A stretch of DNA of 64,000 nucleotides from Jiella sonneratiae (lineage in GTDB: Bacteria > Pseudomonadota > Alphaproteobacteria > Rhizobiales > Rhizobiaceae), in the NCBI RefSeq assembly GCF_017353515.1, contig NZ_JAFMPY010000021.1, positions 1-64,000 of the forward strand. Reading direction: 5' to 3'. The translations under genes were made by a program, and so were the position numbers. The first letter of the stretch is position 1. Each line of letters opens with the position of its first letter. The notes below the pieces were generated by a model that saw only the letters and a list, made by a program, of their open reading frames with translations, had not been told where the DNA came from and did not search any database. Of the stretch, positions 1 through 64,000 are shown piece after piece.

Positions 1-128
1 CGGGCGACAACGTGACGATGGACGTGACGCTGATCGTGCCGATCGCCATGGAGGAGCGCCTGCGCTTCGCCATCCGCGAAGGCGGCCGCACCGTCGGCGC
101 CGGCATCGTCGCCGCGATCGTCGAGTAG
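1..128 (+). CDS. tuf: Elongation factor Tu, C-terminal end (partial)
   Basis: Only the last 41 codons are in the window. They read [18 protein letters not shown] and end in AAIVE followed by TAG, the C-terminal beta-barrel (domain 3) of EF-Tu, which delivers aminoacyl-tRNA to the ribosome. Its place directly before rpsJ is the classic str-S10 arrangement. Alphaproteobacteria often carry a second tuf copy, which cannot be checked here. Confidence 0.93.
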
Positions 129-192
129 TAAAGGCGCGTCGTCGGCCGGCGCGGCGCGGTCCCCATCGGATCGCAGGCGCCGGCCGTTTCGT

Positions 193-210
193 CCCTTCGT
201 TCGCGAAGGG
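193..210 (+). terminator. TTCG-loop hairpin between tuf and rpsJ
   Basis: CCCTTCG, loop TTCG, CGAAGGG: a perfect 7-base-pair stem closed by a stable TTCG tetraloop. No T-tract follows, so it may be a weak or Rho-assisted terminator of tuf, an RNA-stabilising hairpin, or part of the S10 operon leader. The structure is seen directly; its role is inferred. Confidence 0.45.
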
Positions 211-313
211 GCGGGCGTGAGGACTGCCCGCGCAGACATTGGCTGATTTGAGAATGACTAGCGCTCGGAAAAGGGCCGGCGTGCCGGTCGCCTCCGACAG
301 AGGACAATAGAAC

Positions 314-622
314 ATGAACGGCCAGAATATCCGCATCCGTCTGAAGGCGTTCGACCACCGGGTCCTCGACGCTTCGACGCGCGAGATCGTGTCGACGGCC
401 AAGCGCACGGGCGCGAATGTGCGCGGGCCGATCCCGCTGCCGACGCGCATCGAGAAGTTCACCGTCAACCGCTCGCCGCACATCGACAAGAAGTCGCGCG
501 AGCAGTTCGAAATGCGCACCCACAAGCGGCTTCTCGACATCGTCGATCCGACGCCGCAGACGGTCGATGCGCTGATGAAGCTCGACCTCGCCGCCGGCGT
601 CGACGTCGAGATCAAGCTCTGA
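314..622 (+). CDS. rpsJ: 30S ribosomal protein S10
   Basis: 102 residues, full length. It starts [18 protein letters not shown] and contains [19 protein letters not shown], the S10 signature. S10 is part of the 30S head and also the NusE partner in transcription antitermination. It is the first gene of the S10 operon, with 185 non-coding bases separating it from tuf. AGAGGACAATAGAAC before the ATG gives a purine-rich ribosome binding site. Confidence 0.98.
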
Positions 623-647
623 TCCGAGCACGGGAAGGATAACGCCC

Positions 648-1373
648 ATGCGTTCAGGTGTGATTGCACAGAAGGTCGGAATGACCCGCGTCTACAACGA
701 CGCCGGCGAGCATGTTCCGGTCACCGTCCTGAAGGTCGAGAACCTGCAGGTCGTCGCCCAGCGGACCCGCGAGAAGAACGGCTACAGCGCCGTCCAGCTC
801 GGCGCCGGTCTCGCCAAGGTGAAGAACACGTCCAAGGCCATGCGCGGCGTCTTCGCGCAGGCTTCCGTCGAACCGAAGCGCAAGCTCGTCGAGTTCCGCG
901 TCTCGGAAGACAACATGATCGACGTCGGTGCCGAGATCACCGCCGACCACTTCGTGGCCGGGCAGATGGTCGACGTCACCGGCACCTCGATCGGCAAGGG
1001 GTTCGCCGGCGCGATGAAGCGCCACAACTTCGGCGGCCTGCGCGCGACGCACGGCGTGTCGGTGTCGCACCGCTCGCACGGTTCGACGGGTAACCGCCAG
1101 GATCCGGGCCGCGTCTTCAAGAACAAGAAGATGGCCGGTCACATGGGTCAGGTTCGGGTGACCACCCAGAACCTCGAGATCGTCAGGACCGACCCTGAGA
1201 AGGGTCTGATCCTCGTGCGCGGCGCCGTGCCGGGCTCGAAGGGCGGCTGGATCGAGATCCGCGACGCGGTGAAGGCGTCGCTGCCGGACAATGCGCCGAA
1301 GCCGGCCGCGCTGCGCGCCGCGGCGAACGACGCCGCGCCGGCGGAAGCGAGCGCCACCGAGGGGGCTGAGTAA
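648..1373 (+). CDS. rplC: 50S ribosomal protein L3
   Basis: 241 residues. The L3 signature [20 protein letters not shown] lies near residues 125-144, followed by the conserved [23 protein letters not shown] loop that reaches the peptidyl-transferase centre. The C-terminus has an Ala/Glu-rich extension of roughly 25 residues, common in alphaproteobacterial L3. The stop codon overlaps the rplD start by one base. Confidence 0.98.
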
Positions 1374-1993
1374 TGGACATCACGATCAAGAGCCTCGACG
1401 GATCCGACGCCGGCAAGGTGACGCTGGCCGACGAGATCTTCGGCCTCGAGCCGCGCGAGGACATCCTCCAGCGCATGGTCCGCTGGCAGCTCGCCAAGCG
1501 CCAGCAGGGCACGCACCAGTCGCTCGGCCGTGCCGAGATCGCCCGCACCGGCGCCAAGCTCTATCGCCAGAAGGGCACCGGCCGGGCTCGCCACGGCTCG
1601 GCCCGCGCGCCGCAGTTCCGCGGCGGCGGCAAGGCCCACGGACCGGTCTCGCGCGATCACTCGCACGATCTGCCGAAGAAGTTCCGTGCCCTGGCGCTGA
1701 AGCATGCGCTGTCGGCCAAGGCGAAGTCCGGCGGCCTGATCGTCGTCGACGCGTTGAAGGCCGAGGACGCCAAGACCAAGGCGGCGGTCAAGCGCTTCGC
1801 CGATCTCGGCCTCGCCAACGCGCTGATCGTCGACGGCGCCGAGCTCGACGAGAACTTCTCGCGCTCGGCCCGCAACGTCGCCCATATCGACGTCCTGCCG
1901 GTGCAGGGCATCAACGTTTACGACATTCTGCGCCGGCAGACGCTGGTCCTGTCCAAGGCCGCAGTCGAGGCTCTCGAGGAGCGGTTCAAATGA
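1373..1993 (+). CDS. rplD: 50S ribosomal protein L4
   Basis: 206 residues. The extended loop [20 protein letters not shown], which lines the exit tunnel, is intact. In enterobacteria L4 also represses the S10 operon; whether that applies here is unknown. The start overlaps the rplC stop (TAATGG), and the stop overlaps the rplW start (ATGA), indicating translational coupling. Confidence 0.98.
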
Positions 1994-2283
1994 CCGATCT
2001 GCGCCATTACGACGTGATCACCTCGCCGGTGATCACCGAGAAGTCGACGCTCCTGTCGGAATCGAACCAGGTGGTGTTCAACGTGCCGGGGACGGCGACG
2101 AAGCCTGAGATCAAGGCCGCCGTCGAGAACCTGTTCAACGTCAAGGTCGCCGCGGTCAACACCATCGTCCGCAAGGGCAAGGTGAAGCGCTTCAAGGGCC
2201 GCGTCGGCCGCCAGAGCGATCAGAAGAAAGCCGTCGTGACGCTGGCCGAGGGCCATTCGATCGACGTGTCGACCGGACTCTGA
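1990..2283 (+). CDS. rplW: 50S ribosomal protein L23
   Basis: 97 residues starting [20 protein letters not shown], the L23 N-terminal signature. L23 sits at the tunnel exit and docks trigger factor and the signal recognition particle. I chose the ATG that overlaps the rplD stop; the longer reading frame upstream of it is the rplD region in another frame. Confidence 0.97.
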
Positions 2284-2305
2284 GCGGGACCGGAGGAAGC
2301 AAGAG

Positions 2306-3142
2306 ATGGCACTGAAGAACTTCAAGCCGAACACGCCGAGCCAGCGCCAGCTGGTCATCGTCGACCGTTCGGGCCTCTACAAGGGCAAGCCGGTCAAGCA
2401 CCTCACCGAGGGTCTGACGCAGAAGGGCGGCCGCAACAACACCGGGCGCGTCACCGCGCGCTACCAGGGCGGCGGTCACAAGCGGACCTACCGCATGGTC
2501 GACTTCAAGCGTCGCAAGCTCGACGTCGCCGGTACGGTGGAGCGGCTCGAATACGATCCGAACCGGACCGCCTTCATCGCGCTGATCCGCTACGAGGACG
2601 GCGAACTCGCCTACATCCTGGCGCCGCAGCGTCTGGCGGTCGGCGACCAGGTCGTCGCCGGGCTCTCCGGCGTCGACGTCAAGCCGGGCAACGCCATGCC
2701 GCTGTCGGCGATCCCGGTCGGCACCATCATCCACAATGTGGAGATGAAGCCGGAGAAGGGCGGCCAGATCGCCCGCTCGGCCGGGTCCTACGCGCAGCTC
2801 GTCGGCCGCGACCAGGGCATGGCGATCCTGCGGCTGAATTCCGGCGAGCAGCGCCTCGTTCCGTCGGCGTGCTTCGCCTCGATCGGTGCCGTGTCGAACC
2901 CCGACCACGGCAACATCAATCTCGGCAAGGCCGGCCGCTCGCGCTGGCTCGGCAAGCGCCCGCACGTTCGCGGCGTCGCGATGAACCCGGTCGACCATCC
3001 GCATGGCGGCGGCGAAGGCCGTACCTCGGGCGGCCGGCACCCGGTCACCCCGTGGGGCAAGCCGACCAAGGGCAAGCGCACGCGCCAGAACAAGGCGACC
3101 GACAAGTTCATCATGCGCTCGCGCCATCAGCGCAAGAAGTAA
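2306..3142 (+). CDS. rplB: 50S ribosomal protein L2
   Basis: 278 residues, full length. The C-terminal signature [20 protein letters not shown] contains the conserved His needed for 50S function. L2 is required for subunit association and peptidyl transfer. A clear GGAGG precedes the ATG. Confidence 0.98.
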
Positions 3143-3154
3143 GGGAAACTTTCA

Positions 3155-3433
3155 ATGGCACGTTCTGTCTGGAAGGGCCCGTTCGTCGATGGCTTTCTTC
3201 TGAAGAAGGCCGACAAGGCCCGTTCGAGCGGTCGCAACGACGTCATCAAGATCTGGACCCGGCGGTCGACCATCCTGCCGCAGTTCGTCGGTCTGACCTT
3301 CGGCGTCTACAACGGCTCGAAGCACATTCCGGTTTCGGTCAACGAGGACATGGTCGGACACAAGTTCGGCGAGTTCGCCCCGACCCGCACCTATTACGGC
3401 CACGGCGCCGACAAGAAGGCGAAGAGGAAGTAA
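3155..3433 (+). CDS. rpsS: 30S ribosomal protein S19
   Basis: 92 residues, [19 protein letters not shown] at the start and [17 protein letters not shown] near the end, both diagnostic. S19 forms a complex with S13 in the 30S head; the S13 gene itself is not in this window. Confidence 0.98.
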
Positions 3434-3435
3434 CC

Positions 3436-3824
3436 ATGGGCAAGGCGAAAGCCGAGCGTCGGCTTGCGGAGAACGAGGCGAGGGCGGTGGCCCGCTCGAT
3501 CCGCGTCAGCCCGCAGAAACTCAATCTCGTGGCTCAGCTGATCCGCGGCAAGAAGGTCGATCGCGCGCTCGCCGATCTCACCTTCTCGCGCAAGCGCATC
3601 GCCGAGACGGTCAAGAAGACGCTGGAAAGCGCCATCGCGAACGCCGAGAACAACCATGACCTCGATGTCGACGCGCTCGTCGTCGCCGAGGCCTATGTCG
3701 GCAAGTCGATCGTGATGAAGCGCTTCCACGCCCGCGGCCGTGGCCGTGCGAGCCGGGTCGAGAAGCCCTTCGCGCACCTGACGATCGTCGTGCGCGAGGT
3801 CGAGGAAATCGAGGAGGCCGCATA

Positions 3825-3825
<1 letters not shown>
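3436..3825 (+). CDS. rplV: 50S ribosomal protein L22
   Basis: 129 residues. The C-terminal beta-hairpin region contains [20 protein letters not shown], which lines the exit tunnel and is a known site of macrolide-resistance changes; it looks wild type. The start is two bases after the rpsS stop, and the stop overlaps the rpsC ATG (TAATGG). Confidence 0.97.
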
Positions 3826-4529
<704 letters not shown>

Positions 4530-4557
4530 GGCCGTTTGAGAATTCGGAGTTGATGAG

Positions 4558-4971
4558 ATGCTGCAGCCAAAGCGTACGAAGTACCGGAAGGCGTTCAAGG
4601 GACGCATCCACGGTACCGCCAAGGGGGGGACGGCCCTCAATTTCGGCGCCTTCGGTCTGAAGGCGCTGGAGCCGGAGCGGGTTACCGCCCGGCAGATCGA
4701 GGCGGCCCGCCGCGCGATCACCCGTCAGATGAAGCGTCAGGGCCGCGTCTGGATCCGGATCTTCCCGGACCTGCCGGTCACCTCGAAGCCGACGGAAGTC
4801 CGCATGGGCAAGGGCAAGGGCGGCGTCGACTACTGGGCAGCGCGCGTCCATCCCGGCCGCGTGATGTTCGAGATCGACGGCGTTCCCGAGGACATCGCCC
4901 GCGAGGCGCTGCGCCTCGGCGCGGCGAAGCTGCCGGTGCGCACGCGCTTCATCCAGCGCATTGCGGAATAA
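4558..4971 (+). CDS. rplP: 50S ribosomal protein L16
   Basis: 137 residues, starting [19 protein letters not shown] and carrying [19 protein letters not shown], both L16 signatures. L16 contacts the A-site tRNA. Confidence 0.98.
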
Positions 4972-4985
4972 CAGGAGAGTTTGAC

Positions 4986-5186
4986 GTGAAAGCTTCCGAC
5001 GTCAGAACGATGACCCAGGACGAACTCACCGACGAGCTCGCCAAGCTGAAGAAAGAGCAGTTCAACCTGCGTTTCCAGCGGGCCACGGGTCAGCTCGAGA
5101 ACACGGCGCGGGTGCGCCAGGTCCGCCGCGACATCGCGCGGATCAAGACGATCGCCCGCCAGAAGTCGGCAACGGCCAAGGCCTGA
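4986..5186 (+). CDS. rpmC: 50S ribosomal protein L29
   Basis: 66 residues with a GTG start preceded by AGGAG. The signature is [21 protein letters not shown]29 is a small helical-hairpin protein next to L23 at the tunnel exit. Confidence 0.96.
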
Positions 5187-5197
5187 AGGACGAGAAC

Positions 5198-5449
5198 ATG
5201 CCGAAACGCATTCTGCAGGGGACGGTGGTCTCCGACAAGAACGACAAGACGGTCGTGGTGCTGGTGGAACGCCGCTTCGCCCATCCGCTCCTGAAGAAGA
5301 CCGTGCGCCGGTCGAAGAAGTACAAGGCGCACGACGAGACGAACCACTGCAAGGTGGGCGACGTCGTCTTCATCGAGGAGTCGCGGCCGATCTCGAAGGA
5401 CAAGAGCTGGGTCGTCGTCGAGAACGCGGCGAGCCAGGCAGCAAGTTGA
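5198..5449 (+). CDS. rpsQ: 30S ribosomal protein S17
   Basis: 83 residues; an OB-fold 16S rRNA binder. It contains [20 protein letters not shown] and [19 protein letters not shown], typical of S17. A 63-base gap follows before rplN. Confidence 0.97.
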
Positions 5450-5512
5450 ACATTACCGTCGGACGGCGCCGTCTCGGCGCATCCGATGCAAAGCTTTTGA
5501 AGGCGTCCTGAC

Positions 5513-5881
5513 ATGATTCAGATGCAAACAAACCTCGACGTCGCCGACAATTCCGGGGCCCGTCGTGTCATGTGCATCAAGGTGCTGGGCGGCTCGAAGC
5601 GGAAGTATGCCTCGGTCGGCGACGTCATCGTCGTGTCCGTCAAGGAGGCGATCCCGCGCGGCCGCGTGAAGAAGGGCGACGTGATGAAGGCCGTGGTGGT
5701 GAGAACCGCCAAGGACATCCGCCGCGCCGACGGCTCGGTGATCCGGTTCGACCGGAACGCCGCCGTCCTGATCGACAACAAGAAAGAGCCGATCGGCACC
5801 CGTATCTTCGGCCCGGTTCCCCGCGAGCTTCGCGGCAAGAACCACATGAAGATCGTGTCGCTCGCCCCGGAAGTTCTTTAA
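5513..5881 (+). CDS. rplN: 50S ribosomal protein L14
   Basis: 122 residues, [20 protein letters not shown] at the start and [20 protein letters not shown] at the end. L14 forms intersubunit bridges; it is full length. Confidence 0.98.
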
Positions 5882-5895
5882 GAGGAGAGCGGACG

Positions 5896-6210
5896 ATGCA
5901 GAAGATCCGTAAGGGCGACACCGTCGTCGTGCTCGCCGGCAAGGACAAGGGCCGGTCGGGCGAAGTCATCCAGGTGATGCCGAAGGACGACCGCGCTCTG
6001 GTGCGCGGCGTCAACATGGTCAAGCGCCATCAGCGCCAGACCGCGGCCCAAGAGGCCGGCATCGTCGCCAAGGAGGCGCCGATCCACCTGTCGAACCTCG
6101 CCGTCGCCGACCCGAAGGACGGCAAGGCGACGCGTATCGGTTTCAAGACTCTCGAGGACGGCACCAAGGTGCGCGTCGCCAAGCGTTCGGGGGAAGAGAT
6201 CAATGGCTGA
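5896..6210 (+). CDS. rplX: 50S ribosomal protein L24
   Basis: 104 residues with a KOW motif near the N-terminus ([20 protein letters not shown]). L24 is an assembly initiator of the 50S subunit. I chose the ATG after AGAGGAGAGCGG; the longer frame upstream is a shadow of rplN. It overlaps the next gene rplE by eight bases. Confidence 0.97.
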
Positions 6211-6766
6211 AGCCGCCAACTACGAGCCCCGTCTGAAGCGCATCTATCGCGAGGACATCCGCAAGGCGCTGCAGGAGCAGTTCTCCTACGAGAACGACAT
6301 GCAGCTGCCGCGGCTCGACAAGATCGTCATCAACATGGGCGTCGGCGAAGCGACGGGCGATTCGAAGAAGCCCTCCGTCGCTGCCGAGGATCTCGCCAGG
6401 ATCGCCGGCCAGCGGCCGGTCATCACCCGCGCGACGAAGTCGATCGCCGGTTTCAAGGTGCGCGAGGGCATGCCGATCGGCTGCAAGGTGACGCTGCGCC
6501 GCGAGAAGATGTACGAGTTCCTGGATCGGCTGATCCAGATCGCACTGCCCCGGGTCCGCGACTTCCGCGGGCTCAATCCGAAGAGCTTCGACGGCCGTGG
6601 CAACTTCGCCATGGGCATCAAGGAGCACATCGTGTTCCCCGAGATCAACTACGACAAGGTCGATCAAATGTGGGGCATGGACATCATCGTTTGTACGACG
6701 GCGAAGTCGGACGACGAAGCGCGGGCCCTTCTCAAGGGCTTCAACTTCCCGTTCCGCCAGAACTGA
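6203..6766 (+). CDS. rplE: 50S ribosomal protein L5
   Basis: 187 residues. The L5 signature [16 protein letters not shown] is at about residues 34-49. L5 binds 5S rRNA and contacts P-site tRNA. Its start lies inside the last codons of rplX, which fits translational coupling. Confidence 0.98.
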
Positions 6767-6800
6767 CGCCCGTAACGGCAGACGAGCAAAGGACGAGAAA

Positions 6801-7106
6801 ATGGCCAAGAAGGGCATGATCGAGCAGAACAAGCACCGCCAGCAGTTGGTGGCGAAATACGCCGCCAAGCGGGCTGCTCTGAAGGCGATCACCAAGAATG
6901 CCGACGCTCCGATGGAAGACCGGTTCAAGGCGCAGCTGCAGCTCGCCGAGCTGCCGCGCAACGGCTCGAAGGTGCGCATCCGCAACCGCTGCGAGGTGAC
7001 GGGCCGTCCGCGCGCCTACTATCGCAAGCTCAAGATGAGCCGTATCGCGCTCCGGGAACTCGGCAACAACGGCCAGATCCCCGGCATCGTGAAGTCGAGC
7101 TGGTAA
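6801..7106 (+). CDS. rpsN: 30S ribosomal protein S14 (zinc-independent type)
   Basis: 101 residues, the long form without the CxxC zinc motif; only one Cys is seen ([20 protein letters not shown]). S14 belongs to the 30S head. The ATG follows AAAGGACGAGAAA; the longer frame is an extension into rplE. Confidence 0.97.
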
Positions 7107-7118
7107 GGAGGATACGTC

Positions 7119-7517
7119 ATGTCGATGTCTGATCCGCTCGGCGACATGCTGACCCGCATCCGCAACGCCGTCATGCGCAACAAGTCGTCGGTCTCGACGC
7201 CGGCTTCGAAGCTGCGCGGCCGCGTGCTCGACGTCCTGAAGAGCGAAGGCTACATCCGTGGCTACACGCTCACCGACTTCGGCAACGGCAAGTCGGAGTT
7301 CGAGATCGAGCTGAAGTACTACGAGAACCAGCCGGTGATCCGCGAGATCGCGCGCGTCTCCAAGCCCGGCCGTCGCGTCTACGTTTCGGCGAAGACGATC
7401 CCGCAGGTCGCCAACGGCCTCGGCATTTCGGTGCTTTCCACGCCCAAGGGCGTGATGGCCGACCACAGCGCCCGCGAACAGAACGTCGGCGGCGAGGTGC
7501 TCTGCCGGGTCTTCTGA
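7119..7517 (+). CDS. rpsH: 30S ribosomal protein S8
   Basis: 132 residues with the C-terminal S8 signature [21 protein letters not shown]8 binds helix 21 of 16S rRNA; in E. coli it also represses the spc operon by binding its mRNA. A 143-base gap with a strong hairpin follows. Confidence 0.98.
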
Positions 7518-7538
7518 TCTGGCGAAAACTGTGCCATA

Positions 7539-7577
7539 GGGCGGCAGCCGCGCCGAGAGGCGCACCGCATGCCGCCC
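7539..7577 (+). other. Two-level RNA hairpin between rpsH and rplF
   Basis: GGGCGGCA pairs perfectly with TGCCGCCC, and inside it GCGCC pairs with GGCGC around a GAGA tetraloop. It lies in a 143-base gap, the longest between ribosomal genes in the spc part of the cluster. It could be an internal attenuator, an RNA-processing site or a binding site for a regulatory ribosomal protein. Structure seen; function unknown. Confidence 0.4.
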
Positions 7578-7660
7578 TTCGGCATTTCGACAAAACGCAT
7601 GCGCGTGTCGCCTCTGAAAGGGCAGATGGCAGCCATGCACGAAACGGACAGGGTTTCGAA

Positions 7661-8194
7661 ATGTCTCGTATTGGTAAGAAGCCGGTGACGGTGCCCGATG
7701 GCGTGACCGCCACGGTCGACGGTCAGACGGTCAAGGCCAAGGGTCCGAAGGGCGAGCTCGCCTTCGTCGTCAACGACGAGGTGCTGGTGAAGCTCGAGGA
7801 CGGTGGCATCAAGGTCGATCCGCGGGATCAGTCGAAGGAAGCGCGCTCCAAGTGGGGCATGTCGCGCACGATGATCTCCAACATCCTCGACGGCGTGAAG
7901 TCCGGCTTCGAGAAGAAGCTCGAGATCAACGGCGTCGGCTATCGCGCGGCGATGCAGGGCAAGAACCTGCAGCTGTCGCTCGGCTTCTCGCACGAGGTCG
8001 TCTACCAGACGCCCGAGGGCATCCAGATCCAGGTGCCGAAGCCGACGGAGATCGTCGTCACCGGCATCGACAAGCAGAAGGTCGGGCAGGTCGCGGCCGA
8101 GATCCGCGAGTATCGCGGACCCGAGCCCTACAAGGGCAAGGGCGTGAAGTACGCGGCCGAGAAGATCGTCCGCAAGGAAGGCAAGAAGAAGTAA
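7661..8194 (+). CDS. rplF: 50S ribosomal protein L6
   Basis: 177 residues, [15 protein letters not shown] at the start and the L6 C-terminal signature [21 protein letters not shown]6 binds near the sarcin-ricin loop. Confidence 0.98.
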
Positions 8195-8203
8195 GGTCCC
8201 GTC

Positions 8204-8566
8204 ATGGCTACTGCTAAAGAATCGCTGCGGCGCCGTGCTTCGCGGATCCGCCGCTCGCTGAAGAAGGTCTCGAACGGCCGCCCGCGCCTGTCGGTGCACC
8301 GTTCGTCCAAGAACATCTACGCCCAGATCATCGACGACGAGGCGGGCCGCACGCTCGCTTCCGCCTCGACGCTCGAGGCGGCGCTGCGCAAGGACCTGAA
8401 GACCGGTGCCGACGTCGCCGCGGCGACGGCGGTCGGCAAGCTCGTCGCCGAGCGCGCCAAGGAAGCCGGCGTCACCGACGTCGTCTTCGATCGCGGCGCC
8501 TTCATCTATCACGGCCGGGTCAAGGCGCTTGCCGACTCCGCCCGCGAGGCCGGCCTCAACTTCTGA
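8204..8566 (+). CDS. rplR: 50S ribosomal protein L18
   Basis: 120 residues. It contains [20 protein letters not shown] and the C-terminal [20 protein letters not shown], both typical of the 5S rRNA-binding protein L18. Confidence 0.97.
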
Positions 8567-8616
8567 GGACCCCGCCTCACAGCTCGCGGCCGCCCTTTGG
8601 GGCGGTCGCTTCGCCC

Positions 8617-8633
8617 GGCCGCCAATGGCGGCC
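8617..8633 (+). other. Perfect hairpin between rplR and rpsE
   Basis: GGCCGCC, AAT, GGCGGCC: a seven-base-pair stem with a 3-base loop in the 107-base gap. No T-tract follows. Possibly an mRNA-stability or processing element; role unproven. Confidence 0.3.
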
Positions 8634-8673
8634 GTTCCCATGGACGCCACCGGAAAAGAACAAGGACTAGGAT

Positions 8674-9258
8674 ATGGCGCCTCGCAATGACCGCAACGAC
8701 CGTCGCGACGATCACGACGACGGCTTCGTCGACAAGCTCGTCCACATCAACCGCGTCGCCAAGGTGGTGAAGGGCGGTCGGCGCTTCGGCTTCGCCGCCC
8801 TCGTCGTCGTCGGCGACCTGAAAGGCCGCGTCGGCTTCGGCCACGGCAAGGCCCGCGAGGTGCCGGAGGCCATCCGCAAGGCGACGGAAGCCGCCAAGCG
8901 CGACCTGATCTTCGTGCCGCTGCGCGACGGCCGCACGCTGCATCACGACGCCTCCGGGCGTCATGGCGCGGGCAAGGTGCTGCTGCGCACCGCGGAAGCC
9001 GGTACCGGCATCATCGCCGGCGGCCCGATGCGCGCCGTCTTCGAGGCGGTCGGCATGCACGACGTCGTCGCCAAGTCGCTCGGCTCGTCGAACCCCTACA
9101 ACATGGTCCGCGCCACCTTCGACGCGCTGAAGAACGCGACCCATCCGAAGGACGTCGCTGCCCGCCGCGGCATCAAGTATTCGACGCTGCAGGCAAGGCG
9201 CCAGGAACATCGCGGCGCGGCCCCGGCCGCTGCCGAAGAAGCCGCCGCCGCCGAGTGA
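8674..9258 (+). CDS. rpsE: 30S ribosomal protein S5
   Basis: 194 residues. The double-stranded RNA-binding-like region has [20 protein letters not shown] and the C-terminal half has [20 protein letters not shown], both S5 signatures. S5 acts in decoding fidelity. The Ala/Glu-rich C-terminal tail is normal for this group. Confidence 0.98.
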
Positions 9259-9298
9259 CCTGGCCGGCCTTCGTGCCATCGTTTGAAGGAGCCTGACC

Positions 9299-9502
9299 AT
9301 GGCCAATGCAAAGACCGCCGGCAAGACGGTGACCGTCGAGCAGATCGGCAGCCCGATCCGCCGCCCGAAGGATCAGCGCCAGACGCTGATCGGCCTCGGC
9401 CTCAACAAGATGAACCGCCGTCGCACCCTGGTCGACACGCCCGCCGTCCGCGGGATGATCGCCAAGGTGGCGCACATGGTGCGGATCGTCGACGAGGCCT
9501 GA
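9299..9502 (+). CDS. rpmD: 50S ribosomal protein L30
   Basis: 67 residues; [20 protein letters not shown] and [16 protein letters not shown] identify L30. The ATG follows AAGGAGCCTGACC. Confidence 0.97.
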
Positions 9503-9614
9503 GCGCTTCCGACGGAGCGACCCGCGCGTGAGGGCGCGGGTTCCAACCCCTTTCGCAAGGCGGCGCCGCTCGAGCCCCAATCCGGCTCGCGCCGCTGCCG
9601 AGGAGACGAGACCA

Positions 9615-10103
9615 ATGAAACTCAACGAGCTTTCCGACATCGAGGGCGCCACCCATTCGCGCAAGCGCGTGGGCCGGGGTATCGGTTCGGGCAAGGGCAA
9701 GACCGGCGGGCGCGGCGTCAAGGGCCAGAAGTCCCGCTCGGGCGTCGCCGTCAACGCCTTCGAGGGCGGCCAGATGCCGCTCTACCGCCGCCTGCCGAAG
9801 CGCGGCTTCGTCAACATCTTCGCCAAGAAGTACAACACCGTCTCCGTCGGCCGCCTGCAGCAGGCCGTCGACGCCGGCAAGCTCGACGCCTCGGCGCCGG
9901 TCGACGTCGCGGCGCTGATCGCGGCGGGCGTCGTGCGGCGCGCCAAGGACGGCGTGCGCCTGCTCGGCGACGGCGAACTCTCGGCGAAGCTGACGCTCAC
10001 CGTCGCCGGTGCTTCGAAGTCGGCTGTCGAGAAGGTCGAGAAGGCCGGCGGCTCGGTCACCGCGACCGTCGTCCGCAAGTCCGACGAGACCGGCGCCGCC
10101 TGA
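9615..10103 (+). CDS. rplO: 50S ribosomal protein L15
   Basis: 162 residues. It begins [20 protein letters not shown] and has [20 protein letters not shown], the Gly/Lys-rich L15 loop. The start follows GAGGAGACGAGACCA; the upstream frame extension overlaps non-coding sequence after rpmD. Confidence 0.97.
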
Positions 10104-10199
10104 TCGGCGTCGCCGCGACGCGTCGGCCGGCTGCCGACCGACGCGCGGCGGGAGTGGGCCACTGAACGCGCCGTCGCCCGATCCGGGCAAATTGGGCGC

Positions 10200-10227
10200 T
10201 TGCGTGGCAAACCGCTCCCGCTTATCT
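10200..10227 (+). promoter_or_regulatory. Possible secY promoter
   Basis: TTGCGT and TTATCT separated by 16 bases, in the 224-base gap between rplO and secY. The match to the housekeeping promoter is moderate. The unusually wide gap supports an extra promoter for secY-adk, but this is inference. Confidence 0.3.
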
Positions 10228-10327
10228 GACGGGTCTCGGGAAAGGTCCGTCTTCCTAGCCCGAGTCCGGTCGGGCGCCTGATGCGCTTCTCGGCCGTCTG
10301 CGGGACAACCCCGGGGAGCTCCTCGAC

Positions 10328-11667
<1,340 letters not shown>

Positions 11668-11671
<4 letters not shown>

Positions 11672-12315
11672 AGCTGATATTGCTCGGACCGCCGGGGGCG
11701 GGGAAGGGAACGCAGGCGCAGCGTCTGATCGATCGACACGAGATTCCGCAGCTATCGACGGGAGACATGCTGCGGGCCGCCGTCGCGGCCGAGACCGAGG
11801 TGGGCAAGAAGGCCAGGGCGATCATGGACGCCGGCAACCTCGTGCCGGACGAGGTCGTCAACGCCATTGTCGCAGACCGTCTCGCCGAGGCGGACTGTGC
11901 GAACGGCTTCATCCTCGACGGCTATCCGCGGACGCTGCGACAGGCGGACGCGCTCGAGGAACTGCTCGAGGCGCGGGGCCAGCATCTCGATCACGTCATC
12001 GAGCTGAGGGTCGACGACGACATCCTCGTCAAGCGTGTGGCGGGGCGGTTCTCCTGCGCCAAATGCGGGACGGTCTATCACGACGAGGATCGGAGGCCGA
12101 AGGCCGAGGGCGTCTGCGACACCTGCGGTTCGACCGCCTTCAAGCGCCGGCCCGACGACAACGCCGAGACCATGCGGTCGCGACTGCGGGCCTACTACAA
12201 GGAAACCTCGCCGCTCGTCGGCTACTATCACTGCAAGGGAACGCTGCGCTCCATCGACGGCATGGCGCCGATCGACGATGTGACGGAGAGCATCGAGGCG
12301 ATCCTGAAGGGCTGA
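11668..12315 (+). CDS. adk: Adenylate kinase
   Basis: 215 residues. The P-loop [14 protein letters not shown] is at residues 7-20 and the LID domain (about residues 126-160) carries the zinc-binding set CAKC...CDTC, so this is the long, zinc-finger form of the enzyme that interconverts AMP, ADP and ATP. It overlaps secY by four bases. It is the last gene of the cluster here; the usual rpsM does not follow. Confidence 0.98.
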
Positions 12316-12330
12316 CCCCAACGCTTCGGC

Positions 12331-12354
12331 GGCCGGTGCCTTGCGGCATCGGCC
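12331..12354 (+). terminator. Hairpin after adk
   Basis: GGCCGGTGCC, loop TTGC, GGCATCGGCC: a ten-pair stem with one G-T pair. It starts 15 bases after the adk stop and no T-tract follows. Most likely the 3' end of the ribosomal operon (possibly Rho-assisted). I saw no recognisable SAM-II riboswitch core in the rest of the gap up to metX. Confidence 0.45.
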
Positions 12355-12531
12355 GAAACGCCGAGGCCAGCCTTTCGCAGACGGACGGCTTTTCCCGACC
12401 GATGGCGCTGCATCCGGCGGTCGTGGCGGACCGGAAGGGCGATTCTTTCGGGGGCTCGCGCCGCCTGTGCATGGGGTCGCCGGCGGCGGCCGTCGCCTCG
12501 GCAACCTCCGGCGCTGCAGGGATTGAGGAAG

Positions 12532-13746
12532 ATGAAGGCCGAGCTTTCGACCGTGACGCCGAACGCCGACATCGCCAAGACCGCGGCGACGACCGCCGCC
12601 GGCAACCGCGAGGCGCTGGAGCCCTCCAACCCGGTGGCGGTGTTCGGCCATGACGAACCGCTGGCTCTCGACGCCGGCATCGATCTCTCGCCGCTCCAGA
12701 TCGCCTACAACACCTATGGCACGCTGAACGCGGACCGGTCCAACGCCATCCTGGTCTGCCATGCGCTGACGGGGGATCACTATGCCGCCAGCCGCTCGCC
12801 CGTCACCGGCCGGCCCGGCTGGTGGTCGTCGATCATCGGTCCCGGCAAGCCGATCGACACCGACAAGTACTTCGTCATCTGCTCGAACGTCATCGGCGGC
12901 TGTCTCGGCTCGACCGGCCCGGCCTCGATCAATCCGGAGACCGGCGAGCCCTACGGCCTCGACCTGCCAGTGATCACCATCCGCGACATGGTGCGCGCCC
13001 AGGCGATGCTGGTGAAGCGCCTCGGCATCGATACGCTGTTCGCGGTCATCGGCGGCTCGATGGGCGGCATGCAGGTGCTGCAGTGGACGGTGAGCTATCC
13101 GGACAAGGTGTTTGCGGCGCTTCCGATCGCGACGGGCGCCCGCCACTCGGCCCAGAACATCGCCTTCCACGAGGTCGGCCGCCAGGCGGTGATGGCCGAT
13201 CCCGACTGGCACGGGGGTCGGTATTTCGCCATGGGCAAGCGCCCTGTGAAGGGGCTCGCGGTCGCGCGGATGACCGCCCACGTCACCTATCTCTCGGAGA
13301 TGGCGCTGCACCGCAAGTTCGGCCGCAACCTGCAGGACCGCGAGAGCTTCGGATTCGGCTTCGACGCCGACTTCCAGATCGAGAGCTATCTGCGCCATCA
13401 GGGGATGACCTTCGTCGACCGCTTCGACGCCAACTCCTATCTCTACATGACGCGGGCGATGGACTATTTCGACATCGCGGCCGATTTCGGCGGCAGCCTC
13501 GCCAGGGCGTTCCAGGGCTCGAAGACGAGGTTCTGCCTCGTCTCCTTCTCTTCCGACTGGCTGTTTCCGACGGAGGAGAACCGCGCGGTGGTGCATGCGC
13601 TTAACGCGGCTGCGGCCTCGGTCTCCTTCGTCGAGATCGAGACGGATCGCGGCCACGACGCCTTCCTGCTCGAAGAGCCGAACTTCTTCGCCGCGATCGG
13701 TGGTTTCGTCTCGTCGGCGGCGCGGGCGAGGGGGCTGTCGTCGTGA
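12532..13746 (+). CDS. metX: Homoserine O-acetyltransferase
   Basis: 404 residues; alpha/beta hydrolase fold. It acetylates homoserine from acetyl-CoA as the first committed step of methionine synthesis. The nucleophile elbow GGSMGGMQ places the catalytic Ser at about residue 176, and the C-terminal [10 protein letters not shown] supplies the catalytic His. The start is the ATG preceded by GAGGAAG; an in-frame TTG nine bases earlier is possible. It overlaps metW by four bases, the usual metXW operon. Some members of this family use succinyl-CoA, so the acyl donor is not certain. Confidence 0.94.
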
Positions 13747-14414
13747 CGCTCTCCGCCGATACGCGCACCGGCGGGCCGACGGCGACCAGCGACACGGTCG
13801 CGGCGATCCCGGCCGGCATCCGCGTCGACCTCGAGGTCATCGCCGATCTCGTCGAGCCGCAATCGCGGGTGCTCGACATCGGCTGCGGCGACGGTGCGCT
13901 GCTCTCCCTCCTTCAGAGTCGGCGCCGGGTCGACGGGCGGGGCATCGAGCTGAGCCAGGCCGGCGTCAACGAATGCGTGGCGCGCGGCCTGTCGGTGATC
14001 CAGGGCGACGCCGACCGCGATCTCGTCCACTATCCGGACGACACCTTCGACTACGTCATCCTGTCCCAGACGATCCAGGCGACGCGCAACCCCAAGGTCG
14101 TGATGTCGGAACTGCTGCGGATCGGCAGGCGCGCCATCGTCTCCTTCCCGAATTTCGGCCACTGGTCGATCCGTTATGCGCTCGGCCTGCGCGGCCGCAT
14201 GCCGGTGACCCGCAACCTGACGCATTCCTGGTACGAGACGCCGAACATCCATTTCTGCACCATCCGCGACTTCGTCGAACTCGCCGGAGAACTCGGTGCG
14301 ACGGTCGAGACGGCGATCGCGCTGAACGCGACGGGCCAGAAGATGGGCATGAAGATGCCGTGGTGGTTCTGGAACCTCTTCGGCGAACAGGCGGTGTTCG
14401 TCCTCAGGCGCTGA
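13743..14414 (+). CDS. metW: Methionine biosynthesis protein MetW
   Basis: 223 residues with a GTG start overlapping the metX stop. It has a class I methyltransferase-like fold with the SAM motif [15 protein letters not shown] near residue 40 and the typical MetW end [10 protein letters not shown]. MetW works with MetX in methionine synthesis; biochemical data on other members suggest it supports MetX activity rather than acting as a classic methyltransferase. Confidence 0.94.
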
Positions 14415-14523
14415 CGCGCCGCGCCGTCTCGGCGGCGGCATGGACGACAGGACGATGGCTCCCGGCGCTCCGGCAGACCTGCTGCGATCGAAGGCCGCGC
14501 CGCTGCCGCGACGAGGCGCAACG

Positions 14524-15579
14524 TCAGGCCTGGAAGCTGAAGGTGTAGCGGGTGCCGCCGGCGTCGCTCTGCGAGGCGACGGTGCCTTCGGCCTGGGCGG
14601 TGAGGCCGCGGATCAGGCGCAGGCCCAGGGAGCCAGGCCGGCCTTCGACGCCGATGCCCTTGCCGTTGTCGGCGACGGCGAGGTCGTAGCCGGTCTCGCT
14701 CCGCCGGAAGTTGACGGTGATCTCGCCCTTCTGGGCCGGGGCAAAGGCGTGCTTGACGCTGTTGTTGACCACTTCGTTGACCAGCAGGCCGACGAGGATG
14801 GCCCGGTCGCGGGGCATTTCCGCCGGCTCCGCCTCGCAGCGCAGGTTGACGTCCCGCGTCGAGCCGAGCGAGGCCGCCAGCGCCCGGCAGAGCCCTTCGA
14901 GATAGCCCCGCATGTCCACCGCGCCCGTGCGGTCGGCGTCATGGTAGAGGAACTCGTAGGCGTGGACGAAGCTCTCGACGCGTCCGATCGCGGCGGCGAG
15001 CTCGCCCTTGGCTTCCTCGCTCTGCGTGCTCGAGATCTGCAGGCGCAGGACCGAAGCGATCGAGGCGAAGTTGTTCTTGACCCGGTGCTGCAATTCGAGG
15101 AGCAGCGCGTCGCGATCGGCGAGTGCGTTGCGCATGGCGCGCCGGAACAGCTCGGCCAGCGCCACCACGAAATAGCCCGACGCCATGTTGACGAGGACGC
15201 GCGGGCCGTCGGCCGGCACCGCGAATTGGAAGCTGCCGACGATGGGCAGCACGAAATACCAAGCATAGAGCGAGGAGAGTGTTTCGGCGATCGCCCCGCA
15301 GAGCCAGCGCCCGAACAGCGTCGCGACGAGGACGGCCGGGATCGTCAGAGCGAAGGGGCCGGCGCCCGGCATGAAGAGGTCGGCGACGACGCGCAGCCCG
15401 ACCGACGCGGCGCTGAGAACGACGGCGAGAAGCACCTGAGTCGCGACGACCGGCATGACGCCCGATGCCAGATCCGGGACGTCGAGATGCGCCAGTCGCT
15501 TGAATGCCGATCGCAAATCGCCGCTCCCCGGCCGCTTCCCCCAGCGAGCGATAGGAAATGTCGCAGGCGATTGCCACAA
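14524..15579 (-). CDS. HisKA_2-family sensor histidine kinase
   Basis: About 351 residues from a TTG start, which is uncertain; an internal ATG before the first membrane helix is possible. The N-terminal part has about four hydrophobic segments (residues 40-165). The phosphoacceptor region is ELQHRVKNNFASIASVLRLQ, the HisKA_2/HWE-type H-box, followed by an ATPase domain with NEVVNNSVKHAF (N-box) and ADNGKGIG (G1). The architecture is a membrane sensor feeding a general-stress or light-type phosphorelay. No response regulator is adjacent, so it is an orphan. It converges on metW. Confidence 0.88.
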   Translation of the reverse strand: MWQSPATFPIARWGKRPGSGDLRSAFKRLAHLDVPDLASGVMPVVATQVLLAVVLSAASVGLRVVADLFMPGAGPFALTIPAVLVATLFGRWLCGAIAETLSSLYAWYFVLPIVGSFQFAVPADGPRVLVNMASGYFVVALAELFRRAMRNALADRDALLLELQHRVKNNFASIASVLRLQISSTQSEEAKGELAAAIGRVESFVHAYEFLYHDADRTGAVDMRGYLEGLCRALAASLGSTRDVNLRCEAEPAEMPRDRAILVGLLVNEVVNNSVKHAFAPAQKGEITVNFRRSETGYDLAVADNGKGIGVEGRPGSLGLRLIRGLTAQAEGTVASQSDAGGTRYTFSFQA

Positions 15580-15833
15580 AATTCGCGGCTACGCGTGCGT
15601 CCGGGCGTCTTCGCGCAAGCTTCGCGGGCTCTCTACGCGAGGGGGCGCCGGAACATTTGGGCCTCGACCCAAGCGGATCCCGGAGCGCTGCGCACGAGCC
15701 CGCGGCAGAGCGCTTCCTCGGCGCGAGTGCACGTCGTCGCGGCGCCGACGTGTTCCGCGCGCGAAGAGATCGAGCCGTCCGTCTCGCCCGGCCTTCGGAT
15801 CGGAGCTGTTGCCGCGAAGCCTGCGAAGGGCCG
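15580..15833. other. Non-coding stretch upstream of the leuA leader
   Basis: About 250 bases between the divergent sensor kinase and the leuA promoter. Long frames cross it, but none has a recognisable protein or a good ribosome binding site. I see no tRNA or repeat in it. Confidence 0.4.
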
Positions 15834-15861
15834 TTGCAATCCGGCCGGGATCGGCTACATT
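15834..15861 (+). promoter_or_regulatory. Promoter of the leuA leader transcript
   Basis: TTGCAA and TACATT with a 16-base spacer. The -10 element ends only seven bases before the leader AUG at 15869, so transcription probably starts at or next to that AUG. Confidence 0.5.
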
Positions 15862-15868
15862 CGCGCCC

Positions 15869-15985
15869 ATGATCAAGACGGCAGCCATGATTTCGGCCAT
15901 CGATGCGCGCAATTCCCGCGCCCTGCCGTCGCGTGCCCTGCTTCCGCTCCTTCTCCTGCTTAGCGGCGGCCGTCGGACCCGTTGA
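15869..15985 (+). CDS. leuA leader peptide (attenuator)
   Basis: 38 codons starting MIKTAAMISAIDARNS, with a leucine run at residues 24-31 (LLPLLLLL; 8 Leu in total). It ends 161 bases before leuA. Leucine-rich leaders ahead of leuA are known in alphaproteobacteria: ribosome stalling at Leu codons when leucyl-tRNA is scarce shifts RNA folding to allow read-through. After the stop, CCGGCGGT...ACCGGCCGG around 15993-16015 can form a hairpin, but no clear T-tract follows. With no ribosome binding site and a promoter ending seven bases upstream, it looks leaderless. Confidence 0.75.
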   Translation: MIKTAAMISAIDARNSRALPSRALLPLLLLLSGGRRTR

Positions 15986-16140
15986 TCGAAGGGGCGTCCG
16001 GCGGTCGAACCGGCCGGCGCGCGTCTGCGACAGCCTCGCCCAGCCCCTCGTCTGAACAATCTCCGTGCAATTCTCGACGCGTTCGCGCATGAAGGCGCCG
16101 TCATGGCCCCTCGCGAGGGCGTTCCGAGCGATCGAGGTGA

Positions 16141-18677
<2,537 letters not shown>

Positions 18678-18766
18678 TTTCGCCAGCCGGCGGGGTCAAT
18701 GGTTTCCTTCCGCCGCAAACGCCGTTACGGTTAATCTCCGGTTAACCGGGGCGATTCGAGGCGGGA

Positions 18767-19420
18767 ATGAGCGAGACGAGGGACAACATTGCGCAGCTGA
18801 TGGGGACGAAGCGTCTCGCCGACGCCGTCCGCCAGGCGAAGATCGCCGCGGCGCAGCGTTCGGACGTCGTCGTCGACATCCGCGAGGCGGATCGCGCGCG
18901 CCTGGAGATCCTCGCCGAAGAGCTCCAGCCGATCATCAACGAAATCGAACCGGGCGACGACTTTTTCGACTTCACCGTTTCGGGCGGCAGCCATCCGCGG
19001 CTGTGGGTCGACGGTACCGCCCACGTGATGATGGCGCGCGACCGCCGGACCTACCGGTTCGTCCGCGAGACGCGGATCGGCCGGCTCGTGCTCGTCGAAT
19101 CCACCGAGCCGCGGGTGATCGCGGACCGCGTGACCGACTATGTCGCCGCCCGCATCGTCGAGCGGGAAAAGGCCTATGCCGCCGACGATCTGATCGGCAT
19201 CTCCGAGCTTCATCAGCACGGCCGCAGCCTGCGGCACGACGCGGACGATGCCGAGCCGCTGCGGTTCGGCGAGCCGAAGAAGCCGGCGGAAGAAAAGCCG
19301 CAACGCTCGAAGGCCAGCGAGTTCGCCATCGCGCTGGTCTGGCTGATGATCGGCGCGGTGCTCGGCGCCGCGATCCTTCTCGCCATCGCGTCCTATCGCG
19401 GCGTGACGATACCGGGCTGA
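18767..19420 (+). CDS. Tail-anchored protein of unknown function
   Basis: 217 residues. No family that I recognise with a known function. The soluble N-terminal part (residues 1-160) is charged and mixed alpha/beta, with a patch PRLWVDGTAHVMMARDRRTYRF. A Lys/Glu/Pro-rich linker follows (about 164-183), then one hydrophobic helix close to the end (about 186-208), so it is predicted to be anchored in the inner membrane by its C-terminus. It is alone, transcribed towards bchP. Upstream bases include GTTAATCTCCGGTTAACC. Confidence 0.7.
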   Translation: MSETRDNIAQLMGTKRLADAVRQAKIAAAQRSDVVVDIREADRARLEILAEELQPIINEIEPGDDFFDFTVSGGSHPRLWVDGTAHVMMARDRRTYRFVRETRIGRLVLVESTEPRVIADRVTDYVAARIVEREKAYAADDLIGISELHQHGRSLRHDADDAEPLRFGEPKKPAEEKPQRSKASEFAIALVWLMIGAVLGAAILLAIASYRGVTIPG

Positions 19421-19641
19421 CCCGTCCTCACCGATCGGATCTGGCCCGGCAGCAATGGCGGCCTGTGCCGGCGCGGTCGTCTGCCGCGAACTCGGGCTCG
19501 CCCGATGCATCCTGCAGCCCGCCGGGCGAAGCCGCCGACAAACCCCGCCTCGATGCTTCGTCCCCGACGAGATCCGTTCCGGTTTTTGGACCGGGCCTCA
19601 GGTCGTTGCCGTCGCCGGATCGACCTGATGGCGGTGGCGGG

Positions 19642-20856
19642 TCAGGGCGAGACGAGCCGGAAGAGGTGGGCGAGATCCTTGAAGAAGATCTTCAGATGCG
19701 CCGCCGGATCGCGCCGCGTCAGCTTCTTGTTCATGTAGGATTCCCAGGTCAGGCGCTGGACGTCCTTGTCGCGGCAGATCGCGACGAAGCGCTCGCGCTG
19801 GGCGTCGGAGCGATACCAGAACCGCTGCATGATGCCGAGGATCCAGAACACCCGGCCGTGCTCGCGCATGAAGGCGCGGCGGGCGCCGGCAAGCGCCTTC
19901 GCATTGCCGGTGGCGAGAAAGTTCACCGCCGCCTCGGCGACCATCTCGGCCGAGACCATGGCGTAGTAGATGCCTTCGCCCGAAGCCGGGGCGACGACAC
20001 CGGCGGCGTCGCCGGCGAGGATGACGTCGCGGCCGTTGTCCCAGCGCTTCAGCGGCTTCATCGGGATCGGCGCGCCTTCCCGCCGGATCGTCTCGGCCCC
20101 GGCGAGGCCGGCGGCGGCCCGCAGCCGCTCGACCGCCGGCCTCAGGCCGTATCCCTTGAGGGCACTTCCCGTGCCGATCGAGGCCGTCGCACCGTGCGGA
20201 AACACCCAGCCGTAGAAGTCCGGCGAAATGTGGCCCTGGTAATAGACGTCGCATCGCACCGGGTCGTAGTCGGCGCCGGCGGCCTGTGGCCCGGCGCGGA
20301 CGATCTCGTGATAGGCGAAGACGCAGGGCACCTTGTCGGCGCCGGGAACGGCCTGCCGGCCGACGGCCGAGCGCGCGCCGTCGGCGCCGACGACGAGGCG
20401 GGTGGCGATCAGGTGTTCGCCGGTCGTGCCGCCATCTTCGCTCCGGGCGGCCGGCAGGAAGCGGACCAGCGTGCGGCCGCCGTCGCGCTCGATCGCCTGG
20501 AAGCGGCCCGTGAAGCGGGTGGCGCCCGCCGCCGCGGCGCGCTCGCGCAGCCATTCGTCGAAATGCTCGCGGTCGACCATCCCGACATAGCCGTTGTCGA
20601 TCGGCATCGGCACGCGGCGTTCCGACGGCGCGACCATCTGGGCGCTGGAGATCCGGGCGACGAGGAGCTCCGGCGCGATGTCGAAGTCGCGCACGAGGCG
20701 CGGCGGAATGGCGCCGCCGCAGGGCTTGATCCGCCCGGCCCGGTCGAGGAGGGCGACGGAATGGCCGGCCTTCGCCAGCGCCTCGGCCGCGGTGGCACCG
20801 GCGGGCCCGCCGCCCACCACGACGACGTCGAAGAAGGGAGTGTCGCTTGGCTTCAT
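19642..20856 (-). CDS. bchP: Geranylgeranyl diphosphate reductase (bacteriochlorophyll phytyl tail reduction)
   Basis: 404 residues. It reduces the geranylgeranyl tail of bacteriochlorophyll (or free GGPP) to phytyl, using NADPH. The N-terminal FAD motif is VVVGGGPAGATAAEALAKAG, and CGGAIPPRLVRDFDI and VVGADGARSAVGRQ are family landmarks. The start is the ATG overlapping the stop of the upstream PucC-like gene; the longer frame has a non-homologous Arg-rich extension. It is the last gene of bchG-pucC-like-bchP. Confidence 0.95.
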   Translation of the reverse strand: MKPSDTPFFDVVVVGGGPAGATAAEALAKAGHSVALLDRAGRIKPCGGAIPPRLVRDFDIAPELLVARISSAQMVAPSERRVPMPIDNGYVGMVDREHFDEWLRERAAAAGATRFTGRFQAIERDGGRTLVRFLPAARSEDGGTTGEHLIATRLVVGADGARSAVGRQAVPGADKVPCVFAYHEIVRAGPQAAGADYDPVRCDVYYQGHISPDFYGWVFPHGATASIGTGSALKGYGLRPAVERLRAAAGLAGAETIRREGAPIPMKPLKRWDNGRDVILAGDAAGVVAPASGEGIYYAMVSAEMVAEAAVNFLATGNAKALAGARRAFMREHGRVFWILGIMQRFWYRSDAQRERFVAICRDKDVQRLTWESYMNKKLTRRDPAAHLKIFFKDLAHLFRLVSP

Positions 20857-22196
20857 GCGGGCACCGCTTCGCTGGAGGAATGCTCCGTCCGCACACCGTC
20901 CGCCTCCGACGCCGGCGGCCGGCGGGCGGCGACGACGCGGCTCGCGAGCCTTGCGGAGACGAGGAAGAACAGCGCTTCGACGCCGAAGACGAAGGCGTAG
21001 GCCGCCCCGCCCGGGCCGAGGAGATGGCCGGTCAGATCCACCGCGACCGTGCCGAGAAAGGCGCCGAGGCCGAAGGCGATCGCCTGGGACGCGCCCCATA
21101 TGCCCATGCGCACGCCTTCGCGGTCCCTGGCGCCGTCGCGCGCGAGGCCCATCATCCGCGCGATCGCCGCGATGGAGAAGACGCCGTTGCCGAGGCCGAG
21201 CGCGAAGACCAGCGGGGTGATCGGCACGAAGCCGGGCGCGATGCCTTCCGCCGAGAGCATCGCCAGCGCGATCGCCGAGGCGATGCAGCCGGCGACGCAG
21301 AGCACCGTGACGGCGCCCGGCAGGCGGCGGAGAAGGACGGGCGTCAGCACCGCGACGAGCACCATGCCGACCACCGTGCCGCCGTGCTGGGCGCTCGAAA
21401 GCGCGGTCGTCTGGCCGGGCGTCATGGCGAAGACGATGCCGGCGAAAGGCTCCAGGATGAGGTCCTGCGCGCTGTAGGCGAGCATCGAGACGAAGATGAA
21501 GACGGTGAATCGGCGGGTCTGCGCCTCGCGCCAGACCTCGGCGAACGCCGCCCGGAAGGCCGGCTTCGCAGCGGGGGGAGCGCCGGACTGCGATGCGGCG
21601 CTGCCGGTCTCGACGCCGACGATGGCGAGGACGCTGACGAGGAAGGCGACGACACAGACGACGACGGTGACGAGGACCAGCCGGCCGGGCGAATAGGGAT
21701 CGAGGAAGTGCCCGGCAAGGCCGGTGGTCACGGCGAAACCGGCGATCATCATCATCCAGATCAGCGTCGCCGCCGGGCCGCGCCGGCTCTCGGCGACCTC
21801 GGTGGCGACGAGGGTGAGGAGATTGGTGCCGGCCGCGCCGACGCCCGCGCCTATCGCGACGAAGGCGAGGATCGCCGCGGCGATGCCGGCGGCCGGATGA
21901 ACGCCCATGAGCGCCGTCGCGCCGGATGCGCCGACCGCCCCGAGCCCGAGCACCGCCATGCCGGCGACGATCGAGGGCGTGCGGCGCCGGCCGCCGTCGG
22001 AGCCGTGGCCGAAGACCGGACGCATCAGCTGCAGGACGTAGTGGATGCCGACGAGGGCGCCGGGGACGATCGCCGGGAAGGCGAGTTCCACCACCATGAC
22101 GCGGTTCATCGTCGAGGTCGTGAGCACCAGCATCGCGCCGAGCGCGGTCTGGACGAAGGCGAGGCGGACGATCTGCAGCCAGCCGAGACCCGCCAT
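20853..22196 (-). CDS. PucC-family BCH protein between bchG and bchP
   Basis: 447 residues, about twelve membrane segments, major-facilitator fold. It belongs to the PucC/LhaA branch, as shown by STMNRVMVVELAFPAIVPGA at the N-terminus, DLILEPFAGIVFAMTPGQTT and GIWGASQAIAFGLGAFLG. The matching position in Rhodobacter is orf428 between bchG and bchP. Family members help light-harvesting complexes assemble or deliver (bacterio)chlorophyll; the exact job of this one is unproven. It has 4-base coupling to bchP. Confidence 0.9.
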   Translation of the reverse strand: MAGLGWLQIVRLAFVQTALGAMLVLTTSTMNRVMVVELAFPAIVPGALVGIHYVLQLMRPVFGHGSDGGRRRTPSIVAGMAVLGLGAVGASGATALMGVHPAAGIAAAILAFVAIGAGVGAAGTNLLTLVATEVAESRRGPAATLIWMMMIAGFAVTTGLAGHFLDPYSPGRLVLVTVVVCVVAFLVSVLAIVGVETGSAASQSGAPPAAKPAFRAAFAEVWREAQTRRFTVFIFVSMLAYSAQDLILEPFAGIVFAMTPGQTTALSSAQHGGTVVGMVLVAVLTPVLLRRLPGAVTVLCVAGCIASAIALAMLSAEGIAPGFVPITPLVFALGLGNGVFSIAAIARMMGLARDGARDREGVRMGIWGASQAIAFGLGAFLGTVAVDLTGHLLGPGGAAYAFVFGVEALFFLVSARLASRVVAARRPPASEADGVRTEHSSSEAVPA

Positions 22197-22200
22197 CGCC

Positions 22201-23118
22201 TCAACCCCCGAGGATGCCGCCGAAGGCGAAGGCGGCGACCATCATCCCGAGGACGTAGAGGCTGGTGCCCGTGGCGTTGTACCAGGGGGCGCGGCCGCGC
22301 GGATCGGCGACGAAGCGGCGCATCAGCCCGAGCTGCAGCACGACGAGCAGCGCGACGACGAGGCCGTGCCAGGGGGCGCCCCAGGCGACCAGCAGCAGGG
22401 TGACGAGAAGCTGCGGCACAGTCATCACCGCACAGGCGATGAGCGCTGCCGCCTCGACGCCGTACTGGACCGGCAGGGTGCGTACGCCGAGTGCCACGTC
22501 GCCCTCGATCGCCTTGAAATCGTTGAGCGTCATGATGCCGTGGGCACCGATGCTGTAGAGATAGGCGACGAAGATGATGCGTGCGTCCGGCAGACCGCCG
22601 GCGACGACGGCGGCGCCGGTGAACCAGGCCAGCCCCTCATAGGCGAAGGCGACCGCGGCGTTGCCCCACCAGCCGTTGCGCTTCAGCCGCAGCGGCGGTG
22701 CGCTGTAGGCGAAGGAGAGGAGGCAGCCGAGCGCCGAGGCGATGCCGACCCACGGGCCGAGGGCGAAGGCGACGGCCAGCGACAGCCCCGTCCAGAAGAG
22801 CGCGAGATGAAACGCCGAGCGGCCGGGCATGCGCCCGGAGGGAATCGGCCGGTTCGGCTCGTTGATGGCGTCGACGTCGCGGTCGTACCAGTCGTTCACC
22901 ACCTGGCTCGCGCCGCAAAGCAGCGGTCCGGCGAGAACGACTCCGGCGAGCACGATCCACAGCGTGTCGTCGCCCGGGCGCGCCATGGCGCGCGCCGAGA
23001 TGGCGCCGCAGCCGAAAGCCCACATGGGTGCGAACCAGGTGATCGGCTTCAGGAGTTCGATTCCCGCCGAGAGGCTGGGCCGAAGCGGGGTCGAGGGATC
23101 TGCGATCGAGCGGCTCAT
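22201..23118 (-). CDS. bchG: Bacteriochlorophyll synthase
   Basis: 305 residues, UbiA prenyltransferase fold with about eight or nine membrane segments. It esterifies bacteriochlorophyllide a with geranylgeranyl or phytyl diphosphate. The Mg-binding NDWYDRDVDAINEPNRPIPS motif is intact, as is the second Asp-rich region (TLNDFKAIEGDVALGVRTLP). A PpsR-type palindrome lies 30 bases upstream. Confidence 0.96.
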   Translation of the reverse strand: MSRSIADPSTPLRPSLSAGIELLKPITWFAPMWAFGCGAISARAMARPGDDTLWIVLAGVVLAGPLLCGASQVVNDWYDRDVDAINEPNRPIPSGRMPGRSAFHLALFWTGLSLAVAFALGPWVGIASALGCLLSFAYSAPPLRLKRNGWWGNAAVAFAYEGLAWFTGAAVVAGGLPDARIIFVAYLYSIGAHGIMTLNDFKAIEGDVALGVRTLPVQYGVEAAALIACAVMTVPQLLVTLLLVAWGAPWHGLVVALLVVLQLGLMRRFVADPRGRAPWYNATGTSLYVLGMMVAAFAFGGILGG

Positions 23119-23147
23119 GGGCGAAGGCTAGGCGTGGCAGGATCGAG

Positions 23148-23165
23148 TGTCAATCAGATTTGACA
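23148..23165 (-). promoter_or_regulatory. PpsR/CrtJ binding site upstream of bchG
   Basis: TGTCAATCAGATTTGACA: a perfect TGT-N12-ACA palindrome, the consensus of the repressor PpsR/CrtJ, 30 bases before the bchG start. It fits control of the bchG operon by the PpsR encoded just upstream. Confidence 0.75.
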
Positions 23166-23322
23166 GTTGCCGTCGGAACGGCTGGACGCGGCCGTGGCGC
23201 GCACCGGCTGGGCCGTGGACGACGCGCCGGCGGCGGTCCCTGGCCACGACAATTCTCCGATCCGCGACGTGTCGCCGGGTCGTTCTGACCTCGGCGGACG
23301 GATAACCTCGGCGCCGACCGGA

Positions 23323-24750
23323 TCAATGGGTGTCTTCGGGGTCCGGATAGGTGTTGGTGATACCGTGGCGCTTCAGCTTCGAATAGAGGCTCTGGCGGCT
23401 GAGGCCGAGCATTTCGGCGGCCGAGGCGCGGTTGTTGCGGGTGAGGTCGAGCGCCGCCTCGATGCAGAGCTGTTCGATGATGTCGGCGGTTTCGCGGATG
23501 ATCTCGCGCAAGGGCACCCGCCCGACGAGGCCGGTCATGTCGTTCGCCGAGCGGAACGGCTCGGAAGCCGCCGGGCGCACGACCGCGCGCGCCGCTTCCC
23601 GGATCGCGAAGCCGAAGAAGCGCTCGTCGCCCCGCATGACGGTCGAGCCGCTGACTTCGACGTCGATGACGCCGCCATATCGGGTATTGATGTGGGTGGA
23701 AAAGTTGCGTACGAAACCATCTGTCTCGATCGCCTTGATCAGGATCGCGAGTTCGACGCCGCGGCGGCCGAGGATCTCCTCCAGCGACCGGCCGACCACC
23801 TGGTCGCGGCTGGCGATCTCAGTCAGGTCGAGGAAGCTTTCGTTGACGTCGACGATGGTCCGGTCGGCACCGATGACGGCAATCCCGTCCGGCAGCGTCT
23901 GTCCGAGGCGGGCGACGAGGTCGAGACCGATCGGGTCCTTCGGCTCGCCTTCCTCGCCGGCGAGGCGCAGGATGATCCGGCCGGCTCCGTGCTGGCGATA
24001 GAACCGCGCCGCGACCGGCGTCTTCCTGTCGCCGCCCGCGAGCGCGAGGCTCGCCGTCTCGGTCTCGCCGGAGCGGCGCGCAGCGGCGACCAGCGTGTCG
24101 GCCTCGGCCTGGCTCTGGGGAGCGAAGAGGGCGGAGTAGGGGGCCCCGACGAGCCGGCGCCCCTCCCGCTCGAGGCGGTGGCGCGCCGACAGATTCGCCT
24201 CGACGACGCGCCCGGCAGACGAATCGACGAGGAGGATCGGTTCTGCGGCCGATTCGAACAGCACCCGGTACTGGGTTTCGGTGCTGCGGAGCCGCGCATA
24301 ATCCGTCTCGAGCGCGAGCTGCGTCTCGACCAGATTCTGCTGCAGCGTGGCCATGATCCTCATATCGCGACCGAGGGCGAGGCGCATGCCGTTCCGGGTC
24401 AGCGACAGGACGGTGTAGCTGACCGGCAGATCCGGACCGTTAGGCATGGGATGGTTGATCTCGCGGCGCGCGGGCGATTCCTCACCCGGCTGCTCGGAGA
24501 GCATCCGCTCGACCTTGCCGCGGCTTTCCACCGTGACGACGTCGACGAAGGCTCTGCCGATCCAGCTCTTCTCCGCCTCGCCGAAAAGATCCGGTTCGCG
24601 AATCGCGACGTCCGCGATGGTGCCGTCGCGATCGATCAGCAAAGCGACGTCCGTCGCGGCGGTCACCATCGTCGCGACGAAGGCCGCTTCGAGATTCGCG
24701 AAGGAACGGCTCGGGTCGGAAAATTGCCGGCCAGTGCTCGGATGTTCCAT
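23323..24750 (-). CDS. ppsR: Photosynthesis regulator PpsR/CrtJ
   Basis: 475 residues. N-terminal region and two or three PAS-type domains (about 25-130, 160-270, 285-400) are followed by a Fis-type helix-turn-helix at the C-terminus (NNRASAAEMLGLSRQSLYSK). PpsR represses bch, crt and light-harvesting genes under oxygen. I find only one cysteine in the whole protein (in IIEQLCIEAALDL, just before the helix-turn-helix). The paired Cys needed for an intramolecular disulfide, as in Rhodobacter, is missing. The gene lies between bchG and aerR on the same strand. Confidence 0.94.
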   Translation of the reverse strand: MEHPSTGRQFSDPSRSFANLEAAFVATMVTAATDVALLIDRDGTIADVAIREPDLFGEAEKSWIGRAFVDVVTVESRGKVERMLSEQPGEESPARREINHPMPNGPDLPVSYTVLSLTRNGMRLALGRDMRIMATLQQNLVETQLALETDYARLRSTETQYRVLFESAAEPILLVDSSAGRVVEANLSARHRLEREGRRLVGAPYSALFAPQSQAEADTLVAAARRSGETETASLALAGGDRKTPVAARFYRQHGAGRIILRLAGEEGEPKDPIGLDLVARLGQTLPDGIAVIGADRTIVDVNESFLDLTEIASRDQVVGRSLEEILGRRGVELAILIKAIETDGFVRNFSTHINTRYGGVIDVEVSGSTVMRGDERFFGFAIREAARAVVRPAASEPFRSANDMTGLVGRVPLREIIRETADIIEQLCIEAALDLTRNNRASAAEMLGLSRQSLYSKLKRHGITNTYPDPEDTH

Positions 24751-24813
24751 CCTCAGTGCACCTATCTCTCGTCCGTCCCCCCTGCACCGACCATCGCTGC
24801 GGCGGCCGAGGCG

Positions 24814-25677
24814 TCAGTGCCCGAGAAGCAGGGTCTGCGCCCGCTCCACCGCACTGCGCCCGTCCGTCGCGACAAGGTCTGCTCCGTAGTCATCTATCGA
24901 TTGTCCCGGCACAGTGAAAGCCCATCCGCCGAGAAAGATGCGGCTGCAATGCGCGCTGGAGGCATGGCGGAGCGCTTCCACCTGGGCGCCGACATGGGGC
25001 AGGAACCGCTCGCTGCCGACGCTGATGCCGATGGCGTCGTAGCGCCGGGTCTCCACCAGTTGGCAGAGGGTATGAAGGCTGACATTCGCCTCGATCGAGA
25101 CGCTCCAGCCCGCGGCGAGAAAGAGCTCGGCGAGGACGAACAGGCCGAAGGTGTGCTGCTCGCCGGGGGCGGGGGCCAGAAGGACGCTCGCCCGGCCGCC
25201 CGAGAGTTCGCAGGCGTCCACCCGGCCGAGCGAGCGGATCATGTGCTGCAGCCGCGCCGACTTGGTCGTCACCTCGACGAAACTCAGGCGGTCGTCCAGC
25301 CACATCGCCCCGAGCTCGCGCACCGCCGGGGACATGATGTCCGTCAGAAGCGTCTCGAGATCCATCCCCGAGGCACGCAGATCGAGAAGATGGCGCCACT
25401 GCGCGTCCGGCCCGTCCGACAGCACCAACCCGAGAAAGCGCTCGGCCTCGGCCCGCCGGCGAACTTCCTGGGCGGCCCTCGAACCCTCCTCGGGCGCCTC
25501 GGCCGTACGGTGGGCGGCATAGAGCGAGGGGATCACCTTGGCCACGATCGCCTCGGAGAGCCGCTTCTTCCACTCTTCGTTGTGATGGGTGTAAATATCG
25601 CTTGACAACCGTCCGCTTTTGGACTCGTGGGGAATGATCCGACGATACGACTCTGCGACGTAGGGGATCGCTGCCAT
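24814..25677 (-). CDS. aerR: AerR/PpaA-type photosynthesis regulator
   Basis: 287 residues. The C-terminal half (about 165-285) resembles a B12-binding SCHIC-type domain, with LLAPAPGEQHTFGLFVLAEL and YDAIGISVGSERFL. Family members (AerR, PpaA) bind cobalamin and antagonise PpsR/CrtJ in response to light. GGGAGGGG precedes the ATG. It is divergent from bchF and next to ppsR, the standard position for this antirepressor. Confidence 0.88.
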   Translation of the reverse strand: MAAIPYVAESYRRIIPHESKSGRLSSDIYTHHNEEWKKRLSEAIVAKVIPSLYAAHRTAEAPEEGSRAAQEVRRRAEAERFLGLVLSDGPDAQWRHLLDLRASGMDLETLLTDIMSPAVRELGAMWLDDRLSFVEVTTKSARLQHMIRSLGRVDACELSGGRASVLLAPAPGEQHTFGLFVLAELFLAAGWSVSIEANVSLHTLCQLVETRRYDAIGISVGSERFLPHVGAQVEALRHASSAHCSRIFLGGWAFTVPGQSIDDYGADLVATDGRSAVERAQTLLLGH

Positions 25678-25721
25678 CGACCGCCCCTCCCATCCCTTCG
25701 CCCGTCTCTTCCTCCGACATA

Positions 25722-25736
25722 AAGCATTGAAAATGC
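25722..25736. promoter_or_regulatory. Small inverted repeat in the aerR-bchF control region
   Basis: AGCATT, GAA, AATGCT: a perfect 6-base inverted repeat, 45 bases before the aerR start. It could be an operator or an aerR leader hairpin; no factor can be named. Confidence 0.3.
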
Positions 25737-25818
25737 TGTGCCAGGAGGGGCTGGGCTATCGTTATTCATCAAGCTTCCTCCAAACCCGGCAGATTTGCAA
25801 TCCGTCGGCGCGGAATAA

Positions 25819-27741
<1,923 letters not shown>

Positions 27742-27752
27742 GGGAGGCGGCG

Positions 27753-29637
27753 ATGCAGCTCACCGTCTGGACCTATGAGGGGCCGCCGCATGTGGGCGCG
27801 ATGCGCGTCGCGACGGCGATGGAAGGGGTGCACTACGTCCTGCACGCGCCGCAGGGCGACACCTATGCCGATCTCCTCTTCACCATGATCGAGCGGCGGG
27901 ACAGGCGGCCGCCGGTGACCTACACGACCTTCGAGGCGCGCGATCTCGGCAAGGACACCGCCGCGCTGTTCCAGACGACGCTGCGGGAGGCCTATGAGCG
28001 GTTTCGCCCCGAGGCGGTGCTGGTCGGCGCCTCCTGCACCGCCGAGCTGATCCAGGACGATCCGGCCGGTCTCGCCAAGGCGGCCGGCCTGCCGGTGCCG
28101 GTGATCCCGCTGGAGCTGCCGTCCTACCAGCGCAAGGAAAACTGGGGCGCCGCCGAGACCTTCTACCAGATCGTGAGGACGCTGGCGGCCGGCCGGGATG
28201 CGGCGGCCGATGGGAACCCATCCTCCTCGGAGGGGGCGACGCGACACCCCCCTCTGCCTGCCGGCATCTCCCCCGCAAGGGGGGAGATCGGCGGCTTCGA
28301 TGCCGCGGCCAACCCCTCACCGCAGGCGCTGACTCAGTCCCCGCGTCTGCAGGGTTGCTCATTGGAGGATGGCGGAACCGCGGGAGCGAGATCGATCTCC
28401 CCCCTTGTGGGGGAGATGCCCGGCAGGGCAGAGGGGGGTGACGCCGGCATCGACTCTTCCGCCGAACCAGAGAAGACAGCGGCCGACGTACACGGCGAAG
28501 CCGCGCATTTCGCGCCGCGCGAAGTACGCCGCCCGACCTGCAACATCCTCGGCCCGACGGCGCTCGGCTTCCGGCATCGCGACGACCTGGTGGAGATCAG
28601 GAAGCTTCTCGGCGCGATCGGCATCGACGTCGCCGTCGTCGCGCCGCTCGGCGCATCGCCCGCCGACATCGCCCGGCTCGGCGAGGCGGACTTCAACGTC
28701 GTCCTCTATCCAGAGATCGCCGGCGTCGCGGCGAAGTGGCTGAAGCGGAGCTTCGGCCAGGAGTTCACGACGGTGGTGCCGATCGGTTTCGGCGCGACGC
28801 AGGACTTCGTCGCCGAGGTGCGGCGGCTCGCGGGACTGCCGGAGGCGGACGAGCGGCAGGGCGAGAAGGGCGAGGGCGCCTCGACCGAAGCCGGCTCCAA
28901 CCTGCCCTGGTTCTCGCGCTCGGTCGATTCGACCTATCTGACCGGCAAGCGCGTCTTCGTCTTCGGCGATGCCACCCACGCGCTCGCCGCCGCGCGCGTC
29001 GCCACCGAGGAATTCGGCTTCACCCTCTGCGGCCTCGGCACCTATGCCAGGGAGTTCGCCCGCGACATCCGGGCAGCCGCCAGGGAATACGGCGTCGAAC
29101 CGCTGATTTCCGACGACTATCTCGACGTCGAACAGGCGATCGTCGCGGCCCAGCCGGAACTCGTCCTCGGGACGCAGATGGAGCGGCACGTCGCCAAGCG
29201 CCTCGGTATCGCCTGCGCCGTCATTTCGGCGCCGGTGCACGTCCAGGACTATCCCGCCCGCCATTCGCCGCAGATGGGCTTCGAGGGGGCGAACGTCCTC
29301 TGGGACACCTGGGTGCACCCGCTGGTCATGGGGCTCGAAGAGCACCTGCTCGGCATGTTCCGGGACGACTTCGAATTCAACGACGGGGCCAAGCCCTCGC
29401 ATCTCGGCGCCGGCGCGCGCGTCGCCGCCGAGCCCGAAACATCCGCCGCGCCGGCATCCGCCGCAGCGCCTTTCCCGGCCGCCGCCGCGGACGGCGAGAC
29501 GATCGCCCTCGGCTGGCTCACCGACGCCGAAGCCGAGCTGAGGAAGATCCCCTTCTTCGTCAGGGGTAAAGCCCGCCGCAACACCGAAAAATTCGCCCTC
29601 GAACGGGGTCTTTCCGAGATCACCGTGGAGACGCTCT

Positions 29638-29666
<29 letters not shown>
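27753..29666 (+). CDS. bchB: Light-independent protochlorophyllide reductase subunit B with a repeat-derived insert
   Basis: 637 residues, about 100 more than usual (about 510-540). Cluster residues are intact: the Asp in [13 protein letters not shown] (the unusual Asp ligand) and the Cys in [13 protein letters not shown]. The C-terminal small domain (from about residue 580: [20 protein letters not shown]) that helps bind substrate is present. The extra length sits between [12 protein letters not shown] (about 149) and [14 protein letters not shown] (260), where two inverted copies of a genomic repeat encode about residues 165-230. The frame stays open, so the protein is probably functional with a long disordered loop. 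It overlaps bchH by 29 bases. Confidence 0.94.
28245..28290 (+). repeat. Palindromic repeat copy A inside bchB
   Basis: 46 bases matching the reverse complement of copy B (28393-28440) except for two single-base deletions and one substitution. Its core CTCCCCC-GCAA-GGGGGGAG is itself a hairpin. Elements of this look (CATCTCCCCC...GGGGGGAGATCG) are common between genes in Rhizobiales; here it is translated as [12 protein letters not shown]. Confidence 0.85.
28393..28440 (-). repeat. Palindromic repeat copy B inside bchB
   Basis: 48 bases, inverted relative to copy A and 102 bases downstream of it. Its hairpin core is CTCCCCCC-TTGT-GGGGGAG. Translated in the bchB frame it gives [16 protein letters not shown]. 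Together with copy A it could fold the bchB mRNA into a long stem. Confidence 0.85.
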
Positions 29667-34304
<4,638 letters not shown>

Positions 34305-34312
34305 GGCGGGCG

Positions 34313-35017
34313 ATGGGCGAGGCTGCCACCTACGAGATCCGGCGCGGCGAGATCGAGACCTATTTCGATCGCACCGCCGCCGAGGCCTGGAAGAAGCTCA
34401 CCTCGGACGCGCCGCTCGGCCGGATCCGTGCGAGCGTCAGAGCCGGCCGCGAGGAGATGCGGGCTTTCCTCCTGTCGCTGCTGCCTGCCGATCTTCGCGG
34501 CGCCCGCGTGCTTGATGCCGGCTGCGGCACCGGGGCGATGGCGATCGCGCTGGCGCAGCGCGGCGCCAGCGTCGTCGCCGTCGACCTGTCGCCGACCCTC
34601 GTTTCCCACGCATCTGATCTTGCCGAAAAGGGCGGCGTCGCCGGCGCCATCCGCTTCGAGGCCGGCGACATGCTGGCCCCGGTCTATGGCCGTTTCGACC
34701 ACGTCGTCCTGATGGATTCCCTCATCCACTACGAGGCGGCGGACGCGGCGGCGGCGCTCGCCCGTCTCGCCGCGCGCGTGTCGGGATCGATCGCCTTCAC
34801 CCTCGCGCCGAAGACGCCGATGCTCGCCGCGATGCACCGTGCCGGCCGGCTGTTCCCGCGCTCCGACCGGGCGCCGGCCATCGTGCCGGTCGAGACCGGG
34901 CGCTTCGCGGGCCGGCTTGCCGCGTCGCGGGATCTCGAGGGATGGCGGGTGCGGAACCAGCGGCGGGTGACGAGCGGCTTCTACAAGTCGCACGGCATGG
35001 AGCTCGTGCGGCCATGA
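34313..35017 (+). CDS. bchM: Magnesium protoporphyrin IX methyltransferase
   Basis: 234 residues. It methylates the ring-C propionate of Mg-protoporphyrin IX, making the substrate of AcsF. SAM motif VLDAGCGTGAMAIAL, with family-specific GEIETYFDRTAAEAWKKLTS at the N-terminus. I chose ATG 34313 after AGGCGGG; GTG 34301, overlapping bchL, is an alternative start. Confidence 0.95.
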   Translation: MGEAATYEIRRGEIETYFDRTAAEAWKKLTSDAPLGRIRASVRAGREEMRAFLLSLLPADLRGARVLDAGCGTGAMAIALAQRGASVVAVDLSPTLVSHASDLAEKGGVAGAIRFEAGDMLAPVYGRFDHVVLMDSLIHYEAADAAAALARLAARVSGSIAFTLAPKTPMLAAMHRAGRLFPRSDRAPAIVPVETGRFAGRLAASRDLEGWRVRNQRRVTSGFYKSHGMELVRP

Positions 35018-36495
35018 GGCTCATTGGACGCAGGCCGGCAAAGCCGAGAACCAAGCCGATGTCCGAGGCCGAGGCACTCGCCCGGGCGAGGGCGCGCCAG
35101 TTCATCACCATGGTGATGCCCTTCGCCGACGCCGCGTCGACCGACCTGCCGCTCGGCCGGCTGATGCGGCTGTCGCTGTTCCAGATCTCCGTCGGCATCA
35201 CGATGGTCCTCCTCGGCGGCACCTTGAACCGGGTAATGGCGATCGAACTCGGCATCCCAGTGTCGATCATCGCCGTCGCCATGGCGCTGCCGCTGGTGGC
35301 GGCGCCGGCGCGGGCGCTGATCGGCCACCGCTCCGACACCCATCGTTCCTATCTCGGCTGGCGCCGCGGCCCCTATATCTGGTTCGGGGCGCTGATCCAG
35401 TTCGGCGGCCTGGCGCTGATGCCGATCTCGCTGCTGATCATCGCCGAGGCGCGGCCGGGCACGGTGATCTACGGCGAGGCCGGCATGACGCTGGCCTTCC
35501 TGATGACCGGCTTCGGCCTGCACACGGTCCAGACCGCCGGCCTCGCGCTGGCGACGGATCTCGCGCCCGAGGACAAGCGGCCCCGCGTCGTCGCGATGCT
35601 CTATACGATGCTCCTCGTCGGCATGGTCGCCGCGGCGATCGTCATCGGCAGGCTGCTGTCAGACTTCTCGCCACTGCGGCTGATCGAGGTGCTGAAGGGC
35701 TCGGCGATGCTGACCCTGGCGCTGACCGTCGTCGCCATGTGGAAGCAGGAGCCGCGGCGCCGCGACCTCGTTCCCACCGGCGAGACGAAGGAGTCGTTCC
35801 GGGCGGCGCTGCGCTCGCTGCGCGGCCAGAAGGGGCTCGATCGCCTGCTCGTCGCGCTGGCGATCGGGACGGCGGCCTTCGGCATGCAGGACGTGCTGCT
35901 CGAGCCCTATGGCGGAGCCGTGCTGCACATGGCCGTCGGCGCGACGACGCTGCTCACCGCGCTTTTCGCGACGGGCAGCCTCGTCGGCTATTTCGTCTCG
36001 GCCCGGCTGATGGGGGCGGGCGGCAACCCCTACGTCGTCGCCGGCATCGGCCTGATGCTCGGCCTGCCGGGCTTTGCGGCGGTGATCATGGCGGCGCCCT
36101 TCGCCTCCGTCGCGGTCTTTTCGTTCGGCACGGCGCTGATCGGCCTCGGCAGCGGGCTGTTCGCCGTCTCGATGCTGATCGCGGCGATGGGCATGGTGCA
36201 GTCCGGACGGGGCGGGCTCGCGCTCGGCGCCTGGAGTGCGGTGCAGGCGGTCGCGCTCGGCCTCGCGGTCGCCTTCGGCGGCTTCGCCCGCGACGCCGTC
36301 GCGGGCCTTGCCGCGGCCGGATGGCTCGGCCGCGCCTTCGAGAGCCCGGCCAGTGGCTATTCCGTCGTCTACTGCGTCGAAATCTTGCTCGTCTTCGCCG
36401 CACTCGCGTGCCTCGGCCCGCTCGTCAAGCCGCAGCGCGTCGAGCCGAGGGCGGCGCCGGCCGGGCGTTTCGGCCTCGCCGATCTGCCGAACTGA
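35014..36495 (+). CDS. lhaA: Light-harvesting 1 assembly protein LhaA (PucC family)
   Basis: 493 residues with about twelve membrane helices. LhaA is needed for LH1 assembly and delivers bacteriochlorophyll in Rhodobacter. Family landmarks are LLGGTLNRVMAIELGIPVSI, APARALIGHRSDTHRSYLGW, GLHTVQTAGLALATDLAPED and GAWSAVQAVALGLAVAFGG. The position between bchM and puhA is conserved in purple bacteria. It overlaps the bchM stop. Confidence 0.95.
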   Translation: MRLIGRRPAKPRTKPMSEAEALARARARQFITMVMPFADAASTDLPLGRLMRLSLFQISVGITMVLLGGTLNRVMAIELGIPVSIIAVAMALPLVAAPARALIGHRSDTHRSYLGWRRGPYIWFGALIQFGGLALMPISLLIIAEARPGTVIYGEAGMTLAFLMTGFGLHTVQTAGLALATDLAPEDKRPRVVAMLYTMLLVGMVAAAIVIGRLLSDFSPLRLIEVLKGSAMLTLALTVVAMWKQEPRRRDLVPTGETKESFRAALRSLRGQKGLDRLLVALAIGTAAFGMQDVLLEPYGGAVLHMAVGATTLLTALFATGSLVGYFVSARLMGAGGNPYVVAGIGLMLGLPGFAAVIMAAPFASVAVFSFGTALIGLGSGLFAVSMLIAAMGMVQSGRGGLALGAWSAVQAVALGLAVAFGGFARDAVAGLAAAGWLGRAFESPASGYSVVYCVEILLVFAALACLGPLVKPQRVEPRAAPAGRFGLADLPN

Positions 36496-36519
36496 CCAAA
36501 CGCAAAGGGAGCAGGTGTC

Positions 36520-37305
36520 GTGCCAGCATATTCACTCACGGAGCAGTTCGATATTCCGCTGCTGCTCGTCCTCCTCTTCTTTCTGTTCTTCCTCGGCCTC
36601 GTCTATTATCTGCGGGGCGAGGACAAGCGCGAGGGCTACCCGCTCGAGAGCGACCGGACGCTCGGGACCGCCGGGCGCGTGAACGTCGTCGGCTTCCCGC
36701 CGATGCCGGCGCCGAAGGTGTTTCGGCTGATGCACGGCGGCACGGTGACGGTGCCGCGTCCGCGTGGCGAGCGCGAGCTCAACGCCTTCTCGGCCTACGA
36801 ATTTCCCGGCTCGCCGATCATGCCGGCGGCCGATCCGCTGGTCGACGGCATCGGCCCGGCCTCCTACGCGATGCGTTTCGATACGCCGGATCTCACGGCC
36901 GACGGCTCGCTGAAGCTGGTGCCGATGCGCAACCACCCGCATTACCGGCTGGAGGCGACCGGCCTCGACCCGATCGGCATGCCGGTGTTCACGAAGGACG
37001 GGTTCGAGGTTGGCCGGGTTGCCGACCTGTGGATCAACGCCCACGAATATTTCCCCCGCTATCTCGAGATCGAAGCGAACGTCGAGGCGGGCGGGCGCCG
37101 CGTCATTGCGCCGATCGCCTTCGCCAGCATTTCCGAGAAGCGCGGCATCGTCCGCTTCTCGTCGCTGACGAGGGCGCAGTTCTCGCGCGTGCCGGCTCTC
37201 GCCAGCATGGACCAGATCACCATGCGCGAGGAAGACCGGATCAACGGCTACTTCGCCGGCGGCGGATTCTTCGGCGGCTCGACGATTGAGGACGCCCTGT
37301 CATGA
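36520..37305 (+). CDS. puhA: Photosynthetic reaction centre subunit H
   Basis: 261 residues, GTG start after GGGAGCAGG. One N-terminal membrane helix (about 12-30) is followed by YYLRGEDKREGYPLES and a cytoplasmic PRC-barrel domain (NHPHYRLEATGLDPIGMPVF, DLWINAHEYFPRYLEI). Subunit H caps the reaction centre on the cytoplasmic side and channels protons to QB. The L and M genes (puf) are not in this window. Confidence 0.96.
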   Translation: MPAYSLTEQFDIPLLLVLLFFLFFLGLVYYLRGEDKREGYPLESDRTLGTAGRVNVVGFPPMPAPKVFRLMHGGTVTVPRPRGERELNAFSAYEFPGSPIMPAADPLVDGIGPASYAMRFDTPDLTADGSLKLVPMRNHPHYRLEATGLDPIGMPVFTKDGFEVGRVADLWINAHEYFPRYLEIEANVEAGGRRVIAPIAFASISEKRGIVRFSSLTRAQFSRVPALASMDQITMREEDRINGYFAGGGFFGGSTIEDALS

Positions 37306-37970
37306 GCGCGGTGATGGAAGAATTCGACGACATCAAGCCGGTGGTCGATGCGGGCGAACTGCCGGCGGGCGAGACCATCCTGTGGCAGGGACGGCCGGAC
37401 TGGTGGCGGCTGGCGGTCGGCGCCTTCCGGCTGAAGCTGGTGGGCGCCTGGTTCCTGGCCTTCGCCCTGTGGAAGGTCGGCGCCACCCATCACGACACCG
37501 GCTCCTGGGCGACGGGCCTCGCCGACGCGGCGACGCTTCTTCCGGCGCTCGGGGTCGGGGTCGGGCTGATCATGCTGCTTTCCTTCCTGACGGCCCGGGC
37601 GACGAGCTTCACTTTGACCAGCCGCCGCATCGTCATGCGCTACGGCGTGGCGCTGCCGGCCCAGCTCAACATTCCGCTGGCCGAGATCGACCACGCCGCC
37701 GTCAAGATCCATGCCGACGGCACCGGCGACCTGCCGCTGAAGCTGCCGAAGAAGGGGCGGCCCTCCTACTTCCAACTCTGGCCCTATGCGCGGCCGTGGA
37801 AGCTCGGCGCCGCCGAGCCGATGCTGCGCGCCGTGCCCCGGGCAGCGGAGGTGGCGCGGCTCGTCGGCGACGCGCTGGTCGCCTCGCAGGGCGGCAAGCG
37901 CGCTGCGCTTCCGGCGACGACCACTCCGGCGAAGGCCGGCTTCGGCGCCGCGACGCCGGCCGCCGTCTAG
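37302..37970 (+). CDS. puhB: Photosynthetic complex assembly protein PuhB
   Basis: 222 residues. Two membrane helices (about 45-62 and 78-96) precede a bacterial PH-like domain (TSRRIVMRYGVALPAQLNIP). In Rhodobacter PuhB assists reaction-centre assembly. It overlaps the puhA stop by four bases. The last 35 residues are Ala/Thr/Pro-rich. Confidence 0.92.
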   Translation: MSAVMEEFDDIKPVVDAGELPAGETILWQGRPDWWRLAVGAFRLKLVGAWFLAFALWKVGATHHDTGSWATGLADAATLLPALGVGVGLIMLLSFLTARATSFTLTSRRIVMRYGVALPAQLNIPLAEIDHAAVKIHADGTGDLPLKLPKKGRPSYFQLWPYARPWKLGAAEPMLRAVPRAAEVARLVGDALVASQGGKRAALPATTTPAKAGFGAATPAAV

Positions 37971-37985
37971 GAAAGGAGTTCTGCG

Positions 37986-38498
37986 ATGCGAGGCCTTGCC
38001 GCAGCCATCAGGAACGGGTCGATCAAGCTCAGCCCGGACCAGGATCGTCCGATCCCGAGGCCGATCCTGATCGGCGCCGGCGCCCTGGCGCTGACGGCGC
38101 TGGTCGCGATCGCCGGCGGCAGGACGACCGGGGTGGGCGTCGCCGACACGCCGCAGGTCGAGACCGTCGTGCATCGCGACCTGCGGCTCGACGAGCGCGC
38201 CGACGGCTCCGTCGCGGTGGTCGACGGCGAGAGCCGTGCGCCGCTGATCGAGGTCGGGCCGGGCGAGGGCGCCTTCGCGGTCGAGGCGCTGCGCAACCTT
38301 TCGCGGGATCGCGTCCGCAAGGGCGTGTCGGCCGACGGGGCCTTCGTCCTCGCCCTGAAATCCGACGGACGGCTGGTGGTCGAGGATCCCGAGACGTCCC
38401 AGCAGGTGGAATTGCGGGCATTCGGCGAAAAGCAGGCGATGGCCTTCGCACGGCTTCTGCCGGCGCCGGACGCCGCGACAAGGGGAGGCGTGAGATGA
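37986..38498 (+). CDS. puhC: Photosynthetic complex assembly protein PuhC
   Basis: 170 residues. One membrane helix (about 25-45), then a periplasmic domain with [16 protein letters not shown] and [20 protein letters not shown], typical of PuhC. It is needed for full amounts of the RC-LH1 core in Rhodobacter. Overlaps the next gene (ATGA). Confidence 0.92.
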
Positions 38499-38797
38499 TC
38501 GAGAGAATGCTCGGCAAGCGATCCGAGGAAGTCGGCTGCACCGTCGAGGTGTCGAACACCTTCGACAGCCTGCACGCCCATGTCCGCTTCGACGGCGGCG
38601 TCACCGTCGAGCCCGGCGACGAGGTGCTCGTCCACGGGGCGCCGGTGGAAGTGCCCTATGGCGAGACCGCCTATCTGAGGCGCCGGGCGACGATTCGCCG
38701 GGCCGGCTGGCTGGAGCGCGCCTGGACGCGGGCGACCGGCGATTTCGAATTCATGGAGCTTTGCGAATTCTCCTTCTCGGAAAGGGCAACGCTATGA
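38495..38797 (+). CDS. Small protein between puhC and acsF, function unknown
   Basis: 100 residues, soluble, no membrane segment. A central beta-rich part ([40 protein letters not shown]) may be an OB- or SH3-like barrel; the C-terminus has [20 protein letters not shown]. Similar-sized genes sit at this place in other purple-bacterial clusters, as far as I recall. Four-base overlaps with puhC and acsF on both sides argue for coupled synthesis and a role in assembly or in the cyclase step. Function not known to me. Confidence 0.82.
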
Positions 38798-39882
38798 ACG
38801 CGCATGCGAGAATTTCCCACGGGGCCCCGGTCCGGGAGGCGCCGAACGAGACCACCAAGATCGCCCAGCAGGACACGCTGCTCACCCCCCGCTTCTACAC
38901 CACGGATTTCGACAAGCTCGACAAAGTCGACGTCTCGGGGGTTCGCCGGGAGTGGGACGCGCTGATCGCCGAGATGAAGTCGGACCCGAACAAGGGGCAC
39001 TTCCGGCGCGACGAAAACTGGGACCACGTCTCGCTCGACGACCTGCCCGAGGGGCTGCGCAAGGAGTTCGTCGACTTCCTCGTCTCCTCGCTGACCGCGG
39101 AATTCTCCGGCTGCGTGCTCTACAAGGAGATGAAGCGGCGCGGCTCGAATCCCGACATCTGCGAGCTGTTCTCCTACATGAGCCGCGACGAGGCGCGCCA
39201 TGCCGGCTTCATCAACGACGCGCTGAAGGAGTTCGGCATCGGCGTCAATCTCGGCTTCCTGACCAAGGAGAAGAAGTACACCTTCTTCCAGCCGAAGTTC
39301 ATCTACTACGCGACCTATCTCTCCGAAAAGATCGGCTACGCCCGCTACATCACCATCTTCCGGCATCTCGAACAGCATCCGGAGCGGCGCTTCCACCCGA
39401 TCTTCAAGTGGTTCGAGAAGTGGTGCAACGACGAGTTCCGGCACGGCGAGGCCTTCTCGCTGCTGATGCGGGCCGAGCGCAAGACCCTGGAAGGGCGGAA
39501 CAAGCTGTGGATCCGCTTCTTCCTGCTCGCGGTCTTCGCGACGATGTACGTCCGCGACCATGCCCGTCCCGCCTTCCACGAGGCGCTCGGCCTCGAGCCG
39601 AGCGACTACGGCTTCAAGGTGTTCAGGATCACCAGCGAGATCTCGCGCCAGGTCTTTCCGGTGATGCTCGACATCGACGATCCGCGCTTCCGGGCGGGGC
39701 TCGACCGGCTGGTCGAGATCAGCCGCGGCATCGACGCCGCGTCCCGGCAGGGCGGGATCGCCGGAAAGCTGAAGGTGTGGCGCGGCAAGGCCGCCGCGGC
39801 CCTGACCTTCGCCCGGCTCTACACGCTGCCGGTGATCCGGAACGAAATCCCCGCCGACAGCCGGCTGCAGCCGGTGTGGTGA
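38794..39882 (+). CDS. acsF: Mg-protoporphyrin IX monomethyl ester (oxidative) cyclase
   Basis: 362 residues. It is the oxygen-dependent di-iron enzyme that forms ring E of (bacterio)chlorophyll. Di-iron ligands are visible in [33 protein letters not shown] and [16 protein letters not shown] chose the ATG overlapping the upstream stop; the longer frame reads through that gene. Its presence shows the organism can make bacteriochlorophyll under oxygen; no bchE is in the window. A repeat-bearing gap follows before puhE. Confidence 0.96.
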
Positions 39883-39955
39883 GGCTGAAGAAGTCGGCGG
39901 CCCGTCGGTCGCCGCCGCGCGGCCATCTCACAGGACGGGCGGAACCATCGAAACT

Positions 39956-39987
39956 CGTCATCCCGGGCTTGACCCGGGATCCATTCC
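39956..39987 (+). repeat. Left arm of a 32-base perfect inverted repeat
   Basis: Starts CGTCATCCCGGGCTTGACCC and ends GGATCCATTCC. It is the exact reverse complement of 40062-40093. Sequences of this type are scattered between genes in many alphaproteobacterial genomes. The arm also contains its own palindrome, CCCGGGCTTGACCCGGG. Confidence 0.9.
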
Positions 39988-40061
39988 AAATCGGCGAAGC
40001 CGACGAAACGGCGCAGTGAGAAGATGCAACTTCGACATCGAACGAGCCCTGGCGGCGCAGA

Positions 40062-40093
40062 GGAATGGATCCCGGGTCAAGCCCGGGATGACG
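40062..40093 (-). repeat. Right arm of the 32-base perfect inverted repeat
   Basis: Exact reverse complement of 39956-39987, 74 bases apart. The transcript between acsF and puhE can form a 32-base-pair stem. It may cause termination, RNA processing or 3'-end protection of the acsF message. The rest of the 293-base gap holds nothing else I recognise. Confidence 0.9.
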
Positions 40094-40175
40094 ACCGTTT
40101 CGATGCCGGCGGCAAACACGGCAGATCGCACCCGGCTTCGATCGCGCCAGCGATGCCCACCAAAGGAGAACGGTC

Positions 40176-42254
40176 ATGACCGAATATCTCTATCCGGCGC
40201 TGTTCGCGCTGTTCGTCTGGTGGGCCTCAACCGTCCTGATCATCTATCTCGACGGGCTGAAGCGCTGGACCTTCAAATATTCGATGATCGGCGCGACGCT
40301 GATCTTCGTGGTCTCGCTGATCGGCCTCTACCGATCGGCCCAGGACGCGAGCGTCGCCGGCGCCTATCTCGCCTTCACCTGGGGGCTGCTCGCCTGGGGC
40401 TGGCAGGAGATGAGCTTCTACATGGGCTACGTCACCGGCCCGCGGAAGCAGCCCTGCCCGGAGAACTGCAAGGGCTTCAGGCACTTCGTCCATGCCGTGC
40501 AGACCAGCCTCTACCACGAGCTGGCGATCATCGTCGCCGCCGCTGCCGTCGTCTGGCTCACCTGGGGCGCGCCCAACCAGATCGGAATGTGGACCTTCAT
40601 GGTGCTGTGGTGGATGCACCAGAGCGCCAAGCTCAACGTCTTCTTCGGCGTGCGGAACCTCAACGAGGAGTTCCTCCCCGAGCACCTCGAATTTTTGAAG
40701 GGCTTCCTCAACAAGCGGTCGATGAACCTGCTCTTTCCGTTCTCCGTCACCATCTCGACGGTGATCACGGCGCTGCTCGTCGTCGCGGCCATGGCGGAGG
40801 GGGCGGGCGCCTTCGAGCGCGCCGGCTACACCTTCCTCGCCGTTCTGATGGCTCTGGCGATCCTCGAGCACTGGATGCTCGTCCTGCCGATGCCGGCCGG
40901 CGCGATCTGGTCGCCGGCGCTGAAGTCCCGCGGCACCAGCCAGCCCTTCGAGGCGGAGATCGTCGTCGGCTTCCTCGGCGCCGGCAAGACGACGACGCTG
41001 CGCCACATGCTCTCCGAGGCCGATCCGAACGTGAAGACCGTCGTCCTCGTCAACGACTTCGGCGAACTCGGCATCGACGGCTCGCTGCTCGACGGGCAGG
41101 GGGCGGACGTGGTCGAGCTCTCCAACGGCTGCATCTGCTGCTCGCTGCGCAAGGACCTGTCGGCGCAGCTGCGCGAGGTTGTCGCCAAGATCAGGCCGCA
41201 GCGTGTGCTGATCGAGCCCTCCGGCGTCGCCGACGTCGCCTCGCTGCTGCGCGTCCTGCACGAGCCGGAGATCCGCAGCCTGACGAAGTCTCTCAGGCTC
41301 TACACGGTGATCGACGCCGGCGCGTTCCTCAAGGACTTCGCCCGCATGCCGGACTACTTCCGCATCCAGGCGAAGCTGGCGCCGGTGTTCATCGTCAACA
41401 AGACCGATCTCGTCTCGGCCGGCGAGATCGAGACGATCCGCGAGACGCTCGTCGCGCTCAATCCGTCGGCGAAGATCCTCGCTGCCCGCTACGGCATCGT
41501 CGAGGGCGGGCTCGATCCGGCCATCGCCCTGTCGCGCTGGGTGGCGCCCGATACCGACATGGTGGACGGCCAGGCGCAGGGCAGCGGACGCGCCGCCGCC
41601 CGCAGCCATGCGGCCGGGACCGGCCATGCGCATGCGGCCCACACCCGCACCCACACCCACACCCGCGCCGATGGCGGAGCGGAAGACCACGGCAGCGCCG
41701 GCGGGGAGGGCCGCTTGCACGATGCGCACCTGCATCACGCGCATGGGCACGACTCGCACGACCATGCTGCCCATGCCGACGGGCACGATCACGATCACGA
41801 TCACAAACACGACCATCGGCACGATCACGGGCATGCGCATCATCACGACCACGCGCATCATCACGATCACCGTCACGACGAGCCGGGCCTCGGCCTTTCG
41901 TCCTGGAGCCGGCGCCTTTCCGGCAGCGTCGATGCCGACGCTTTGCGGGGCATCTTGGCCGAGGTGGTGGCGGGCCATGCCGGCGAGATCGACCGCATGA
42001 AGGGTATCGTCGCGGCGCGCGGCGGCGGCTGGCTGCGCTTCGACGTCGCGGGCGGGCGGGCGTCGATCTCGGCGCATGTGCCGAAGGACGGCGAGACCCC
42101 GCGGGCGCTGGCGATCGGCAGCGCTCCCGACGCCGGCTGGCTCGACAGGGCCTTCGCCGATCTCGGCGGCACGGATATCTCGTCGATGAGGGACGAGGCG
42201 ATTTCGCCGACCTCGATCCTGGCGCCGGCTGCGAACGTCCTGCCGGCCGAATGA
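40176..42254 (+). CDS. puhE: PuhE fused to a CobW-type G3E GTPase with a His-rich segment
   Basis: 692 residues in one frame. Residues 1-252 are PuhE (DUF3623), a membrane protein with about six or seven helices, here with WQEMSFYMGYVTGPRKQPCP and LNVFFGVRNLNEEFLPEHLE; alone it is about 270 residues and helps photosynthetic-complex assembly. Residues 260-690 are a G3E GTPase: Walker A GFLGAGKTT (265-273), the metal-binding CxCC in NGCICCSL (319-322), IEPSGVADV (347 onward), NKTD (408-411) and a CobW C-terminal domain (about 575-665). Between GTPase and C-terminal domain, residues 478-568 hold about 34 His. Only a short linker joins PuhE to the GTPase. Such GTPases act as metallochaperones; this one would be tethered to the membrane next to bacteriochlorophyll and di-iron enzymes. 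The metal is unknown. Confidence 0.92.
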   Translation: MTEYLYPALFALFVWWASTVLIIYLDGLKRWTFKYSMIGATLIFVVSLIGLYRSAQDASVAGAYLAFTWGLLAWGWQEMSFYMGYVTGPRKQPCPENCKGFRHFVHAVQTSLYHELAIIVAAAAVVWLTWGAPNQIGMWTFMVLWWMHQSAKLNVFFGVRNLNEEFLPEHLEFLKGFLNKRSMNLLFPFSVTISTVITALLVVAAMAEGAGAFERAGYTFLAVLMALAILEHWMLVLPMPAGAIWSPALKSRGTSQPFEAEIVVGFLGAGKTTTLRHMLSEADPNVKTVVLVNDFGELGIDGSLLDGQGADVVELSNGCICCSLRKDLSAQLREVVAKIRPQRVLIEPSGVADVASLLRVLHEPEIRSLTKSLRLYTVIDAGAFLKDFARMPDYFRIQAKLAPVFIVNKTDLVSAGEIETIRETLVALNPSAKILAARYGIVEGGLDPAIALSRWVAPDTDMVDGQAQGSGRAAARSHAAGTGHAHAAHTRTHTHTRADGGAEDHGSAGGEGRLHDAHLHHAHGHDSHDHAAHADGHDHDHDHKHDHRHDHGHAHHHDHAHHHDHRHDEPGLGLSSWSRRLSGSVDADALRGILAEVVAGHAGEIDRMKGIVAARGGGWLRFDVAGGRASISAHVPKDGETPRALAIGSAPDAGWLDRAFADLGGTDISSMRDEAISPTSILAPAANVLPAE

Positions 42255-42329
42255 CAAGCGCTCGGCGCGGCTTCGGTCGAATTGGCACTTGCCGCCCGAC
42301 CGGCGCCGCGCGCTCGTCCGCAGGCGCCG

Positions 42330-42899
42330 TCAACCCGGCGCGCGTCGGGCGGTGAAGGTCGCCCGCGACAGACGATAAAGGCGGTGACGCACCAGCTCCG
42401 GATGGGTATCCCGCGAAATTCTCGGGTGGTCGAAATCAGCACCGCGGGAAAAGCCGAGCCGCAGCATGACCGCTTCCGACGCAGCGTTCGTCTCGACGCA
42501 GAAGCTCGTCACCTCGGCAAGCGCGCCCGGCTCGGCAAAGGCGCGGGCGAGACAGGCCGCTGCCGCTTCGGTGACGTAGCCCTTGCCCCAGAATTCCGGC
42601 AGCAGCCGCCAGCCGATCTCGTGACCGGGGGAACACGGCATGATCGCGTCGAGGACCGCCATGCCGAGGATGCCGACCGCCTCGCCCTCGACTTCGAGAG
42701 CGAGGAAGGAGATGCCGTCGCGCTCGAGCCGGGCATCGAGGTCGTCCATCAGCGCGTCCGACTCGTGCCGCGTCCGCCGCATCGGGAAGAAGCGCATGAC
42801 CGTTTCGTCGGCGTTGAGGCGGTGGAAGGCGGGGCGATCGCGGTCCTGCCATCGACGGACGCGCGTCCGCGGCGTGACGATCGGCGCGCGCATGTCCAT
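42330..42899 (-). CDS. GNAT-family N-acetyltransferase (RimJ/RimL type)
   Basis: 189 residues. TPRTRVRRWQDRDRPAFHRL at the N-terminus and IGWRLLPEFWGKGYVTEAAA (acetyl-CoA pyrophosphate loop) are typical of RimJ/RimL-like enzymes; TNAASEAVMLRLGF is the conserved end. Substrate unknown. Start chosen at MDMRAPIVTPRT; a longer version of 22 more residues is possible. It converges on puhE. Confidence 0.85.
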   Translation of the reverse strand: MDMRAPIVTPRTRVRRWQDRDRPAFHRLNADETVMRFFPMRRTRHESDALMDDLDARLERDGISFLALEVEGEAVGILGMAVLDAIMPCSPGHEIGWRLLPEFWGKGYVTEAAAACLARAFAEPGALAEVTSFCVETNAASEAVMLRLGFSRGADFDHPRISRDTHPELVRHRLYRLSRATFTARRAPG

Positions 42900-43056
42900 G
42901 ACGCTGGCTCCGGTGAAGGGGACGAGGCGCGGCAGCCATAGCACGGGACGGCTGCACGAGGGCACGGGCCTTCGGTTCGTCGGGGTTTGACCGGACGTTC
43001 CGTTGGGTTATCAACGGTCTCGAACGCTACCCAGCAGCAACGGAAGGGAAGTCCCG

Positions 43057-44358
43057 ATGCCGTTCGTCACTCCTGTCCGTCGCCTCGGCGCCGCGCTCTG
43101 TCTCCTTGCCGGCTTCCTCGCCGCGCCGCGGCCCGCCGCGGCCTTCGACGATCCGGCCTGGTGGAACGGCGAGATCGCCAGGGCCGAAGCCGATGCCGAC
43201 CGTCTCTGGGACGTCATGGCCAAGAAGGGAACGTTTGCCGTCGGAACCGCGCTCAACGAGGTCGATGTCGACGTCCACACCTGCCACATCCTGTCGATCT
43301 TTCTCGACAAGCAGCATCTGACGCCGAAGCTCGTCGCGAAGGTCGAGCACGAGCCGGACTCCGATCCCGGCTTCGACGAGGGCGTCGAGGGCAATTCCCG
43401 CTCCAACTGGGCCAATCTGGCGAAGACCTTCCTCGCCGAATCGCAGGTCGAGCGCATCCGCGCCTGGAATCTCGACTGCGTCGGAAAATTCGGCATCTCC
43501 GGGCGTGATTACATCCGCGAGGGCGACCGCCGGGCGCTGGTCGAGCGCGACGGCGACGGGATCCGGGTTCTGGGGAACGTCGAGAAGGGCTTCGCCGAGG
43601 AGCTTGAGGCCGCCGTCGCGGCCAATCCCGGCGTGACGCGCATCCTGCTCGGGTCGGCCGGCGGCAATGTCGGCGAGGCGGTGAAGGCCGGCCGCTTCAT
43701 CCGCGAGAAGAAGCTCGACACCGAACTCTACAACAACTGCGAATCGGCCTGCTCGCTGGTGTTCCTCGGCGGCGTCGAGCGGCGCATCTGGTCGCCCTAT
43801 CCGACGCTCGGCTTCCACCGCATCTCCTCGGGTGGCAAGGCGATCGCCGACCGCAGCGAGGTCTACGACAAGGTGCGGGCCTATGCCGACGAACTCGGCG
43901 CCGACGGCGCGCGGGTCGTCGGCTTCATGAAAAAGGCGGGCGTCAAGTCGATGCATCGCCCGGAGATGGATGCGCTCTGCGCGGCGAACGTCGCGACGGC
44001 GGTGCAGCGGGTGTGTTTCGGCGAACCGCCGCAGGCAAGCGCCGCGACCGGGGCCGGCGACGAGACCGCCGCAGCAGCAGCCAACGGCGGCGAGGCGGCG
44101 CCGGTCACCACTGATCCGTCGGGGGCGACCGAGAGCCCGGTCGCCGGCGCGCTCGCCAACGGCACCGTCGATCCAGCCGACTCTCTCGTCTCGAACTCTC
44201 AGCACCGGCAGGCTTGCGCCGACATGCGCGCGCAGCGCCAGCGCCTCGCCGAGGCCGACCCGAACATCGCCCGCTCGCTCGCGGCCGGCGGAACCAGTGC
44301 CGATACCGACGGGATCGTGGCGATCTTCGACGCGATGCTGCGCGACCACGGCTGCTGA
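43057..44358 (+). CDS. Secreted ClpP/crotonase-fold protein
   Basis: 433 residues from the ATG after GGAAGGGAA. A signal peptide covers about 1-31 (LGAALCLLAGFLAAPRPAAA). The middle resembles the COG3904-type periplasmic ClpP-like family: ILLGSAGGNVGEAVKAGRFI, then NNCESACSLVFLGGVERRIW with a candidate catalytic Ser, then LGFHRISSG with a candidate His. The C-terminal 100 residues are Ala/Thr-rich, ending in a short Cys-containing domain (QACADMRAQRQ...DHGC). Likely a periplasmic protease-like protein; no substrate known. Confidence 0.78.
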   Translation: MPFVTPVRRLGAALCLLAGFLAAPRPAAAFDDPAWWNGEIARAEADADRLWDVMAKKGTFAVGTALNEVDVDVHTCHILSIFLDKQHLTPKLVAKVEHEPDSDPGFDEGVEGNSRSNWANLAKTFLAESQVERIRAWNLDCVGKFGISGRDYIREGDRRALVERDGDGIRVLGNVEKGFAEELEAAVAANPGVTRILLGSAGGNVGEAVKAGRFIREKKLDTELYNNCESACSLVFLGGVERRIWSPYPTLGFHRISSGGKAIADRSEVYDKVRAYADELGADGARVVGFMKKAGVKSMHRPEMDALCAANVATAVQRVCFGEPPQASAATGAGDETAAAAANGGEAAPVTTDPSGATESPVAGALANGTVDPADSLVSNSQHRQACADMRAQRQRLAEADPNIARSLAAGGTSADTDGIVAIFDAMLRDHGC

Positions 44359-44413
44359 CCGAGGCTGCCGAAAGATGGCGCCTGCCGAGCTGCGTTGCTG
44401 CCGCCGCTGCGCG

Positions 44414-45301
44414 TCAGCCGGCGAATTCGCTGCGACGATAGCCCTGGATGTAGAGAAGCGCCGTGAGGTCGCCCCGGTCGATGCGATGCGGCGCGCTTGC
44501 CGCGACCTTCGGCTTGGCGTGGAGGGCGACGCCAGTTCCGGCGAGCTTGAGCATCGGCAGGTCGTTCGCCCCGTCGCCAACGGCGATCGCATCGGTAGGC
44601 GTCAGGCCCTTTCCGGCCGCGATCTCCTTGAGGGCCGCCACCTTGGCTTCGGCCCCGAGGATCGGCTCGGCGACCCTGCCGGTCAGCCTGCCGGCTTCGG
44701 CGATCAGCCGGTTGGCGCGAGTCTCGTGAAAGCCGAGCGCCGCGCCGATCGGGCCGGTGAAGACCGTGAAGCCGCCGGAGACGAGCGCGGTGTGGGCGCC
44801 GCTCGCCCGCATCGTGGCGATCAGCGTGCGTCCGCCGCGAGCATGGGTGATGCGCTCGGCGATCACCTTCTCGACGACGCTCTCGGCAAGGCCGGCGAGC
44901 AGGCCGACCCGTTCCCGCAGGGCGGGCTCGAAGGCGATCTCGCCGTTCATCGCCCGCGCGGTGATGGCGGCGATCTGGTCCTTGATGCCGATTTCGGCCG
45001 CCAGTTCGTCGATGCATTCCTGCTCGATCATGGTGGAGTCCATGTCGGCGATCAGAAAGCGCTTGCGGCGGCCGGCGGCCTCCTGCACGACGAGGTCGAG
45101 ATCCAACGCCTCCGAAAGGTCACGGACCGCGGCGAGACGGTCCGCAAGCGGCGCCGCTTCGAGCGGAAGATCCGCCGCGACGTTCTCGGCGAGCCATACC
45201 ACCTCTTCGGTCTCGACTCCGAAGCCTTCGGCGATCGCGCTGATCGTGGCTGGAGAAAGCTTCGCATCGTCCGGACGGCTGATCAGGGTGGCGACATACA
45301 T
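44414..45301 (-). CDS. serB: Phosphoserine phosphatase
   Basis: 295 residues, HAD superfamily. It makes serine from phosphoserine. The nucleophile motif is FLIADMDSTMIEQECIDE, then TALVSGGFTVF and AVGDGANDLPML. A short ACT-like N-terminal region precedes the phosphatase domain. Start is the ATG 31 bases from divergent miaA, which implies overlapping promoters. Confidence 0.96.
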   Translation of the reverse strand: MYVATLISRPDDAKLSPATISAIAEGFGVETEEVVWLAENVAADLPLEAAPLADRLAAVRDLSEALDLDLVVQEAAGRRKRFLIADMDSTMIEQECIDELAAEIGIKDQIAAITARAMNGEIAFEPALRERVGLLAGLAESVVEKVIAERITHARGGRTLIATMRASGAHTALVSGGFTVFTGPIGAALGFHETRANRLIAEAGRLTGRVAEPILGAEAKVAALKEIAAGKGLTPTDAIAVGDGANDLPMLKLAGTGVALHAKPKVAASAPHRIDRGDLTALLYIQGYRRSEFAG

Positions 45302-45332
45302 GGTACTGGGGACTGCCGATGAGGGGAGGGCG

Positions 45333-46253
45333 ATGACGGGCGAAATCGAGGCGATCCTGATAGCCGGCCCCACAGCGAGCGGCAAGTCGAAGCTCGCGGC
45401 GGAGCTTGCCGAACGGCTTGGAGGCGTCGTCGTCAACGCCGATTCGCTGCAGGTCTATGACGGCCTCAAAATCCTCACCGCGCGGCCCTCGGCCGCCGAC
45501 CTCGAACGCGTTCCGCACCGCCTCTACGGCCATGTCGATCCCGGCTCGGACTATTCCGCCGGCGCCTATCTCAGGGACGTCGCGCCGCTGCTCGCCGAAT
45601 TGCGGTCGAGCCGGCGGCTGCCGGTCTTCTGCGGCGGGACGGGGCTGTATTTCAAGGCTCTCACCGGGCTCCTCGATCCGATGCCCGAGATCCCGCAGGC
45701 GGTCCGCGACAGGTTGAGGCGCCGTCTCGCGGAGGAGGGGGCGGAGGCGCTCCACGCCGAGCTCTTGCGCCGGGACCCGCCGACGGCGGAGCGGCTCGCC
45801 CCGCGCGACGGACAGCGCATCGCGAGGGCACTCGAAATCCTGGAGGCCGGGTCCGTCCCCCTGTCAGCGCTCCAGGCCGGGCGCGGCAGGCCGCTGGTCG
45901 ATCGCGGCCGGGCGCGGATGCTGGTGCTCGCCCCGGACCGGGCAGAGCTGCGCCAGCGGATCGCCGAGCGTTTCGACCGCATGGTCGCGGGCGGCGCCCT
46001 CGACGAGGTCAAAGCCTTCGAGGCCCGCTTCGGCAGCGTGCCCGGCACCGCCGGCAGGGCCATCGGACTCGCTGAATTGTCAGCATTCCTGAAAGGAAGT
46101 CTCAACTATGAGCGGGCGCGCGAACTTGCGATCACCCGCACGCGACAATACGCTAAACGCCAGGAGACTTGGTTTCGGCATCAACTCGGCGACGAATGGC
46201 GGCGAATGACCGCAGGGGCCGACTTTTTTCTTCCGACCCGGCCTTCGACTTAA
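45333..46253 (+). CDS. miaA: tRNA dimethylallyltransferase
   Basis: 306 residues. It adds an isopentenyl group to A37 of tRNAs reading codons starting with U. P-loop LIAGPTASGKSKLAAEL, then VVNADSLQVYDGLKILTARP, FCGGTGLYFKALTGL and ITRTRQYAKRQETWFR. The ATG follows GAGGGGAGGGCG. Divergent from serB. Confidence 0.96.
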   Translation: MTGEIEAILIAGPTASGKSKLAAELAERLGGVVVNADSLQVYDGLKILTARPSAADLERVPHRLYGHVDPGSDYSAGAYLRDVAPLLAELRSSRRLPVFCGGTGLYFKALTGLLDPMPEIPQAVRDRLRRRLAEEGAEALHAELLRRDPPTAERLAPRDGQRIARALEILEAGSVPLSALQAGRGRPLVDRGRARMLVLAPDRAELRQRIAERFDRMVAGGALDEVKAFEARFGSVPGTAGRAIGLAELSAFLKGSLNYERARELAITRTRQYAKRQETWFRHQLGDEWRRMTAGADFFLPTRPST

Positions 46254-46316
46254 CCCATCGGTAGATCGCGCCCGCTACAAGTTCTCGCATCGCATGTGCA
46301 GGGTGAACGGGGTCAG

Positions 46317-47096
<780 letters not shown>

Positions 47097-47176
47097 TCTT
47101 CGGGCACGCGCGCCGGCACCCTTCCTCGGAACCACCGCCGCCCCTGGCGCGTCTTGCCATCAAAAGGGGAGATTTG

Positions 47177-48004
47177 ATGTCGAGCATCAGCAGCGGTTTC
47201 CAACCGGACGACGGCAGGGCGTGGCTGAAGGGAGCGGCCCGCGCCGGCTATTTCGCCCGCGGCCTGGTTTTCGCCATCGTCGGCTATTTCGCATTCCGGG
47301 CAGCCTTTGCGAGCGGCCAGACGCTCGACACCAAGGACGCCATCGAGGTGATCGCCGGCTCGGTCTTCGGCACGATTCTGCTTGCGGCGATTGTGGTCGG
47401 CCTCGCGGCATTCGCGGCGTGGCGCATGGTCCAGGTGACGCTCGACGTCGACGGGCACGGCACCGGCGCCAAGGGCCTCTTCGTGCGGGCCGGGCTGCTC
47501 GTCAGCGCGTTTTCCTACGGCGCGCTCGCGCTCTATGCCGGATCGCTGCTCACCGGCCTCGGCTCCGGCGGCGGGGACGGCGGTGGCGGCGGGGGCGTGA
47601 TCTCCTACGCCTACGAGAAGGGCTTCGGCATCTGGGTGACCTATGCCGTGGCCGCCGGCATGGCCGCCGCCGCGATCGCGCATTTCGTCAAGGCGGTGAA
47701 GGCCGGGTTCGAGCGCTACATGTCGATCCCGGACGATCGCCAATGGGCCGTGAAGCCGATCTGTCAGTTCGGGCTGATCGCCCGGGGCACCACCTTCGTC
47801 GTCATCGCCGGCCTGCTCGCGACCGGTGCCGCCGGCTACAAGTCCGGCGATACGCCCGGCCTCGACGCGGCGCTGGCGGAGATCGCCAGCTGGAGCTTCG
47901 GCTGGCTGCTCCTCTCGCTGACGGGGCTCGGGCTCATCGCCTTCGGGCTCTATTGTTTTGCCGAGTCATGGTATCGCCGGATCAACATGCCGCAGGTCGG
48001 GTGA
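47177..48004 (+). CDS. DUF1206 membrane protein
   Basis: 275 residues, about six membrane helices in three pairs. ARAGYFARGLVFAIVGYFAF and the later ARGTTFVVIAGLLATGAAGY are internal repeats typical of DUF1206. A glycine-rich loop (GSGGGDGGGGGG) lies in the middle. Function unknown. AAAAGGGGAG precedes the ATG. Confidence 0.85.
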   Translation: MSSISSGFQPDDGRAWLKGAARAGYFARGLVFAIVGYFAFRAAFASGQTLDTKDAIEVIAGSVFGTILLAAIVVGLAAFAAWRMVQVTLDVDGHGTGAKGLFVRAGLLVSAFSYGALALYAGSLLTGLGSGGGDGGGGGGVISYAYEKGFGIWVTYAVAAGMAAAAIAHFVKAVKAGFERYMSIPDDRQWAVKPICQFGLIARGTTFVVIAGLLATGAAGYKSGDTPGLDAALAEIASWSFGWLLLSLTGLGLIAFGLYCFAESWYRRINMPQVG

Positions 48005-48040
48005 ACCGAGGTCGGAATCGTTTCGGGCGCAAAAAAGCCG

Positions 48041-48069
48041 TTGACGCGGACCGCTCTGCCTCATAGCTT
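48041..48069 (+). promoter_or_regulatory. ilvB leader promoter
   Basis: TTGACG and TAGCTT separated by 17 bases. The -10 ends eight bases before the leader AUG at 48077, so the transcript probably begins at or beside the AUG. Confidence 0.5.
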
Positions 48070-48076
48070 GCGGCCC

Positions 48077-48127
48077 ATGATCACGAAGCTGATTCTCGTA
48101 AGGTTGCGCACACGCGTGGCGGTCTGA
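48077..48127 (+). CDS. ilvB leader peptide
   Basis: 16 codons, MITKLILVRLRTRVAV: two Ile, three Leu and three Val codons, the three products of the ilv/leu pathway. It lies 123 bases before the ilvB start and is followed by a terminator, the layout of classic amino-acid attenuation. No ribosome binding site is seen upstream, fitting leaderless translation. Confidence 0.82.
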   Translation: MITKLILVRLRTRVAV

Positions 48128-48156
48128 GGACCGCCCGGCGAGAGCCACGTGTGCGC
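48106..48156 (+). promoter_or_regulatory. Leader hairpin of the ilvB attenuator
   Basis: GCGCACACGCGTGGC (48106-48120) pairs with GCCACGTGTGCGC (48144-48156) with small bulges, and GGCGGTC-TGAG-GACCGCC (48118-48135), centred on the leader stop codon, is an alternative or nested stem. This overlaps the Leu/Arg/Val codons, so ribosome position decides which forms. Confidence 0.6.
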
Positions 48157-48161
48157 GAGAC

Positions 48162-48187
48162 AAAGGGCCCGAGCGGCCCTTTTTTAT
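48162..48187 (+). terminator. ilvB attenuator terminator
   Basis: AAAGGGCC, loop CGAGC, GGCCCTTT followed by more T residues: an intrinsic terminator just after the leader peptide and 64 bases before the ilvB start. Confidence 0.8.
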
Positions 48188-48250
48188 TGCCCGAATTTCA
48201 GGTGGAAGAGCCGGCCCGGACCGGTCGCCGGCGACGAGAGAGACGAGACG

Positions 48251-50041
48251 ATGGACATCAAGGCTGTGAGCGAGGGACGGGAGATGACGGGCGCCGGAAT
48301 GGTCGTCCGGGCCCTCGTCGACAACGGCGTCACCGACATCTTCGGCTATCCGGGCGGAGCGGTCCTGCCGATCTACGACGAACTCTTCCAGCAGGAAGAG
48401 GTCCGCCACGTCCTCGTGCGCCACGAGCAGGGAGCCGGCCATGCGGCGGAAGGCTACGCCCGCTCCACCGGCAAGACCGGCGTCATGCTCGTCACCTCGG
48501 GCCCGGGCGCGACCAACGCCGTAACGGCGCTGCAGGACGCGCTGATGGATTCGATCCCGCTGGTCTGCATTTCCGGCCAAGTGCCGACGACGCTGATCGG
48601 CTCCGACGCCTTCCAGGAATGCGATACCGTCGGCATCACCCGGCCCTGCACCAAGCACAACTGGCTGGTGAAGGACGTCGCCGACCTGTCGCGCATCCTG
48701 CACGAGGCATTCCTCGTCGCCCGCACGGGGCGGCCCGGACCCGTCGTCGTCGACATTCCGAAGGACGTGCAGTTCGCGACCGGCCTCTACACGCCGCCGC
48801 CGCCGACCCGCACCCATGAGAGCTACCGGCCGCGCCTCGCGCCCGAGCACGAGCGCATCGCCGCGGCGGTGGCGATGCTGGCGGGCGCCAAGCGGCCTAT
48901 GATCTATTCCGGCGGCGGCGTCGTGAACTCCGGCCCCGAAGCGTCGAAGCTGCTGCGCGAATTCGTCGACCTCACCGGCTTTCCGATCACCTCGACGCTG
49001 ATGGGCCTCGGCGCCTATCCGGCTTCCGGCAAGAGCTGGATGGGCATGCTCGGCATGCACGGCACCTACGAGGCGAACCTCGCCATGCACGGCTGCGACG
49101 TCATGCTGTGCATCGGCGCCCGCTTCGACGACCGCATCACCGGCCGGCTCGACGCCTTCTCGCCGGGCTCGAAGAAGATCCACATCGACATCGATCCGTC
49201 CTCGATCAACAAGAACGTCCGCGTCGACCTGCCGATCCTCGGTGACGTCGCGCATGTTCTGAAGGACCTGCTCGCCGAGTGGAAGGACACCGGTGTGGCG
49301 GTCGACCGCCAGGCGCTCGGGGAGTGGTGGCGGGAAATCGCCACGTGGAAGGCGCGCAACTGTCTCGCCTACAAGCCGCACCGCGATGTCATCATGCCGC
49401 AATACGCCGTCGAGCGGCTCTATGCCGCGACGAAGGATCGCGAGACCTACGTCTCGACCGAGGTCGGCCAGCACCAGATGTGGGCGGCGCAGTTCTACGG
49501 CTTCGAGGCGCCGAACCGCTGGCTGACATCCGGCGGCCTCGGCACGATGGGCTACGGCCTGCCGGCCTCGATCGGCGCGGCGATCGCCCATCCGGACGCC
49601 GTCTCGCTCTGCATCGCCGGCGACGCCTCGGTGCTGATGAACATGCAGGAGATGTCGACGGCGGTTCAGCACCGGGCGAACGTCAAGATCTTCATCCTCA
49701 ACAACCAGTACATGGGCATGGTCCGGCAGTGGCAGCAGCTCTTGCACGGCAACCGGCTGTCGCATTCCTACACCGAGGCGCTGCCGGACTTCGTCAAGCT
49801 CGCCGAAGCCTACGGCGCCGTCGGCATGCGCTGCGAGAAGCCGGGCGAACTCGACGACGCGATCGAGGCGATGCTGGCCGTCGACGCCCCGGTGCTGTTC
49901 GACTGCCGCGTCGCCAATCTCGCCAACTGCTTCCCGATGATTCCGTCGGGCAAGGCACACAACGAGATCCTGCTGCCGGAAGAGGCGACCGACGAGGCCG
50001 TGGCGAAGGCGATCGACGCCAAGGACCGGGTGCTGGTTTGA
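48251..50041 (+). CDS. ilvB: Acetolactate synthase large subunit
   Basis: 596 residues; TPP-, FAD- and Mg-dependent enzyme for the first common step of Val, Leu and Ile synthesis. [14 protein letters not shown] with [18 protein letters not shown] (catalytic Glu), and the TPP motif [15 protein letters not shown] are present. I chose the ATG at [12 protein letters not shown] after GAGAGAGACGAGACG; the longer frame starts in the attenuator. A toxin-antitoxin pair separates it from the small-subunit gene. Confidence 0.96.
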
Positions 50042-50095
50042 TTTGCAAGACGGCGAGACGTAGATTTGTCTTGTCTTCCATCGAGGGCATGTCGA

Positions 50096-50380
50096 ATGAC
50101 GTCGGTGACGCGCGTATCCGAAGAGGGGCAGATCTTTTTGCCGTCGGAGGTCAGTACTACGCAGGGATGGGATAGCGGAACTGAACTCGAAGTGGTCGAG
50201 CGCGGAGGAGAAGTCGTGCTTCGTCCGCGTTCTTTCCGGCGCACCGTGTTTCCGCCTATCACGCTCGAGCAATTCCTCGCCGCGGTTCCGAAATACGACG
50301 GACCTCTCGTGACGGACGAGATGATGGAAGCGGGACTCGCCGAAGAGGCAAAGAGACGGTGGCGTGACAAGTGCGGCTGA
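50096..50380 (+). CDS. AbrB/MazE-type antitoxin
   Basis: 94 residues. The N-terminal swapped-hairpin DNA-binding domain is seen in TRVSEEGQIFLPSEV and GTELEVVERGGEVVLRPR. The C-terminus (FLAAVPKYDGPLVTDEMMEA) would cover the toxin. It overlaps the next gene by 17 bases, typical of a VapB-VapC pair. Start ATG is weakly supported; TTG 50066 is possible. The bases here look less GC-rich than the neighbours. Confidence 0.82.
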   Translation: MTSVTRVSEEGQIFLPSEVSTTQGWDSGTELEVVERGGEVVLRPRSFRRTVFPPITLEQFLAAVPKYDGPLVTDEMMEAGLAEEAKRRWRDKCG

Positions 50381-50759
50381 TACCAACGTCGTCGTCCGGC
50401 TGATCACGCGGGACGATCCTCGACAGTTCGCGAAACTGCTGCCGTTGCTGGCCGGGGGAGGCTTGGTGCTTCTGCCTACCGTTATCTTGGAGACGGAGTG
50501 GATTCTCCGCAGCGTCTTCGCGTACTCGCGGAAACAGATCGACCAAGCGTTCTCGGCCCTGTTGGCGATGGATCTCGTCGCGGTCGTCGACGAAAACGTG
50601 GTCGTCCGGGCTCTGCTCAATTACCGGGACGGGATGGACTTTGCCGACGCGCTCCATCTCGCTTCGGCGCAGCATTGCGACGAGTTCGTCACCTTCGACC
50701 GGAACATGGCCCGAAGGGCCGCTGCCGCCCCGACACCGCCAGCCGTCAGGCTTCTTTGA
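50364..50759 (+). CDS. vapC: PIN-domain toxin (VapC type)
   Basis: 131 residues from a GTG. The acidic catalytic set of PIN ribonucleases is present: Asp6 in AADTNVVVRL, Glu43 in VILETEWIL, Asp92 and Asp95 in GMDFADALHL, and Asp in VTFDRNM. VapC toxins cleave initiator tRNA or rRNA; the antitoxin upstream neutralises it. The pair lies between ilvB and ilvN. Confidence 0.86.
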   Translation: MTSAADTNVVVRLITRDDPRQFAKLLPLLAGGGLVLLPTVILETEWILRSVFAYSRKQIDQAFSALLAMDLVAVVDENVVVRALLNYRDGMDFADALHLASAQHCDEFVTFDRNMARRAAAAPTPPAVRLL

Positions 50760-50793
50760 CGACATTCAATCTGCGATACAATCGGAAACGACC

Positions 50794-51369
50794 ATGAACA
50801 ATTCCGCCGTCCAGCCGCCCGCATCGGCCTATTTCATCACGCCGGAAAAGGAGACGCCGGAGCCGCGCACGCTTGCCGTCCTCGTCGACAACGAGCCGGG
50901 CGTGCTCGCCCGGGTGATCGGCATGTTCTCCGGCCGCGGCTACAACATCGAGAGCCTGACCGTCTCGGAGACCGAGCACGAGAAGCATCTGTCGCGGATC
51001 ACCATCGTCACCCGCGGCGCGCCGCACGTGGTCGAGCAGCTGAAGAGCCAGCTCGACCGGATCGTGCCCGTCCACAAGGTCGTCGACCTCACCGCGACGG
51101 CCGGTGCCGGCGGCGAGAGCCGGCCGATCGAGCGCGAGCTCGCGATCGTCAAGGTCGCGGGACAGGGAGAGCGGCGGGTGGAAGCGCTGCGGCTCGCCGA
51201 CGTCTTCCGGGCCAAGGTGCTCGATTCCTCCATCGAGCATTTCGTCTTCGAGATCACCGGGCGGCCGTCGAAGCTCGACAAGTTCGTCAGCCTGATGGCG
51301 CCGCTCGGTCTCGTCGAGGTGTGCCGCACCGGCGTTGCCGCCCTCTCGCGCGGCAAGGAAGCGATGTAG
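50794..51369 (+). CDS. ilvN: Acetolactate synthase small subunit
   Basis: 191 residues. The regulatory ACT domain (RTLAVLVDNEPGVLARVIGM, GRGYNIESLTVSETEH) lies in the first half and the conserved C-terminal domain follows. It stimulates IlvB and confers valine feedback. Start at MNNSAVQPPA; the longer frame reads through vapC. It starts 34 bases after vapC and 752 bases after the ilvB stop. Confidence 0.95.
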   Translation: MNNSAVQPPASAYFITPEKETPEPRTLAVLVDNEPGVLARVIGMFSGRGYNIESLTVSETEHEKHLSRITIVTRGAPHVVEQLKSQLDRIVPVHKVVDLTATAGAGGESRPIERELAIVKVAGQGERRVEALRLADVFRAKVLDSSIEHFVFEITGRPSKLDKFVSLMAPLGLVEVCRTGVAALSRGKEAM

Positions 51370-51690
51370 CCGGCGGGCCGGTTCCGCGCTCACTGTTCGA
51401 AAGCACACGGGAGACGCGGTCGAAAGAGGGGCGGCGCGGCGACGCGAGGCGTTAACGACTTCGGCAGCACGAAGCGGTTGCATCACGGCTAAATCCCCGT
51501 CATCTCGAAGTTTTTTCCAGCTTGCTTCAGCGAAGAGGGAACCAGTCCCGACCCCTGCGCCGTTAACCATGTCGGCTGGCCGAGCGAACGACTCCCGCCC
51601 GGCCGGCGCCGAGACCGCGAGCCCGCGACCCTTTGCCGGCTCGAAACGATGGTCCGGATCGAAGATGATGGCGTGTCGGAGGTGGTGAAC

Positions 51691-52104
51691 ATGCAAGGCT
51701 CCCCGGAACGCAAACTGCGCGTCCTCGTGGTCGACGACGACGCGCTGGTTCTGATGCACACCGCCGCCATGCTCAACGATCTCGGCCACGAGACGGTGAT
51801 GGCGTCCGGAGGCCCCGAGGCGCTCACCTGTCTCGGCGAAAGCGGCCCTTCCGCCTTCGACCTCCTCGTGACCGACCAGTCGATGCCGCAGCTCGACGGC
51901 GTCGAACTCGCCCGTCAGGTTCGGCGGGAATGGCCGACGATGCCGGTGATCCTCGCAAGCGGCTATTGCGATCCCGGCGATGCGACCCACGGGGTCGCGC
52001 AGGGCCATCTCTTGAAGCCGTTCGGCCTCGGCGATCTGCGCACCGTCATCGCCTCGGTGGTCGCCGCGGAAACCGCGGGCACCGGCGGGGCAGCGATGGC
52101 CTAG
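51691..52104 (+). CDS. Stand-alone response-regulator receiver protein
   Basis: 137 residues from the ATG after GGAGGTGG (51678 region); ATG 51649 is an alternative. A single receiver domain: acidic pocket VVDDDALV, phosphoacceptor Asp in LLVTDQSMPQLDG, Ser in VILASGY, Lys in LLKPFG. No output domain, so it may act in a phosphorelay or by protein contact. The 279-base gap before it has no gene. Confidence 0.88.
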   Translation: MQGSPERKLRVLVVDDDALVLMHTAAMLNDLGHETVMASGGPEALTCLGESGPSAFDLLVTDQSMPQLDGVELARQVRREWPTMPVILASGYCDPGDATHGVAQGHLLKPFGLGDLRTVIASVVAAETAGTGGAAMA

Positions 52105-52171
52105 CGGTCCGATTTCGACATTCGGTGCCGTCTTGTTCAGACCGCGCAGCAAATGTCGGAATCGAAAGACC

Positions 52172-52204
52172 CCAGGTCAAGATGATGATCCTGGTGGCTT
52201 TTTC
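52172..52204 (+). terminator. Terminator-like hairpin after the receiver gene
   Basis: CCAGGTCA pairs with TGATCCTGG (one bulged base) around AGATGA, followed shortly by TTTTT. A plausible intrinsic terminator 68 bases after the receiver stop. Confidence 0.5.
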
Positions 52205-52360
52205 GAATTTGACATTTGATGCGACGCCTTACCCGATCGGGACTCATACGGTTTCCGGCAGATCACTTCGTGATGCCGGAAACAACTACGCTCATTCGCC
52301 GCGCGGGCTTGATACGAGCCCCGCTCTGATCGAGCGGATCTCGTATCGAACGTCAAATTC
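52205..52360. repeat. Structured palindromic element with two internal hairpins
   Basis: Bounded by GAATTTGAC and its reverse complement GTCAAATTC. Inside, 52251-52283 folds as GTTTCCGGC/GCCGGAAAC with nested ATCAC/GTGAT, and 52311-52347 folds as GATACGAG/CTCGTATC with nested CCGCTC/GAGCGG. It can form a three-way junction. It could be a small non-autonomous mobile element or a structured RNA. The pairing is seen; the identity is not known. Confidence 0.5.
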
Positions 52361-52653
52361 AATCCACTGGCAGCCGGCGGCCGCAACGGCGCCTCGGATC
52401 AACCGCGCGACGTTTCTCACCCTGCCTTCCCGCGTCGCCGGCTCTTGAAGACTGGCAGTCGGCGCCCTGATGATTTACGCCATGACGATCGGGCGCGAGT
52501 CGCCCGCCATGCCTTGCGGCCTCTTCACGGGCCGGGCGACGGTTCGGCCCGGTGCACGGGGGTGTTTTGGCGCTGGCAGGAGCGCGCCGGTCGATCGACG
52601 GCGGTCGCCGGCGTCGTGAGCCCGGGCGAGGGTTCGGTTCAGGGGAGACGTTC

Positions 52654-53781
52654 TTGCAGTTTTCGCCGCAACAGGACGAGGCGCTTCGCCGGGTGGCCGA
52701 ATGGCTCGACCACCCCGACAGGCCGGTGTTCCGCCTGTTCGGCTATGCGGGCACCGGCAAGACGACGCTCGCCCGGCACTTCGCCGAGGGCATCGACGGC
52801 GCCGTGCAGTTTGCGGCCTTCACCGGCAAGGCCGCCCAGGTCCTGAGGACCAAGGGCGCGAAGTCCGCCCGCACCATCCACTCGCTGATCTATCGGCCGC
52901 GCGGCGAGGAGACGGTGGAGGACGAGGCGAGCGGCGCCTCGCGCGTCTCGCCGACCTTCTCGCTCAACCGCCAGAGCCCGGTCGCCAAGGCCAAGCTCGT
53001 CGTCGTCGACGAATGTTCGATGGTCGACGAGGCGCTCGGCCGCGATCTCATGTCCTTCGGCACGCCGATCCTCGTTCTCGGCGATCCCGGGCAACTGCCG
53101 CCGGTTTCCGGCGGCGGGTTCTTCACCGAGGCGGAGCCGGACTTCCTCCTTACCGAGATCCATCGGCAGGCGCGCGACAACCCGATCATCGAGATGGCGC
53201 TCGCCGTCAGGGAGGGCCGCCAGCTGATGTATGGCGACTACGGGACCGCGAAGGTGATCTCCAAGCGCGAGGTCGAGACCGAGAAGGTGCTCGCCGCCGA
53301 CCAGGTGCTCGTCGGCACCAATCGGACGCGCCGCCGCTACAACGCGCGTCTGCGGGAGCTGAAGGGCTTCGAGGGGCCGCTGCCGATGGCCGGCGACAAG
53401 CTGGTCTGTCTGCGCAACGATCCGGCGAAGGGCCTGCTCAACGGCTCGCTCTGGCAGGTGATGACCGCCTCGCGCGAGACGACGAAGCCGGGCGTCAACC
53501 TGATCGTCAAGCCGGACGACGACGACATCGACCAGGGAGCGGCGAAGATCCGGCTTCTGAAGCAGGCGTTCGAGGAGCCGGAGGCCGAGATCGCCTGGGC
53601 GACGAAGAAGCGCTTCGACGACTTCGACTTCGGCTACGCGCTGACCGTCCACAAGGCCCAGGGCTCGCAGTGGAACGACGTCATGCTGTTCGACGAGAGC
53701 TTCGCCTTTCGCGATACGCGCGAGCGGTGGCTTTATACGGCGATCACCCGCGCGGCCGAGCGGCTGACCATCGTGCGCTGA
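52654..53781 (+). CDS. RecD/Dda-like superfamily 1 helicase
   Basis: 375 residues from a TTG after AGGGGAG. Walker A FGYAGTGKTTLARHFA, Walker B VVVDECSMVD, motif III GDPGQLPPVSG, TEIHRQARDN, and the C-terminal YALTVHKAQGSQWNDVMLFD and YTAITRAAERLTIVR. It is much shorter than RecD2 and resembles phage T4 Dda-like 5'-3' helicases. Role probably DNA repair or replication-fork handling; not established. Confidence 0.88.
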   Translation: MQFSPQQDEALRRVAEWLDHPDRPVFRLFGYAGTGKTTLARHFAEGIDGAVQFAAFTGKAAQVLRTKGAKSARTIHSLIYRPRGEETVEDEASGASRVSPTFSLNRQSPVAKAKLVVVDECSMVDEALGRDLMSFGTPILVLGDPGQLPPVSGGGFFTEAEPDFLLTEIHRQARDNPIIEMALAVREGRQLMYGDYGTAKVISKREVETEKVLAADQVLVGTNRTRRRYNARLRELKGFEGPLPMAGDKLVCLRNDPAKGLLNGSLWQVMTASRETTKPGVNLIVKPDDDDIDQGAAKIRLLKQAFEEPEAEIAWATKKRFDDFDFGYALTVHKAQGSQWNDVMLFDESFAFRDTRERWLYTAITRAAERLTIVR

Positions 53782-53794
53782 GCCTCGCCGGCGG

Positions 53795-53813
53795 GCGGGG
53801 CCGAGCCCCGCCG
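53795..53813. terminator. Bidirectional terminator-like hairpin
   Basis: GGCGGGGC, loop CGA, GCCCCGCC: an eight-pair stem between the convergent helicase and HAD genes. No T-tract on either side. Confidence 0.4.
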
Positions 53814-53835
53814 CGCATCGACTTGTCCCTCGAAA

Positions 53836-54555
53836 TCAGCGGGTCTCGCGCCGGTGCGCCTCGGCCATCTCCGCCATCGAGGTGAAGCGGAAGTCGTAAT
53901 GCGGCATGGCGCCCGGATGCATCGTCGCCCCGTAACCCTCCCGGCCGTGCCGGCGATGGATCCAGGCCGAGGCGAGGCCGGCCGCATTGGCGGGGACATG
54001 GTCGTGGAACATGCTCTCCGCCGTGTGTAGCACATCAGCCTTCTCGACGCCGAGCCCCGAAAGCTTGTCGAGCATGTAGGCGAAGTTCCGCGGGTCCGGC
54101 TTGTAGGAGCCGATGTCCTCGGCCGTGTAGACCGCGTCGAAGGTGACGCCGAGCCGCGCGTTCGACCCGGCGAAGCTGCCGCTGTCGACATTCGAGAGCA
54201 CGACGAGCCGGTAGTGCTGCTTCAGATAGGCGAGCGCATCGGCGGAATCCGGGAAGGCCGGCCAGTCCGGCACCGACCGGCCATAGGCGAGACACTCGTC
54301 CCAGCCGGCCGGCACGCCCCACTCTTCCGACAGGCTTCGATAGACCGTGGCGAGCAGGCGGGAATAGGGCATCGCAGGCGTCTGCGCCTGCTGCGCGGAT
54401 TCGTGCACCGCATGGCGCTCGAGCACGCTGTCGCGGCCGGGCTCGGTGTCGAGCCGGTCGAGCAGCGGCCGCAGCGCCGTCACGATGCCGGTCTCCCAGT
54501 CGATCAGCGTGCCGTAGCAGTCGAAGGTCAGCACCTTGAAATCGGCGAGCAGCAT
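53836..54555 (-). CDS. HAD-type hydrolase (haloacid dehalogenase-like)
   Basis: 239 residues. Nucleophile motif VLTFDCYGTLIDWETGI, motif II VVLSNVDSGSF, motif III Lys in IGSYKPDPRNF, and an acidic motif near ESMFHDH. The type II 2-haloacid dehalogenase branch is likely, but many such proteins are phosphatases. Divergent from the ABC importer operon, with a 298-base gap in which I see no gene. Confidence 0.85.
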   Translation of the reverse strand: MLLADFKVLTFDCYGTLIDWETGIVTALRPLLDRLDTEPGRDSVLERHAVHESAQQAQTPAMPYSRLLATVYRSLSEEWGVPAGWDECLAYGRSVPDWPAFPDSADALAYLKQHYRLVVLSNVDSGSFAGSNARLGVTFDAVYTAEDIGSYKPDPRNFAYMLDKLSGLGVEKADVLHTAESMFHDHVPANAAGLASAWIHRRHGREGYGATMHPGAMPHYDFRFTSMAEMAEAHRRETR

Positions 54556-54853
54556 GGCGGTCGGGCCTTCGTGGTCGAATGAGGCCGGCTGGGGAGACGG
54601 CCAGACGGACTGCTAGGCGAGGCGGCCTCGGCTGGCAAGCGGCGAGGCGCGGGGATCGTGCCGCCGGACGGCTGCCCCGTACGGCATCGCGTCCGTCTGC
54701 GCATTTCATGAGCAAGATGCCGGCGATCCGGTCAGCAGGAGTGCCTGGAAGGGCGGGTCCGTCGCGCCGGTGCCTTTCGCGGCGTTTGTTCCCGCGAGTT
54801 GGCATGGCCGTTGCATTGTTGTGGCTCGAAGCATTGGATGCGAAGGGCCTGCC

Positions 54854-55846
54854 TTGCCGAACCGAGCCGCCGATCTCGAACTCGCCGCCGTCGTCAAGTC
54901 CTACGGCGAGACGATCGCCGTCGACAAAGTCTCTCTGAAGATCCCGGCGGGGACCTATTGCTGCCTGCTCGGCCCTTCCGGCTGCGGCAAGACCTCGACG
55001 CTGCGGATGATCGCCGGCCATGAATCGATCTCCGACGGCGACGTGATGATCGGCAACACCATCGTCAACGACCTGCCGCCGGCGCGGCGCGGCACGGCGA
55101 TGATGTTCCAGAACTACGCGCTGTTTCCCCATCTCAACGTGCGCGACAACGTTGCCTTTCCGCTGAAGATGGCGGGTGTCGGCAAGGCCGAGCGGCACCA
55201 GCGGGCCGGCGAACTCCTCGGCATGGTCGACATGGCGCGCTATGCCGAGCGACTGCCGGCGCAGCTTTCCGGCGGCCAGCAGCAGCGCGTCGCGCTGGCG
55301 CGGGCACTGGTGACCAATCCGACGGTGCTGCTGCTCGACGAGCCCTTGTCGGCGCTCGACCCGTTCCTGCGCGTGCGCATGCGCGCCGAACTGAAGCGCT
55401 ATCAGCGCGACTTCGGCATCTCCTTCGTCCACGTGACCCACAGCCAGGAGGAGGCGATGGCGCTGGCCGACATGGTGGTGTTGATGAACGACGGGCGGAT
55501 CGAGCAGGTCGGCTCGCCGCGCGAGGTCTTCAACGCCCCGCGCACCCGCTTCGTCGCCCAGTTCATGGGCAGCCACAACATCGTGCCGGACGGCGAACGC
55601 AGCTTCGCCGTGCGCGCCGACCGGCTGAGGCTGTCGGCCTCCCCCGGGGGCGTGGCCGGCACCCGCGCGACGGTCACCGACGTCGAATATCAGGGCATGA
55701 CGGTGAACGTCGCCATGCGCTGCGCCGACGGGACCGACTTCCTCGCCACCCTGCCGGAGGCCGAATACGACCGGATGCCCGTCGCGATCGGCGACGAGGT
55801 CGCAGTCGACTGGGCGGCAGCCGACCGGCACGAGCTCGCCGCCTGA
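54854..55846 (+). CDS. ABC transporter ATP-binding protein (PotA-like)
   Basis: 330 residues from a TTG preceded by GAAGGG; upstream in-frame starts give a non-homologous tail. Walker A LLGPSGCGKTSTLRMI, signature LSGGQQQRVALARAL, Walker B VLLLDEPLSALD, H-loop VTHSQEEAMAL, and a C-terminal TOBE domain. It powers import with the two permeases and binding protein downstream. PotA-like systems carry polyamines or other small cations. Confidence 0.9.
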   Translation: MPNRAADLELAAVVKSYGETIAVDKVSLKIPAGTYCCLLGPSGCGKTSTLRMIAGHESISDGDVMIGNTIVNDLPPARRGTAMMFQNYALFPHLNVRDNVAFPLKMAGVGKAERHQRAGELLGMVDMARYAERLPAQLSGGQQQRVALARALVTNPTVLLLDEPLSALDPFLRVRMRAELKRYQRDFGISFVHVTHSQEEAMALADMVVLMNDGRIEQVGSPREVFNAPRTRFVAQFMGSHNIVPDGERSFAVRADRLRLSASPGGVAGTRATVTDVEYQGMTVNVAMRCADGTDFLATLPEAEYDRMPVAIGDEVAVDWAAADRHELAA

Positions 55847-55895
55847 GGGCGGCCGTCCTTCCAGACCTTCAACCCACCCCAAACGGAGGAACCCG

Positions 55896-57188
55896 ATGGC
55901 AATAAGCGATGAGACCAAGACGGCGGCCGTTTCCCGGCGCTCGCTGCTGAAGGCGGGTGCGGGACTTGCCGGTGCCGGCCTGGCGACCAGGCTGTCAGCC
56001 TTCCCGACGCCGGCGATCGGCGCCGAGCCGGTCACCCTGCGCTATCTCTCGACGGCCACCAACCAGTCGCCTGCCATCGCCGAGAAGGCGATGGAGGAGG
56101 CCGGCGTGAAGATCGAATATGTGACGGTGACGACCGACGAGGTCGCCAAGCGCATCATCACCCAGCCGAACTCCTTCGACCTCGTCGACAGCGAATATTT
56201 CTCGCTGCCGAACCTCGTGCCGTCAGGCAACCTGATGGGCATGGACGCCAAGAAGATCAAGCTGGCGGACAAGATCACCCCGGTCCTCACCAAGGGCACG
56301 ATCGACGGCAAGGACGTCGGCAGCCAGGGATCGGCGCCGTGGAAGTACTTCTACCTCGACGGCCGGCATTCCAAGAAGTTCGCCGAAGCGCCCACCGAAT
56401 GGATGACGCTCATCCCGACGACCTACAACGCCGACTCGCTCGGCGACCGGCCGGATCTCATCGACGGCGAGGTCACGCACTGGTCGGCGCTGCTCGATCC
56501 GAAGTTCAAGGGCAAGGCGGCGCTGATCAACATCCCCTCGATCGGCATCATGGACGCGGCCATGGCGATCGAATCGTCCGGTCAGTTCAAGTACAAAGAC
56601 AAGGGGAACATGACCAAGGCCGAGATCGACAAGACCATGGAGATCCTGACCAAGGCCAAGAAGGACGGCCAGTTCCGCGCCTTCTGGACCGACTTCAACC
56701 AGTCGGTGAACCTGATGGCGTCCGGCGAGGTCGTGATCCAGTCGATGTGGTCGCCGGCGGTCACGGCGGTGCGCTCAAAGGGCATCAAGTGCACCTATCT
56801 CGCGCTCGAAGAGGGCTATCGCGGCTGGGCCTCCGGCTTCGCGCTGCCGCGCACGCTGCGGGACAAGAAACTCGACGCCGCCTACGAGTTCATCAACTGG
56901 TTCCTTTCGGGCTGGGCCGGCGCCTATCTCTCGCGTCAGGGCTACTATCCGGCGGTGCTCGACACGGCCAAGGAGAAGATGGAGCCCTACGAGTGGGCCT
57001 ACTGGTACGAGGGCAAGCCGGCCGAGAAGCCGATCAAGGCCCCGGACGGAACCGTCATCGAACAGCCGGGCGCGGTGCGCGACGGCGGCTCCTACGAGAC
57101 CCGCATGAGCCGCATCGCCTGCTGGAACTCGGTCATGGACGAGAACGAGTACCTGATCACCAAGTGGAACGAGTTCGTCGCGGCCTGA
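55896..57188 (+). CDS. Periplasmic solute-binding protein (PotD-like)
   Basis: 430 residues. A Tat-type signal is likely: SRRSLLKAGAGLAGAGLATR near residues 14-33, with twin Arg. The mature part is a type 2 periplasmic-binding fold of the spermidine/putrescine class (EYFSLPNLVPSGNLMGMDAK, VNLMASGEVVIQSMWSPAVT, GWAGAYLSRQGYYPAVLDTA). The ligand is not known. AACGGAGGAACCCG precedes the ATG. Confidence 0.88.
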   Translation: MAISDETKTAAVSRRSLLKAGAGLAGAGLATRLSAFPTPAIGAEPVTLRYLSTATNQSPAIAEKAMEEAGVKIEYVTVTTDEVAKRIITQPNSFDLVDSEYFSLPNLVPSGNLMGMDAKKIKLADKITPVLTKGTIDGKDVGSQGSAPWKYFYLDGRHSKKFAEAPTEWMTLIPTTYNADSLGDRPDLIDGEVTHWSALLDPKFKGKAALINIPSIGIMDAAMAIESSGQFKYKDKGNMTKAEIDKTMEILTKAKKDGQFRAFWTDFNQSVNLMASGEVVIQSMWSPAVTAVRSKGIKCTYLALEEGYRGWASGFALPRTLRDKKLDAAYEFINWFLSGWAGAYLSRQGYYPAVLDTAKEKMEPYEWAYWYEGKPAEKPIKAPDGTVIEQPGAVRDGGSYETRMSRIACWNSVMDENEYLITKWNEFVAA

Positions 57189-57189
57189 G

Positions 57190-58167
57190 GTGATGGTGAC
57201 AACGACGCCAACCAGCGGGGCGGCATCGCCGCCCCGCATCGCCGACGCCGCGATGCTTCCGTCCGGGGCGGAAACGGCCGCGACGTCGCGCCGCCGGCGC
57301 ACCCGCGGCGGCGCCTACTGGCAGGCCGCGCCGATGGCGCTGGTCTTCCTGCTGTTTTTCGTGCTGCCGCTGGTCGTCGTGCTGGTGGTCAGCTTCTGGC
57401 AGTACAATTCCTATTCGATCACCCCGGCCTTCGTCTTCGACAACTATGCCGGCGTGTTCGACGGCTGCCTCGCGAGCCTTCCCTCGCTCTGCACGACCTT
57501 CGCGACCTATCTCTCGACCATCAAGTTCTGCCTGCTGGTCTGGGCGACGACGCTCGTTCTCGGCTTCACGATCGCCTATTTCCTCGCCTTCCACATCCGT
57601 ACGACGACGATGCAGATCGTCCTCGCGCTCGTCTGCATCATCCCGTTCTGGACCTCCAACGTCATCCGGATGATCTCCTGGATCCCGCTGCTCGGGCGCA
57701 ACGGCCTGATCAACCAGATCCTGGTCGGCTCCGGCCTGGTCGACCATCCGGTCGAATGGCTGCTCTATTCCGACTTCGCGGTGACGCTCGCCTTCGTCCA
57801 CCTGCTCACCGCCTTCATGCTGGTGCCGATCCTCAATTCGATGATGCGCATCGACCGCTCGCTGATCGAGGCGGCGCGGGACGCGGGCGCGAGCGGCGCG
57901 CAGGTCCTGTGGAACGTCGTCATCCCGCTTTCGAAGACCGGCATCACCATCGGTTCGATCTTCGTCGTCACCCTTGTGATGGGCGACTTCATCACCATCG
58001 GCGTGATGGGTGGCCAGCAGATCGCCTCGGTGGGCAAGGTCATCAACGTCCAGACCAGCTACCTGCAGTTCCCGCTCGCCGCGGCGAATGCCGTCGTGCT
58101 GCTGATCGCGACGCTCGGGATCATCTTCACGCTGACGCGCTTCATCGACATCCGCAAGGAGCTCTAG
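57190..58167 (+). CDS. ABC transporter permease (PotB-like)
   Basis: 325 residues, GTG start one base after the upstream stop in this reading; ATG 57193 is an alternative. About six membrane helices. The EAA loop that contacts the ATPase is seen in LIEAARDAGASGAQVLWNVV. Belongs to the PotB group of the importer. Confidence 0.9.
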   Translation: MMVTTTPTSGAASPPRIADAAMLPSGAETAATSRRRRTRGGAYWQAAPMALVFLLFFVLPLVVVLVVSFWQYNSYSITPAFVFDNYAGVFDGCLASLPSLCTTFATYLSTIKFCLLVWATTLVLGFTIAYFLAFHIRTTTMQIVLALVCIIPFWTSNVIRMISWIPLLGRNGLINQILVGSGLVDHPVEWLLYSDFAVTLAFVHLLTAFMLVPILNSMMRIDRSLIEAARDAGASGAQVLWNVVIPLSKTGITIGSIFVVTLVMGDFITIGVMGGQQIASVGKVINVQTSYLQFPLAAANAVVLLIATLGIIFTLTRFIDIRKEL

Positions 58168-58170
58168 CCC

Positions 58171-59061
58171 ATGACGGCCGAGAAGCGACCGCGCTCCTTC
58201 TACGTTCTCGCCGCGATCTTCACGCTGTTCGTCCTGTTCCTCTACGGGCCGGTGATCACCATCCTGATCCTGTCCTTTCAGGGGCCGCAGGGCGGGCTGA
58301 CCTTCCCGATGAACGGCTTCTCCTTCCACTGGTTCGCGCAGCTCTTTCAGGGCGCGGGCCTCGTCGACATCTCGATCGGCCTGTGGAACTCGCTGAAGCT
58401 CGGCCTCATCGTGATGGTGCTGACGGTGGTCTTCTCGGTGATGGCAGGCCTTGCCTTCCGCCGGCGCTTCACCGGTTCGAGCCTTCTGTTCTACACCGCC
58501 ATCGCCAGCCTCATCATGCCGTCGATCATCGTGTCGCTCGGCATCGCGCTGGAATTCCACATCGTCGACGACACGGTGATGGGGATCGCCGACGCCTACG
58601 AGGTCGACTGGCTCTACGACAACTACCAGACCGCCACCGGCCTCTTCACCTCCGGTCTCGGGGCACATCTCTCCTGGACGCTGCCCTTCGGCCTTCTGAT
58701 CATGTTCGCGGTGTTCAACCGTTTCGACAAATCCTACGAGGAGGCCGCCCGCGACCTCGGCGCGACCTCCTGGCAGACGATCCGCCATGTCGTCCTGCCG
58801 ATCATCGCGCCGTCGGTCGCCGGAGTCGCCCTGTTCGGCTTCACTTTGTCCTGGGACGAACTCGCGCGATCGAGCCAGGCGATGGGCGCGGCCAACACCC
58901 TGCCGATCCAGCTGCAGGCGCTGACCACCACCGTGACCACGCCGATGATCTACGCCCTCGGGACAGTGACGACGGCGATCTCGCTGGTCGTCATCGCCGT
59001 CTCCCTGACGACTTTCTTCGTTCTCCAGAAGCGGCGCCAGCGCCGGGCATTGAAGGGTTGA
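58171..59061 (+). CDS. ABC transporter permease (PotC-like)
   Basis: 296 residues with about six membrane helices. EAA loop YEEAARDLGATSWQTIRHVV. Three bases separate it from the first permease. Belongs to the PotC group; together with the other three genes it forms a full importer. Confidence 0.9.
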   Translation: MTAEKRPRSFYVLAAIFTLFVLFLYGPVITILILSFQGPQGGLTFPMNGFSFHWFAQLFQGAGLVDISIGLWNSLKLGLIVMVLTVVFSVMAGLAFRRRFTGSSLLFYTAIASLIMPSIIVSLGIALEFHIVDDTVMGIADAYEVDWLYDNYQTATGLFTSGLGAHLSWTLPFGLLIMFAVFNRFDKSYEEAARDLGATSWQTIRHVVLPIIAPSVAGVALFGFTLSWDELARSSQAMGAANTLPIQLQALTTTVTTPMIYALGTVTTAISLVVIAVSLTTFFVLQKRRQRRALKG

Positions 59062-59300
59062 GTGCCCGCCATGGCCGAAATGCCCGCCTCCCGGAGTGCG
59101 CAGACCGGCGGCCGAAACGCTCGCTGCGCCAATTCTCTTCGCCGAGCGTGTTCTCCCGGTTCTATCGGACGGCGTGCGGCGCAGCGCATGATGGCGGCGC
59201 CGCCCCCGACGTTTCGGGCGGCGATACGTGCGAAAGGATGGCACGGCAGGCGATCGCGGTTCGATGCGGTCGGGCGCCGCGCCGAAAGGGGTGGACCGGA

Positions 59301-60053
59301 ATGCGGATCTCGATCGTCAACCCGAACTCCACGCGGTCGATGACCGAGACGATTGCCCTCGCGGCGCGCCAGGCCGCGGCACGAGGAACCGAGATCCTCG
59401 CCTATCAGAACGATGCCGGACCGGTCTCGATCGAGGGCCATGTCGACGGCGCGCTCGCCGTGCCGGGCCTGCTCCACGCCCTGGCGATTGCCGAGCGGGA
59501 CGGGGCGGAGGCCCATGTCATCGCCTGTTTCGACGACACCGGGCTCGAAGCCGCCCGGTCGGTCCTCGCAGGCCCGGTGATCGGGATCGGCGAGGCGGCG
59601 GCGCGCATGGCGACGCTCGTCGCGCGCCGCTTCTCGGTGGTGACGACGCTCTCCGTTTCCGTCCCGATTCTCGAAGACAATCTGCAGCGCGCCGGTCTGT
59701 CGGATCTCTGCGCGAGCGTGCGCGCCTCGGACCTGCCGGTGCTGGCGCTCGAGGCCGATCCCGAGGCGGCCGAGCGGACGATCTCGGCGGAGATCGCCCG
59801 TGCGGTCGCCGAGGACGGGGCGGAGGCGATCGTCCTCGGCTGCGCCGGTATGGCGGGTTTCGCCCAGGCGCTGTCGCAGGAGCATGGCGTGCCGGTGGTG
59901 GAAGGCGTCTCTTCGGCGGTGAAGCTGATGGAAGCGGCCGTGGCGCTCGGCCTGAAGACGGCAAAGCGCGGCGGCTATGCCGCGCCGCGCCTGAAGGATC
60001 GCGGTTTCGTCTATCCAGAAGGCATGGTCGCCGAGCCGGAGCTGCCGGCGTGA
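59301..60053 (+). CDS. Asp/Glu/hydantoin racemase family protein
   Basis: 250 residues. It starts MRISIVNPNSTRSMTETIAL, typical of hydantoin-racemase-like proteins. The two catalytic Cys are seen in VIACFDDTGLEAAR and IVLGCAGMAGF. It would racemise a compound with an acidic alpha carbon. A 239-base gap without a recognisable gene separates it from the permease. Next to an amidohydrolase and amidase it suggests cyclic amide breakdown. Confidence 0.87.
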   Translation: MRISIVNPNSTRSMTETIALAARQAAARGTEILAYQNDAGPVSIEGHVDGALAVPGLLHALAIAERDGAEAHVIACFDDTGLEAARSVLAGPVIGIGEAAARMATLVARRFSVVTTLSVSVPILEDNLQRAGLSDLCASVRASDLPVLALEADPEAAERTISAEIARAVAEDGAEAIVLGCAGMAGFAQALSQEHGVPVVEGVSSAVKLMEAAVALGLKTAKRGGYAAPRLKDRGFVYPEGMVAEPELPA

Positions 60054-60185
60054 GACGCGCCAAGAGCCGCGACAGCCGGGATCCGCGCGCGACCGTACGA
60101 ACGGACGGGAACGAAGCACCGGCGCTCGCCGCCCCGCGGTCGGCCCGCGCCGCCGGTCCCGAACGCGGCTGAGGGACGACAAGGC

Positions 60186-61436
60186 GTGGCGGCGTTCGAC
60201 CTCATCCTGCGCGACGCCCGTGTCGAGGGACGCGACGATCCCGTCGACATCGGCATTGCCAGGGGCCTCGTCGCCGCGATCGAGCGCGGGCTGCCGGCCG
60301 GCGCGCCGGAGCGCGCCGTCGGCGGGCGCTTCGTCTCGACCGGCCTCGTCGACGCTCACATCCACCTCGACAAGGCCGGTATCCTCGACCGTTGCCCTGT
60401 CTGCGATGGCACGCTCGCCGAGGCCGTGTCGCTGACGGCGAAGGCGAAGGCGGGCTTTACCGCCGACGACGTCTACAACCGCGCCGAAGCGGTGCTGCGC
60501 CGGGCGATCGTCAACGGCACCATGGCGATGCGCAGCTTCGTCGAGACCGATCCGCGCGTCGGCCTCGCGTCCTTCGAGGCGTTGCTGCAGCTCAAGCGCG
60601 ACTATCGGCGGGCCATCGCCATCGACCTCTGCGCCTTCGCGCAGGAGGGCCTGACCGAGGAGATGGCCACCTACGACCTGATGGCGGCGGCGCTGCAAGG
60701 CGGCGCGACCAGCGTCGGCGGCTGTCCCTACACCGACCGGGATCCGGTCCGTCACATCGAGCTGGTGCTCGATCTTGCCGAGCGCTTCGCCGTGCCCGCC
60801 GACTTCCACATCGACTTCGATCTCAATCCGGCGGAAGGCGACCTGCCGGCCCTGATCGCCGCCGTCGAACGGCGCGGGATGCAGGGGCGGGTGTCGGTCG
60901 GTCACGCGAGCAAGCTTTCGGCGATGCCGGCAGCGCGCTTCGAGGCGCTCGGCAAGGCGCTCGCGAAGGCCGGTATCGGCCTCGTCGTCCTGCCGGCGAC
61001 GGATCTCTATCTCATGGGGCGCGGCAGCGCCCGCCTGACGCCCCGGGGCGTCGCCCGGGCGGACATCCTCGCGAAAGCCGGCGTGCGGACGGCGGTCGCC
61101 ACCAACAACGTCCTCAATCCCTTCACGCCCTTCGGCGACGCCTCGCTGATCCGCATGGCGAACCTCTTTGCCAATGTCGCGCAGTCCGGCAGCGACGCCG
61201 ACATGGCGCTGTGCTTCCAGATGGTCGGTGCAGGCGCTGCGGCGGTCGTCGGCCTCGACCGGCCGTCGGCACCGCAGGTGGGCGCACCGGCCGATCTCCT
61301 GATCCTCGACGCTGCGGGCCCTGCCGATGCCGTGTGCCGGATCGCCCAGCCGCTCGCCGGCTGGAAGGACGGGCTCCAGACCTTCGAACGGCCGCTGCCA
61401 CGGCTCTGCCTCGATGCGGAGAGTGGCGGCTTCTGA
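60186..61436 (+). CDS. Cytosine-deaminase-like amidohydrolase
   Basis: 416 residues, GTG start. The metal motif HIHLDKAGILD (HxHxDK) near residue 57 and VGHASKLSAM identify the cytosine deaminase/AtzC branch. Where cytosine deaminase has its catalytic metal-binding Asp before the DP-x-x-P-x-G segment, this protein has Asn-Asn (residues 307-308, ATNNVLNPFTPFGDASL). That suggests a different substrate or mechanism. Probably acts on a cyclic amide together with the racemase and amidase. Confidence 0.85.
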   Translation: MAAFDLILRDARVEGRDDPVDIGIARGLVAAIERGLPAGAPERAVGGRFVSTGLVDAHIHLDKAGILDRCPVCDGTLAEAVSLTAKAKAGFTADDVYNRAEAVLRRAIVNGTMAMRSFVETDPRVGLASFEALLQLKRDYRRAIAIDLCAFAQEGLTEEMATYDLMAAALQGGATSVGGCPYTDRDPVRHIELVLDLAERFAVPADFHIDFDLNPAEGDLPALIAAVERRGMQGRVSVGHASKLSAMPAARFEALGKALAKAGIGLVVLPATDLYLMGRGSARLTPRGVARADILAKAGVRTAVATNNVLNPFTPFGDASLIRMANLFANVAQSGSDADMALCFQMVGAGAAAVVGLDRPSAPQVGAPADLLILDAAGPADAVCRIAQPLAGWKDGLQTFERPLPRLCLDAESGGF

Positions 61437-61513
61437 CGCAACGGCGCACGATGCGGCCCATGGAGCCGGGCACTTGGCCGGCCGGCCCAGATTTCCCGAG
61501 GAAAGGCTTTCCC

Positions 61514-62680
61514 ATGCTGATCGACAAAGACCCGGTCCACGCCTTCGTGCCCTATGGGGCGGTGCCGGTGGCCGGCGCGACGACGGGGCCGCTTGCCGGC
61601 CTGCGCCTTGCCGTGAAGGACATCTTCGCCGTCGCCGGCTACCGGACCGGCTGCGGCTGCCCGACGAAACTCGCAACGAGCGACATCGCGGTGACGACGG
61701 CGCCGGCCGTCGAGCGCCTGCTCGGCGCGGGAGCCCGCTTCGTCGGCAAGACCCACACCGACGAACTCGCCTGGTCGCTCTACGGAATGAACGCGCATTT
61801 CGGCACGCCGGTCAATTCCGCCGCGCCGGACCGCATTCCGGGCGGCTCGTCCTCCGGCTCGGCCGCCGCCGTCGCGGCGGATCTCGCCGATATCGCCGTC
61901 GGAACCGACACGGGCGGATCGGTGCGCGCGCCGGCGAGCTTCTGCGGGCTGTGGGGAATTCGCCCGAGCCACGGCCGGGTGCCGCTCGACGGCTGCATGG
62001 AACTTGCCGCGAGCTTCGACACGGCGGGCGTCTTCGCCCGAAACGCGGCAACCTTCGAGCGCGTCGTCGCAGTGATGATGGGCGACGACGCCGACGACCG
62101 GCCAGAAGAGCCGCGCTGGCTGACGCCGACCGACATGCTCGCCCGGCTCGGCGATGCGCAACGGGCCGTCTACGACGCCCACTTCGGCGGCCTAGACGCC
62201 CGGCCTGTCGCGGTCTATCCGGCGGGCGGGGCGGACGCCCTCTACGAGGCGTTCCGCATCCTCCAGAGTTGCGATGCGAAGCGCGCCGTGGTGCCGTTCA
62301 TCGACGCGTCGGCGATGCCGCTTCCCGCCGGCCTCGACGAACGGGTCGCCTTCGCGCGCCGGATGACGCCCGAGGACGAGGCGGCCGGAAATGCCGTGCG
62401 TGACCCGTTCGCCGCTGCGATGGACGACCTCCTCGGCCATGACGGCGTCCTGCTGGCGCCGGTGGTGCACGACGCGCCCTTCAGGCTCGACGCCGGGCGT
62501 GCGGTCTTCGACGGCTTCCGCCACTATGCCATCAAGCTCTTGGCGGTGGCCGGCATGGCGCGGCTGCCGCAGGTGGTGTTTCCGGCAGGCACCGTCGACG
62601 GCGCTCCCTTCGGCCTGTCGGTGATCGGGCCGCGCGGATCAGACCGCTGGCTCACACGGCTGGCGGCCCGCCAGTTCTGA
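61514..62680 (+). CDS. Amidase-signature hydrolase
   Basis: 388 residues. The Ser-cisSer-Lys triad is present: Lys35 in LAVKDIFAVAG, the Ser-rich GGSSSGSAAA (110-119), and nucleophile Ser136 in GTDTGGSVRAPASF. It would hydrolyse a linear amide, for example an opened ring made by the preceding enzyme. The size fits short amidases of the AtzF/ureidoglycolate type, but the substrate is unknown. ATG after GAGGAAAGGC. Confidence 0.88.
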   Translation: MLIDKDPVHAFVPYGAVPVAGATTGPLAGLRLAVKDIFAVAGYRTGCGCPTKLATSDIAVTTAPAVERLLGAGARFVGKTHTDELAWSLYGMNAHFGTPVNSAAPDRIPGGSSSGSAAAVAADLADIAVGTDTGGSVRAPASFCGLWGIRPSHGRVPLDGCMELAASFDTAGVFARNAATFERVVAVMMGDDADDRPEEPRWLTPTDMLARLGDAQRAVYDAHFGGLDARPVAVYPAGGADALYEAFRILQSCDAKRAVVPFIDASAMPLPAGLDERVAFARRMTPEDEAAGNAVRDPFAAAMDDLLGHDGVLLAPVVHDAPFRLDAGRAVFDGFRHYAIKLLAVAGMARLPQVVFPAGTVDGAPFGLSVIGPRGSDRWLTRLAARQF

Positions 62681-62709
62681 TTCTCCACGACCGGATCCAC
62701 CGCACGATA

Positions 62710-62726
62710 GAGGGCTTCTATCAGAG
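62710..62726. promoter_or_regulatory. Inverted repeat upstream of fdsG
   Basis: GATAGA, GGGCT, TCTATC: a perfect 6-base inverted repeat in the 128-base gap before fdsG. It could be an operator for a LysR-type regulator, but no regulator gene is adjacent. Low confidence. Confidence 0.3.
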
Positions 62727-62808
62727 AACGAAGATTGCGCATTGATTCATTGCCATCGACAGTGTTCCGTCTCTGGAAGCATTCAAATAAGGGGCGGGAG
62801 GTAACTGC

Positions 62809-63282
62809 TTGGTTTATCAGGCGACCTACGACGAGACCGAGGCAGCCGAGATCATTGCCGAGCATGAGGCTCTGGAAGGGCCGCTGCTGCCGATCCTGCA
62901 TGGCATCCAGGCGCGTTTCGGCCATGTGCCCGAGGCGGCGGTGCGCCAGATCGCGGCCGCGCTCAATCTCACCCGCGCCGAGGTTCATGGCGTCGTCACC
63001 TTCTATCACGATTTCCACAAGGAACCGCGCGGCCGGCACATCCTCAAGGTGTGCCGCGCCGAAGCCTGCCAGGCGGCCGGCAGCGACGGCATCGCCGATG
63101 CGATCGAGAAGGCGCTGGGCATCGGCTTCGGCGAGACAACTCCGGACGGGCAGGTGACGCTGGAGGCGGTCTACTGCCTCGGCCTCTGCGCGGCGGCGCC
63201 TTCGGCCATGCTCGACCGGCGGATCGTCGGGCGGCTGTCCGAGGCAAAGGTCGGGGCGCTCGTCGAGGAGGCGCGGCTGTGA
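62809..63282 (+). CDS. fdsG: NAD-dependent formate dehydrogenase gamma subunit
   Basis: 157 residues from a TTG after GGGAGGT. NuoE-like thioredoxin-fold 2Fe-2S protein: Cys ligands in VCRAEACQ and YCLGLCAAAP. FdsG passes electrons from formate oxidation towards NAD in the FdsGBA complex. Its stop overlaps the fdsB start. Confidence 0.92.
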   Translation: MVYQATYDETEAAEIIAEHEALEGPLLPILHGIQARFGHVPEAAVRQIAAALNLTRAEVHGVVTFYHDFHKEPRGRHILKVCRAEACQAAGSDGIADAIEKALGIGFGETTPDGQVTLEAVYCLGLCAAAPSAMLDRRIVGRLSEAKVGALVEEARL

Positions 63283-64000
63283 CCAAGCTCTTCATCCCGC
63301 TCGATTCTTTCGCCGTTGCCTGCGGCGCCGACCAGATCGCCGAGGAGTTCGGGCAGTTGCTCGCCGATCGGGGGCTTGCCGTCGAGATCGTGCGCAACGG
63401 CTCGCGCGGGCTCGCCTGGCTTGAGCCGATGATCGAGGTGGAGACGCCGGGCGGGCGCATCGCCTACGGCCCGATCGAGCCCGGCGAGGCCGCGGCGCTG
63501 ATCGACGCCGGTGTCCTGGCCGGTGCGGGCCATCCGAAGCGCATCGGCAAGGTCGAGGAGCATCCGTTCTTCGCCCGCCAGAGGCGGCATACCTTCAAGC
63601 GCTGCGGCATCACCGATCCCCTGTCGCTCGACGACTACCGCGCCCATGGCGGGCTGAAGGGTTTGGAACGGGCGATCGGCATCGAGGCCGAGGCGATCGT
63701 CGCCGAGGTGACGGCGTCGGGGCTGCGCGGCCGCGGCGGCGCGGGCTTTCCGACCGGCATCAAGTGGAAGACCGTCGCCGAGGCGAAGGGCGACAGAAAA
63801 TATATCGTCGCCAATGCCGACGAGGGCGACTCCGGCACCTTCGCCGACCGGATGATCATGGAGGGCGATCCGTTCTGCCTGATCGAGGGCATGGCGATCG
63901 CCGGCGTCGCGACCGGGGCGACCAAGGGCTACATCTATCTGAGGTCGGAATATCCGGTCGCGATCGCGGTCATGCGCGAGGCGATCCGCCGGGCCGGGAA
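63279..64000 (+). CDS. fdsB: NAD-dependent formate dehydrogenase beta subunit (partial)
   Basis: At least 240 residues, GTG start overlapping fdsG by four bases; the gene runs off the window. An N-terminal thioredoxin-like region (about 1-85) is followed by the NuoF-like flavin domain with GLRGRGGAGFPTGIKWK and VANADEGDSGTFADRMIMEG. It is the NADH/FMN module of the soluble molybdenum formate dehydrogenase; fdsA (catalytic), fdsC and fdsD should follow. Confidence 0.92.
   Translation, partial: MTKLFIPLDSFAVACGADQIAEEFGQLLADRGLAVEIVRNGSRGLAWLEPMIEVETPGGRIAYGPIEPGEAAALIDAGVLAGAGHPKRIGKVEEHPFFARQRRHTFKRCGITDPLSLDDYRAHGGLKGLERAIGIEAEAIVAEVTASGLRGRGGAGFPTGIKWKTVAEAKGDRKYIVANADEGDSGTFADRMIMEGDPFCLIEGMAIAGVATGATKGYIYLRSEYPVAIAVMREAIRRAG

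Follow-up and report, generated by a model that had tools for sequence, protein, structure and literature searches.

The window, by which we mean the whole stretch of DNA analysed (64,000 nucleotides; Jiella sonneratiae, assembly GCF_017353515.1, contig NZ_JAFMPY010000021.1, positions 1 to 64,000), contains an open frame in which PuhE, a membrane protein with a part in bacteriochlorophyll production, runs on into a GTPase of the COG0523 family, whose members handle metals. This raises the questions of whether the joined gene is real and what such a GTPase would do on PuhE. In the title of a 2005 paper, Aklujkar reportedly called PuhE a putative negative modulator. To our knowledge, a mutant phenotype of PuhE is in print, and we have come across no biochemistry.

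Architecture of the fusion protein

The preliminary description of this DNA had read the frame as PuhE followed by a G3E GTPase with Walker A, CxCC and NKTD motifs and a C-terminal domain, and all of these parts were found:

40176-42254, + strand: PuhE-GTPase fusion gene, a single open frame of 692 codons
40176..40934, + strand: PuhE (DUF3623) membrane domain, residues 1-253, from family profiles; seven long helices predicted
40956..41480, + strand: COG0523/cobW G3E GTPase domain, residues 261-435, from Pfam, profile scores and tree
40968..40991, + strand: Walker A GFLGAGKT, residues 265-272, read in the translation
41130..41141, + strand: CICC metal motif (CxCC), residues 319-322, read in the translation
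41397..41408, + strand: NKTD motif, residues 408-411, read in the translation
41541..41897, + strand: His-rich linker, residues ~456-574, mostly predicted to be disordered
41898..42167, + strand: CobW_C-type C-terminal domain, residues ~575-664, from Pfam, AlphaFold2, Foldseek and a profile of the C-terminal domain (CTD)

Residues 1-253 represent a full PuhE, scoring 310.9 bits with TIGR03055 (cut-off 164.05) and 353.8 bits with Pfam DUF3623 (PF12291, cut-off 27). The GTPase part, which also contains an EPSG motif, reached 146 bits with Pfam cobW (residues 262-435, cut-off 20.7). CobW_C was not found in a Pfam scan of the whole protein at E values up to 10; the last 121 residues alone scored 30 bits with it (Pfam cut-off 22). 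In an AlphaFold2 model built from 48 sequences (mean pLDDT 75.3, pTM 0.61), the helices of PuhE were followed by a GTPase domain, a stretch of low confidence at residues 459-569 and, at the C-terminal end, a domain of alpha/beta type; YjiA ranked first when this model was searched with Foldseek (E 7e-12, 438 alignment columns, gaps included). A Foldseek search of the PDB with the PuhE model returned no match at E <= 0.001, the best value being 0.52. An acyltransferase (TmAT) reading of DUF3623 has been dropped by the authors of PMC12423673; according to that article, DUF3623 shares no fold with the TmAT superfamily and was removed from the Pfam clan.

Distribution of the fusion and selective constraint

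The preliminary description had called the frame uninterrupted, and the comparison with other genomes bears this out. Among 220 distinct PuhE domains from many assemblies, 52 continue in-frame into the GTPase, a proportion that is not a frequency because the domains were gathered in several searches, some with the fused protein as the query. A CobW_C-like domain without the GTPase follows PuhE in another 17, neither is present in 145, three share a frame with HemA, and three cut by contig ends were set aside. Two of the 52 (L042 and L045) break off within the GTPase, and one (L022) is frameshifted. In a set of 49 PuhE-bearing loci, collected with the fused protein as the query and so favouring fused loci, PuhE leads into the GTPase in one frame in 45 (three of them cut by contig ends and one, L022, with its frameshift in the GTPase); the exceptions are L047, L049, L053 and L048, the last of which is contig-cut.

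Compared with eight relatives, PuhE had a dN/dS of 0.07-0.17, the GTPase one of 0.09-0.27 and the C-terminal domain one of 0.22-0.43; the fused GTPases are thus under purifying selection. Although L022 illustrates a frameshift in the fusion gene of a public assembly, nothing of the kind was found for the window, and as 52 distinct PuhE sequences are joined in this frame and the GTPase has these dN/dS values, we reject a missed stop or frameshift joining two genes, the chance of which is next to nil. In L022 itself, a locus of the public Jiella pelagia chromosome, the frameshift lies within the GTPase part of the gene (7950-10149) and reflects either a sequencing error or a pseudogene.

When the PuhE family alone was the query, the fusion was present in 3 of the 27 genomes with a PuhE above the cut-off when 385 genomes were drawn from the class, in 2 of 75 when 397 were drawn from the order, and in 9 of 26 in the family of J. 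sonneratiae (199 genomes), the J. sonneratiae genome itself being included in each of these draws. It was also present in 18 of the 79 PuhE genomes in the family of genome G334 (249 genomes), one of the 18 (G1149) being cut by a contig end, and in 3 of 31 (G000, G729 and G334) in a phylum draw of 398. In these counts the presence of the GTPase was verified wherever the locus sequence was retrieved, and the remaining genomes were judged by frame length, so that short contigs may hide some fusions; long PuhE frames that turned out not to be this fusion (G283, G405, G514, G547, G1142, G1179 and G1384) were left uncounted. Named carriers include Jiella, Aurantimonas, Fulvimarina, Pararhizobium mangrovi, Lichenibacterium, Acidiphilium rubrum, Acidocella and Lichenicoccus. 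The names Kouleothrix, Thiodictyon, Ferrovum and Acidobacteria on metagenome-assembled genomes (MAGs) are those of the depositors and may reflect faulty binning. These results confirmed that the fusion gene is real, conserved and common to many phototrophic bacteria. In PLSDB, 1541 plasmid records matched the fusion query, none over 80% of its length, and the annotated plasmids among the 20 matches listed carry PuhE (some with acsF or hemA) or a GTP-binding protein/ZigA.

Three genomes of a single genus (g692), which belongs to the same family as J. sonneratiae, contain a second, diverged PuhE match without a GTPase in addition to the fused one: in L264 and L265 (genomes G1455 and G1359) and at G1520:C23:245007-245312, where the match is only partial.

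The preliminary description had known of no protein with this architecture, and we found no description of the fusion in passages of the open-access literature searched, a body that excludes most subscription journals. Within the same limits, mentions of CobW concerned genes for cobalamin, the COG0523 family as a whole, or, in PMC7109303, a protein of Rhodospirillum rubrum that a proteomics table names after CobW, and not the fusion. The domain architecture is apparently undescribed, and both of its halves come from known families.

Relatives and origin of the fused GTPase

In a tree of 106 GTPases, one starred set (97) on a stem of 1.07 comprised 51 fused sequences plus the second half of L022, the frameshifted protein, and had no truly free-standing member; the place of this set among COG0523 proteins is unsure, with long branches nearby. 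The fused GTPases thus share common descent, and since they form one group without a free-standing member, the fusion probably arose once. Across 27 genomes searched with a profile of the fused GTPases, the five fused proteins scored 321-536 bits and the best free COG0523 protein 184. A free-standing orthologue acting in trans was accordingly dismissed, none being present in these 27 genomes, 22 of which have no fused GTPase (one of the 22, G1235, has no PuhE match either).

None of the NCBIfam GTPase equivalogs reached its cut-off with the fusion protein, which scored 99.4 bits with the ZigA equivalog NF038288 (cut-off 600). Identity with the CobW of B12 synthesis was likewise rejected, the score with TIGR02475 being 93.6 bits against a cut-off of 332.1, and the same genome encodes a separate true CobW (L003, 534.3 bits).

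Walker A and NKxD are near-invariant in the fused proteins, and CxCC is intact in 48 of the 52; three (L044, L046 and L238) have lost CxCC and kept the two nucleotide motifs. Most linkers contain 10 or more histidines. Five have 0-2, namely those of L044, L046 and three proteins with an intact CxCC, L015, L033 and L034 (0, 1 and 0 histidines, respectively).

Gene neighbourhood

The genes and the repeat that bear on the setting of the fusion are the following:

29638..33396, + strand: bchH, Mg chelatase subunit H, upstream of the fusion on the same strand
38495..38797, + strand: small ORF at the bciE position, with no Pfam or NCBIfam match
38794..39882, + strand: acsF, oxygen-dependent Mg-protoporphyrin monomethyl ester cyclase (rubrerythrin-like), adjoining the fusion upstream
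39955-39987 and 40062-40094, + strand: dispersed palindromic repeat in the gap between acsF and the fusion gene, 33-nt inverted arms 74 nt apart

The cluster in the window consists of bchH, bchL, bchM, an lhaA-like gene, puhA, puhB, puhC, a 100-residue ORF, acsF and the fusion gene. The small ORF upstream of acsF is named by position and is presumably bciE, and we take the gene between bchM and puhA to be lhaA-like, its single NCBIfam match being a transporter superfamily under the cut-off. With puhA, puhB, puhC and acsF upstream on the same strand, the fusion occupies the place of PuhE in a photosynthesis gene cluster. The usual order is puhABC-ORF-acsF-puhE-hemA, and CobW is not mentioned in the passages that give it (PMC3176799, PMC4082002). 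In the window, hemA is absent downstream of the fusion, where a GNAT gene on the other strand comes next, and the only hemA over the cut-off in this genome lies on another contig.

The preliminary description had placed the fusion in an operon with bchH. The upstream position of bchH on the same strand stands; acsF and the fusion gene, however, are 293 nt apart with the palindromic repeat between them, and a single operon from bchH through acsF to the fusion is therefore something that we infer. A 30-base part of the repeat arm occurs in 31 copies in the genome at up to 3 mismatches, the two in the window included; the control gave 0.

The position of the fusion beside acsF, also claimed at the outset, proved general: in loci with room for a neighbour, AcsF is directly upstream in 46 of the 50 fused cases, in 16 of 17 with CobW_C only and in 138 of 145 others, and HemA is directly downstream in 21/44, 16/17 and 125/139, respectively, the others in both counts including the HemA-frame proteins. 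AcsF being equally common beside PuhE without GTPase or CobW_C, its neighbourhood is a property of PuhE and not of the fusion. BchE, the anaerobic cyclase, scored above the cut-off in 6 of 27 genomes with the fusion, 10 of 16 with CobW_C only and 7 of 21 with plain PuhE (in the fused genome G099 it is in two pieces and under the cut-off), and a link between the fusion and the loss of BchE was dropped, these counts being too mixed.

The neighbourhood allows an explanation in which the di-iron cyclase AcsF would receive its iron from the tethered GTPase, and PuhE would merely anchor the GTPase in the membrane. Most fused genomes, lacking a BchE over the cut-off, seem to rely on AcsF, and the COG0523 protein Nha3 acts as maturase for an iron enzyme (PMC9164220). 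We nevertheless consider this explanation rather unlikely, because the PuhE proteins without GTPase or CobW_C that are just as regularly accompanied by acsF manage without the GTPase, because some fused genomes do have BchE, and because it leaves a conserved Cys/His set in PuhE unexplained.

A Cys/His set in PuhE

This set consists of five residues (C94, C98, H103, H106 and H148), abbreviated here as CCHHH:

40455..40493, + strand: C94-x3-C98-x4-H103-x2-H106, a putative metal site together with H148, in a loop and the start of TM4
40617..40619, + strand: codon of H148, the fifth CCHHH residue, in TM5

CCHHH was complete in all 52 GTPase-fused proteins, none of the 17 with CobW_C only, 20 of the 145 plain PuhE proteins (10 more of which have CCHHR instead) and one of the three HemA-frame proteins. 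The three fused proteins with a ruined CxCC keep it. The link between CCHHH and the GTPase is not strict, since plain PuhE proteins with the set and ruined-CxCC proteins that keep it both exist. Among the 79 PuhE columns that are near-invariant in the fused set, taking as lost those kept in 2 or fewer of the 17, the CobW_C-only proteins have lost 4 of 8 Cys/His columns versus 7 of 71 others (Fisher p 0.011, relatedness ignored). In L049, which belongs to the CobW_C-only class and is placed with fused proteins, 3 of 8 Cys/His columns are changed versus 6 of 71 others (p 0.044, relatedness ignored). An independent-pairs test on the tree, in which significance is unreachable with its 2 usable pairs, showed the motif going with the GTPase or no difference, and never the opposite. 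Shared ancestry accounts for part of the association, which is largely that of one clade. His-rich tails were not associated with CCHHH in plain PuhE (Mann-Whitney p 0.76, 20 versus 115 rows).

Loops 1, 3 and 5 and the C-terminal stretch contain 2, 3, 4 and 2 Lys and Arg residues, respectively, and loops 2, 4 and 6 contain none; by the positive-inside rule, the C94/C98 loop would be cytoplasmic, and so face the compartment that the GTPase has to occupy. H114, E115, E231 and H232 were present in 75 of 75 unfused PuhE rows and E78 in 69, and these residues look like a second, older PuhE core. The complete Cys/His set points to PuhE itself, rather than AcsF, as the partner of the GTPase.

PuhE with CobW_C only and PuhE joined to HemA

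The 17 PuhE proteins in which a CobW_C-like domain follows directly (L049, L120, L130, L134, L160-L164, L222, L225, L227, L231, L234, L235, L241 and L254) come from the order of J. sonneratiae, the family of G334 and one Geminicoccaceae MAG. With a profile of the fused CTDs, their domains scored 42-111 bits, and free COG0523 proteins, leaving aside the L022 half, 38 at most. Against Pfam CobW_C (cut-off 22), four of them gave 36.2 (L049), 34.1 (L164), 26.1 (L130) and 16.2 bits (L161, below the cut-off). In a CTD tree of 92 columns with weak support, 15 of the 17 clustered with L044 and L046 in a single open group, and the other two, L049 and L164, which keep a short His-rich stretch ahead of the CTD, grouped with other fused ones. 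A topology holding all PuhE-attached CTDs together was not rejected (p-AU 0.72). Plain PuhE proteins have a short tail after the domain, with class medians of 29-36 residues.

The forms read as a series from the full fusion through loss of the metal motif to loss of the GTPase. The PuhE tree, the best version of which needs 15 architecture changes and which sets the PuhE of L164 apart from the fused ones, is too weak to give the number or order of losses.

A second kind of PuhE fusion was observed in three genomes, in which PuhE and HemA (5-aminolevulinate synthase) share one open frame:

L109:1486-3543 (= L153:6368-8425): PuhE-HemA frame
L154:4110-6419: PuhE-HemA frame
L155:4358-6646: PuhE-HemA frame

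The GTPase might act as a regulatory switch without metal transfer, sensing GTP and metal state and turning the modulation of bacteriochlorophyll supply by PuhE up or down, with the metal site optional. The three fused proteins that retain nucleotide motifs and not CxCC, the 17 that keep CobW_C only, and the joining of PuhE to HemA, the first enzyme of that supply, would all suit such a switch. However, the intact CxCC in the great majority suggests that metal binding is under selection in most fused proteins, and we regard a switch of this kind as quite unlikely.

Proposed function

The best explanation, to which we assign a probability of about 0.42, is that the fusion is a membrane-tethered, GTP-gated COG0523 metallochaperone serving PuhE itself, beside AcsF. 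The GTPase, tethered at the cytoplasmic face and binding GTP/Mg, would load one transition metal on CxCC, most likely Zn or Fe, and the His-rich linker may buffer the metal. The GTPase would then pass the metal to, or read the metal state of, the C94/C98/H103/H106/H148 site on the same side of the membrane, with CobW_C as a docking domain, which in this proposal would be why CobW_C alone survives in some lineages. The near-constant CxCC, the CCHHH set in every fused protein, the lack of a close free-standing relative and the predicted cytoplasmic Cys loop are consistent with PuhE as the client. The 20 plain and one HemA-frame PuhE proteins that keep CCHHH without a GTPase, the three ruined-CxCC proteins that keep it as well, the three proteins with an intact CxCC and hardly any linker histidines, and the concentration of the motif-GTPase association in largely one clade argue against it. 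The tethered chaperone of the preliminary description, which beside AcsF was to deliver or guard a metal (Fe, Zn or Mg/Zn discrimination), survives in part: the fusion is conserved beside acsF, but the equal adjacency in PuhE without GTPase or CobW_C does not favour AcsF as the client.

An extension of the PuhE-serving chaperone that we think improbable is that PuhE would be an unrecognised membrane metalloprotein in the synthesis of bacteriochlorophyll, with an intramembrane E78/H114/E115/E231/H232 core and, in this lineage, its own maturase GTPase, loading through a cytoplasmic C94/C98/H103/H106/H148 relay; the Acidiphilium version could supply the zinc of Zn-bacteriochlorophyll.

Zinc also figures in an explanation in which the His-rich GTPase would guard Mg-tetrapyrroles against Zn or would be the Acidiphilium source of Zn for Zn-bacteriochlorophyll. 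The many histidines of most linkers would fit, as would Acidiphilium rubrum, which carries the fusion (L024) and, according to PMC4944227, uses Zn-bacteriochlorophyll although its chelatase inserts Mg. This role is highly doubtful, because five linkers are nearly free of histidine, no sequence mark was seen in the Acidiphilium proteins (their two linker Cys are also found in Acidocella), and the fusion is common to many genera that are not known for Zn-bacteriochlorophyll.

The covalent attachment of a metallochaperone hints strongly at a metal requirement of PuhE or of the step under its control next to the cyclase, and the fusion gives a testable handle on the old question of PuhE function. 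The natural series of full fusions, ruined-CxCC proteins, CobW_C-only proteins, plain PuhE and PuhE-HemA offers ready-made variants for asking which part does what. The fusion may also show how COG0523 proteins choose their clients, as the client may sit in the same chain.

Comparison with known systems

FeoB has a membrane domain unrelated to that of the fusion, its GTPase is not a COG0523 protein, and its domain order is reversed. The likeness is that FeoB, too, has a GTPase covalently tied to a metal-handling membrane protein (PMC9164220). CobW (TIGR02475), the cobalt chaperone for CobNST, belongs to the same superfamily as the fused GTPase, although the fusion lies far under its cut-off. 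In PMC7689651, CobW is described as gaining a thiol-rich, tight metal site with GTP, the CTDs of COG0523 proteins are thought to bind clients, and BchH is the Mg-chelatase counterpart of CobN. With COG0523 G3E GTPases in general (CobW, YjiA, ZigA/ZagA and Nha3), the fusion shares the fold, Walker A, CxCC, NKxD, the His-rich linker and CobW_C, and YjiA is its closest solved relative. Unlike these relatives, the fused GTPase sits behind a seven-helix membrane protein and forms its own group on a long stem. With PuhE (TIGR03055/DUF3623, PF12291), the fusion shares a full domain over the cut-offs, the residues H114, E115, E231 and H232, and the neighbour acsF. Whereas plain PuhE ends after a short tail, the fusion continues with the GTPase, linker and CobW_C, and in it C94, C98, H103, H106 and H148 are fixed.
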